Source: Planoprotostelium fungivorum
Lineage: Eukaryota > Evosea > Variosea > Cavosteliida > Cavosteliaceae
DNA: 56,142 nucleotides
NCBI GenBank assembly: GCA_003024175.1
Contig: MDYQ01000182.1
Coordinates: forward strand, 1-56,142
Direction of reading: 5' to 3'
Part shown: positions 1 through 56,142 of the stretch, one piece after another
Position numbering within the stretch: the first letter of the stretch is position 1
Layout: every line of letters starts with the position of its first letter
Made by a program: the position numbers and the translations under genes
Notes under the pieces: model-generated
Databases searched by the model: none
The model's input: the letters and a program-made list of their open reading frames with translations, nothing else
What the model was told of the DNA's origin: nothing

Positions 1-429
1 TATGGGTCTGTGCCGAGTGCTTTACCGCCAACAAGAGTGATGGTCACCTGCTCATTTTCACTTCTGATCGATTTCGAATCGTATAGAATCAGAATCATCT
101 GATCGCCCCACCTTCTTTGTGATGGGACAGTCTTTCGTTCCAATATACAGTGTTCCATTCGTGCCGACTACTATGCCTTGTGTGACTATAGACAAAGTGG
201 CATCCAAGATGTATAACACTCCATTTACATAGATGACTCCGAGAGAGTTTTGAGGGCTAGAGTCGAGGACAGCTGTGGTACCAGCCGAGATGGTAGCATC
301 GCCGTTGAGCTGATTCCAGTCAGAGCGGGTAGACCACTTGATCGTTCCCGAAGGAAGGCTCGGGGGGCAGGCTGCGAGAGCGCAAGCCGCTAAAGATACC
401 AACAGCAGCACGGCTTGTCTGTTGCCCAT
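1..429 (-). CDS. G8-domain secreted protein, N-terminal part
   Basis: The protein starts at the ATG at 429 with a typical signal peptide (MGNRQAVLLLVSLAACALA) followed by a mature region beginning CPPSLPSGTIKW. A longer reading frame from 492 only adds an unlikely leader before this signal. The mature part shows the alternating small-turn pattern of a G8 domain (IYVNGVLYI, GIVVGTNGTLYIGT), the extracellular beta-rich domain of fibrocystin, TMEM2 and CEMIP proteins. One intron (111 to 48, 64 nt, GT-AG) joins PITKK to VTITLVGGKALGTDP, which continues the domain in frame. The gene runs off the window at base 1, so the rest is unseen. By family it should be secreted or surface-exposed; a hyaluronidase role cannot be claimed from this fragment. 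Upstream is tRNA-Thr(CGT). Confidence 0.75.
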
Positions 430-724
430 GCTGGAAGAGAATGAACGGCCGCTTACAGAATCTGAAAAGACCTGAAGCCAGCGGTATGACATGTTGACGT
501 CGAGGACAAAGGTTTAGTTCGCGATGGAAGACGAATTGTCTTTCTTTCGCGAAGATGTCATGCATCTTCAGGTCTTTGATAGAGGGAAAGCGGAGACGGT
601 AAGAATCATTTCAGCGTCTTCAAGTAAAACCATCGTGGAGACCTCACTATCGATGTAGTGATAAATTCTGTTGAAACTGATCTGCATGTGGCCCATGCTG
701 AGCTACCCACCTTCGCTGTCATCC

Positions 725-795
725 GGCTCCTTGGCCAAGTGGTAAGGCGCTAGTCTCGTAAACTAGAGATCGCGAGTTCGATCCTCGCAGGAGCC
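725..795 (+). tRNA. tRNA-Thr (anticodon CGT)
   Basis: 71 nt with a full cloverleaf. The acceptor stem GGCTCCT pairs with AGGAGCC, the anticodon stem CTAGT/ACTAG closes the loop CTCGTAA (anticodon CGT, reading ACG), and the T stem GCGAG/CTCGC encloses TTCGATC. No intron and no encoded CCA. An identical copy lies at 8178-8248 on the other strand. Confidence 0.95.
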
Positions 796-889
796 TTCTT
801 TTACTTCTCATCACCCTGCATTTTCCATCGACACCACCTTTTCACACAGAGGACAACCACATATCGGTAGAGATCATAGTTTATTTCAA

Positions 890-3288
890 CTAATATTCAT
901 CCTCGTCTGAATCATCCTCTCTCCTCTCCACGTTCGAGGCCTTCCTCTTGAAGGAAGCAATGAAGATGCTGATGACAAAGAAGGCCAAAAAGATCCACGT
1001 GGCTACGAAATAAATGACACCAAAGAAGGAAGTACGGATGGAAATGCGGTTGACGATCTAGTTTCTTCAGTCAAACTGTCTCAACAGATGATGTGATGTC
1101 GAATGTGTCGCGATGATGATCACCTGAGAGATCTGAGTCATGTGACAGGCATCGATGGGAGAGTTAAAGTCGCAAGGCTTAATCTGCGACGCATTGTTGT
1201 TGTTTCCATCGACATAAGTGTAGTTGTATCTGTCGTCCGTCAGTCTACGACACGAGGCATGATGGTGATGGTCATCGTCTAATGAGACGATCATCATGAT
1301 GATGAACTGACCTCTGGGTACCGAACGTGGTGTATTGAGGGGCGAGACTGGTGATCTCGATGTTAAGAGCTAAGATGGCCAACATGAGCATGACAGCCGC
1401 CAGCAAAAGTCCTTGGGGTGGTGATGCTCCACGACGGAGTTCGTACAGCTGATGTCCATCAGAATCGCATTCCATTTAAAATCGTTTGAAAATGATTTTA
1501 AACAGTTTCAATTCTCTTACCTTGATCCACAGGAAACGAATGCCAATCTTGACGATACCGGACAGAGTACACAAGAAGACATAGATGACGATCAGAGCTA
1601 CGATGACATAGTCCAGGGGGAAGAACTGACATTGTCAAACTACAACGATGTAGATGAGTCACCTTGGCAGCCTTTGTGAGGAGAATGTCTACGGGGTTGA
1701 AATACTCTGGGTTCTTCAGAACGAAACCACAGGCAGCAGAAGAAGAGCACAACTTGTAAGAGTTGACGGCTGTCTGTGAGTTAGAGATCATCCAGCTGTC
1801 GAGAGGACAATGTGTCGATGTGCGAATTGTTTATAGAGTACAGATGACAATAGATAGACAATGTATAGAGTACAGATCACGATGTAGATCATATCTAGAC
1901 AATATAAAGTAGATAAGATATAATCCATCGTAAACGTTGTTCTCACCCTTATCGATCGAAGTGAGTAAGATAGACAACCAGATGAGAATAGAGAACAAGA
2001 GGAAGATAATTCCAAAGATGAAGAAGAAAGGCTTGAAGATGGCGTAGATCTTGTACCAGATGCTCTGGCTGTGCAGTCTCTCACCCTGACGACTCAACAC
2101 CCTGCACGATCAGTCATCATGATCATGATGAGATGTCTGTACCTCTCCTTGCGATCTAGGAGGCCGAGTGTAGATTCGTCTCTCTTGGAGATCCTCTTAC
2201 CACCGAGGTACTTGGATTGGATCTTTCTCTTCTTCTCTCTCGTACTCTGGTCGGGTGAGGAGAAATAAAAGAGAATAAATCACGTTCAGATCAGACTGCA
2301 GGTTGCTGGCGTCTTCGGCCTTGACTAATCGGCCGCGGATGAGCTCGATGGGGAGGGCAGCCAAACCGTAAGCCTGGAATAGAATGAGTTCTATAAATAG
2401 TACTGTGATGCGATGTGGTGCCACGTAGTTCGACATGATGTGATTCGATGGATGTGCGATCGAATGAGGGAGATGATGAGATGGTTTAGAGGAGAATGGC
2501 TTACAGTGTAAGAGATCCACACGAGGAATCCGATGGTGGCCATGGATGCGATGGCGAAACTGACCGCCGCCTCTGGAGCGGTGTTGCTCAGGATGTGCTG
2601 GACCCATAACTTGGCGTTATCGGTGGTGGGCTTCTCGGTGGGCTTCACGACAAAGAGGATGATGCCTACCACGAGGAAGACAGTGACAATGACGACCGTG
2701 AAGATGGTATATTTACATCCGGCCCACACCTGCATACGTGAGTTGGATCATACATTTTCGTATGGAAATCGTGTGGACGATTTTACCTTTGCGCCGAGAG
2801 TGATGTCTTCGTCATCTTCTTCGTAATAGAAGTACGCGAACGGTACCAGAACGAAACCGAAGAGGAGAACGAGTGCGTAGAGCACTGAGAAGAGAATCAA
2901 TCGGATTGTAAGTCATACAATGTGACTCACCGTAGTATCCGATTTTGACAAATGTGTTGTTCCTATCGATCTCTCCCTGGTTCAAGATGACTTTGCCTTC
3001 TCCGTCTTGAGTCGATGAAGCGGTGTAAATATCGATGGGGATGAGAAAGACGCAAAAGAGGATGAGGGACAAGGACACGACGGTGATTAGAGTTGGAATC
3101 TTCTCAGAATCAGAGCGGTCCTCGTACCATTTGGTCACTCCAAAGGAGAATGCCACGAGTGCCTTGACGTAAGGTTACTTTCATGTCGAATCGAAAATGC
3201 TTTGCATCATATGGAATACAGTTTGATGAAAACAGACGAGACGCACCAAAATAATCAAACCGAAGATGACCCAGGCTAGAGCTATCAT
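890..3288 (-). CDS. LMBR1-family membrane protein, LMBRD1-like (lysosomal cobalamin transport escort type)
   Basis: A multi-exon gene, about eight exons with short introns, starting at ATG 3288 (MIALAWVIFGLIIL) and ending with TAG at 890-892 after an acidic tail (ERREDDSDEDEY). The protein is a multi-pass membrane protein. Diagnostic stretches are the hydrophobic segment ending LIPIDIYTASS (1st-2nd TM, like the LPVDI motif of LMBRD1), the AYGLAALPIELIRG loop (like LMBRD1 ALPLNLIKG) and LAPQYTTFGTQ before the last TM segments. LMBRD1 escorts ABCD4 and cobalamin export from lysosomes in animals, so a lysosomal role here is inferred from family. LMBR1/LIMR or LMBRD2 are the alternatives, but the two loops favour LMBRD1. 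AATAAA follows the stop within 10 nt on the coding strand. Confidence 0.8.
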
Positions 3289-3447
3289 GGCTTCTTCTCG
3301 GGTTCGTGATGTTTGTGATGATGTCAAACAAAGTCGACAGATGCTTTTATTGTAGACTCGCTCTCTTTCACTCTTTCCTCCCTTTCACATCAACCCCCTC
3401 GCACGATGTCCCCAACTCTAACTCAAATTTTATCCAATACATTATCC

Positions 3448-5004
3448 TTAAGACGTAGAATGTGCCGTCAACTCGATGTCTACCTCCATCGATCGCGTGT
3501 TCTTCTCGTCTCTGTTGCTGGAAGGTCCAGTCTTGTCGGTGCTGCTGGTACCGAAGGACATTCCGAACAGCCACCGTTTGATGTTGGCGAAGGGGAGGTA
3601 GATGTCTATGGCCAGCATGCGAACCAGGAGACCGAGAGCAGTCGTCACACCACTCTTGGCGAGGTACAGTGTGGTTCCCGGTGGTGAGTTCACGTTGGCA
3701 GCCATTCCAAAGAGGTTGAAGACGGTCAGTGCGATGGCGACCAGGATCATCTTTCGTGTCAACTGTCATGCGATGAGATCGTGAAGAGATGGCCCTCTTC
3801 GACTTACTCTGCGGATGCGATCTGAAAGTTGTGGAGGCATGAGGCCGATGAGCTTGTGTCCCGCTAGGGTGTATCCCACACCGAGAACGAGAGAGACGAA
3901 GGCGAACCACGTGACCATACCGACGTAGGTATTGATGGCAGTCTTGGGATAAGGGCTGTTCATGAGCATGCCCTCCTGGATGGTGTCAGTTGTAGATCCG
4001 GACGAGATGAGATGATCTCACAAAGGTGATGAAGAAGGCGTAGCAGATCACGTTGATGACAACTACGACGATTTTGACTCTTCGCATCTTGGAGATCTGG
4101 GGATGCATTCAGATTGGGTGTCGTATGATGTGATGTAGCACCTGTAATAAGATGTCCTCGTAGGTGACTTTACTTTCGTAATTCGAGTTGATCTTCCTGA
4201 GCATTTCCTCTTTCTTGACTTTCATAATCACAGCTTGATAGAAGTCGATCCTGGAATGATAATCAGATCACGGATACCTCTGAGACCCTTACCAATATGC
4301 CAGCAAGATACTGAACAGAAGGATGAGGTTGGGCAGCTGGAGGTACTCTACGACCATGCTGTACTTGATGTTCATCACTCCATAGTTGTTGCGGAAATCC
4401 AGAGCCCACCAGAAAAATTGGACTGTGATCGGATCAGAAGGCATCGCTGAGAGGTGGACTCACGGATGATGTCCAACCACAGGACGACCATTATGAGACG
4501 TGTGATCGAAACAGGAGCCAGACCGTGACCTCCAGTTCTGTGTCCAAACTTCTCCAAGAAGAGTCGATAGCTGACAAGCAGCAGTTGGAAACCATAACAG
4601 ATGGAGAAGATGATTCGCATGGCCTTGATGGGCTCCTCAAAGCCTTGGTCGATGTAACCTGATCAAGTCCGTCAGCGACTGCTGTGAACGCCTCGGTTGG
4701 ACTCACTCAGAGAGCAGTGGGACTCTCCGGTCAACTTGTTCTTCGTCCCAGACCAACTGTCAAGCATGTTAGATGGACATGATGAAGACTTGGCTTACCC
4801 TCTCCAGCAGTTGCAGACTCCTGTGTTCCAGCAGATGCCATGGCCGTCGCAGTCATCGGAGCAGAAGGAAGCTGGTGGTGAAGCTGGCGAAGCTGGCGAT
4901 GTAGAGTTGGGTGACGAGACAGAAGAGGTTATCTGTGCAACCACGCCGACCTGACCGAAGATGGCAACGATGGTGATGAGATACAGACAGAGGAGTGACC
5001 TCAT
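3448..5004 (-). CDS. Putative 7-TM protein with signal peptide and EGF-like ectodomain
   Basis: Start ATG at 5004 gives a signal peptide (MRSLLCLYLITIVAIFGQVGVVA), a Ser/Pro-rich linker, then a cysteine module (CSDDCDGHGICWNTGVCNCW...GESHCS) spaced like an EGF repeat. About seven hydrophobic segments follow in separate small exons (IIFSICYGFQLLLVSY; LPNLILLFSILLAYW; VKIVVVVINVICYAFFITFV; TWFAFVSLVLGVGYTLAG; MILVAIALTVFNLFGMAA; TTALGLLVRMLAIDIYL), then a hydrophilic tail. The LQLPNLILLFSILLAYWIDFYQ block and the long loop before the sixth segment resemble the THH1/TOM1/GPR137 type of 7-TM protein, but this is a weak match by eye. It could be a receptor or another surface protein. It lies upstream of, and in the same direction as, the LMBRD1-like gene (160-nt gap). 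Confidence 0.7.
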
Positions 5005-5648
5005 CTTGTGTTCGCTTTTCAGAATGAAGAGGGAAGAGCAGATTTGTTCGTAACGAGTCCCTATGCTTCCTTGGATACTTTGCAGCTTCTCATAATGTCA
5101 GCGGATGATAAAAAACATCACCCCACCAGCGGTCAGGACGTAGCTAAGGAGGATAAAATATCTTTTGCGTCACGCGATGATTAGTTTCACTACCTTTTCT
5201 TTCTCCGTTTCAGAGGTTCTTCTGATGATTCTGCGAATCAAGGAAGGTCGCAGGTACGTTCCTGTCGCAAGCTGAATGAATGTGTCCAGTACTGATGAGG
5301 ACAATAATCAATCTGCGGGACCAGACCGCTGGGAGGTTCGAACCATCAAAGTGTGGAGATTTTTATCGGGTCGAATTCGGCGCATGGAGTGTGACAAAGG
5401 TGATGGTCCGACACGGTTTCCAATGTAACGCAGACGCCTCTGACACGCAGGCGAGATACTTTCGAGATGAATAGCCCTATCATGAAAGGTTATCTGCTCC
5501 CAGCCGCCCTGCACGAATGTGAGCCCGTTCTATTCACCCAACTTAAGACGCTTCCGCAGGTGACGTCGGCGATATCGTCACAGAGGGGTAGGAAATCATC
5601 AAATCATTCCATACTACCACCTACGAGCAACAGCTGCTCTGTACCAAC
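5005..5648. promoter_or_regulatory. Divergent intergenic region between the 7-TM gene and the GMC oxidoreductase
   Basis: 644 nt between two divergently transcribed starts (5004 minus, 5649 plus). Short open frames exist on both strands but none has an ATG with recognisable content. An A/T-rich AGGATAAAATATC stretch near 5150 could serve as a core promoter. A palindromic GGTTCGAACC at about 5334 resembles a T loop, but no tRNA fold surrounds it. Confidence 0.4.
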
Positions 5649-8016
5649 ATGACTTCTCGTCTAGTCATCCTTGTACCTTTAGTGCTTCTCGCCTCCCTCG
5701 GTGTCTTGTACCACGTGCCTCAGGCAGTGGTGCTCAATTCTGGCCGAACGGTATTGTCCGTGGAGGAGAGACAAGCGCCTGGACCTCATGGACCTGCCAA
5801 TCCTCCTTCTCCTCCCTCTCCTCCCTCTCAAGCAGGTGAAGAGACAGACATGTGATCTCACGTGATTGATTGGTCGCAGATGATGTCGAGCGTTACGACT
5901 ACGTCGTCGTCGGTGCTGGACCCGCTGGAAGTCAGGTGGCCCACGACCTCGCTGCGACCACGAAGAGCTCCGTCCTACTCCTCGAGTCTGGACAAGCTAA
6001 CTGGGACGACATCAATTTTGTAGATTGGGCAGGTTGGAACGGCGCTCGTAACAGGTGATCTCTACTTCCATACTTCAGTCCCATATTCATCACTCCTTCC
6101 TCTTCATCATCACATCGTCTAATCATCTCCAGTTTCGAAAACAACATCAACCCCTCTTCGGACAACCGTTACTCCTGGCCCATGTTCTTATCCGCAGATA
6201 AGACCATCTACGGAGCGAGAGCAGCCATCGGTGCCGGCCGTGGTGTCGGCGGTGGATCTGCCGTAAACACTGCCATGTTCGTCGTGGGAGGCAGCTACGT
6301 CTTCGACCACTTCTGGCCCGCATCTTGGGCATACAACAACATCAAGTCTCATGTCCGAGCCATCACCGACTGGGTCAACCCATTCGTGGGAACCAGAAGA
6401 ACTCCTCCTCAGGAGGCCTGGCTTCAGGCTGCCTCCAACATCGCCGCCAAGCAGAACACTCTCGGAGGTACCTGATGACGTTTCGTTTTAAAGTCTTTTA
6501 TTCACTCTTCCATAGGTGATGACTACCTCATCAACCGTGCCACCCCCGGTCGCACCCCCATCGAGCCTCAGAACTCCCCCAACACGGTCGATTATAACGA
6601 CGTAGATGGTATCAACTCCGTCACGGTCTTCGGTCAACTTCAGATGTTCGACGAGGTCGTCAACTCGACCTTCGCCCGTCGCATTTACGCTCAAGACCTC
6701 TTCAACTCGACCGTCATGGACAGATCCACCGGCAGAGGAAAGGGATCCCTCTCTCGCCTTCAGATCTCTTGGGGCTCTGCCGTCAGCAAGATCACGTGGA
6801 AGAAGGTCCAGGGTGTCTCCACCGCAGACACCGTTCAGTACGTCAAGAATGGAGTCAGCAAGACCGTCAAGATCGGAAAGGAGGTGGGACGGATGTACTT
6901 GTCATCATCTGATGGAGGACAGGTCGTCTTGTCTGCCGGTACCTTCTTGTCGCCCACCATCCTGCAACGCTCCGGTGTTGGAAATGCTGCTCGTCTGGCT
7001 GCTCTCGGCGTGAAGGACATCGTCTACAACAACACCGAAGTCGGTCAGAACATGCAGAACCACTACGGTGCTCAGATGGTCGGAGTTGCCAACGGAAATC
7101 TCACCGATATCTCCAAGTACTGGGCAGACTTCGTCTCCACCTGGCCCGGACTCGGCCCTTACCGTAGCGGTGAGTCCATCTACAACGAGATGAATCATTG
7201 TTTCTCATCCGACTGTCAGGTGCTTTCTTCGGCTGGAACAAGTACGACCCCAACAGACCCCAACAGAGCGGAGCCTCTCAGAGGGTACTCCAGACCTACT
7301 TCACTGCCGGAGTTAACGGACCCAGTGCTGCCAGTCAGGCCACTTTCAATTTGTCCCCCGCAGCTTCTCGTTCGTTCACCATCAACAACTGCATCGTCTA
7401 CCTCAGCTCGAGGGGTACTGTAGAGATCGCAGACCCTTCCGACCCTTCCGTCCTGCCCAACATGTTCTATCAGCTCCTCCCGACTTACACGTTCAATGCC
7501 TCCCTCCCGGCTGCGTCTCAGTACGCCGCTGCTGCCAAGATCGAGCAGAACATCATCATGTCCCTCATGGCCTACTACCAATCGTACGACATGATCAGAG
7601 AGATGAACTCCATCATCAAAGCTCAGGGCTACAATTTCACGCTCTCCTTTGCCATGCCTCTGGAAAACGACGTCGCCACACTGTGGAAGGGAGTCGAGAG
7701 GCTCGGAGCCGATTGGTTCAAGATGATGTGGAGCTGGAACGTCAACGCCAGCACCTCTGCAGAAGATAAGGCGTTCAACACGGCCTGCATCAACCTGATC
7801 AACGTGGCCAAGGCCAACAACTACAGAGCATCTCACCAGGTTGGAACCAACACCATCATGAAGGTGGTGGACGATAGACTTCGCGTTTTGGGAGTCAAGG
7901 GTGTGAGAGTTGCCGACCAGTCGATCTCCCCCGTGCCTGCTGCCGGTAACACCGCCTTCTCTGCTTTCCTCATCGGAGCTCGCGCCGCCGAGTTGATTCG
8001 TCAGGACAACCAATGA
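5649..8016 (+). CDS. Secreted GMC (glucose-methanol-choline) oxidoreductase
   Basis: FAD-dependent oxidoreductase of the GMC superfamily. The start at 5649 gives a signal peptide (MTSRLVILVPLVLLASLGVLY) and a Pro-rich linker. The first intron (5836-5879) precedes the FAD-binding Rossmann motif YVVVGAGPAGSQVAHDL. GAGRGVGGGSAVNTAMF corresponds to the GMC signature 1 region, and VVLSAGTFLSPTILQRSGVG is signature 2. The C-terminal domain has ASHQVGTNTIM...DDRLRVLGVKGVRVADQSISP followed by GNT, carrying the expected catalytic His (in SHQVGT) and the partner Asn (in GNT). Further short introns fall near 6055, 6473 and 7168. Many NxT/NxS sites fit secretion. The substrate (alcohol, sugar, mandelonitrile-like) cannot be told from sequence alone. 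Confidence 0.93.
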
Positions 8017-8177
8017 AGTAACCACATCAGGATGTTCGATAAAGTCTCTCTTTTTGTATTCCGTCTCAGTTTCTATCGCGATGAATCCGACGATGATGCA
8101 GACCACAAACAACTTTGTCAGCAAGGGCCCGAAAAAAACACAGAAACTCCTGATAAATAAAACGATGGGAAAAAGAA

Positions 8178-8248
8178 GGCTCCTGCGAGGATCGAACTCG
8201 CGATCTCTAGTTTACGAGACTAGCGCCTTACCACTTGGCCAAGGAGCC
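8178..8248 (-). tRNA. tRNA-Thr (anticodon CGT), second identical copy
   Basis: The reverse complement is identical over all 71 nt to the tRNA at 725-795, with the same stems and the CTCGTAA anticodon loop. It lies 186 nt downstream of the first CudA/RHR-like gene, in the same direction. Flanking sequence is not conserved between the copies beyond a few bases (CCGG before the gene, CTTCTTTT after it). Confidence 0.95.
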
Positions 8249-8434
8249 GGATGATACCACCGATCACCCTGCGGATATAAACCAATAAGGATCAAATGAT
8301 ATCTTGTCTGCAGTGGAGAGCCGATACGATCGACAAAATTGATGCAGATCTGCAATTTGATACGCAAATGCCTCTCGTGTGATGTTTGTTGAAATTCAAT
8401 GCGAGATGAAGGGGCGTTGATACATTATATACGT

Positions 8435-9097
8435 CTATTCACATTTTACGTTTCTGTGCAGCATATTTACATGAGATAGCACTCTCTTCCCCGCGTATCG
8501 CTCTCTGGCCAGGTGAAACACATTCGACGTCATGTGTGCCTGTCCCATCTCTCCATCTTCCGTTTCGTAGTCTATCGTGAAGCCTAGCCTGAGAGCTCTG
8601 AGTCCTATCTTTCCAGACAATTTGACAGAGATGGGAGGTGTCCTCTTGTGTGGAACTGAGAGAAGCGTGTCTTTTCCGTTGGGCCCGAAGAGATGGGCTT
8701 GCTCGGGGAGGTTCAATGGTGAACCATCTGCGTCCAAGAGTCTGACCGCCACAGAGCACGTCTTTAGGCAATTTGCGAGAGGTGAAGCCTTCAGACAGTT
8801 AGCTTTCGATCGAAGAGAAGGTTGAAGACTCACTGGGTTGACCACGATGACGGGCCTGGGTGAGAGGAAACGGCTCTCTCCATCGTAAGACTTTCTCTGT
8901 CTCGCTCTGAGAGGTTCCAGCAGCTGAAAGTCCTCCTCGGCACAAAACGCCGGCAGCTCTTTGTTCATCGTGTAGCTGCCCTCTTCTTTCACGTCGAAGG
9001 CCACCGATGCAGACTCCTGCGCCCACATCTCGTCGATCCACTGCATGACGAGTCTAAGAGGGGGACCAGAGACCATTGAAGAATCTTCCATTTGCAT
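8435..9097 (-). CDS. CudA/RHR-like transcription-factor candidate, paralogue 1
   Basis: Start ATG at 9097 (MQMEDSSM), matched by the paralogue's MQAEDST. One 45-nt intron (8833 to 8789, GTGAG...AAG) is placed by comparison with the paralogue's 40-nt intron at the same site; it is in frame and stop-free. Spliced, the protein is about 205 aa. The core LRARQRKSYDGESRFLSPRP recalls the DNA-contacting KSYGNEKRFF strand of CSL-type Rel-homology domains and the CudA/STAT-related factors of dictyostelids. It is followed by LFGPNGKDTLLSVPHKRTPP and SNVFHLARER. DNA binding is therefore inference. The paralogue is at 20375-21029, closely similar along the whole length. tRNA-Thr(CGT) lies just downstream. 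Confidence 0.75.
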   Translation of the reverse strand: MQMEDSSMVSGPPLRLVMQWIDEMWAQESASVAFDVKEEGSYTMNKELPAFCAEEDFQLLEPLRARQRKSYDGESRFLSPRPVIVVNPVSLQPSLRSKANCLKASPLANCLKTCSVAVRLLDADGSPLNLPEQAHLFGPNGKDTLLSVPHKRTPPISVKLSGKIGLRALRLGFTIDYETEDGEMGQAHMTSNVFHLARERYAGKRVLSHVNMLHRNVKCE

Positions 9098-10009
9098 TGT
9101 GTCTGTCTCGAGTTGTGTTCGGCGCCGAATGGTTAATGAACGCTGGATACACCATAGGGCCCGCGGCGGAGCGGTTGCGAGCGGAGAAAGAGGCGTACGT
9201 CAACTCGGTCACCTGAGAACCACAAGGGACTGAAGGGAGTACGCTGTAACAATCTGGGACAATCTGCGTATCTGTCACATCTGACTTATTTTGGATGAAA
9301 TCACAAATGTTCAGATCCGATTGGAGGACGATCCCATGAATGAATGGCCCTACAAGGATGTGACACCGTAATAATCATATCGTTCTGGTGCAAATTTCCA
9401 TTGAATCGTGATGGCGTCATCCGCGCTGGAGTCCTCTATCTACCTACCAGGGAGATGGCTCAGGCTATATCGCCTGCGCTAGACCACAGACCTCTCCTTC
9501 TTCCAAGATAAAACTATATCTCACCATCCCTGGGACTGTTAACGCAAATATTTATATAGAGGTGGATGCGATGAGGGTGCGGAAGTTAACCATGGTGACG
9601 TAACGAGTAAGTCCGAAAGTACAACAATGGCAAGCTTCCTCTTAGATATTAGGCCCACTGGAAAGAAGCACCACAAGGAACGAGATAGATCTCGGTTCCT
9701 CTAACTGTCGTTGACCAACATATTTAAGGCGTGACAGAGGAAGATGAGAGGATGAGACCACATCTAGGAAGGGGTTCGAGCGACGTGTCATTCGTGCTCC
9801 TTCTGTGTGGTGCGACAACCACACCCTCTTAGAGGCAAAGGACGTCTTCTTGTTCGACGCCGGTGTCGAGGTGATGCAGATTCAATCATCCCGAAGTGTT
9901 CTTCCATCACGGCGGTATAGTCACTGCGAGAACACTCGTTCCTATGATGAGAGGTGATGATGCTATTTGGTGTGTTCCTCGATGACACAGCAACACAACA
10001 CAAGATTCT
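9098..10009. promoter_or_regulatory. Upstream region of CudA/RHR-like paralogue 1 and 3' flank of the MMTAG2 gene
   Basis: No supported gene in 912 nt. At about 9196-9255 a block matches, in ungapped register, the region upstream of paralogue 2 (20213-20270), including GTGACCGAGTTGACGT on the minus strand. An A/T-rich AAATATTTATATAGAGG stretch near 9547 looks like a TATA-type element, orientation unclear. The remainder shows nothing recognisable. Confidence 0.4.
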
Positions 10010-11607
10010 TTATGGAGACTGACTATCGTGTCTCCTCCTCCTCTCTTCTCTCTCATCCCTCCTTCCCCTCTCTTCTCTTCTGGGGCTCTCTCTCGTCCTC
10101 TCAGGCGAAGCACTGTCGTGTCTTCTGCTTCGAGAGGGTGAGCTCTCCCTCCTCTCTTCTGCTCGTCATCAGTTCACCATCATCTTCTTCTTCATCACCT
10201 CTCCTGTGGGAGCTCCTCTGGGGTGATGGACTGTCGTGTCTCCTCCTCTCTTCATCTACAACGGTCAGAGAGACGTCACGTGACGTCACACACCTCTCCT
10301 GTGTGTGCTCCTGGGAGGGGGGCTGTCGTGTCTCCTCCTCTCTTCTGTTCCCGTCAGTCGTTGTAGATGGTCACCCTCACCCCTCCTGCTCGAACTCCTC
10401 TGAGGGGAAGGGCTATCGTGTCTCTTCCTCTCTTCATCTACAACGATCAGCGTGACGTCACGTGACGTCACACACCTCTCCTGTGTGAACTCCTCTGGGT
10501 GGATGGGCTGTCGTGCCTCCTTCTCTTCTCTTCGTCTGAGAAGGAGTTGGAACGTTGTAGAACGATGTCTCCTTCACCTCTCCTGGGGCTCCTGGCTTCT
10601 CTGTCTTCCTCTCTCCTCTTCCTCTTCTTATCCTTCTTCTCTTTCTTCTCCTTCTTTTCTCTCTTTTCTCTCTTGTGCTTCTTATCCGAATGGCTCATCA
10701 TCACCTCTACGTCACATCATCGACACGTCGATCATGATGATGACGTGACGGTGATCTTACCTCTCTTGATCCTCTCTTCTAATTCTCCCGGACGGCTCTC
10801 TGCGCTCTCTATCGTGCTCTTCTGAGGAAACACACCGTAAGACTTCTTCGCCTCAGGGGCCGCAGTTGCATTATCAGAGGCAGCTGAAGGAACGACACCT
10901 TCCAATCGATCGACTTTCTGTGGCTCGAGAGATTCTAAGACGATGTTGAATCCCCTGTGTCAGATGATGAGTCACGATCGAGATGATGGATGATGTCCAT
11001 GAGCAGGTGACTCACTTGTGACCCACGCCGCCCATTTTGGCCAGATCGTATTCGTCTCTCTCTACGTTGCCACGTCTGACCAATTCCTGGAATTCGTGTT
11101 TCTCTAACTTCTTCTCGTTGTTGACGCGAGACTTTGGACGGAGGCCGCTGCAGACGATGAGATGGGACGACGAGTGACACTCACAGTGCCTCCATGCGAA
11201 GTTGTTCTTCTCTCTCTTTTAGAGCTCTGATCTCGTCGGCGTATTTCGTCTTCTCTTTGGCCATTTGTTGGCTGAAATTGGTGCGATCGGCTTCGACAAC
11301 CTGCAGATGTGAATCAATTGGAATGGAGATGGAGATGAAACATACCTTCCCGCCATGTTTCATCTCTCCTTTATACCACCAGTTTTGTTGTAATTTAAGT
11401 GTCTGTCCTGAGGATGTGTCAGAAGCGATAGAACATGTTCTCGAGATTCACCCAGATAGTTCTCTTTGAATTTATCTCCTCTAATATCATCCCAATTGAA
11501 TTCTGAAGACTTTCAGCCATCTTTTCATGTGGATTACGCGTATTCCACTCACGATCTTTTCCTCCTCTCGTTCCCCCACGCATACCCATACCGGCGAAGA
11601 TAGACAT
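10010..11607 (-). CDS. MMTAG2 (C1orf35)-family nuclear protein with repeated RS/K-rich tail
   Basis: The start at 11607 gives MSIFAGMGMRGGTRGG; after a short intron the frame reads DQFNWDDIRGDKFKENYLG. The RGG...DQFNWEDVKxDKxRENYLG signature is that of the N-terminal domain of multiple-myeloma-tumour-associated protein 2. It continues with a tryptophan stretch (LKLQQNWWYKG) and a helical stretch (VVEADRTNFSQQMAKEKTKY), then KSYGVFPQKSTIESAESREE and a lysine-rich block (KKHKREKREKKEKKEKKDKK). The tail consists of repeated RRRHDSPSPQRSSHRRG-like units, each on its own small exon; stop TAA at 10010-10012. The human homologue is a nuclear RNA-associated protein of unclear role, so a splicing-related job is inference. 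It diverges from the small gene at 11751 across a 143-nt gap. Confidence 0.85.
10100..10530 (-). repeat. Tandem exon-intron repeat units in the MMTAG2 tail
   Basis: About four units, each holding an exon stretch like GAGGAGACACGACAGYCC, a CAGAGGAGTTCN stretch and, in two of them, an intron GTGTGTGACGTCACGTGACGTC...CGTTGTAG. Exon and intron parts repeat together, so the coding repeat seems to have grown by duplicating whole exon-plus-intron units. The palindrome TGACGTCACGTGACGTCA lies at 10453-10470 and a close copy at 10272-10287. Confidence 0.75.
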
Positions 11608-11750
11608 GTCGTCGTCTGTCTATATTATTCCTCTCAATGTGGACCGCAGATCAGATCACCCTCGCGTGAAAATTCCAAAATCTTTCAATACCTAAAAGGA
11701 ATCCACAGACACAGAACACATCCGCATCACAATCACACGACAACCCCAGC

Positions 11751-11975
11751 ATGAATCAGACGGAAGCTCAAGATAAGATGAACGAGGTGGACATCTCGAG
11801 ACAGTTCAACGAGATGGATGCAATGGACCCGAGCTGCTCGATGAAGACGAGATTGAGAGCCAGTTTCGATGCGATGATGGACAAGAGAACTCATCGCAAG
11901 CTCGCTCGTTCAAATGGAATCGAAGAGGAAGAGCCTGAGACAACGGATTCACCAACCATGCAACAGCAACAATAA
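11751..11975 (+). CDS. Small acidic hypothetical protein (74 aa)
   Basis: Single-exon frame MNQTEAQDKMNEVDISRQFNEM to a C-terminal MQQQQ. It contains no Cys and is rich in Met, Glu and Asp, with a basic middle (KRTHRKLARSNG), no signal peptide and no known domain. Support for a real gene: an ATG preceded by a CAGC context, a divergent promoter position 143 nt from the MMTAG2 start, and a stop codon that lies inside an AATAAA signal (CAATAAAAAAC), a pattern shared with other genes here. I do not recognise it. Confidence 0.5.
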   Translation: MNQTEAQDKMNEVDISRQFNEMDAMDPSCSMKTRLRASFDAMMDKRTHRKLARSNGIEEEEPETTDSPTMQQQQ

Positions 11976-12584
11976 AAAACGTACATAGACAGGCGATTTA
12001 GGCATGTAAATAGAAGCATCGAACACCGTCTTGGGTGCAACGGTGTGGCTGCTGCCGCACCATGCCCATCAGTCTGACTCAGAGCATAAGGAGGTTGAAA
12101 CGTCTAAGAAATCTGTTGGAAACATCGGTTAATGAATTTCAATCTCGGAACAGCACGCCGGCTCAAATGAAGAAGATGACCCGATGAGGACATTACGACC
12201 GCAGCGGGGGAGGTCCTGAAAGGTCGGTTGCTCTGATGCATCATGTGTCGAACAGGGACTGTGAAGATGATGTCCTCCTCACACTGCCAGTCAGAGGATG
12301 TGCGATCATGCAAAAGGCAGGAAGTTTCTCACCTGCAGAGCTACTACTCGTGATAGAAGATCACTGATAGTAGGGCGAGTAGACGATACCGCCCGGAGTC
12401 GTATTAATAGATGCGAGGATCTGCATAGATCTATGGTAAATCTTGTATTCCGACGCCCAACCAGGGGATGGCGTCAACCAACACAGTGCCACAGAAGACA
12501 GGAACGATTTATAGACTGGTACTGATCGGTTCACATCGTCGATGATCAGATCAATAGACTAGACCTCTTTGAATTTATCTCCTG
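11976..12584. other. Intergenic stretch, nothing recognised
   Basis: 609 nt between the small plus-strand gene and the minus-strand candidate at 12585. Only short random open frames on both strands; no RNA gene, repeat or domain seen. Confidence 0.5.
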
Positions 12585-12782
12585 CTACGTGCGCACTGAT
12601 CGTCTGTTGGAGACCTCCTCTGTCGGTCGGATCGAACTGATCGTGTAGGTCTTCGAGTTGTCCAGCGTGATGCAGCCATTGGCGTCCACTTTATAGAAGA
12701 AGATTCTCCTCTTGTCGATGACGCAGTTTGTGCGTGAACCATTGTCTTTTGAGAGGTCGTATGCGGTAGGTCTGCCGGGCAT
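12585..12782 (-). CDS. Small hypothetical frame, or 3' exon of the gene upstream
   Basis: 65-aa frame from ATG 12782 (MPGRPTAYDLSKDNG) through RRIFFYKVDANGCITLDNSK to SNRRSVRT. The alternation of hydrophobic residues suggests beta strands, and codon use is like the neighbours. It could be the last exon of the minus-strand gene beginning at 13833, or an independent small gene. I do not recognise it. Confidence 0.35.
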   Translation of the reverse strand: MPGRPTAYDLSKDNGSRTNCVIDKRRIFFYKVDANGCITLDNSKTYTISSIRPTEEVSNRRSVRT

Positions 12783-13072
12783 GTTGTTAGTATGTGTCCT
12801 CCTGAATTTTAAGGCGATCGTCACACGAAGTTCATTAGATCGATTCCATTATCTGGTATTACATAATATATACACTATGAAGAATGCATGAGCTGTCAGT
12901 GGCCACTAGCTTACATCGATTCTCGTGTGTTCGTTACGTCGTCAGGGTTACACACTTGGGGTAAAGTTAGAAGGGCCTTAGCCAAATCATTCGATAGAAA
13001 CACTGTATTAATACGATCACCTCGGTCTCACGTAAGCATCAAGGTTCACGGTCATACTGCCCCTCCCTTTTT

Positions 13073-13833
13073 CTACGCAGAAGGTGGCGCACAGAGGTTC
13101 TCCAAGGAATATACGAAGCCGAATGATATCACGCTGATCGCCTTCAGGATATTGAGATCGTTACATCTACGTGCATGGAACGATCTCTCGAATACCCACG
13201 TGGGCATACGTTCTCGGGGATCATGTGAAGGAACAGACGTGATCATCAATTTATTGTTTGTGAGATAGATACAAACCGTACGAAAAGGCCCACTTGGCGC
13301 TACCAAGTCACCCTCTCCCGCATACTTCTGTAACCTCTCGAACATCCCGAACATCGGTGCTACCACTTGAATGTATTCTCGTTCATCCAGACGTTGTTGC
13401 ATCAGCTTCCTGGCTTGTTCTTTGTTCTGATCTTGCAAATCAGATGACCAACCAAGAATGGTTGTGGCACCCCTGGCTTTGAGTTCGTTCGATTGCCAGA
13501 GTCGTACACTCTTTCTCTACCTTCATCATCTTGCCACGTGATCTTCTTTAGAGATTACGTGTAACGAGGAATTGCAAGTGACTCTAGGAGATCATCAACT
13601 TGAAGTTGGTGGCTGACGATGATCCTTTGATTTTGATCAATATTGCAGGTGAAGAGGCATTCGAGAGTCATCGGTGGCGAATCATCGTCCAAGATCACCC
13701 GACAGTTTTGCATCAATACCACACTTCCATAGAAGATACTGCAGGATCCGACGCCAGCCGCACGTCTCTCTGATATCTCCATCATTTCACTGTCAGCCGT
13801 CCTGACGTAGCCCGAATACCCCGAAGAGAACAT
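13073..13833 (-). CDS. Uncharacterised multi-exon gene, possibly PH-like
   Basis: Two coding blocks fit together. The first runs from ATG 13833 (MFSSGYSGYVRTADSEMMEI) to DDLLESLAIP; the second, after an intron near 13560-13510, reads WQSNELKARGATTILGWSS, then a charged helix (EQARKLMQQRLDEREYIQV) and GPFRTVCIYLTNNKLMITS. The last stretch resembles the strand pair at the start of a PH or related lipid-binding fold, but no signature is decisive. The exact 3' structure is unresolved; the frame closes at 13073 and further exons could reach 12585. The start lies only 35 nt from the divergent DUF1996 gene, which is unusually close and leaves the true 5' end open. Confidence 0.45.
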
Positions 13834-13868
13834 CGGCGCCCGCTGACCATTCTACTTGGCGGGTCAGC

Positions 13869-16142
13869 ATGAGGAACGTCCTCTTTACCTTGGTTAGTAC
13901 CCTCACCTTCGTCGTCATCGCGATCAATGCGGATGATTACAATCTCTATCACAATGACTCTCCCATCTGGAAGGTATGGCGCACCGATTGATCGTCTTCC
14001 ATCGTCGAGCGATATACCTTTCATCAGTCTCACCTCTTCTGAAGGTCTTCTGTGGTAACCTGTATGGAGGAAGAGTTGACACCATCGTGAACCCTGGAAC
14101 GTACTCTGCACACGTCCATCGAGTGTTCGGAGGGAACAACTTCTCTCCCTCTACATCCACTCGCACTCCTATGGAGGAGTACAACGTGGTGAAGAGTGCA
14201 GCATGCACCACCTGCTCCATCCGAGAGGTGAGACAGACGTGATCCGAAGGAGACCTGATGACGATGAAGGTGGACAACTCCAACTACTGGACCGCCCACT
14301 TGTATTACAAGTGGCCAAATGGAACATACAGCATGGTGCCCTCTGACGGGCTCACCGTGTATTACCTCTCCAGAAGTGAGGGCGATGCACCGTGCGAAGG
14401 CGCTGATTTGTCTAGATGGATACACCGGTAACAATCGAACCAATCCCAATTGGCAGCCCATACCCAAAGGTGAACTGACTTCTTCATCGGTGCATGTCAT
14501 GTGACCGCATCATCAGGCTTGAGGATGGTCGCGGGCGATCCGAAGAGGAGAACGTACGACAACAGTCAGATGAGCAACCAGGCCATCTCTTACGTATGGT
14601 GAGAGGGTAAACAGCGTAGAGGTAAGTGACCGAGGACAGTCTCAACTACAACGGAGGAGGCTGGCAGAACACAGACTGGAGCCTGCTGAAGAACACCACT
14701 TGCCCCGATGGCCTCCGCACTCAGGTGAGAATAAAATGAAATAAATGTTGACGGATCGACAGGTCTTCTTTCCCATGTGCTGGGACGGAGTCAATCTAGA
14801 CAGTCCGGTGAGTCGATGATCACGATCACGCCTCATCGATGTAGGATCACAAGAGTCACATGAGCTACCCCATTCAAGCAGTGAGTTCTCGTCATCGTAT
14901 CACGTGACGTGATGACAAAGATTGACGTCACACAGCCCGATGGAGGAGACTGCCCATCTAGCCACCCCGTCAGGATACCCGTAAGATCGAGTCTTCGTGG
15001 AAATCTCCTGAACATTTCAGGGAGTTTTCTTCGAACATCTCTTCGGCGTTGGAAATTTCCCCCACGGTAATGGAGCCAATAATTTCATTTGGAGCATGGG
15101 TGAAGTTGGCTCGTTGTAGATCGTCAAGTCTGATCTGTACCAGGTGACCCGACTGGTTACGGTCACCACGGTGATTTTCTCAGTGGTTGGGATCCCACTG
15201 TGAGTATCGCTCATCTACAACGAGCCGTACATAATTGATGATAGGTCATGGCAGCCGCTATCGCTCACCCCAACTGTAGCAATAATAATCCTCTGATGAA
15301 CTCTGGTAACTCTGTCCAAGTGGGTCGCATCTGATGACGTCACGTGACGTCACAACAGAACTGCCCACCCCTGGCTCCTTACGTTCAGAATTCGGGTGGC
15401 TGCGCCGTAGGTTTGTCGGTGAGACATCATAACGTGATGTGTTCTTATACAGATAGAACCCCATCCCTCTGACTGAGAATTTGGGATTGACCGCTCCCAT
15501 TTCCCGCCTTCCCGGTTGTTACAATTGGGACGGATCCATCTCGGGCTGTGATGCATCTCCCCAGGGATCGGATAATTCTGCCACCTTCTTCATCAAATCT
15601 TCCGCGGGCTATTTATCCGGTACATCCAGCACCATCGTCACCGCCAACAACACCGGCAGCCTCCTCACTTACGCCCAAGTACGTACGATGACGTCATCAC
15701 ACATCACTGACCACCGTAGCTGTGGTCCTTTGGCACCCGAGGCTCCGTCGCGGTCATCCAGAATCAAGACAGCGGCATGATCATGACTTCACAGAACAAC
15801 GTACAATTGGTGACGAGAGAGAGCACGTGGGAGCATTGGACCGTCAATCCGATCGGAGGTTCAACTACAACGGTATCCTTCACCTCAGCGCGCACGAATC
15901 AGTATATGACGGTGCTACCTGACGGCACGCTTCAATTCAACGCGACGACGGTGGGAGTTCACGAGACCTTCCAGTTGGTGAGGCGATGATGATGTGGAGA
16001 TGGAGTTGATGGACTGCGTCAGGTGACCAACAATGGAGGACACGTGCCTTCTGAGGACGGCCTGTCGGTTTTGGCAGGAAAAGGAGCCAAGATGACCGGT
16101 GGAGTGATGATGTTCTTGGCAATCATCCTTCTCGTCGTTTGA
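13869..16142 (+). CDS. DUF1996 protein with C-terminal fascin-like beta-trefoil, probably GPI-anchored
   Basis: At least ten exons with introns of about 37-70 nt. The start at 13869 gives a signal peptide (MRNVLFTLVSTLTFVVIAINA). The DUF1996 domain is clear: RVDTIVNPGTYSAHVHRVFGG, CTTCSI, DNSNYWTAHLYY, GLRMVAGDP, FFPMCWDGVNLDSPDHKSHM, SYPIQAPDGGDCPSSHPVRI and PGVFFEH. This is the secreted domain common in fungi, with the histidine, WDG and DSPDHKSH motifs intact. A trefoil-like region follows (FFIKSSAGYLSG, NQDSGMIMTSQNNVQL, TNQYMTVLPDGTLQF), similar to fascin or actin-crosslinking repeats. The C-terminus (GAKMTGGVMMFLAIILLVV, TGA at 16140-16142) looks like a GPI-attachment signal. The function of DUF1996 is unknown; surface carbohydrate interaction is only a guess. 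AATAAA follows at about 16153. Confidence 0.88.
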
Positions 16143-16650
16143 TGATGTACCAATAAATTCGCCTCTGCGCTTCGCATCTTTCCTGCAATCAATGCAGTTG
16201 TTCTGAGTCTTACCACGTGTATTTCATCTTGATGGCATCAGGTGATGTGATGTCATTTCGCATCCGAGAAACTCATTCGGTGAAGTCATCGATCACCGGC
16301 AACGATCGAGCTCCTCCTTCAACCATAATATTCTTCTTCCCTCATTTTACACGGTCGACCTTGAGTCACTTCGGTGAAGCGATCGGGGTGCAGTGTTTCC
16401 CTTGTCTGCTCTAGTTCGACACCTGAAAAAGGCCACTGAGTGGACAACACAACAAGTAGAACCACTTCTAATCATGAGACAAAAGCTAGATTACTGGGAA
16501 ACACTTCACCCTTTTGCTCTTCATCATCGTGCTCACTGAACCGTGGATGACGGACGATTGGTTGTGTAATCGCATCATTTCACACGTTCCACAATCGAGG
16601 GGGAAGACAGACATTGAGAGGAATAGAAGACTCTTCAAAAAACTTTATCT
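16143..16650. other. Convergent intergenic stretch, nothing recognised
   Basis: 508 nt between the 3' ends of the DUF1996 gene (plus) and the GATA-finger gene (minus). Apart from the DUF1996 AATAAA near 16153 I see no RNA gene or coding signal. Confidence 0.5.
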
Positions 16651-17253
16651 TCAAGCCGAAGGAGGCACTTCACTTGTTGTCCTCTCTTCGTGTCTATACA
16701 ATTTGTCTATATGTTTGAACATGCACTTGTCCTTGTTCGTCTCCTCTTGTCTGCAATCTAAGCATCGATATGTAAGGGGATCCCTTGCCAGCTCCTTGCT
16801 TCCACACGTGGCCTCACATTCTGAATGTGTCCATCGATTGCAAGTGGTACATGACAACCACTCGTCTTGTTCTATGCGGTGAAGCTTCTCTTGTTCTTTT
16901 CCGTAGATGTAATGGCAGTATCCGCAGTATTGTTGCTTCGAGAATTTGATGCCACAAGCATTGCAGAGGGCCACCGGCCGATGGAAGATCTCCGAGTGCC
17001 ATCCTTTCCTCCATTGGGGAGTCTCAGTGACTCCACAGTTCTCGCAATACGTCTTGAGGTGGGCTAATAGATAAGATCCCATGATGGTCTCTGCCTCAGT
17101 GATCAATGTGTCTGGATCTTCTGATTCGGTCGTTGGTTCGTGTTCATCCTCCGTCGTCTCTTGTTCCTTCTTCATTCTCTTCATAACCTCCCTGTCCATA
17201 ACCACCTCTTCCTCTCTAAATCTCTTTTGCAGTATGAAACTCGTGATCGTCAT
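16651..17253 (-). CDS. GATA-type zinc-finger protein with second Cys/His cluster
   Basis: Single-exon frame of 200 aa. An N-terminal charged region with many Glu and Lys (start 17253; an internal ATG at residue 19 is an alternative) is followed by CENCGVTETPQWRKGWHSE...ALCNACGIKF, a C-x2-C-x20-C-x2-C finger with the TPQWRKG core typical of GATA factors. A second cluster follows (CGYCHYIYG..., WLSCTTCNRWTHSECEA, YRCLDCR), spaced like a PHD or treble-clef finger. Single-finger GATA proteins bind WGATAR DNA; chromatin binding by the second cluster is inference. It is divergent from the XRN gene (320-nt gap). Confidence 0.85.
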   Translation of the reverse strand: MTITSFILQKRFREEEVVMDREVMKRMKKEQETTEDEHEPTTESEDPDTLITEAETIMGSYLLAHLKTYCENCGVTETPQWRKGWHSEIFHRPVALCNACGIKFSKQQYCGYCHYIYGKEQEKLHRIEQDEWLSCTTCNRWTHSECEATCGSKELARDPLTYRCLDCRQEETNKDKCMFKHIDKLYRHEERTTSEVPPSA

Positions 17254-17573
17254 CTTCTGTATCCTATCTGTCCTCTGATCCGTCTCTGATCTTTGATGTG
17301 TTTGTGTTTGTGGGTTTGGAAAAATGGTTGATCCAACGGCTGGCCCAAATTTCCGTTCGGCGAAAGCGGAGAAAGATCTTCGGAATATCTATCAGCCACA
17401 CGCAACTCTGCTCTTTCTATGAAAGGGAAGAGGGAAGAGCTCTCGTGCGATCACGACGATGATGACGTGATCAGGGGAATGCGGGAAGACATGATGAAGA
17501 ATAAAAGGATGTGTTGGGTTTTAATCATATCTCAAGGATTTTGTGATCGCACGAATCGTATCGGACGATAGAG
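17254..17573. promoter_or_regulatory. Divergent promoter region between GATA-finger and XRN-like genes
   Basis: 320 nt between two ATGs pointing apart. It contains A/T-rich AGAATAAAAGG near 17500 and no coding signal. Both genes could share regulatory sites here. Confidence 0.4.
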
Positions 17574-19798
17574 ATGGGCATCGATGACTTCAAGAAACAT
17601 GTCAGACAGAAATATCCTGAGTGTATATCCAAATACGACTATTTCGTTGAGCCACATTATTTCGATCACGTCTCGATCGATCTCAATTCCTTTCTTCACA
17701 ATGCGTGAGACCACTGGGTGTCGTAGCATAGTCATAACAATTACAGAGTTCGAATGGCCACTGGTAAAACAAGGACTGTCATTCCACTGCAATCATTCAA
17801 AAGTAAGCTTTTGAGAATGCTGAATGAATCTGTCAGTGTCTGTCGTCCGACTCAGACTCTCTACTTGGCTGTTGATGGACCAACATCCATGGCAAAATGG
17901 ATCACTCAGAGGGACAGGAGGGTGAATGATGGAGGTAAAACACTGCCAATTGATGTCTTCTTCAGCAAAAGCATTCTGTGAGAAGCGCCGTCACCCCTGG
18001 GACAGAATTCATGGAAGTCGTCAGAGACACACTTTTCCATTTTGCAGATCTTTGCATGTCAGATCCAAAGTGGTCAGAAGTGAAGGTGATTTATTTCAAC
18101 TACCATCAATGTTGAAGAGGATCAGGTCATCATCAGTGATTCCAATGTGATGGGGGAAGGAGAGTCGAAGGTCATCTATGCCATGAAGCAGATCGAACAT
18201 GATCATCCTCACGATCTCTTTGCCATCGTCGGAAGTGACTCCGATCTGATCGTGATGGGTGATCGTCGTGATGATCCTCTCGAGAGCTAATGATGTAACA
18301 AGGTCTGTTGAGTCACATCCATCGCTGTTTCATCTACGATACGGAAAGAGGCGTCACAGAAGTCATCTCCATCGAGACGCTTCGACACGGAATTCAAAAA
18401 GAAGTCATCGAGGTGCGATGTCTCCCTCGATCTCCTCATCACACACCAACAGGAATGTAAATTGGGACCCGTAAAATCCACTACCACATGTATGGACTGG
18501 GTGAGAAATCCTTCCTCAAAGAAAGACGTTCTGACTCGGCAGTGCATCATCAATCTCATGAGAGGAAATGATTACGCGCACAAATTGAGATGGACGAATT
18601 TTGATCGATTGTGGCGGTCATACATCGCCGTGAAGACAAAACACAAAGACTTATGCCTCGTTCACTTCACCAACACGGAGCAAGGTGAGATGATGCGTCT
18701 GAAAAAAATGACGGAGGCAGGGCTCGAAATCGACTTGCAGTTGGAGTCCCTCGAGTTGGTTTTGGGACACGCAATGATGTCACCGAAAGAGATTGCTGCA
18801 TTTTGGAAGAGGAGAAGATTGAACCTGATCCAGGTGAGCCGATGATGATGACATCATGCCGATCGTGAACGAAGGAGAGAGCGACAGCTCCAACACAAGA
18901 GGATAAGAAAGAAGCAAGTGTAGATACATCCGCCGTCGCCGTTGGAAATAAGAGACCTTTCGATAAGATCGAGGGGGGAGGAGAAGGAAGAGGAGAGAGG
19001 TGGGAAGACGAGGAGGAAGAAGAAGAGAACGAAGAGAACGAAGAGCGTTCGAAAGATTACATTCGATTACTCCATTGGATGCTCCATCTGTATGCAAACG
19101 GTGTCTGCCTGGGTGAATCTTTCTCTCTTAAAGAGATTCTCAAGCGAAAGCCAGATTACAGAATGTGTTATCCTCACCCCAAGACACCCTCAGTCAATGG
19201 ATTGAAACAATTTCTAGAGGGTAAGAAGGGTCACCCCAGCGAGTGAGTCGATCTCGTCTCCCCACAGATGATGTCTGAAAAAAGACATCATGCGATCATC
19301 CGCTCGCGTCATCATCTGATCTCGAGTCAGTTTAAAGGTAAAGCAGACACAGAGGTATCCTCCGGAGCCTTATAAATATGGTCTCTACATTCTACCTCCG
19401 GCCAGCTCTGAACTCGTCTCTCCGTCCATCAGATATCTCATGAACGAGAACGGGCCCCTAGCCGACTTTTATTATCCAAGAGAGAAGAAGCTCGACCTGG
19501 AATTAATCGATCGCGTCACTTCTTCTCTTCCAGACGAGGTACAGTCACATGCTCGTCATCACGATGATGCTGATGACGACCCCAGGTATTGAAAGGGATC
19601 AGACACCACAACTTGACCTTCCAGAAGGAGATCCTTGTGCAGTTTGATGAACCCACATGGTGAGCTAGACACTTTACCATGCGATCTTATAGATTCAGGT
19701 CTGAAGCGGAGGAGGGTCGAACGAAAGTCTTTTGGAATCATCCAGGGAGATTGGCAAAACATCATCCCAGCAGACGCGGACAAATGGTCGAACAATAG
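17574..19798 (+). CDS. XRN-family 5'-3' exoribonuclease, N-terminal nuclease domain
   Basis: Starts MGIDDFKKHVRQKYPECISK, the conserved XRN opening, followed by VSIDLNSFLHNA (first catalytic Asp), LYLAVDGPTSMAKWITQRDRR, SVTPGTEFMEVVRDTLFHFA, VMGEGESKVIYAMKQ (conserved acidic cluster) and AIVGSDSDLIVMG (acidic metal ligands). Downstream, LMRGNDYA matches the GNDF/LP motif, and KDYIRLLHWMLHLYANGVC matches the YVEGLQWVLxYYYxGV motif. About a dozen short introns are needed. The total, near 590 aa, is shorter than Xrn1 or Xrn2/Rat1, and a C-terminal extension is missing. It degrades 5'-monophosphorylated RNA by family. Sequence is divergent (GEGES rather than GEGEH; GSDSDLI rather than GLDADLI), so it may be a specialised paralogue. 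The stop at 19796-19798 is the first after the last recognisable exon. Confidence 0.8.
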
Positions 19799-20374
19799 AC
19801 TTCTATTCCAATGTGGAAAATAATTGTTCCACAGAAGTCTCACCAGGAGGAAGAAGTACACTGAGTGTTCGAGTAAGCACAATAGACGCGCTGTCAGTAT
19901 TGACAGGTGCTGGTTGGATTGTTACTCCATGACGAGAACTGTGTGAACTCCTTGGGTGTTTGGATGATGACGCCATTATCCACGTATATACACACGTTAC
20001 AACCGTTCATTCGATCAAAGAAACTCCGACTCGTCCTGCGGACGGTCCAAACTTCCCTCCTTTTTCGCAGGAAGAGGCTCACTCCCCTTTGATTCTTCGG
20101 GACTTGGATGTGGTTGCCAAGCTGGTGAGCCAAGTGAAAACTCCTGTTGAGGGTCTATGAATGGGCCCCAATCGTCGAATCCGATGGATACGTCACGTCT
20201 GACAGATCACCCGATTGTCTATCCTTACTCCCCTTGATTTCCAACGGTGAAGAGGTGACCGAGCTGACGTGCTGTATTGGAACGCGTTGCTGCGGTGGGG
20301 GGCGGCAAGCTCCGATTATGAGGAACCGTCTTCACATTCAACTCGTTAGACACAAAACACCAACTGAGCACACG
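19799..20374. promoter_or_regulatory. Upstream region of CudA/RHR-like paralogue 2
   Basis: 576 nt between the XRN stop and the paralogue's ATG. From about 20213 a block (CCCGATTGT...GAGGTGACCGAGCTGACGTG) matches the upstream region of paralogue 1 with equal spacing (42 nt from GATTGT to GTGACC in both). The rest shows nothing recognisable. Confidence 0.45.
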
Positions 20375-21029
20375 ATGCAAGCGGAAGACTCGACGTTAGC
20401 CTGCGTGCCTCCTATGAAACTCGTCATGCAGTGGATCGATGAGTTGTGGGAACAAGAGGCGGCGAATGTGACCTGCGATGCGAAGGAGGAGTTCATCGCG
20501 ACAGAGGGAGAGAGGACGTTCGATCCATCGCAGGATTTTCAGCTGCTGGAACCTCTCAGAGCGAGACAGAGAAAGTCCTACGACGGAGAGAGTCGTTTCC
20601 TCTCACCCAGACCTATAGTGGTCCTCAACCCGGTAGGTCCATGCGTCTTAGTGTCGGTTGATTTTCGTGCAGGCTTCGCCTCTGGCCGATTGTCTCAAAT
20701 ACTGCTCCGTCATCGTCTGTCTCTTAGACGAAGAGGGTTCACCTCTAGACTTCCCAGAGCAAGCCCACCTCTTTGGACCCAACGGTAAAGACGCTCTCCT
20801 CTCCATTCCCCATCAGAGGACACCTCCCATCTCGGTCAAATTGTCTGGAAAGATAGGAATCAGAGCTCTTAGGCTAGGCTTCACGATCGATTATGAGACG
20901 GAGGAGGGAGAGATTGGTCGAGCTTATCTGGAATCGAACGTCTTTCATCTGGCGAGAGAGCGATGTAAGGAAAAGAGACAACTCATATCTCATGTGAACA
21001 TGATGCACAGAAGCGTCAAATGTGAATAG
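20375..21029 (+). CDS. CudA/RHR-like transcription-factor candidate, paralogue 2
   Basis: ATG 20375 (MQAEDSTLACVPPMKLVMQW), one intron 20633-20672 (40 nt, GTAGG...GCAG), TAG at 21027-21029; about 204 aa. It shares LVMQWIDE, the core FQLLEPLRARQRKSYDGESR and the LFGPNGKD block with paralogue 1, with substitutions scattered through the N-terminal third. As there, KSYxxESRFLSPRP recalls the CSL/CudA recognition strand, so DNA binding is inferred, not shown. The reading frame is also open upstream of the ATG to 20147, so an N-terminal extension cannot be ruled out. Unlike paralogue 1, its intron is not a multiple of three, so retention would shift the frame. Confidence 0.8.
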
Positions 21030-22166
21030 ATCGTATATTAAGAGGTGTCGTCGTCTCAGTCTCTCTCTTCGCGATGTAACAAAATCCCTGCTTTCTTGCA
21101 AGAAATGCGGTGAAACTATGCAGGTGGCATCTATAGTGGGCCTATACGGGGTAAGCTTTATATATTATGTCTATCTGGTTGCATGCCGACAGGCCTCTTC
21201 TCCATCACGATGACTCCGATTCTAACTTTCGATTCTATTTGACTATTGAACTGAACGACCCAGTCTTCTGACGAGGCATGCTCCAAGCCAAAGGACATCC
21301 TGAAATCACAATCAACATCCCCATTTCTCAACCCATCGTCCTCCCTTCACCCACCTCTCTTCCATGTATGTGACACAGTCGCTAAGTCCTGCAACAGATC
21401 ATCTATTTCCTGCATGAGCTGACGATCAGCGGTCCTCCTGAACAAGAACCACTCGTCTAACAGAGGTACCGGCGGTGGACCTCGCATGTGTCTCCGACGC
21501 ATCACGTTGTGAGATGATGTGAAGAATACAGAAGTGAAGACTTTCTTGTCGTGACGTTGACGGACCGCAAGCGGGTGGAGAACCTCAGGGTCGGGCTATT
21601 TCGATTTGTGCCCGCTATCGGCCGAAGAAATGACTTTTGCGCCTTTCATTTCTTATATGAACGAATGCAGACGTGATCGCATGAAGTTTTTGGGGTGATC
21701 AGCGGCGTCCAAGTGTCCTCTCATAGAAATCACCACACGATATCCATTCACTGCATGATATCGTGCGGCCCATGCGAATATTTACCTTTCTTTTTCACTC
21801 GGTACGATAACGCAAAATCACCATGGATACTCGTCTTCTTAACGCGCTTTTTTAAAAAGGTAAATAATCGCTTGGGCCGCACAATACAAGGTGGAAGATT
21901 GTCTGATCAGTTCTCCGATATACATCCCAGTGGATTACCCTTCGAGCAGCTCGTCGAGGAACATCACAGGAATTCCGCTCCCATTCTCCATGGATGATCG
22001 ATGTCTACATTTCATAGTTCGTCGTTGCCCTATCGGATACCTCTATCCATCGCTGTTGCCTGGCAGCTCCTCCACCTCACCGTGGAGTAGTTGTCATGTG
22101 ATTGGATGAACGAGAAGAGCTAAAACGGTTCATTTGTGCGTGTGCGGACGAGGGTATGTTAAAACT
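21030..22166. other. Intergenic stretch with an inverted repeat and weak coding-like remnants
   Basis: 1.1 kb without a confident gene. From about 21200 the plus strand reads HHDDSDSNFRFYLTIELNDP and, after a stop, KGHPEITINIPISQPIVLPS, which looks like decayed coding sequence. An imperfect hairpin is listed separately at 21763-21882. The rest holds only short random frames. Confidence 0.4.
21763..21882. repeat. 27-bp inverted repeat with 66-nt loop
   Basis: The left arm at 21763-21789 begins GTGCGGCCCATGCG and ends ATTTACCTTT. The right arm at 21856-21882 is its reverse complement at 25 of 27 positions. The loop is 66 nt and has no repeat structure of its own. It could be a small MITE-like element or the template of a hairpin RNA. 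Confidence 0.75.
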
Positions 22167-22237
22167 GGCCCCTGCGAGGATCGAACTCGCGATCCCCAGT
22201 TTACAAGACTGGTGCCTTGCCGCTTGGCCAAGGAGCC
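22167..22237 (-). tRNA. tRNA-Thr (anticodon TGT)
   Basis: 71 nt on the minus strand. Acceptor GGCTCCT/AGGGGCC (one U-G wobble), anticodon stem CCAGT/ACTGG with loop CTTGTAA (anticodon TGT), and the same T arm as the CGT isoacceptors. It is clearly a diverged sister of the two tRNA-Thr(CGT) genes in this window. Confidence 0.95.
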
Positions 22238-22466
22238 GGATAAGACAATTATATATCGCGTGAGGTATCTCATACCGTGGTCACAAAGCCCACGTAGTGC
22301 CCACACGGTGATGATCTCCGCACCAGAAGAAATGGTAACAAGCCATCTATGCTCGATGGACACTCATTCACAAGGGAATGACGACATGAACAAGGAGAGT
22401 CAACGAACAAAAGTAAGAAGAAACGTCAAATGAAAAGAAGGAGTCGTACCAAAAATAAATGTATTC

Positions 22467-23214
<748 letters not shown>

Positions 23215-23695
23215 TTAGAGGATCTGGTTCTTTCTGTTCCTGCTGTTGGTTGCCCGCTCTGCTGAATTGTGATGGTCACGAGGAAATATCGGGCCCGGAT
23301 TGTTTCACGTTCCTAACCGCAACCGTCTCGTCAATGTCTTTCGGTTAACTCTCTTCGTCTTGTACTTTCCCCAAAGGCTATCTCTGATCCTCTTCACTGC
23401 ACACTCTTCACTGATCCTCTTAACCTCTCCGTCCGATGCTGAAGCGTGTGGGAGGACAAGCGATAGACCTGGCGTGTGAAGAACAACAAATACGCTCGTG
23501 ATATTTATTCCCTGCCGAACAGGCCCAATAAAATACGATGACTCAGGTAAGGCGGTAGCTTCTGTTCGGCGATGATGATGCTCGTGCGAAGTGAAGAGAA
23601 AGAGAAACCGTTGTCTGTGTCGGTCGATCATTCGGTGAATGGAGTCTGAAAGAGTCGCACGTCACACGTTCTTCCATCACTTGCTCTTTATACAA

Positions 23696-24939
23696 CTACC
23701 ACAGCTCAGGTCCTCTATAGAATCTATCCATTCTCCTCTCATCCGTCTGTTGCCTCCTCTTCACGGCCTCTTCCAACACCACGATGGCGTTCCTCAGCTT
23801 CGAGATGGTCCTCTCACTGATCTCAGAACCCTCTTCTTCTGCCTCCAGCTGCTCTAAGGGCAGACCAGTGTAGATGGCGAAGAACCTACGTCATCTTCAG
23901 CTCACTTGGTACGAGTGATGGTCTCACTGTTGAAACACGTTGAAGAGGGAGAGAATAGAAGAGATCTTCTTCTGTCTCTCCTCGAATTGGAGGATCTTCT
24001 CGGTCATGTCGTGGGGAGGTCTTACGTTCTTCTGTCTAACCCATGGCTCTATTTCTCTCTTGTAAGCTGCAGAGAAACCTTGTTGTCTCTGACCGAGAGT
24101 GTCTAGAGTGTTCTTTAGTTCGGTGATGAGATCTTGGAAGAGAGGGGAGGTGTGATCGGACATCTGATGGATAGGTCAATCATCGAAAGATGGAACAGAA
24201 ATGAACTCACCAGTATGGTCGAGAGGTCCTTTGAATCTTGTTCGAGTCGTTTCATCTTCTCTTGTAGCTCTTGCAGTTGTGCCTCTGCTCGATTGATGCT
24301 GACCGTCTTCCTGGATGGGGTCAATGATGGATATCACCATGAAATGAGAAAGAGCTCACGCGACGGGATGACCCGCTAAGAAAGGAGAACGATTGGAGAA
24401 GAACATTTGAGGGTTTTGTAAGACCATGTCCATAAGAGGTTGGTGATTCGTCCTGTAATGGATTACATGATTGATGGAGGGACGGGGGTGAATGACTTAC
24501 GGGCGTGTAGATGAGATGGCTAGTCGAGTGATCGTGTCATAGAAATAGAGGAGCTTATCGCGACTTAGTGATGGGAGCTTCTGTAAGATGGTTGAGATGA
24601 TCGCCTTGCGACAATGGATACCTCTATGAAATCGGTTGATGCGGAGGAACATAAGCCAAATGCACTGCATACTTGAAATAATTCTGCACGATGTTTAGAT
24701 ATAAACACGACGATGGATGCTCGACTCTCACTCTTATTATCTACATCCCTCAATGACTTCAGAACGTCTTTGTTGATTTGATTGATGAGCCACACCAATA
24801 GTCCTCTCCGCAGCTCTGAATCGCGAGTAATCGACATCAGCTCATCTTCGAATGTTGATTCTTCTTCCAATTTTACAAGAGGACATTGAAGAGTCTCCAA
24901 GCGATCTCTGATGTCTCTGACGAGATCATCTTGCATCAT
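23696..24939 (-). CDS. HAUS7-like augmin subunit candidate, coiled coil
   Basis: A multi-exon minus-strand gene. The start is uncertain: the first good ATG is at 24939 (MMQDDLVRDIRDRLETL), but the frame is open to about 25008 and an upstream exon is possible. The opening LQCPLVKLEEESTFEDELMS...RRGLLVWLINQIN resembles HAUS7 (LNCPFLEG...ILEWMCTRV), a microtubule-nucleation augmin subunit. Helical coiled-coil stretches follow (AEAQLQELQEKMKRLEQDSK; ILQFEERQKKISSILSLFN) and the tail SEISERTISKLRNAIVVLEE; TAG at 23696-23698. Length and helix pattern fit the family, but the identity rests on one short block. It diverges from NELF-C/D with about 80 nt between starts. Confidence 0.6.
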
Positions 24940-25020
24940 CTTTTCTGTTTGAATTTCTGGAGGCGGGAAACGAAGTCTAACACTACAACGGCCGAGCAGA
25001 TCGGTCAAATCGTGGGCAAT

Positions 25021-27531
25021 GGACGAAGATGGAAAGATTGAAGATCCTCTGGATAAGTTACAAATGTTCTTATCTGAACCTGATAGTGTGATGGAACCTC
25101 AGGTGCGGATCTGTATGATGATTCCATCTAGTGTATACCGTTGGCGACGCCTGTCTATACATACGATCTCTGATCTAGTGATAAAGGTATCAGTGAAGAT
25201 GCAAGAGTATTTCGCAAGTGGTGGAAAACCTGAGGTGAGCACTGTGCATGCGACGTCGAAGATCATACCATTGTGATTGCCTATTTCATGAAAGAATCTA
25301 TGTGGAAGAGAGCGCATCATTGAATCAGATGTAGGTCGCCGTTCAGATGCTCACAGAGAACTATAGAGGTTTCGCACAAATGTCTTCTCTCGTATCCAAT
25401 TGGCTCTGCGATACGGGAATGGACCAACCTTCGATCGATGGGTATGTCCTTCCATCGCATCACCTACCCACGACCCTCTCTCGTTTCTCCTCCCCAACTG
25501 AAGACAACGCAGGATGGTCTTGGAAGAGATGAAGACATACGCCGCCAGCCAATTCGACCCGAAGCGAGCCGATGATGTCATCTTCTCCAAGGTGAGAATC
25601 TTTAGAGGACGAACAATAAAGACGATAGGGAGTACCTGTCTGGTTGGACGAAATGATCAGCGTGCCCGCATGGCGTAATCTCATCTACACATTGGCCGAA
25701 TCACATCGCAACTGTAACACATTGGACTACGCCATCACGGTGAAGGATGAGATGTGATGAATGACTGAAAAGTTTCACAGAAAATCATGGAGCAAGGCTT
25801 CGAGACGGAGTTGAGCACGTTAGCTACCGCGTCGACGTATTTCACGGTCTTTGCGAGGTCCTTCAAGAAGAGCTTACTCGAGCTCGTGGAATTGGACGAA
25901 GTGTCACTCGTGCAGAATCTTCCACAATTTCGGGTGATATTGATCGTCAAACCTCTCCTACATCTTCACACTCTCCAACATATGAACACGGCATCATGTT
26001 CTGATCATCACATCATGTGTTCTGATCATGACATCGTACTCTGCGATATCCCATCCATCTTACGACATCACACCGTTACGATTCTAACAATGGATAGAAA
26101 ATGTGTTGCCAGAGTGAACACACGTACCTGTACAGTCAATACATACTCCACTCCCTCTACGCAAATCGACCGCTCCACAACCTGAGAAGGTTGAGCCAAG
26201 AGATCGAGAGAGGCATGGAGGCTCGCCCTGTCGTACAGAACATATCCTTCTACCTCACCAACGTATCAGACCACCCCCAGGTGGAGATTTTTCTTCGAAT
26301 CTTCCTCGTCGACGAGCTCACGTGATCAGGTGGCCGCCAGTATATCCAGCATGTTGTCCGATCGAGCTTCGAACCCTTCTGACGTGTTGAAGGTGACTCT
26401 CCTTCCTTCTCTTCCATTGACGATGAGACAGCTCCACTCTGCCTACAGCAGTGATCATCCACCACCCGCGGAGCATCTGAGGCATCCGGCCCTCTTAGAA
26501 ATTCTGACGGTGGATCTCTTCAATCCATTCAAACCGGTCAACGTCAACTACATCAACAAGTACATCTACATCGTGGCATACGCCGTCAGCATACAAGACC
26601 CTTCTCAGGTGTGATGTCTGATGGTGAAGAAGCGACGTGTTCACCTGACGATGTGGATAGAAGGATGACTTCAGGATCGCAATGAAAGGGTTGGAGATGG
26701 TCTGTCCGGTCTGTATGAAGAACCCAGCCGGCCCAGAGATGAACAATCTGATGGACGAGCTGCTCACCTACGTCAAGTGAGGAGGTCACGTGATCACCTC
26801 GATTGATCGAGTTAGTATCCCCGTGGTGGCCAGAGGTGTCTTGTCCTGGAGTGCGAGGAATTTATCGGACGAAGAGCATTACGGAATCATCTCGAACACT
26901 TCAGCTTATCCTTATCACCTCCAACTGATGAGACAGGTGAGTCATGCGTCTTGTGAAGGAGAGAGGTGAAGGTGGATCAGATCACGCGGATGCATCCTCT
27001 ACTGCATCCCCTCGTCTTGGATATTTTGGAGACGAGCCTGCAGAAGAATCACAGTTGGGACACGGTGCGACGATCTACAACGTTGTAGAGCGGCTTAGTG
27101 CTGATCTGTGACAGTTTGAATTGAAGAGACAGTTGATGGACAACCTCATCTATCTCATGCACTGCGGACCTCTCTCGGATGTCATCCAATCGCTAGAGAA
27201 GGTAAGAAGAGACTTCATCACACCTGATGACGACAGATGAACTCCAAGTTGGACCCTCAACTCATCAACCACTTCCTCCTTCAGGTGAGTTGTAGACGAA
27301 ACTCTCCTCGAATCTTCACTGAAGTTCTGAGGAAAGATATCCGAGACGGCAGAGCCACCGTTCTCACAGGATTTCATCGAAGCGATGCTGTACTACCTCT
27401 CACTACCCTCCACGACAGACGCCGCACGTGATCTCAAAGAGTCGAAGAGGTCCCTCTTTGCCTTCTTAGGTGAGATCTCATCGAGGGGAGAGGAGATGAC
27501 AAAGAGCAGAGGAGATGAAGGGACACGATGA
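25021..27531 (+). CDS. NELF-C/D (TH1) negative elongation factor subunit
   Basis: About a dozen exons. It starts MDEDGKIEDPLDKLQMFLSE; then YFASGGKPE, MLTENYRGFAQMSSLVSNWL, a block ending VPAWRNLIYTLAESHRNC, KMCCQSEHTYLYSQYILHSL, VNYINKYIYIVAYAVSIQDP and PLLHPLVLDILETSLQKNHS. These follow the human TH1/NELF-C/D order closely (SENYTAVAQTVNLLAEWL, CHGEHTYLFAQAM, HKHKYIHILAYAAS). NELF holds RNA polymerase II in promoter-proximal pausing in animals; here the role is inferred from family. A frame from the last exon (SKRSLFAFLGEISSRGEE) closes with TGA at 27529-27531; the final intron choice there is uncertain. Confidence 0.9.
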
Positions 27532-28101
27532 TGGAAGAGTGGAACAGATCAAGAGAGACATCGGAGAGGGATGAGAAACCGGATAGCCTTCGTAAGAACA
27601 ACCCCTCCTTCCCTGTCCATATAAAACAGAAGAGATAAAAGAGAGCTCAGATCTCACCGTGTGTCCCTGCGTTCACCTATCGTGTAGCAGTAGTACCACG
27701 AATCTCCAGGATAGGCAGGCTGAGGTGGTCAGAGTGACCTAATACATCGCGTAAGTTTTCGCATTTTCACTGACAGGCGGCCTTTCGTGGAAACGAGCTC
27801 GTTCATCCGTGGCTGTCACCTGGCAACAAGGGTACCACCAGGAGGAAAAGATGAGAAACGAAGAATAAAAGGGCGCCAGTTGTTGGGGTTGTTTGTGATC
27901 AAGCTGACCAGAAAGACAGGTAGGTCCTACGGAGTTGACACGGAGATATCTTTCGGGTACCCGCCATTTCTTGATGAGCAGCAACGCGTCCCCCACACAG
28001 AAGAGGGATTCCTTCCACAACGTCACGCTATCGGTAAGACCTCGTGAAGAATGTCTATATGAATATTGCGTCGCCACGAGATGGAGTCTCACCAGGAATA
28101 G
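27532..28101. promoter_or_regulatory. Promoter region of the Zn2Cys6-PAS gene
   Basis: 570 nt upstream of the ATG at 28102. It has CATATAAAAC near 27620, a TATA-like element, and short open frames on both strands with no recognisable content. Confidence 0.35.
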
Positions 28102-29079
28102 ATGAATTCTGGATTAGGATCGTCCAAGAGCAACAACAACCCGTTCAGCTCAGAGAACCAATTGAACGATGGGAGGAGAAATTCTGCATTCTTAGATAAC
28201 TCGATCAAACGAGTTCAAGTCGCTCGAGCATGCTCGCACTGCCGTCGCACACATGCTGGTGAGTTCACGTTAAATTCCTTGAACTTCTTGAAATGATCTC
28301 ATATGTTCCCAGGTTGTGGTGACGAAAGACCCTGCAAACGATGTACCCAGAACGGATTGGATTGCACAGACTCACCTCGAAAGAGAAGATGCAAGTCCCC
28401 AGCGGACTCCACCAACACATCACCCATCATGTTGAGTGAATCCCCTTCGGCACAAGATCCGGATGGAGGTCTTTCGATGAGCTCAGCGACTGATGGCGCC
28501 GGTCCTCAGGCAGAAATGCCCAACTTTATGGACTTACCTTATACCTGGGACGATCTCTCCATGCAGCAGAATCCTCTCGACTTTCTCTTGTCCAACAACA
28601 CCGCAGACATTGGCGCCGAAGATCTGATCAATGCGGGGGAGCACCTCTCTCCTCCTCACGGATCCACCGATTTTTCTCAATCACTCATCCAAGAGAATCA
28701 ACGGTTGACGCAGAGGGCCAAAGACCTAGAGCAAGAGCTCGAGTACTTCAAATCCCAGCAGAGGAGACAGACACGATTCGGAGGAGGACAGAAGGATGTG
28801 TCCATCTCGGTGTGGTCAACACGATCGGACGGAGACCACCTCTTGACGGAGTACAACGACCAATTTAGAGACCTCATTGGCTTCCCGGATGAAGAGTTGG
28901 AAAGATTGTCATTGAAGCAGCTCATCTGCGGGAGTAACGAGGGAATCACGGGCCAGAAGACAGCGAAGATAAGGACGACGCAGGGAGTGATAGAGGTACA
29001 CTTCAACAGCTACCCCATCATCAACTCGAAAAACCAACCCAAGTATTACATATTGCACTTCATACTGGGTAACAAGTAA
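28102..29079 (+). CDS. Zn(II)2Cys6 transcription factor with C-terminal PAS domain
   Basis: Two exons (28102-28258 and 28313-29079), 307 aa. The binuclear cluster is split by the intron: RVQVARACSHCRRTHA joins GCGDERPCKRCTQNGLDCTD, giving C-x2-C-x6-C-x5-C-x2-C-x6-C, followed by a basic linker (SPRKRRCKS). A low-complexity acidic middle and a coiled coil (LTQRAKDLEQELEYFKSQ) precede a PAS-like domain (VSISVWSTRSDGDHLLTEYN). The order and the RACSHCRRTH start are like the fungal acuK/ERT1 group, which regulates gluconeogenic genes; that role here is speculation. Binuclear clusters occur outside fungi in some amoebozoans. Confidence 0.9.
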
Positions 29080-29205
29080 GACGTCTTTAGAGGTCTCGAA
29101 GCGCTCGAGATCCATGGCTCCATAAAGAATCTTATTGTAATCCTTTTCTGTTGTCCATCTCATCATGGACGTACATATATGGTATGTCGAATAAACGAAT
29201 TCCTC

Positions 29206-30615
29206 TCATTTATTCTTCATTTGCTGGAACACGGACTCTCTCTCTAGCCTGGGATTCTTTGATTTGAATGCACTGACGTAAAGGAAGATCACGAAAGCCA
29301 TAGACATGAGCACCATCTGAAAGTAGAAACCAACCACGTCCATCAGAGTACCTGTTTCATCAGATCATCCACTCTCCAAGATCATTTGTGGGTCTCACCT
29401 ACTGGTGGTGCATTGGGAAGAGAGTTTCTCATGTTTGGAAAAGCGAAGAGGATGATACCAGGGAGACCTGCACTCGCATGAGCCACACGATCACATCTTC
29501 TACATCACCGATGAGAGGAGGTGGCCAGTTGATGTTTCCAAAGAGAGATAGCATGGCCATATTCACCAATAGGATGGTCACGGCCCACATGACCAACCAT
29601 AAGATGACGCAGTATGCCTTCACAGTGGTTGTTCTGTGGATACGATCAGCTGTCGATGAGTCTGAATTAAATTTACCTCTGAAAAGAGAACATGGGGAAA
29701 TTCTGAAGGAGTGAGGTGTCCCCCAAGTCGGTCTGAAATCTCCAACCCTGGACACCTGCAGATGTTCACCAACAGGTGTGTCGTCGATCGGGTCATCTTA
29801 CCTCCAAAGACGACTGCAGCGATGTCGCAGAGCTCGTTGCCGTTCATACAAGTGAAAGACGCGTTGACATTGTACCTGATGAACATCAAAAAGGATGATG
29901 GACGGACATGTGCACCTGTCGAATGGATAGGCCAGGGATTGACCTCTCACATCATCAAAGTTTGGATTGAAGTTGAAAGTAAAAGTGTACAGATAGCTGG
30001 CGTCTACTGAGGTTGTATTGTAGAGGGGTGTCTGTTTGACCTGCCGATCATGTGAGAAACGTGTTTAGAGGACCTCTTCTCACTCCATTGATTAGAATCT
30101 GGTATGTGCTTGTATCGTTCATGTCCTTTGCTTGAGGGATGAATCCCACAGTGATCTGATTCGGTTCAGTATCTCAAATGACGAAGAAGATACCTTGTTA
30201 GTTAGAGGATCCACAGTCGACACGAATCCATACATGATCACGCCAGCAGAAGAAGCATCTCCAGCCTTGTTGTAAAAGGATTCAAAATCGACCTGGGAGC
30301 TCTACTGGGGTCAAATCGGTATCACGTGACGGCTCACATAAGAGGAAGAGTCGTTCGCTGTGCTAATGAAGGAGCCGATGGCGGCGGCGAAGCAGATGAG
30401 CAATATGGTACCTACGATGACGGAATGACGAACGAATGGCTGGTTCTTCCAAAAGTTGGCCACTTTCTTCAAAAGACTCGGTCTGTTCCTCCCCCCAAAA
30501 GGTGCTTCAGCAATCTCAATGTCCTGTGATCTTGAGCTTCCACGATCCATTTATCTCTCACATCGACTTTGTCCACTTCTTTCAGCTCGAAGTCCGCTGC
30601 AGCCGGCTTCGACAT
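29206..30615 (-). CDS. DUF4436 membrane protein
   Basis: Start ATG 30615 (MSKPAAADFELKEVDKVD); a 38-nt intron joins DIEIAEAPFGGRNRPSLLKK. One N-terminal TM segment (VIVGTILLICFAAAIGSFIS) is followed by a lumenal or extracellular domain (DFESFYNKAGDASSAGVMYG; YPFDRYDVNASFTCMNGNE), then TM segments (AYCVILWLVMWAVTILLVNM) and a final pair with the family signature AFPNMRNSLPNAPPVGTLMD. The NxxPxxPPxGTxxD motif followed by the last TM is typical of DUF4436. Function unknown. The AATAAA signal overlaps the last codons (AAGAATAAATGA; stop at 29206-29208). Confidence 0.85.
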
Positions 30616-30929
30616 GATGCTGGTGGTGTGTTTCGCGTTTCACTCTCAGATCCTCTTGACGACCCGTACTAACTTCAATTTCCGTACGCCAAAACGGAAG
30701 CTGCTCCTTAAGGGTGCTTCCACTCCTCACGAACAGTCATTCACGTGAAGAATACCTTCTTGGTACCACCCCTATCTGCCCTAATGGTCCAAGTTAGAAC
30801 TGATATATAATAATATTAGTCTATTAGAAGGACAGGCTCCCCTGTTGACGTTGACCACACATATCGCGCTAAATGGGTCAATACAACAAAACATTCACAG
30901 GAAAAGGCTGCATGTCAAGACGAAATCTT
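30616..30929. other. Short intergenic stretch
   Basis: 314 nt between the DUF4436 start and the NOL6 stop, both on the minus strand; presumably the DUF4436 promoter. No other feature seen. Confidence 0.4.
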
Positions 30930-33900
30930 TTATTCGATGCTCTCTGAAGAGTTGACCAGCGTGATCTTCTTCACAAACTTTTCACCCAGCTGCTTCATCT
31001 TGGTGATCATCAGCAGCACATCGGGCACCATCTCCCTCGCAACCTTCTTCTGCTCTCATCAGTATCGCTTTCCAGTGACGGATCTCACCCCTTTCGGTGC
31101 CTCGATCTCCGTGATGGTCAGATGATCTGCCGCAGTGTCCACTTTGAAAGGCTCCAGATTGAAACTCCTACTCTTCCACTGCACTCCAATGGTATGGCTT
31201 CCCCTCCTATCGGCATAGAAGGTCGCCACGTTGTCGAAAGCGGCCTCTAAAGAGGAGAGATAGAGGGATACGTTGTCCGTCTTGTTGTTCTTCTCCCCGG
31301 AGGGTTTGTGTGAGGCCCCCACGGTGAGATGAGAATTGTAGATGAGAGAGGAATCCAGCTCAATGAGAAGATCGAATGCATGGGTGGCGGGGACAAAGAG
31401 TCTCTGTAGACGACTCGTGATTATGCTGCTGCTGATGATGATGACTCACGTTCCAATCTTCTTCGGTCGATTGACTCGACTCACACGCCCTCTCAATGAG
31501 CTCCAGGGTTCTATGAAATGTCACCACACACGTCTCTCATTCTCTAACCTCTTCGCAGACGTTTGTGCCAAATGGAGGGCAGCCCTTCCTGGTCTGAATT
31601 TGAAGATGGGAGAGCCTAGCACACTCTTGGGAGTGACGAGGAACACTTGGTATTTTCCCTCTATCCCCGATCTGATCATTTCGATCTGATTCTGCTCTCT
31701 CGTCATCGTCTCGCGTGATAGATGAGCCCACCTTGGCTTGCGTGTGTTGCTCTACCGTCAATCGTTTTTGAGCATCTACAACGATGGGAGTGGATTCGAA
31801 GTCGAAATCGGACAGAACGGACAGAAATCTGAGTGAAATTACAAAAATCTGACGTCAGGGTGACGAGCGAGGTACTACCTGAAAAACGAAGATATGGGAG
31901 TATTTGGTACGTTGTAGATCGATGACTTGGTGTAGATGTGGGCCATCAAGATTTCCGCAAATTCCACGGGAAATTGAGAAGAGAAGAGATGGGAGTCCAT
32001 CCACCTTTGGGCCAGCCTCACTCCACCTCCAAACGATCCAAACCTTTCCCGCTCAATCCCCCAATTCAAATTTCAAACTCACCTCGTCGCCACGTCGTGA
32101 ACGATCGAGTGCAACTCCGGCTTGACCGTGGCTTCCGTCTCGATGTATTCCGCGAAATCTCCACCGCCACTCATCTCTTCGATGATGGTCAATTCGGGTC
32201 GATGTACGATGAACAATCTGAATGTGATTCCACTGCTGGTCACATCGAGTGAAGATAGAGGAATCTGGTAGAAGGGGTGAGGCACTCTCGTCCTTCCGTT
32301 CCACTGTCTCATGATCCCACAGCCGATCTGAGAGGATGAGTCAGATGATACTTGAGTACGTCTCACGTGTTTCGATTCCGTCAGTTTCTTGACGAGATCG
32401 CTGTAGAAGGCCAACTTGATGGCCTCGATGGCCTTGATGTTTCCTTTCGGCCAGTTCTTCGTGCTGTTGAACTGAACGAGTGAGTGTCACGTCATCTCCT
32501 TCACTCACCGTCACCGCAACGGGAACCACCGGTGTGAAACCTGCAGAAATTCCGTGGGGTGGGAAGGGGTCGGTGTAGCGGAGGACTGGGTGGGAGGGAC
32601 TGAGCCTCTCGATCTTCAGGGGTAGCTCATCGTTCACGGAGAAGATGTTTCTCGATAGTTCAGAGTACACTTGGGCAATCTGAAGTGTAGATTGATCTGC
32701 AGGGGGAACTGTGGAGGTAAGGGAGGGAGGGAGGGAGGGAGATCTCACCGTCGGGGACGGACAAGATGTGATCGAGTTGATTGTAGATGATCTGAACGTC
32801 GTCCGATCTGACTTTGTGGCGGTGATTCAATATGTATCTACTCAACATACTGACGACCTACATTCCATCATCACTTGTTCCTCGATATCATCCTTTAAAT
32901 CTCACCTCAGGTCTGTGGATTGTAGATGAACTCCACACGACTGCGTTGAGGATGGAACCGTCTGGAAATCTTCTGACCTGCACTTTGCTTCCCCAGAATT
33001 CCTTGAACGCCCGAGACTGTCTGAATCAGGTCACGTGACATCGCACGATCGTCACCTCCTCTTCGAATTCGGGTGAGGGTCCGAAATCCGTTAACACGCG
33101 AGATTTATGGAAGTCCAAGTTGATCCCAAATACCAGCTCACTCTTCATAGGAGGGCAGACCTCTCCGTACTTCCACGATATTTCACCTTCCACGATGGAC
33201 TTCACCAGAGTGGCTCTCTCTTTCAGAGCTCTCGTCAGAGTCAATTCGATGTCACTGTGGACCGAATGATGGACTTCTGGATCAGTCGAGCACAGCTGAA
33301 TCATCGTCAGGATCTTCTGAAATGAAAATTCCTCTCACCGTGTTGGGTTTGTATTTTTCGTCCGAAAAGTTGAAAGAGTGGAGCTTCTTACCGTAGAGGA
33401 TATCGGGCACCTATTCTCATCACTCGTTTGAACAAATGATCGTGGAAAATATGAAGTGAGGGTAAAGAGAAATACCTTCTGTATGCGCAGTTGTAGATCG
33501 TATCGGCTCAGACGATCGGATTTCCTCAGAAAGAGGAGCTCGAAGGCATCTGAGGTGTTGTCGTGCAGGAGGAGTGAGGTCAGCGCGGCGTCACTCTTCA
33601 GTTGCTTCCACGATGAGAGAGACATGTTGTACGTCAGATTCATCATGCCACTGTGATCTACAACGACCACGGGGAAGTGAGAGAGGAAAGCCTCCTTGGA
33701 CTGTGTCTCTGTCAGTGGATCTCGCAGTGCAGAGTGAAATAAATCCAAATAAAATGAATTTTAACGTTTTTTTCACCTTGGGAGTCACGGTGGAGGGATC
33801 GAAAAAGATTCCCTGGGAAACATCCATCTTCTCCGCTGTCACACGATCAGTAAGATATCTCACGTGACATCTCACCGATGTAGCTGAAGAACACACGCAG

Positions 33901-35383
33901 GGCCTGATAGCTGCTCATACTGGGCATGATGACTCTCTTCTCCACCAGGTGGATCAATATCATGGTCAAAACGAATCCACTGATGCAAGAGTTGTCTTCC
34001 GAATACCCCCTATCCTTCGTCATCACACATTCCAACCCCTTCCTATGTCACCTCTGTCTGGCCCACAATTTGAGTAGAATGGAGGCATCAGACAACCCGG
34101 GATGATTTCCACCCACGTAAGAGCCGATCTTCTCCAAGTGTTCCATGACGAGAGAGTCCTCGATGACGGAGCGATTGTAGTAGGGAGTGGGTTTCAGATC
34201 CTCCATGACCACTTGGGAGGTGATGTGCCTGCGGTGATTGTAATCGGCAGACAAGTGATGACGTGGCATCTTCGTCTCCTTGGAGAAGGAAGGGTGCAGA
34301 CGGATGATGAAATTCGTGCGGACTCCCAATTCGGAATCTGAGGGCGTTCAGCGTTGTAGATGGAACGTTCTCTGACCTTTCTTGGGGTGGATGGAGAGTA
34401 TGGGCTTGGTGACGTCACCACGTAGGGAGGTCCATTCGATCGTGCCCGTGTAGCTCTCCATCGAATTCAACTTGTGTGCCACTACGGCTAAGAATAGATT
34501 CCTCTTGTCATGATAGCGGTAGTTGTTGATGTCCTTCTTTCTCAACGATGCCTGCTCCACTCAGTCGATTTTTCGTTGATTTTCACTCACGTCGGGCATC
34601 TCTAAGACGAGATCTACGTTCAGAGCAGGTTTGACGTTGGTACGCAACATGAAACTTCCACCGACTTGCACCTTCTGTGGTGCATTGAAAGTGTAGTCCA
34701 GACTCTTCAGATCGTTGTGCAGTGTGATGTGAGGGAGATCCTTGAGGCTGTCCACCTTACGTCTCGTGAGGATGTGGTGATCGGATGGAACGTGATCACC
34801 ACCTTGTACTCTTTCATGCTGGTGAGTGCCTTCTTCAGTGACTTCAGAGCGGATTCCAAGGCAGTTGTTCTTGCATAATTGACTTTGATCTCTTTGAACA
34901 GCTCGTCCAGCTGATGTTTCATCAGATGGAGAAGAACGTGATGTCAACAAATGATGGTAGAGTCGATCACCTGTAATTTGAAGAGGTTAGACTGGAAGAG
35001 TTGTTCGGATTCTGTTAATTCTCTTAATTGCTTCACTGCATCTTCTGGACGGAGGATCTTGCCAGCCTTGATGACAGGCGTCTTCGGTTTCTTCAACGTG
35101 TCAGGTGTGATCGTTGGATGTCTTCCCTTCACCTGTTCCTTCTCTTCGTCTTCGCTGTCATTGTCGAGCATTCCATCATCATCAGAATCAGATCCATCCC
35201 CCTCTGAATATGTGTCACTCGAAGAAACGAAGAGATCAGATCACCTAAATCATCTCCAAAATCAGCAAGGGCAGCGATTGGATCTTCAAAATCTTCTTCT
35301 ATGCCAGGGATAACAACCTCAGGCTTCAGTGCCTTGGAAGGTGCAACAGATTTGTCAGAGCTTGCTTTCCTCTTTCCGCTCAT
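30930..35383 (-). CDS. NOL6/Utp22 (Nrap) nucleolar rRNA-processing protein
   Basis: A long multi-exon gene starting MSGKRKASSDKSVAPSKALK with an acidic N-terminus (DNDSEDEEKEQ). Core markers: LPHITLHNDLKSLDYTFNAP, the QVGGSFMLRTN and LNVDLVLEMPD strands of a nucleotidyltransferase-like fold, YYNRSVIEDSLVMEHLEKI, DASILLKLWARQRG (cf. ACVLLKVWLRQRG of NOL6) and SGFVLTMILIHLVEKRVIMP followed by MSSYQALRVFFSYI. The end has TITEIEAPK joined to KKVAREMVPDVLLMITKMKQ. In yeast Utp22 works with Rrp7 in the small-subunit processome; the family has lost polymerase activity. The TAA at 30930-30932 lies inside an AATAAA. Many introns carry TCACGTGA words (for example near 33030 and 33860). Confidence 0.92.
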
Positions 35384-35461
35384 CGTGATGTGGTCTTGTT
35401 TCCTTCCCAAATTTTTCCAACCATTGTAGAACAGCCCTTTTGTCGGTCGTGGTCTTGCTCG

Positions 35462-35935
35462 ATGGTGATGGTGTGCCTGTGGCTTCTGCTAATCAATAGT
35501 TCTTCGTTTCTCATTCTTTCGACAAACTATATGTTTACGACCACGATAAAGATGTAGTAATCAGAGGACGGCACGACAGACGGTATTGGGTTTCTCAGGC
35601 TTCTCTCCACACAGAATTAGATGATCCATTCGTATTGCCTTTGTGCCTCCCTTCCGAGTATATCACCAATGACTTTTGCAATGCAATGCAGATGTGAGAC
35701 ATCTTTCATCGAGTCAAGTCACACGTAAACCCTCAGAGCCAAGTCACTCGAGGTCATCTATATTCCAACAGAACAGCACCGGCATAACAAGGAACAGAAG
35801 CTGTATAGTACATTCACCCTCTCTCTCGACTCAATTCCCTGTGTCGTCGTGGAGAAGGGGCTCGGAGAGACTCTCACTCGGCCTCGGACGAGTTTATCGT
35901 CACCATGGATTTCCATCGGTGGAAAAATCACCTGA
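35462..35935 (+). CDS. Unrecognised 131-aa protein, three exons, initiator codon alone in exon 1
   Basis: The coding part of exon 1 is just the ATG at 35462-35464; intron 35465-35499 (35 nt) follows immediately, then exon 2 (35500-35693), intron 35694-35736 (43 nt) and exon 3 (35737-35935, TGA). All three phases fit, giving 132 codons including the stop. The protein reads MFFVSHSFDKLYVYDHDKD, then RHDRRYWVSQASLHTELDDP, LPSEYITNDFCNAMQIAKS and VIYIPTEQHRHNKEQKLYST, ending ISIGGKIT. It has no signal peptide or TM segment, and I recognise no family. It was found by joining frames and is invisible in any single long ORF. It is divergent from NOL6 across 78 nt. Moderately sure it is real because intron sizes and phases fit the local pattern. 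Confidence 0.6.
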
Positions 35936-36128
35936 AACTCCCAGTAGAGATATTCTCCGCCCTTTAAGAGGGTAAACGAGCGTAAATCAGCACATTTGCG
36001 TAACCGAGATAAATCCCCCAAGTACGGCTGCTTTCTTTATATCTGTACATACAGCGGGCGAGTACTCTACTCGAGATAGAACCTAAGGGGATTTGAGCTC
36101 TTGGGCCCTCGCAGGTATGCCTCTGAAT

Positions 36129-36724
36129 TCAGAGAAGATGGTCATACCTCTTGTGAATGTCGATGATTTCCAAGTACCACATCGGCTCGGCGCTGGGGTT
36201 ATCGCTGCAGAGAGGTGAGATGTTATGATGGCAAGGATTGTCACCTGAGATCGACAATCTTGTGTGCGAAGATGCACGGCTGTTTCTTCTTGTACGTTCC
36301 AAACGCACCAATAACCATCAGATAAGATCCTTGAAGGCGTTGAGTTCTTTTTCACTCGTGATTGTGCATGCATATCACATCATCACCTTCGCATATACTC
36401 AGATCTTCGATTCCTTTGACATTTTCACTGAAGACGACAACAACACCTGTTCCCTGTATCTCTTTCAGACATGATTACGAGACGAATCGCGGTATCACAC
36501 ACGTCATCTAACGTAAATTGGCCCTCTTCCTCAGAGATATAAGACACGATTCCCTTCAACGAAGTTGGAATTGTATTCTAAGACTCTGTCCTCCTCACCT
36601 GCATCCATACTCGTGTGAATGGTAGTTGTTTCTGCGTCCATATCCAGTGCTGATCCGTCTGTTTGATGTTCTCCAACGCCAACTGACCCGCGAAGAACTT
36701 TGGACAGCTGAACTCCTCCGACAT
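36129..36724 (-). CDS. RMI2: RMI2, OB-fold subunit of the BLM/TOP3 dissolvasome
   Basis: Four or five exons. The start MSEEFSCPKFFAGQLALENI leads to RVWMQ|GIVSYISEEEGQFTLDD; then FSENVKGIEDLSICEGSYLM, VIGAFGTYKKKQPCIFAHKI, VDLSDNPSAEPMWYLEIIDI and HKRYDHLL. The VWMQGxV opening, the GxYxMVxG strand and the C-terminal DLSDNPxxExMWxLEVxDxH signature match human RMI2. RMI2 pairs with RMI1 to stabilise the BLM-topoisomerase III complex that dissolves double Holliday junctions. Exon 1 is 36724-36599 (42 codons, phase 0). The gene is missed by simple ORF searches because every exon is short. It is convergent with the 131-aa gene. Confidence 0.85.
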
Positions 36725-37641
36725 CTTCTCTCTCACACGAATTACATCACATCACATCACATGTGCCGCGCGAAAGGTCGAGGAAAGTTCAAGGGTGTAG
36801 TAGGGGACGAATAGATTTGCCCCATACAAGATCGGGCGGTATCGACAGCTCAACTTCTCTCTGGACTTTAAGGAGGCACCTGAGAAAATACTTGGTGGTA
36901 CTTTGCAACCAGTTAAGGGTTGGGTTACTTGTGAACGGAAATTGATGAGGGACCTTTGGGGATAAGGGGTGTCGTTTTCTCGACTTGTGTGCTTCTCGGA
37001 TGGTGTGTGGTCACTCCTTGTCCCGATATAGCTCGGGTTGTTATAGCAGTGCGGCTCTTGTAAGTGAACCATGCACCTCTCGTACTCTTTTATTGATCCG
37101 GACGTGCTAGTCGCGAGCGGGTACGTTAAGCAAGATATATGTCTCGGTAAAAGTGGTCCAACGCGGCTGGTGCCTCCAAAGTAGTCCGACGGGCTACTTG
37201 TCAACAGCTCCCGCACACACCGCAAGCATTCTATTCTCTCTCTAGTGGCAGACTCCACACTCCTTGCACCATCCTCTCAACTCTTCTGATCGTACCTCTC
37301 TTCGAAAGGTACTCTCTCCCCTGCAAATCACTCGTCAGCCGATTCACATTTCGTTTCACATCTGCTTGTACCTTCCACCCTCGAGCAGCCCGGTCAATCA
37401 ACACAAGTAGAGAGATCCAAAGAAGATATAAGATTATCTCCCCGACACTGTATAGAAAGGCATCAAAACAGCTCGCATCATTACCGACCGTCAATCCACA
37501 GAAGCAGAACACTCACCACATCCACACGAATTTAAAGTACCACCTCCTCTGAACAGACTCCCTCCCACCAGTCAACACAACCTCTTTCATCAGGCGCACC
37601 AGCGTCCACAGAGCCGTTTTTACTCCTCAACAACCTCTACC
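36725..37641. promoter_or_regulatory. Long divergent intergenic region, possible long 5' UTR or non-coding RNA
   Basis: 917 nt, the largest gene-free gap in the gene-dense part. The section 36780-37200 has normal GC but no coherent frame. It includes an 8-bp hairpin AGTAGTCCGACGGGCTACT near 37180. The section 37250-37640 is pyrimidine-rich and probably the 5' UTR of the 318-aa gene. Not recognised as SRP, RNase P or snRNA by eye. Confidence 0.35.
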
Positions 37642-38598
37642 ATGGAAGCTCTGTACCAGCCACAGATGTTTGCCACGTCTCAATTTGAGCACGGTGGTCA
37701 CAGTCAGCTACTTGGAAGTCACCACGGGGCACCATCGACGGCAACTCACCACGGTGCAGCGAGCTACGCTTCCCATCCTCACGAGATTCCCGACTGGCTC
37801 GCCTTCCAGTTTCACATGTCCAACAATGCCAATCACGCCCACGCTCACGCACAACAGCAGCAACAGCAGCAACACACATCAACAGGTCAGACATTCAACA
37901 ACTATCCTTCTCCCCTTACTTCGTCACCCTTCTCTGATGGGGAGTCAGACTTCGAGCCAACACCAGCCACCCTCAAGTTTCCTCTGATGTTCGGTGAGGG
38001 TCAATTCGTGCCCGCCCACTTCGCCGCTCCTCCCATCGATTTCAAATCGCAGCACATTTCCTCTCCCAGAACACACCTCCCTCCTCCTCCTTCCTCCATA
38101 CCACCGGCTCTCACTCAGACCAAGCTCGTCGTACCCAAGACGGAGTGCATGACACCGTTTCCCTCGGATCAAGTGTCTGATTTCAAGCACGTCATCTACA
38201 ACCTTCTGGCCGACTACCACAACCACCCAGAGAGAGCCGCCACTGCCTTTGTTCAACCTCTCACCATCGAAGAGAATGGACAGATCCGACACGGGTTCAT
38301 GTTCAATCAGAAGCAGAACCCAGAGAAGAGACTGCCCGAGCTCTACGCTCTCCACATCCGAAAGGCCAAGTTGGAGCTAGAGGACCCCAACTCCATCTTC
38401 ATCCAAGACTTGTACAAGTTTTACCTGAGAGCATCGCTGGAGCTGCTGTCAAAGTACTTTGAGAAGAGAGGAAAGTACATGTTCCTCTACGAAGATCAGC
38501 CACTCTTCTCACCAGGAACGAGCTTGGAGGAGGCAGAAGACAGAATCAGGAACATGAGAACACGAGCCAGAATGCAGAAGAAGAGAAAGAACAATTAA
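37642..38598 (+). CDS. Unrecognised 318-aa nuclear-type protein with His/Gln-rich N-terminus
   Basis: Single exon, which is unusual here. Residues 1-110 are low complexity, rich in His, Gln, Ser and Pro (HAHAHAQQQQQQQH). Residues about 170-318 form a well-ordered alpha-rich domain: VSDFKHVIYNLLADYHNHPE, FVQPLTIEENGQIRHGFMFN, LPELYALHIRKAKLELEDPN, FYLRASLELLSKYFEKRGKY and SLEEAEDRIRNMRTRARMQK, ending KKRKNN (a likely nuclear signal). The architecture suggests a transcription regulator with a C-terminal conserved domain, but I cannot name the family. It has a long, C/T-rich 5' flank. Confidence 0.85.
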   Translation: MEALYQPQMFATSQFEHGGHSQLLGSHHGAPSTATHHGAASYASHPHEIPDWLAFQFHMSNNANHAHAHAQQQQQQQHTSTGQTFNNYPSPLTSSPFSDGESDFEPTPATLKFPLMFGEGQFVPAHFAAPPIDFKSQHISSPRTHLPPPPSSIPPALTQTKLVVPKTECMTPFPSDQVSDFKHVIYNLLADYHNHPERAATAFVQPLTIEENGQIRHGFMFNQKQNPEKRLPELYALHIRKAKLELEDPNSIFIQDLYKFYLRASLELLSKYFEKRGKYMFLYEDQPLFSPGTSLEEAEDRIRNMRTRARMQKKRKNN

Positions 38599-38924
38599 AC
38601 TGTATAGCGACAATTCGTCTTCTCTTGTCTCCATCGTACTTGAATCGCTCTTTTCGTTGAAGGAGTCCTCAGAGGTCGTTGAAGGATCTCGTCGCAGCAT
38701 CACCGTGAAGCTTTTATTACAATACGGTTATGCACGATTGAAATGTCTCTAATCAAGTAGAGGAGAGACATTCATGAATCAGTGATGTCCTTCATTTTAA
38801 TAGTAGCTTGAAAGGGGGTGACCTTTGGTTGATCGAATTGGGATTTGATCAACCGAAGTCAAGTTGAAATTTCAACGAAAATTGTGGACAGTTCACACAT
38901 CACACAACATCACAGATCTCAGAT
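38599..38924. other. Intergenic stretch between the 318-aa gene and the phosphatase
   Basis: 326 nt between two genes on the plus strand. Nothing beyond A/T-rich spacer that could carry the 3' UTR and the next promoter. Confidence 0.4.
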
Positions 38925-39557
38925 ATGACGAAGCACAGCGTTCTCTTTGTTTGTCTGGGTAATATTTGCCGCTCACCTATGGTATGTTGTTCCACACATC
39001 ACGAATAACCATCGTCACAGGCAGAGATGGTCTTTCGTGAAGAGGCCAAAGCACGAGGTAATTTCATCGTGATATATACCTCTAAGTTGTTGCAGGTGTC
39101 TTGAGTGAGTGGCACATCGACAGCGCCGGTACAGCTGGATATCACATTGGAAGTTCACCAGACTCGAGGTCTTCTGCCACATGCCAGAAACACTATCCCA
39201 ACTTGAAGGTGAGCCCACCGAGACATCATCCCGTGAGCCTCTTCACAGGTAACGCATAGAGCCAGACAAGTCGCCAGGGAAGACTTTCACAAGTTTGATT
39301 TCTTGTTGTGCATGGACGAATCGAATCTCAGCGATCTCAAGTCCATCCGACCCAAAGATGCCACGACGGACCTCCGTCTCTTTGGCTCCTTCGATCCCCT
39401 CAACGATCGCATCATAGAGGATCCTTACTACGGTTCGTCATCCGTCTTCTCTTCTCTTCTCATCTTCTCAGGTGGCATCGATGGTTTCGAACACAACCTC
39501 CAGCAAGTGAAACGGTGCAGCCAAGCCCTCCTGGATCACGTCCATAAAGACAAATGA
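38925..39557 (+). CDS. Low-molecular-weight protein tyrosine phosphatase
   Basis: Five or so exons. MTKHSVLFVCLGNICRSPM holds the CLGNICRS active-site loop (Cx5RS) right at the N-terminus. It continues AEMVFREEAKARG, IDSAGTAGYHIG, PDSRSSATCQKHYP, FDFLLCMDESNLSDLKSI and IEDPYYG with the general-acid Asp in the DPYY motif, then a terminal helix (NLQQVKRCSQALLDHVHK). All catalytic residues are present. By family it is a cytosolic enzyme acting on phosphotyrosine. It ends 10 nt from the stop of the convergent ankyrin gene. Confidence 0.95.
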
Positions 39558-39567
39558 GAAAGTCTCT

Positions 39568-41886
39568 TTATTGTGCTCCGTGTCTGCGAAGTAGCTCGGC
39601 CACCTCTTGAAAACCCTGTCCGAGTCAGACGACGTTCGATGGAGCTGTTCACCTTGGCCATGGCCAGTTGGAGGGGAGTGCCACCGGATGATGTGATGTT
39701 GACTTGAGCACCGCGAGAGATAAGGAACTCGATGGATTCCTTCTGGTTGTGGAAGGCTGCGTAGTGGAGGGGGCTCTCCTTCGAACCGTTCACGGCGTTC
39801 ACGGGGGCTCCCGCCTCGACTAGACTGCGGACGATGCCGGTCGATGTGCACGCCGCAAAGTGAAGTGCTGAGGCGAAGTCAGCGATAGGTCAAATGGATG
39901 AGATGGTGTTGGGAGTGATGAGATGTAGAATGTGATGACCTGTTCTTCCTCTGGCATCACGAGCGGTAGAGAGAGCACCGTGACGGAGGAGCATATCAGT
40001 CATCTCTTGGTATCCCTTCTGGGCCGAAATGATCAATGGCGTACTTCCAAACGGCTGTGACCATGAGAAATAAATCAATTGTAGCCTCACCTCGTTGTCA
40101 TGAACGTTTGCACCCGCTTGGATGAGATATTCTGAGATCAATGAGAGAGGAGTGAAGGGATGAGGTACCTGCAGAGGGGAGGTGGTTGTTGTATACGGCG
40201 AGCATGAGGGAAGTCATTCCTTCCGTGTTCCTCTCCCACAGGTTGACTTTCTGCTCTTCGATCAAGAGACGGATCAAGTCGATGTGTCCGAAGAAGCTTG
40301 CCGTGTGGATTGGTGACTCGTGGTTACCAATCTATCTGTGGTCATTCTTTCTCCTTTTCATTTGGATATGAGCGACGAGATGATGTGATATGATGATGAG
40401 ATGAGATGATAGGATGAGATGATGAGATGAGATGATGAGATGAGATGATAGGATGAGATGATGAGATGAGATGATAGGATGAGATGAGATGATGAGATGA
40501 GATGATAGGATGAGATGATGAGATGAGATGATAGGATGAGATGATGAGATGATGATATAAGATGTAATAAACAGGAGATAAACACCTTTGTCTCGGGATG
40601 AGCACCATTCGATAGCAACCAACGGACGATCTCAGGACGGTTGATGGCTATGGCTCTATGTAGTGCTCCGCGGTTGACGTTCGCGCCTCTCTGTACAGCT
40701 GCCCTCACTCTCTCCAAATCTCCTGCCACAACAGCCACATCCAAATCATTATCGGCTACCTCCATCAACTTCACCCACAAATGTCACTCACGTGATCTGC
40801 CCTGCATGTTCTGATTCTGCACCAACTGAGGGACACCCAAATTTACTGCCAAGTTGGCAGGGAGCTGTGTGGGTGAGGACGAAATTTCTGTGGAATCTCA
40901 CAGGCATTCCTGGATGTCTGGGTGGCTGTCCTTGACCTGCGTTGGGATTCCCATTGGGTTGCAGGTGGATGGTCTGCGGCACGGCACCTTGTTGCTGAAC
41001 TCCTTCAGCGAAGGGTTGACCCACCGATTCATCTCACCTGGATCTGAATGTGCATCATTCCTGGAGGGGCAAACATGGGCTGGCCTTGAGCATTGGCTTG
41101 TGGTTGACCTTGAGCATTGGCTTGTGGTTGACCTTGAGCATTGGCTTGTGGTTGACCCTGCACATTAGCTTGAGGTGCCTGAGGGTTCGCTTGACCCGGT
41201 TGCGGAGGCTGCTGCGTTTAGTCGACGATTGAAGGAGTGATGCACCTGTCCCGGGATACCGATGATGGAAGTCAGCAGTTGTTGGAATACACCAGGTAGT
41301 TGTTGTGGATTGAGACCCTGCATCGATCAGAGGTGATGCTCGATGACTTGTACGCACGGGTGGAACACCGTCTGCTGGTTGAGGTGCTGCCTGTGGTTGA
41401 CCGGGAACTGTCTGTGGTTGGCCTTGAGGAACGGGGACACCATTGACCTTTCGATCGTCAGTGGATCGAATAGTAGAGTGGAAGAGACCATGCGAACAAA
41501 GTCTTGTGGATTCAATACGAATCGAAATCCTTGTTGTTGACCGGGGTGTGCGTTTTGACCCTCGGCTGGCTGAGTTGGAGGTTGAACGGGGGTATCAGGA
41601 ACTGGTGCCGGGCGGTTTGCTACGAGATGAAGAACACTGGCATCTTTGATGCCTGCATGCATGAGATGGAAATGATATTCAGATTCTCACCGTAGCTCTC
41701 GAGAGTGTTTTGGTCTTGCAATACTTTGCCCATGAATATGAGCTTCTGTCCCTCCACGGGAAGACCGCTGCTCTCCACCAACATCTGCTTCAAGTCTCGC
41801 ACCAGAAGAGTGCGCTGCACTACAAACTCAGCGGTAGTTCCACCAAGCTTCTTGATCTTGATACTGATTGCTGTTTCATCTGCCAT
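39568..41886 (-). CDS. Ubiquitin-like domain plus ankyrin-repeat protein
   Basis: Start ATG 41886: MADETAISIKIKKLGG, LVRDLKQMLVESSGLPVEGQ, KLIFMGKVLQDQNTLESYG is a ubiquitin-like fold, then VLHLVANRPAP as in BAG6/ubiquilin-type proteins. A Gln/Pro-rich spacer with three 8-residue repeats (QGQPQANA) follows. The C-terminal half has about six ankyrin repeats (VNRGALHRAIAINRPEIVRW, GHIDLIRLLIEEQKVN, GSTPLIISAQKGYQEMTDML, ALHFAACTSTGIVRSLVEAG, SPLHYAAFHNQKESIEFLIS), ending VAELLRRHGAQ; the last intron is placed to give this ending. The stop TAA lies inside AATAAA. Likely a protein-quality-control or ubiquitin-pathway adaptor, by architecture. Confidence 0.85.
40332..40585 (-). repeat. Minisatellite inside an intron of the UBL-ankyrin gene
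   Basis: A 254-nt intron, by far longer than its neighbours, filled by units of about 26 nt on the plus strand (GATGAGATGATGAG + ATGAGATGATAG, with length variants). On the sense strand it is a C/T-rich array. It produces spurious open frames of Ser, His and Ile. Confidence 0.85.
41085..41156 (-). repeat. Three tandem 24-bp coding repeats (QGQPQANA)
   Basis: Three nearly identical 24-bp units (TTGAGCATTGGCTTGTGGTTG + ACC on the plus strand) within the Gln-rich spacer of the UBL-ankyrin gene. They stay in frame and are flanked by degenerate copies. Confidence 0.85.
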
Positions 41887-42187
41887 CGTTGTGTTGACGC
41901 GTAAAGAAATAAATGGGCTGGTGTCCGTAGAAATGACCGTATCTACAATGGACCACTCCAATTTGGGCGATCGTCTCAAGCAAGGAATGGTTCTCGCCCA
42001 GAGAGAAGCGATGTCATATCCAACCTTGCTATTAATAATAGTCCTTGGTCGTCACACTTTGAAAATTCAAGACAGATATCGACCGTGTGGCTATTCAGAG
42101 TGACTGTCCTGGCATATGGATCCCAGCGGCTGCACTGTGTGACACGGGAGTCCATGTTGAGGATAGGAAGAATGTACAGTGGATGTT
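41887..42187. other. Intergenic stretch between the UBL-ankyrin and F-box/Rab genes
   Basis: 301 nt between two minus-strand genes; must hold the UBL-ankyrin promoter. Nothing else recognised. Confidence 0.4.
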
Positions 42188-43545
42188 TTATTCGTATCGA
42201 TGAGCCCTCTGCTCCTCCTCCGCTTTGGCCCTCTCGCACAACTTCCTTCCAACGGCCGAGAACAGTTCGACAACATTGTGTCCCGTCTTGGCGCTGCACT
42301 CCATCCACAGACTCCCCTTGTCGGCTGCAAGGTTCTGCGCCAGCTCCTTCTTGACCTCTCATCGTGTCAGTCTCTCTCCCCTCCCTCTCCTCACCTCTCT
42401 TCCCTTGCTCTCGATCAGATCTGATTTGTTTCCCACAATGATGATGACGGGGGGGTCTCCTCTCTGGGCCTGCAGTTCGTCGACCCACTTCTGCACCTTC
42501 TCAAAGGAATCCTGTGAGGGTGAGAGGCAGAAGGAGGGGATGGAATCACGTGATTGGTGACGTCATAGACGACGACGGCGGCGAGGGCACCGCGGTAGTA
42601 CATGGGGGCCAGAGAGTGAAATCGTTCACTTCCCGCCGTGTCCCAAATTTGAAATTTGACTGGAACATCATCCACCACGATCTGTTGGACCAAGAAGGAA
42701 GCCCTGAGACTCTCAGTCTACATCGATATCTCGATATAGTGCGAAGAATGATGATAGAGACAATAGAATGTGAAGAATGACAGGAGATGTAGTAGAGGAT
42801 GATGTGAGAGGGGACAGTGAAGAATTACCCAATGGTGGCCTCGTGATACGGACTGAAAGTTCCTCTGCAGAAGCGAAGAACCAAGGAAGATTTTCCCGCC
42901 GAGCTGTCACCCAGCATGACCAACTTGGCACCCTCGTGTAACTTTTGTGTGGGTGACATTTGTTCGTACTGCTGAGAAGCCAGTTTAACCGCTGAAAGGT
43001 TCAGTTCGATTCGTGTGAAAGAACTCACTGGCTTGTGCTAGATCTTTGTTTCCAACACCAACGCAGCACTTGCGTTGGGTTTGTGGATTCAAGAGGAGTG
43101 CTTTCGTCGTCTTTCCAGTCACTTCTGTTTGGTACCAAAACTTGTAACTCGTATTCTTTGCAGAATTGAGGTAGATCATCCCACATTTCGCCTCGTATAG
43201 GGGCTTCCTGAGCTGGATAAATTTCGATGCGGGAAAAAATCCTCTTACCATATTTTGTTGTCCTCTGATAACCTCTTTAAGCGGTGATTAACTGTCTAAG
43301 ATTGAGGAATGACTTTCTACATTTACTGACCTCTCACAGTCCTACACAAGTCCAGAGGAGTCAAAAATGAAAGAATACGAAGAATAAGGTCGTCTTGTAG
43401 GTTACTCCACACATCAGTTCCAGGAAGGGGAATCTCGCTCAACGTTGGGGCCCTTCTAAGAGATTCTTGTGGACGAGAAGGTCTGTCAGAGTCAGATTCC
43501 TTCAGGAAATGAATCCACTCACTCTCCGGATGGAACATTGCCCAT
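42188..43545 (-). CDS. Predicted F-box / Rab5-like GTPase fusion protein
   Basis: Eight exons in compatible phases (starts 43545, 43482, 43291, 43207, 42991, 42703, 42511, 42355; last base 42188) give 332 aa. Residues 1-60 hold [15 protein letters not shown] and an F-box ([35 protein letters not shown]). Residues 60-140 are an unknown domain ([33 protein letters not shown]). From residue 144 a Rab5-type G domain follows: [68 protein letters not shown]. The catalytic Gln of DTAGQE is Ser, and the C-terminus ([10 protein letters not shown]) lacks cysteines, so it cannot be prenylated. The MGxxxS start would fit N-myristoylation instead (inference). Alternatively two genes overlap, but the gap from a free F-box stop to the Rab ATG would be only about 25 nt. 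Confidence 0.75.
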
Positions 43546-44513
43546 GTTGCAGGAATCCTATTGTTCCGGAACAATATTGGGTGTTGTAGTCCGAATTTGT
43601 TTTATCAAATAATTATGAAACGATCGTAGCATTTTCTCAGCTCCTGGGCCCTTGAATTGAAGAAGCTGTCCCATCCTTTTCTACCTTTCTCGGTTCATCA
43701 TCATTGGGTCGAAGTTGGTGAAGGTCTGTTTGTGAGTGACGGGCAATCGCAGATTCAGTCCCATCCTCTTCTTCCTCTTTCCACACGGTCATCTCGTGAT
43801 TCGGTCATCAATGGCGTTCACCCACCAATGGAAGAATGTCTTGTAAACTCCAAGGATGACTGAGTCGATCTCTTCTCGTACGTGATATATACCCATGATC
43901 TTTGATGAAAGTCATACTGACTGCGACTCACTACTTTCTCAGATACTTGGGTGATCCTGCCATCATTCGCGTAGTCGCACATAACATTGCTGGCCATGAC
44001 CTCAAAATGGTGTTTGGAGGTGATTGTAGATGATCCTAGGAGAGACAGGATGTCACGAGAGCTGAGAGATGCAAATCTTGGTATGCCCGTCTATACATCA
44101 GTATCTCAATTCAGTTGACCTGGCAGCTGAGGTCTTGGTATCATATTTAGTGATACAGATGAAAGAAACAACCCCTCTGAAAGACGCTGACAGCTCGTTG
44201 CATGTCTTACACTACACTCCTCCCAATCATGACAAAGAGTCTTATTAAGATATGATCACTGTGGATAACAATGTCACACACTGGCGCCACTCCTGCCTCT
44301 TGCTCATTCATCTTTTGTGGGATGTGTGCAATGATGAGTTGTTGGCTGCTAAAGATGAGTGGGAAATAAAAGAGGAAGGAGAGTATAGAGGGATTTGTAT
44401 TATTGTGGTCTTATTTTATACATTTGTAATGTGTGAGGAAGTGGTGTAGTGAACTGTGGAAAATTGATGGACATGAAATAAAGCAAATGCGTTTATTATC
44501 ATTCCAAAGGATA
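43546..44513. other. Degenerate-looking stretch, possible broken gene
   Basis: About 970 nt. Plus-strand frames read YLGDPAIIRVVAHNIAGHDL, SVDLAAEVLVSYLVIQMKET and WRHSCLLLIHLLWDVCNDEL, helical hydrophobic stretches like ARM/HEAT repeats, but they lie in different frames without clear splice sites. I cannot assemble a gene; it may be a decayed one. Confidence 0.3.
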
Positions 44514-44903
44514 TCAAATCTTCCTCATTGGAATGGACAAAAGAGGAGAGGTGATGGTCTTGCATGCATAGTCTATTGATTTGATGAGGTTAGGCGTCAT
44601 CTGAGGGTGGGCAGTGCAGTTCTGATGACTGTTGATGTTGCAGAAGAAAGCCAGAGGATCGTTGATGGATCCAATGTATTGTATCATCTGTTGACAATTG
44701 TAGCTGTCATACATGTCACTTCTAAGCAGATCACAGATGCAGGGATAGCATAATTGACTCTGAGTTAGGATTGGAAAAGAAGGAGGGTGGAGTTGATTTT
44801 GTATGTGTTGGATCCATCCATGTGTAGGAGTGATTTGATCATCATTCAATTTTCCACATCTGTACATCACAAACATCCTAATCATTATTGTCATCTCATC
44901 CAT
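44514..44903 (-). CDS. Cysteine-containing hypothetical protein, start uncertain
   Basis: 129-codon frame, MDEMTIMIRMFVMYRCGKLN to LLSIPMRKI. Cysteines in PCICDLL, NCQQM, FFCN, NCTAHP and YACKTI suggest a disulphide-bonded secreted domain, but no signal peptide is visible at this start. A further frame upstream (GGIFKGLTMCVLSTRDTNG) may be its 5' exon in another phase. Codon content is AT-richer than the genes to the left. I do not recognise it; it may be a decaying copy. Confidence 0.4.
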   Translation of the reverse strand: MDEMTIMIRMFVMYRCGKLNDDQITPTHGWIQHIQNQLHPPSFPILTQSQLCYPCICDLLRSDMYDSYNCQQMIQYIGSINDPLAFFCNINSHQNCTAHPQMTPNLIKSIDYACKTITSPLLSIPMRKI

Positions 44904-44929
44904 CAGATGCCAAGTTTGACATTAAGTTT

Positions 44930-47250
44930 GAATGCAACATAAAGAACACCATTGGTGTCTCTTGTACTTAATACACACATGGTAAGACCTTTGAAAATTC
45001 CTCCCTTATTGAAGGTGAGACATCCTGCTATATAGGAAGCACACACACAAAAAAAGTTATAAATAATTTTAACTTCAAATTGAACACTTTAATAATGCTC
45101 AACTTTAATTTGATAACATCAAAAAATAAAATCTTTGAACTTTGATAAGTGGTTCATAAATTAAAATCAATGACCAGTTATAAATGTCAAATTCATGTAA
45201 ATCAAATAATCAATTTGCAACATAAATGATAACAACAACATGTGAATATCTGTAAATTTGTATCATAATAAATGAGTAGCTGCTTAAATACACTTGTAAT
45301 CTTACTGTTCATTGTCACATGAGCTAACTTGTACCTATTTTTGTGAAATGATTTACAAAGCTGGATTTTGCGATATTAATTTGGAAATTACAATCAAACA
45401 TAAACAAATATGTGAATAATTATTGACTGTTATATATAAATATCTTATGATTTCAAAATTTATCAACTATGTATATAATAATCAAATCTGTGTAGAGAAT
45501 TGCAATAAAAGTACTGTAGTTATGTACCATGTATCAAATTATAATTTTATTTGCCAAGTAAGAAATTAATTCATCAATCTTATTTATGAACATAATGCTT
45601 GCCATATCGATTTTTGTAAATTCAAAAATTTATTACTTATTTTTAATTTCAACATACAAATGTAAAATTTCAACTATCTCATATTTTCATTTGCAATGTT
45701 TCCTTTATGATGATTTGATATATTATATGTTTGTGTTGTATAGTTCTTGTTCAAATCTGTCAAATAAGGTTTCAACAAAGTATAGTCTTTCCAGCATGTT
45801 TATAAACTCAGTATGTAAGAAGAACTCTTAGAAGATGTGTATACCTGTATGTTCACTTTATGACTTGTATAAAGTGTTCATTGGTACAGAATCCATCTGC
45901 TGTTTGTGTATTAATGCAAAACTGGTGAAAAAGAAAAAAAGCTGATTTTCTTTTCTCTAATCTTGCTGATCTGTTTTTTGTATATCCCTACCAGCAATAG
46001 GCTTGCTGCTCTATCTTTTGTATATCCCCTGCCAGCAGCACATTTCCTCTATGACAGAGCATCATTACTGCCAACAGATTTGGAAATCTGAGTGAGTCTT
46101 CAAGCAAAAAATTGTCAAAGAATCTGTTTCTCCTTTTCACAATGCAATCAAATGAGTTTATTATCTGCATTACTTTTTGAATTTTAGTTGAAACAACATC
46201 AGAAAACATCTTAAACAAACATCAAACTGGTGGAAGAAACAAACTACCAGTAAAAAAGAGATATGTAGTTTGTGTATTATTGCCAAAATGGTGAAAAACA
46301 AAAAAGGCTAGAACCACAAAATTCATTCTATATTTTTCTCCATTCTCTTCATTCTATATTTTTCTCAATTCTCTTGTATGTTTGTAATTTTTTTAAACAT
46401 CTGCAATAATGCCATTGGTGTATTGTTTGCCTTAATTGGTCTCTCTTAGCAATCTTGCCATCATGTATGGATTCAAGTTCATCAGGAAATCATGTATGTG
46501 CTGTTGATAAAATTGACTGATGAAATCATTGGATTTTCAATGTGCTCAACAAAGCAACCAAATTCTGTATGCAAGCAGAGAACTGTCAAAGAATCAATTT
46601 CTCCTTTTCACTGGTTGTTTTTCTTTTTTACCAGTTTGGTGTTTATTGAAAGTTGGTGAAGCCTAGAAATATTGATTGGCACAAGTTTGTTTTCAAACTA
46701 TTTTTAAAAGTCACAAAAAGTACACAAAAACATAAGTCAGATATTCTGTCTGTTGCTATTGTATGCAACAATTTGGGGATTTGGACAAAATTCATTTTCT
46801 CTGCTTTTTAACTAATGTTGGCATAATTCAAAAAAATTATTGTTCACAGACAAGAATTATTTGTACATTTTCCTGAATTGTTGCATTATTTAATGGGAAA
46901 GTTTTAAAGGTATGAAAATGAACCTGACCAACTGGTGCACGCACCTCCTTGGTAGATTCTCTCAAGAAGAATAGAGCCAACAGTCGACCCGCTCAACCAC
47001 CTGTAAACTGATCAGAGAGACCTTGAAGAGCTTGAAGAGGTTCATCACATCAATATGGCTCACTTGGACCAAACATGAGCAGAACAATAACAGAGAACCC
47101 AATGGCTCCAGAGAAATTGTACATAGAATGAGTGATGTCAATCTAAAGTGTTACTCATTCAGATAACAAGGATAATAATAATCATATATATACAATTATG
47201 TCATTTATAATTATATAAGACCATAAATGACCTCCATTCCTGTGGGTGTG
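44930..47250. other. AT-rich gene-free tract
   Basis: About 2.3 kb of A/T-dominated sequence, in contrast to the near-balanced composition to the left. Only one 76-81 aa chance frame on each strand, with no recognisable content. Internal imperfect repeats are visible: TTTGTGTATTAATGC near 45905 and TTTGTGTATTATTGC near 46269, each followed by a AAATGGTGAAAA-type run; GTCAAAGAATC...TCTCCTTTTCAC near 46115 and 46586; TTTTTGTATATCCC at about 45975 and 46015; and TTCATTCTATATTTTTCTC twice near 46322-46370. Confidence 0.8.
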
Positions 47251-47328
47251 GCAATCACTCATGCAGGTGTTAGTAGTGTTTATGGTCTGTTAACAATATT
47301 TCATCACTCACTCACTTCTTGGTTCAAT

Positions 47329-47410
47329 AACTGGACAAAGAGACAAGAGTCCCTCATATTTTATCACTCTCAAGGTTAACCAACTGGACAAAGAGACAAG
47401 AGTCCCTCAT
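47329..47410. repeat. 29-bp direct repeat
   Basis: AACTGGACAAAGAGACAAGA + GTCCCTCAT occurs exactly at 47329-47357 and 47382-47410, separated by 24 nt. It lies beside the AT-rich tract and just outside the LTR at 47660. The rest of 47250-47660 holds nothing recognised. Confidence 0.9.
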
Positions 47411-47659
47411 TTTCAAAATATTTTATTCAATTTAATTGGCTTGTATTGTGGCTGAGATCCTTCAGCTGAGCTGACATTCAACATTGAGTCCTTTGTTCCT
47501 GCCTCCCAAGGTTGGCTACAAGATCTGACATCTGACTTTATCATTGGCATATCGTTACCAATGGACCAGCCCATGTGTTATCACCGTATGTTATAAAAGG
47601 ATTATCTCACACTTGACGTTGGGGTAAAGGATGGATGCAGATGATGGACTTGATGGTGA

Positions 47660-47787
47660 TGTACGAGACCTCTCTACTTGCAGAGGGGCTTCGAACAATC
47701 CCTTTTTATTACACAATACAATTGTAGACCGTTAAATCAATTCCTTTTCTCGTCAATATTCCTTCTCTACAACGTAGCGTCATAACA
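47660..47787 (-). mobile_element. LTR of a Ty3/gypsy-type element (copy 1)
   Basis: 128 bp on the minus strand, starting TGTTATGACGC and ending GTCTCGTACA (TG...CA ends). It matches the sequence at 55602-55727 at roughly nine in ten positions, in the opposite orientation; homology stops at the TACA end. Directly upstream, on the internal side, is a purine-rich tract (GATCAAGGGGACAA) suitable as a polypurine tract, and before it the chromodomain frame. This is the layout of an integrase end, PPT and 3' LTR. Confidence 0.75.
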
Positions 47788-47808
47788 TTGTCCCCTTGAT
47801 CCAGCAGA

Positions 47809-48048
47809 TCAGTTCTTACGCTTCCTCTTGGATGTGGTGACGCGAGCGGTCCTTGCCTTGAAATCTGCCACCAGGTCCGGGCTATTAGACAGGTTGTCCT
47901 CAGGTAACCACAAATTCTCCTCTGGGCCATAACCTTTCCAGCTTACAAGATATTGGGTCTTCCCATATCGCTTTTGTACATCCAAGATTGCCTCAACCTC
48001 GTACTCTTGTTCACTGTCAATTACGACAGGAGGTGGAGCTGGTCTCTT
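47809..48048 (-). pseudogene. Chromodomain end of a Ty3/gypsy (chromovirus-type) integrase, truncated
   Basis: About 79 codons to the TGA at 47809-47811. It contains QEYEVEAILDVQKRYGKTQY, LVSWKGYGPEENLWLPEDNL and a basic tail KRKRKN. The YEVExIL...YLVxWKGY...W.P..NL pattern is a chromodomain of the type fused to the C-terminus of chromovirus integrases, which steers insertion to marked chromatin. An in-frame TGA at 48049-48051 and the lack of integrase, RNase H or reverse transcriptase sequence upstream show the element is truncated. It abuts the LTR at 47787. Confidence 0.8.
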
Positions 48049-48059
48049 TCAACCTACCA

Positions 48060-50600
48060 ATGAGAAATCATTTTCATGTTTTGCATCAACTGTAGGAGTC
48101 CAGCAAAAATATGATTAAGCTCAGGATCTGTTTATCAATTCAGTCCGATATTTACAAAGCCAGAGAATGGAGCCTCCTAATGCAGCTGCTTCGACCTCAA
48201 GAGCTGCAGTTTGCACTAAGATGGCTACAGAATATACGGCAAATACAAATAAAATACAGAAGAATGTGATATGATTTTGTGTCAGATATTAAGAGAATTC
48301 ATGGAATGCAAGCTCAAGGCTCCATTCTCTAGAGGCCAAGAGACACTACAAAGAGAATATAGAGGATAAAAAGGAGAATAAAAAGAGTAAAGACTCACCG
48401 GCTGGGGCAGTTTGGGTGGAAGGTCCTCTGAGAACACTTGCCTTGAGATAGCAGCTGGGAGATTCTGCTAGCGACACCACTCTTCATCTTGACTTGCAGC
48501 AAACTGTAAGAATACAGAGGCTTGATCTGCAGTAGGATCCCCCTGTTGGCCAGTGACAAGGTTTGAGACAGCAGTGACCAGAAGGTCGTATTGAGGTGTG
48601 GGCATGGTCTGGAGCCTGAGAGGCCAAGCGTTCAGTTCGAGCGTATATAAATACCTTTGGAATATTCGAGGTAATTGTGTTTGGCAACGAGATCTGATGG
48701 ATGATCAGAAAATGTAAACATACACCACGTCTGTGGCAGGCAGGCATCTAATTTTTGGGGGTGTATTATCACCTTGTTGATGGCTTGAATTATGGCCCAC
48801 AGCGGCTGGACGCTGGGCAATGTTGACTCAAAAGCTGAAATGAACGTCAAAAAATATGAGGATTGAACGACGTTGGGTTTAGTACCTGAGAAATGACTCA
48901 AAGGGTCTTCTTTGAACGAATGTGGACAGGTGGCACAGGTCTTTGGAATTTGAACAATGGCATGTGTGATATCCTTTTAAAATATTGTGATCAATTGAAA
49001 GTTTCATCAAACAGCAGAAAGGATTTAGAGACAATTGAGGAACATTTTGAGTGAGAACTTGATATAGTTATTCAAGACTAGGGGAATCAATGAGGGAAGA
49101 GTTAAGTTGTTTCTGTACCCATCTAATCGACTCAAGCAGAAAAGTGGGTGATGAACAATGCCTCAAGAATGCAACATTGAGTCTGAGGGAGTCTTTGTAT
49201 TAGCATCAATCGAAACAGACCGCACATTTGACAGGCAGAAACCGCTCAAAGAAGAGGACGTCATCCAGGTGTACGACCAGCTTGCGGACATACAACAGAA
49301 GGCTGGAAAATCTCAGACAAGGGGTTTCAACAGTCCGGTGGTATATAGACAAGACAAAAAGGCAACCGATGTGATCTGTTGCCGAGTTGGCACTGATCAT
49401 CAATTCAAGGTTTGGCATCATCAGTCAATCTGTTGGAATACGATAGAGGTCCATCAATATCTCCAACTCCACTGTTTGCAGCTGAGTCAATTGTCATTTC
49501 AATATCTTTCAAGGAATCTACAAGGGTAAGGAGAATGAAGAGGAGATTCACAAACACTTCAGTCCGATCATCAGCAGTCTTCAGCAAGTGTATGATAAAC
49601 CCATCACATGATGATCTCAATGTTGTAATACACCTGATTGAAAGGAAAGGTTAGACATGAGGAAGTTTGGTTTCAGGATTTGTTACTCACCTCAAAGTGA
49701 TGATACGCGTGTCTCCTTTGTAATCATGATGTCAAGGCTGCATCTAGACATCTTGAGGGTAAAAGAATGAGTTGGATGACGACGTCAAGCCTTTCTGAAA
49801 CTGGTCAAGGGATATTGAAGTGACGACTGCCTCATGACTAAGTAAGTCAGGCAACCAATGGCTATTTATTAAATAAAGAATTTGAAAGTTTTTCACGGAC
49901 CATTTTCTTAGATTCGTGATTCAGACAGCATCCTTTACCAATCAAACAAGACTCAAATCATAATAGACAATGAAGAAAGTATTGTAATACAAGACTGTAT
50001 CTGAGACAATCATTATTAGATCCTGTCTGCCCAAGCTGCCAGAGAAAGATCTTGGAGGAGATGTAATGCTACAAAGACACATTCGACCATTGGCATGAGA
50101 GAGACTGTTGCTCCACTGGCGTAGAGGATAGAGCGTCCAGTCCACAACATCAGGATCCACCAATCTATCGAATCCTCTTGTTTATATTTTACCAGTGTCG
50201 TTTGTGTTGGCTACTCTTCTCTTGATACAACAGACATAACGATGATATCGATCGATATCACCCACCAAGCCAGATCTCAAGACGTTATTCCGCGTAATGG
50301 CACGGATCAAAAAGCAAGTACTGGACCTGCTGATGCGCTGCAAGACAGGAATGGGTATTGAGTGAGTTACCCTGTTAAGCGAGTACCTGGGTATCCCAAG
50401 GATCAATACTCAACAGTAATCATTGCACGTGCGATGAGATGGCGTCCCACCTGAGAGAGGAAGATGCATCCGAGCAGGATTCCAACAACAAAAAGAAGGA
50501 TCCAGCATCAGTGAAGGTAGGTCATGCGTGATTGTCTTTGTCACGATGCGACAAGTGTTGCCTGCTATATGATGAATGAAATTAATGTATCATATCTAGA
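48060..50600. other. Low-coding region with broken frames
   Basis: About 2.5 kb. On the minus strand 48400-48900, MPTPQYDLLVTAVSNLVTGQ, ASVFLQFAASQDEEW and LPSVQPLWAIIQAINK look like helical-repeat coding pieces interrupted by an in-frame TAG and frame changes. On the plus strand 49158-49400, MPQECNIESEGVFVLASIET...PLKEEDVIQVYDQLADIQQK is open, continued in another frame by LLEYDRGPSISPTPLFAAES. No family recognised; most likely decayed genes. 49700-50600 shows nothing. Confidence 0.4.
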
Positions 50601-50614
50601 ATGAGTATTGGTGA

Positions 50615-52110
50615 GTGAGTATTCCATGGAATGCGTTCCAGATCTCTTTGAGAGTGATCATTACATCACTTTCATCCCTCAGTGCAAGGAAGCTGTTGTG
50701 GGGAACAGCCTCATCAACAAAGACTGAACGATTTCCAGATTCAATTCAACTAGAGTGGCTTCCTCACAGGTGCTCAGATCACAATCTACTTGTTGGAGAG
50801 GTTCAGAGTGTTGAAGCAAGCCATCGGAGAGAAATTACCACGTCTTCTATCAGGTGCACGACACATTCGTCCTCTATGTGTCTATTCACAAGTACAGCTG
50901 TTGAGTGGTGACAGTGCAGAGTTAAGAGAGCAATTGAAAGTGTAGGCCGACAGTTTCCATTATCTGAGACAGTCAGGTGAGAGAAGGGTAATTTCTTTGA
51001 ACACAGAGAAGGTACGTATGATCTGGGGGACACTGATGAAGACGAATCAAAGAATTTTTGAGGTCTATTAGAAGCCTTTTCCATTGTTGGACTGGAGTCC
51101 TGAGGTGAAACGAGTTCTCAGACATCATCTCTCAGACATCACGCCCATCATCATCACTCGTTCGATGTGAAACGTCCGATCCTTCTTGCGAGTCGTCGCC
51201 GGATCCTTCTCCTTGGAAATGTCAACTTTCCCTTGGACGAAACGGAGACGTGGCACACTGCCGCCGTATCGAATCTTCCCATCTTATCCCTCGCCGCTGA
51301 TCTCTTTGGTGTCGATACGAAAGGGATGGAGTTCAACTTGGTCAACCGAAGGAACATGATCAAGGGAGAATATTTTGTCGTGGCTTTGGATATGCAGCAA
51401 TCTTGTGACAATCGAGACATTGAGTCGATTAAGATTCAGTGGAGGTGAAGAGTATGTAGGTCTGAGTAAGGCACTGTATGGAGGGACTTTCAACTGGTTA
51501 GTCGATCGGATCCTCAGCTGTTCATCGGTCTATTGGATATCTTTGTATCGAAGCGTTCAAGGTTCTTTCTTCTTAGTGACGTCTCGATTCACGATCGGCA
51601 GGTCAACACTTTCGAACATTTTGCATCAACTTTGCCAACGAAAAGTTGCAGCAACATTACAATCGTCACACGTTCAAATGGGAGCAAGACGCCTGTCTGG
51701 TCAGTATTGGATGTCATCTGTGTCCTAGCTGAGATCATCTAGGCCGAGCAGATCGATTACACAAAGATCGACTCGAAGAGAGCAATTTTCCAAAGGCAAC
51801 AAATCAGACTCTCCTACAGAGGTTGATCACGAATCACACGACTAAGCCCAAACTCAGTCAATCCGCCTTCGTCGTCAAGCACTACGCCGGTAGTGTATCC
51901 TACGAGGTGCGTTGCTGTAATGCGACTGAGGATGCTTCAGGTGGCAGGATTTCTGGAAAAGAACAAGGACTCTCTGGCTGATGATCTGGATGTGGACGGT
52001 CCCCTCACGAGGGGAACGTATTGATGTCGGTCACATCGAAGATGAGGAGGATGCCATTGATATTATCAATCGAAAACAGAGAAGGAGAGAAGAAAAAGAA
52101 AGAGAGTAGT
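50615..52110 (+). pseudogene. Decayed myosin motor-domain pseudogene
   Basis: Pieces of a myosin head appear in the right order but in shifting frames: GNSLINKD and a degraded NAKT/NNSSRF region near 50700, QITIYLLERFRVLKQA and ERNYHVFYQ near 50790-50850, then LGNVNFPLDETE, AADLFGVDTKGMEFNLVNRR, a degraded QACDNRD helix, GLSKALYGGTFNWLVDRI and the LLDI...TFEHF relay region, KHYAGSVSYEV near 51880, and GFLEKNKDSLADDL. Several single-base gaps shift the frame, for example after LLDIF and after TFEHF, and stops interrupt others. The ATP-binding P-loop was not found. Short intron-like gaps remain, so it decayed from a genomic copy rather than a processed transcript. Confidence 0.75.
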
Positions 52111-52428
52111 AGGGCACTACTCCCCAGAAAAAATGAATGAAGGACAAAGACGATTTTCAACGACACACTCTCTACGGTTCATTACGACTGGAAGCGTAAT
52201 GCCATATTCTTTCTGCGACAACGCGTTCGGAAGATTGGCTCTGTCTGAGTTGAACGTGTGCGGGGTAATCGAGCCACTCCAGGCCGTACTCATTGTCGTC
52301 GTCAACATTGTGAATTACCAAGACGCAAGAGCCATGAAGGGGTGAACCACACCAACATCGATTTAGACATCCAGAGGGAGGTGCATTCATCCAATTGAAG
52401 TGAATTCACTTTCATCTGTATTTTTGTA
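52111..52428. other. Intergenic stretch
   Basis: 318 nt between the myosin pseudogene and the ZZ-finger gene. Chance frames on both strands only. Confidence 0.4.
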
Positions 52429-53613
52429 TTAACCGTAATCGAGCACTATGAAGTGGACCAATAGTCTGTTGTTTGGGGGTTTCCATAACTTGGCAACTGC
52501 TGTCTCTGAGGTTATGAGATTGTTCAACTCTCTCGCTGTCATACGTAAATTTGTTGAATCACCAGAAACACACCCATAAGATGTCTTGTCCATGGCTGTG
52601 TAAGTATGGTTTGGATGGACAGTGTCCTTCAGTTTGATGCATGTCATGCAAAGGTCATAATTTGAACATTCTTTACATTTGTAACGTATCCCCAATATTG
52701 TCGTACCGCAATGATCACAATAGGCAGAGTGATGAAATGTTGGATCGGCCTGTTGTGGTAAGCGAAATCAAACAATTGAGTGTGTCACCAATGGAATGAC
52801 GTGTTTGTACTGGACAGACTGCGCAGAGGACTCGTTAAAGATGTGCGCTGGATGTATCTTGCACTTCGATGAGAATAGGTCGAGATCGAGATCGAGATCA
52901 CCTGTTCTTGTCTCTCCATACAGGTAGAACAAAGAGTATAATCCAAGCAATTTTCACAGCGCCGTTTCGCTCCAACGATGATTTCGCCACAATGACTGCA
53001 GTGTGTATCACGAGCGTTTGCTTCGGTGTAGGTTTCTGTTTCGTCCATCTTGAGCCCCGGCTTGCTGATGTAGCGATTGTAGATCTCATTTGCTGCATAG
53101 TAAAAGGGGATATTATAGCAGATTTATCTACAACTCACCTCGCACTGAACGCTCACCTCCTGTGCTCTGTTCAAATTATATCCAGAGTCGATTTTATAGC
53201 TTTTATCTGTGCAAACAGACACTTCCTGTGTCGTGTCTTGCTGATGACCAGTATATAGTGCTTTTATCTACAACTCACCTCACACCGAATGCTCACCTCT
53301 TGTGCTTTGTATGTAAGCTTTTGTCAGCCCACATCCCTCCTAACAGATCATCTTTGTCCCTCTCCTCCTCAGTTGTTTTCATGCTCTGCTTTGGACATCA
53401 GTGTGGTGACAAGAAGACGCAATTTTTAGAATGCAAGTTTATCAGACAACAGCAGGTGAAGCTGGTCCTCGGCGACTTAGCCGCTTGATGATTTCCTTGG
53501 TCATCATAGTACTCGTCCAAGGTGATGGGCTTGCCGCTGCTCTTGATGCCATAGCCGTAATCGTCATGCTCTCTGGGCTGAGTGGAGGTAAGAGGATTTG
53601 GTTTCTTGGGCAT
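52429..53613 (-). CDS. Double ZZ-type zinc-finger protein
   Basis: The start MPKKPNPLTSTQPREHDDYG at 53613 is likely; exon 1 ends near LDEYYDDQGNHQAAKSPR. After small exons and introns the frame reads IYNRYISKPGLKMDETETYT, then a first ZZ finger (DTHCSHCGEIIVGAKRRCEN, CLDYTLCSTCMERQEQ), the HPAHIF end, and a second finger (CDHCGTTILGIRYKCKECSN, YDLCMTCIKLKDTVHPNHTY). ZZ fingers of the p62/NBR1 kind bind N-degrons or modified histones. The C-terminus LLVHFIVLDYG ends at TAA 52429-52431. An exon-like unit (AQEVSVQCE) is duplicated in the intron region at 53123-53310. Exon structure between 53050 and 53430 is uncertain. Confidence 0.7.
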
Positions 53614-54401
53614 GTTGGGAGTCGAGGTGTTCACTTGTGTGTTTCGGTTGATATAAGTGTTTTCCTCACACATCGATGAATTCCTTCTTTCTCTGCTTCT
53701 GCCAAGAGATGAGCATGAGGGCAGTCTGCCACAAGGGATTCAGAGTAATGGAGTAATGTAGTAAACTCCATTTCACATGAAACGGCGGTCATGCGTGATC
53801 GCGGTCACCATCACGTGATCTTCAGATCATGAGATGACTCGCTTTTTGTTCACTGAAACCATGGAAAAAGCCCAAGATGCGTTACATACCTTGAAGCCTC
53901 CAGATTAGACATATGGCCTGGCGAACCCACCTGCACCTTCTTTTCCTCAACCATCTCATCTTGAAACGGCCACCTCCTCGAGTCTTCATTCTCTCTCCCC
54001 AATGCTAGTCTTGAGTAAATTAGATAAAGTTCCCACTTAAAACGTTTGCCGCTCGTCTAAATCCTGCCAGGGCTGTTGCAGAAATTTTTCGCTTCACTAA
54101 ATGTTGCGATATCGCAAAAAGCTGTCATAACGTAACTGCTCTCAACCAACTCAACCACTTTTACTTTCCAGAGACCTCGACCACATACAGGTAGACGCTC
54201 AATTGTAGACGTTTTATTGTATCATCGCTCATCCATCGTATGGGCTGTCTTCAATCTCACTTATTTTTTTCAGATCTTCGGTCCATATCGTGCGCCCTAT
54301 CTTTACAGACTCCATTTTGAGCGCGTCCACAGGAACGCTCGATCTCAGGTATAGTGTCCTTTACCATGTTCACCAACATCTGAAATTCACAGAAATACAT
54401 C
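53614..54401. promoter_or_regulatory. Divergent region between the ZZ-finger and CBM genes
   Basis: 788 nt. It contains ATCACGTGATCTTC near 53813 with GATC...GATC and TCATGAGATGAC nearby, able to form small hairpins. No gene seen; both neighbours start outward from here. Confidence 0.4.
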
Positions 54402-55053
54402 ATGCCAAACGCTAAAGAGCTATATATCCAGGCACGCGAAGACGCTGGGATAATAGACAATGCCCGCAACCAGGCTGCCTGGCAGGATATCGTAGATAAT
54501 AACCCTGCTGAACTGAATATTTGGCTTGCTAAGGCCACCCAAGGAGCCGCCCCCACCGGTGAGTATCGACCCTTCTTATTTCTCTTTTTATTCTCTTTAT
54601 TCTCGTCGCGGTGTCTCCAGGGCCTCTATGGGCCTCTCAGGCTCTAGCTCGCATAGCGGCGGCCTGGAAAGCTCAAAAATTTAATTGTAATTACACTCAA
54701 CCTTTTCTAATTATATAACAGCCAGCCCTAATATCAATCTGGTTTGGCCATACGGGGGTAGAGATGTTTACATCAAAGGGACGTGGACAAACTGGCAACC
54801 TATTAGAATGGTATATAATGGCTCGGTCCACACATACCCGCTATTCTATTCATTTGGGGTGAAATATATATACTGCTTCATTCTGGACGGAAAGGTGTGC
54901 CACAATGGGTTGTCTGCAGCTGAACCAAATGTGTATGGAGGGTATAATAATTATTATTATGGTAAGTGTATTATACATGGATATCATCTCACTGGAGATA
55001 GTGGCGAGACCACCTTCCCCAGGACTGCAATTGATGGGGAGCCCTGCGCGTGA
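54402..55053 (+). CDS. AMPK-type glycogen-binding (CBM48) domain protein
   Basis: Two exons (54402-54558 and 54722-55053; 163-nt intron, phase 1), 162 aa. The N-terminal helix MPNAKELYIQAREDAGIIDN, AAWQDIVDNNPAELNIWLAK is followed by LVWPYGGRDVYIKGTWTNWQ, PIRMVYNGSVHTYPLFY, GVKYIYCFILDGKVC and EPNVYGGYNNYY. The WPYGGRxVYIKGTWxNW opening and the W, K and N residues of the carbohydrate patch match AMPK-beta CBMs. AMPK-beta would also carry a C-terminal association domain; this one ends after the CBM with a Cys-Ala tail, so it is a stand-alone CBM protein. It is embedded in the repeat-rich segment and may be a fragment. Confidence 0.8.
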
Positions 55054-55601
55054 TAGTGTAAGTTGATCACTTCCAAGTATAATTATTTCTCATTTTGAAG
55101 TCTTCGGGCATTGAATCAATCTTCCGAGCAATTTTACGACATCTCAAACAATTCGAGACTCGTTGTATCAATCGAGGGAGGCGACAACTCAAGCTCGGGG
55201 TCTGACAACAGTTCTGCTCAAGCATATCACGGGTCCACCCCTCATGGATCTGACTCAGATCCATTAGCTTCTATCAACCCTCCTGATGTCAGTCTCAGTG
55301 AAGGAGATGCTGTAATTCCTACTTGCAGAGTATTATTTACAATTCTTGGGGGTCATAGAACAGTATGACAAATAATATCTAGAATGAATAAATACCATTT
55401 ATAAGGTTCTAATGTGCATCATTCTGTTTTTGCCTCAACATAACTTGGTGATGACACAAAGATAAATAGGCAAAATAAAGAATATTACAAATATAATAAC
55501 AATTTTGGCATTGATTCTTACATTCTCTACTACTGATACTATCTCTCTGGTATCATCTGTACATCCGTGTGCTTGTAAATCATACTGACATTATTGCAAC
55601 C
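55054..55601. other. Intergenic stretch with a Ser-rich frame
   Basis: 548 nt. A plus-strand frame 55111-55368 (SSSGSDNSSAQAYHGSTPHG) is open for 85 codons but lacks an ATG, and its codon content is ordinary; it may be a remnant. AATAAA near 55388 could be the CBM gene's poly(A) signal. Nothing else is recognised. Confidence 0.4.
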
Positions 55602-55727
55602 TGTTATGACGCTATGTTGTAGAGAAGGAATATCGACGAGAAAAGGAATTGATTTAACGGTCTACAATTGTATTGTGTAATAAAAAGGGATCGTTTGAAG
55701 CCCATCTGAAAGGAGAGGTCTCGTACA
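55602..55727 (+). mobile_element. LTR of a Ty3/gypsy-type element (copy 2)
   Basis: 126 bp starting TGTTATGACGCTATG and ending GTCTCGTACA, inverted relative to copy 1 at 47660-47787. No primer-binding site or coding sequence follows it, so it appears to be a solo or truncated LTR. Flanking bases (CAACC on the left, CACAC on the right) do not form a perfect target-site duplication. Confidence 0.7.
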
Positions 55728-56142
55728 CACACTATCCAAGTTGCCCATCTTCGTGAATCCTTTGCCCTGTTATCAAGAGTGAGATCATCCATCCATAACA
55801 TCCTTTGAACCCATCTCCTTGATATCATATCTTCCATAAGGAAGGAAAGGGGAAAAGGGAGAAAGAGGATTGTCTCAAAAGAGAAGGGGTCAGCAGCGGA
55901 TAACACCTGTCTTGTTGACACATCATCGGATACATATTATCTTATCCATCACTTTGGGTAGAGAGAAAGCGGGTGGTGTCAGAATCAGGATCGGAGGGAT
56001 TCTACTACGGATTGCCATCTAGTGATTGCACATCAAGCCCATTAGAACATCATAATCAACTAAGGACCTGCAGAGACGGTCTCGTCTCGAGACTGTCTCG
56101 GAGACTGTCTCTGTCTCAACGTCGAGACGCAATCGAGACAGA
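55728..56142. other. Window end with GAGAC/GTCTC repeats
   Basis: 415 nt without a gene. The last 75 nt (from about 56068) are dense in GTCTC and GAGAC words in both orientations (for example GACGGTCTCGTCTCGAGAC), a self-complementary simple repeat. It runs off the window. Confidence 0.6.

Follow-up and report, generated by a model that had tools for sequence, protein, structure and literature searches.

F-box proteins use a second domain to bring substrates to the Skp1-Cul1 ligase. The FBXW, FBXL and FBXO receptors of SCF ligases carry their F-box at the N-terminus, as does the protein family described here, but have WD40 or LRR repeats where this family has a Rab5-like G domain. Small GTPases joined to a ubiquitin-ligase part are known, TRIM23 among them, and some lineage-specific ARF-family proteins are described as having BTB or F-box domains (PMC8358228, available portion); these share the combination of parts with the present family but are ARF rather than Rab proteins. 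Rab5 proteins with a changed membrane anchor are also on record. According to the available sections of PMC3912013, PfRab5B is a Rab5 with N-myristoylation instead of prenylation, and both ARA6/RABF1 and Plasmodium Rab5B resemble the present family in being Rab5-derived, lacking a C-terminal lipid motif and having an N-terminal Gly, but no F-box is mentioned for them there. In its GTP form, ARA6 titrates a shared effector from canonical RAB5 in plants and, unlike the family, keeps the catalytic Gln, as reflected in the Q93L mutant used (PMC5947987, available sections). Rab24 lacks the catalytic Gln, as the family does, and is described as having little or no GTPase activity and as residing largely in the GTP-bound state (PMC12385749, available sections), whereas the family is closest to Rab5 PDB chains and groups with Rab5 rows in a tree made without Rab24.

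Here, a locus of Planoprotostelium fungivorum, a variosean amoebozoan of the order Cavosteliida, was analyzed within a stretch of 56,142 nucleotides, hereafter the window. A first-pass annotation had read this locus as an F-box domain fused to a Rab5-like GTPase, an order for which it knew of no described family. That statement held in the open-licence PubMed Central full texts, as far as their text was available, in which no F-box/Rab fusion family was found; the available text of the Rab and Amorphea papers PMC13191114 and PMC3192815 gave no term match, and that of PMC5869587 contains neither "F-box" nor "fused". It needs qualification in that F-box domains in ARF-family proteins are in print (PMC8358228, available portion). 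A small GTPase with a ubiquitin-ligase part and a Rab5 with a changed anchor are both known kinds.

Gene structure of the F-box/Rab5-like fusion

The coding region is read from the minus strand of the window (Table 1). As the first-pass annotation had claimed, eight exons join into one frame of 332 aa, separated by seven introns of 40, 39, 41, 37, 125, 38 and 39 nt, all of which are GT..AG and have compatible phases. The role assigned to the 37-nt intron at 43028-42992 also stood, in that without its removal the F-box frame stops at 42985, and the Rab frame offers its next Met at 42959. A scan of the window for short GT..AG distances gave a weak bump only, at 38-49 nt. The 332-aa product exceeds the Pfam cut-offs for F-box (29.9 bits, cut-off 20.5), F-box-like (29.4 bits, cut-off 24.3) and Ras (178.8 bits), with the F-box at residues 33-74 and Ras at residues 155-316, and the two other features first noted, DTAGSE and the missing C-terminal Cys, were both confirmed in the sequence. 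Upstream of the ATG there is an in-frame stop at five codons. An alternative start at 43538 with intron 1 retained (MFHPESEW..., 343 aa) also leaves an open frame; this start is disfavoured and MGNVPS is preferred, because the transcript of a relative, P0002, starts with MGNLPS and aligns with MGNVPS. The anatomy of an F-box plus Rab5-like fusion is near certain.

Table 1 Features of the fusion gene in the window
Feature	Position	Strand	Evidence
Whole coding region, ATG to stop, 332 aa, 8 exons (43545-43523, 43482-43331, 43291-43249, 43207-43029, 42991-42829, 42703-42550, 42511-42395, 42355-42188)	42188..43545	-	Splice model; P0001 (NCBI) with identical ends
Exon 1, start MGNVPSGE, N-myristoylation-like MGxxxS	43523..43545	-	Splice model; MGNLPS in transcript P0002; pattern test
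Intron 1, 40 nt, GT..AG	43483..43522	-	Splice model; MGN start of P0002
F-box, residues 33-74, two introns within	43204..43409	-	Pfam PF00646 29.9 bits, PF12937 29.4 bits
Exon 3, 15 residues, second F-box half, read otherwise by NCBI model	43249..43291	-	Splice model; comparison with P0002
Exon 4, post-F-box stretch and linker	43029..43207	-	Matching stretch in P0002 model helical, then disordered
Linker Cys pair (CC)	43063..43068	-	CC, CxC or CxxC in 11/12 rows tested
37-nt intron joining F-box part and Rab part in frame	42992..43028	-	Splice model; continuity in relatives
Rab5-like G domain, residues 155-316, three introns inside	42239..42926	-	Pfam Ras 178.8 bits; Rab5 chains best in PDB
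Codon for Ser212 of DTAGSE, replacing catalytic Gln	42628..42630	-	Sequence
C-terminal tail past G domain, ends RYE, without Cys	42188..42238	-	Sequence

The public record of P. fungivorum, P0001, is a 340-aa "Rab5/RabF-family small GTPase" with the same start and end as the 332-aa model. It reads exon 3 and its surroundings (window 43330-43208) differently, is 8 residues longer, and has an F-box of 17.8 bits, below the Pfam cut-off. The 332-aa model aligns without gaps to P0002 in the exon 3 stretch (RVCKKLNYLSETNEIW). Judged by this alignment, the F-box stretch of P0001 is mis-spliced, and in practice a domain search on the public record therefore fails to reveal the fusion.

Elsewhere in the window, the next gene downstream lies on the same strand at 41620-41890 (-), begins MADETAISIKIKKLGGTTAEF... 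and has a ubiquitin-like N-terminus by eye. Three tRNA genes were found with Rfam, at 725-796 (+), 8177-8248 (-) and 22166-22237 (-).

Relatives of the fusion protein

A protein search with residues 1-165 of the product gave three proteins among 118 candidates. A profile search based on the window protein, P0002 and P0003 scored 8000 candidates, and the best 120 of 5335 matches were examined, below which more distant fused proteins could rank. Among these 120, 13 rows make up the family: P0001, P0002, P0003, P0005 to P0012, P0015 and P0092, the last assigned on its sequence. An F-box over the Pfam cut-off is present in seven of the 12 relatives (P0002, P0005, P0006, P0007, P0008, P0009 and P0011), and the junction is read through in every one of these seven. 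P0002 and P0011 are EukProt Trinity transcripts, each with both domains in one ORF; P0002, of 343 aa, starts with MGNLPS, has F-box and Ras over the cut-offs, carries DTAGSE and ends RYE with no C-terminal Cys. Both sides of the 37-nt intron are continuous in P0002, P0003 and other relatives, with P0003 joining the linker to the Rab part there, and the post-F-box stretch is alignable among the F-box-bearing members. When residues 1-155 of P0002 served as the search query, only P0002 itself was returned. The single-gene fusion, for which a search for the same domain order had been suggested, is thus matched in seven proteins from other organisms or samples, including two EukProt transcripts, each of which encodes the F-box and the G domain in a single ORF, and these read-through relatives rule against a reading as separate genes.

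The ORFs of the other five relatives (P0003, P0010, P0012, P0015 and P0092) have no Pfam F-box. Those of P0003, P0010 and P0015 start at Met residues within the post-F-box part, that of P0012 opens at roughly this point with MGR, and the sequence of P0092, without a Met, starts inside the G domain. From these starting points, we take the five as probably 5'-incomplete, F-box losses being possible instead. Orthologues with F-box and Rab in separate genes, which had been named as evidence against a fusion, were not proven among the 12 relatives, although these five lack an F-box in their ORFs. The fusion is common to an amoeba and to some organisms known from transcript and metagenome data, and is no artefact.

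Of the 39 G domains placed in a tree, 12 are family rows (the window and 11 others; P0092 and P0001 were left out), and these make up a single clade supported at 100/99. The clade lies with Rab5 rows on the same side of the midpoint root; deeper in this tree several branches are weakly supported, and it contains long branches. A scan of viral contigs returned a single locus, L028, whose Rab-like domains are of a different type and do not point to the family. L028 is an 11,795-base contig in a viral collection and carries three consecutive Rab-like stretches, of which one resembles Rab1 by eye; the contig has a eukaryotic look and is perhaps not viral.

The G domain is Rab5-like without the catalytic Gln and the prenylation Cys

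The best PDB sequence matches are Rab5A/B/C chains for both the G domain of the window and that of the more distant P0007. For the AlphaFold model of P0002, Foldseek ranks 1-20 are all Rab5 structures, with 55-57% identity. The same genome contains two free Rab5 genes with DTAGQE, and the G domain of the fusion, while closest to Rab5, lacks both the Gln of this motif and the C-terminal prenylation Cys. Among the best 120 of 5335 matches, the position of the catalytic Gln is occupied by Ser in 12 and by Ala in one of the 13 family rows, versus Gln in all of the 107 others, and a Cys in the last five residues occurs in 0/13 family rows versus 102/107 other rows. The altered switch II and the absent prenylation site, first noted for the window, therefore hold throughout the 13 rows.

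Other elements of the domain are retained: NKxD is kept in all 13 family rows, SAK in 12 with SAR in P0002, and neither the Gly nor the Lys of the P-loop varies across the alignment of 12 family rows. From switch I to switch II, the family is 60-75% identical to nine Rab5 rows, compared with 47-57% for three other Rab rows; over the rest of the domain, the values are 45-56% and 41-46%, respectively. By these identities, the switch face of the family is nearer to Rab5 than are the faces of the other Rabs compared. Higher identity at the face than elsewhere does not set the family apart, because Rab5 rows among themselves (91 vs 74) and the Rab1-like row from the P. fungivorum genome (57 vs 41) show it as well, and the F-W-Y triad was uninformative, being identical in all 24 rows compared. 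Judging from these residues, the domain has probably retained nucleotide binding and an effector face like that of Rab5, and GTP hydrolysis is probably crippled.

N-terminus and linker

A start of the form MG[NQ]xxS fits an N-myristoylation pattern. It is found at the start of four of the eight F-box-bearing members (window, P0002, P0007 and P0011). In P0005 and P0006 the start reads MWGN, and MGQAAS comes at residue 24, in the column that aligns with the pattern of the others; P0009 begins MWGN and P0008 MQTK, neither with a myristoylation pattern as called. The first-pass claim of an N-myristoylation pattern thus stood for the window; three relatives share the pattern at their start, P0008 and P0009 lack it, and P0005 and P0006 have it only at an internal position. 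The MWGN start is shared by P0005, P0006 and P0009, and the in-frame MGQAAS of P0005 and P0006 coincides with the start of other members; these proteins may have two start sites or isoforms. Among the 107 other rows of the best 120 of 5335, 15 begin MG, five fit the looser pattern and two the stricter one. A match to N-myristoyltransferase is present in the P. fungivorum genome. N-myristoylation in the family is probable, though not universal.

Like ARA6 and PfRab5B, the window protein combines a Gly2 myristoylation pattern with the lack of a prenyl Cys; P0005, P0006, P0008 and P0009 as called do not. The palmitoylation feature of the ARA6/PfRab5B type is absent, MGNVPS having no Cys beside Gly2; there is a Cys pair in the linker instead. 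In 11 of the 12 rows tested, such a pair (CC, CxC or CxxC) stands ahead of the G domain, where it could serve as a further acylation site.

In the AlphaFold model of P0002 (mean pLDDT 80.8, pTM 0.74), the F-box half and the greater part of the G domain are predicted with high confidence. By sequence, the F-box half of P0002 is matched best in the PDB by FBXW7 (E 0.00097) and FBXL5 (E 0.0063). The middle of the protein, previously left as unknown, resolves in part in this model, which is not of the P. fungivorum protein: helices follow the F-box, and then comes a low-confidence linker in which the Cys pair is unstructured and residues 112-126 score under 50.

Further F-box and Ras genes in the same genome

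Second fusions were sought by pairing F-box and Ras matches by eye and by applying our own F-box profile to 67 Ras-family loci and two window stretches; the Ras loci came from 150 scored of 315 candidates, about 30 further listed Ras loci lying outside the scan. At C134:132017-133355 (+) (L029), six exons give a protein of 316 aa with an F-box at 60-100 (44.8 bits) and Ras at 130-291 (167.5 bits), DTAGPE at switch II and a CaaX-like end, CTLM. Given this end, a changed anchor is no general rule of such fusions. A Met directly follows the F-box/Ras junction of C134, so that a two-gene reading is possible there. At C66, about 192742-191440 (-) (L030), an F-box of 42.8 bits is followed over three introns, in phase, by a P-loop-like stretch below the Pfam cut-offs and, further on, by a Ras stretch of 43.4 bits with NTSGVEE replacing DTAGQEE; this model is partial at its 5' end and between the P-loop and switch II. 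The C66 product may be unable to bind nucleotide, as the Asp of DTAG is lost too (NTSG). The joins of both C134 and C66 rest on splice phase. Two other candidates were rejected as fusions: at C316 the Ras frame ends before the F-box is reached, and at C23 about 3.6 kb separate the F-box from the Ras locus. Within the window, a Ras-family domain was also observed at 22521-23093 (-), in two Pfam stretches (profile 19-63 and 102-160) with an open frame of 228 aa.

None of the three fused GTPases found in this genome keeps the Gln, which is replaced by Ser, Pro and Val (0/3 Gln), versus Gln in 26 of 27 readable unfused loci, the sole exception being a Thr (DTAGTEQ). The difference gives a Fisher p of 0.001, or 0.007 without C66, the motif of which was read by eye after being missed by the switch II pattern. 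That pattern was readable in 27 of 65 unfused loci, and two chance matches outside the domain (L029, L105) were dropped.

Discussion

The only second domain recognized in the fusion protein by Pfam or in the P0002 model is the G domain, and Pfam detects no classical substrate domain. We consider it about an even chance that the protein would be an SCF substrate receptor with a GTP-locked, Rab5-derived G domain as its bait, a mechanism that we infer from the domains and their altered residues. The F-box would bind Skp1, for which the P. fungivorum genome has a match, and enter the Cul1 ligase. The G domain would bind GTP and hydrolyse it very slowly, and would therefore remain effector-binding without cycling. 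The protein would be held at the membrane by N-myristoylation in place of a prenyl tail, to which acylation at the paired linker Cys might contribute. Rab5 effectors or Rab5 regulators would then dock on a permanent "Rab5-GTP" face and be ubiquitylated at that membrane, Rab effectors being the presumed substrates, and the F-box would in this way turn an ARA6-like titration of an effector into its removal. We know of no F-box protein with a G-domain receptor that has been shown to act in this manner. With Skp1 and N-myristoyltransferase matches in the genome, the Rab-linked SCF ligase suggested in the first-pass annotation seems a reasonable reading.

The C134 and C66 genes would follow the same design, aimed at the effectors of other GTPases. 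Extended in this way, the proposal would be of a P. fungivorum design covering at least Rab5-like and Ras-like GTPases, in which a GTP-locked or dead G domain with an F-box forms an SCF decoy receptor that marks the effectors of the free counterpart for ubiquitylation; we put it forward tentatively, with less than even confidence.

Several other readings were weighed. The G domain could be an address rather than a bait, placing the SCF ligase on endosomes while the linker or other partners choose the substrates. The Rab5-like switch face and the lipid-type starts are consistent with such a role, as is a post-F-box stretch that can be aligned in the F-box-bearing members, but the linker of the P0002 model is short, is predicted with low confidence (residues 112-126 below 50) and therefore leaves little room for a separate substrate-binding fold, and we regard an address function as rather unlikely. 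It is also conceivable, if distinctly unlikely, that the F-box serves self-control, with autoubiquitylation limiting the level of a hydrolysis-deficient Rab5 that could not otherwise be switched off. The Gln is lost in three fused GTPases of the genome and in 13/13 family rows, and GAP-driven switch-off is therefore probably lost as well; the sequence, however, bears no sign of turnover, and to our knowledge GTP-locked Rabs such as Rab24 exist without an F-box.

Some yeast F-box trafficking proteins are reported to bind Skp1 in a non-SCF complex, and the F-box of the fusion could likewise bind Skp1 in a trafficking complex with no ubiquitin transfer. Its modest score, though over the cut-off (29.9 bits), and the lack of a classical substrate domain by Pfam would suit this explanation, against which stands the Skp1 match in the genome; we hold it to be improbable. 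That the gene is an annotation artefact of two adjacent genes, of which one encodes the F-box and stops at 42985 while the other encodes the Rab and opens at 42959, has an almost negligible probability. Each frame is open by itself, and the ORFs of five of the 12 relatives lack an F-box. Yet P0002, P0005, P0006, P0007, P0008, P0009 and P0011 cross the junction in one ORF, P0003 joins linker and Rab over the same intron site, and about 25 nt between the genes would leave no space for a promoter, so that two genes could be maintained only if P. fungivorum were unlike its seven read-through relatives.

Fusion, loss of the Gln and loss of the prenyl tail co-occur in the family, and the order of these steps could therefore be traced in more transcriptomes. 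If the SCF receptor with a GTP-locked bait proposed here is true, a small-GTPase domain would be the substrate-recognition part of a ubiquitin ligase, and the proteins would be natural decoys that hit only the partners of the active GTPase form, tying Rab5 endosome identity directly to protein turnover.
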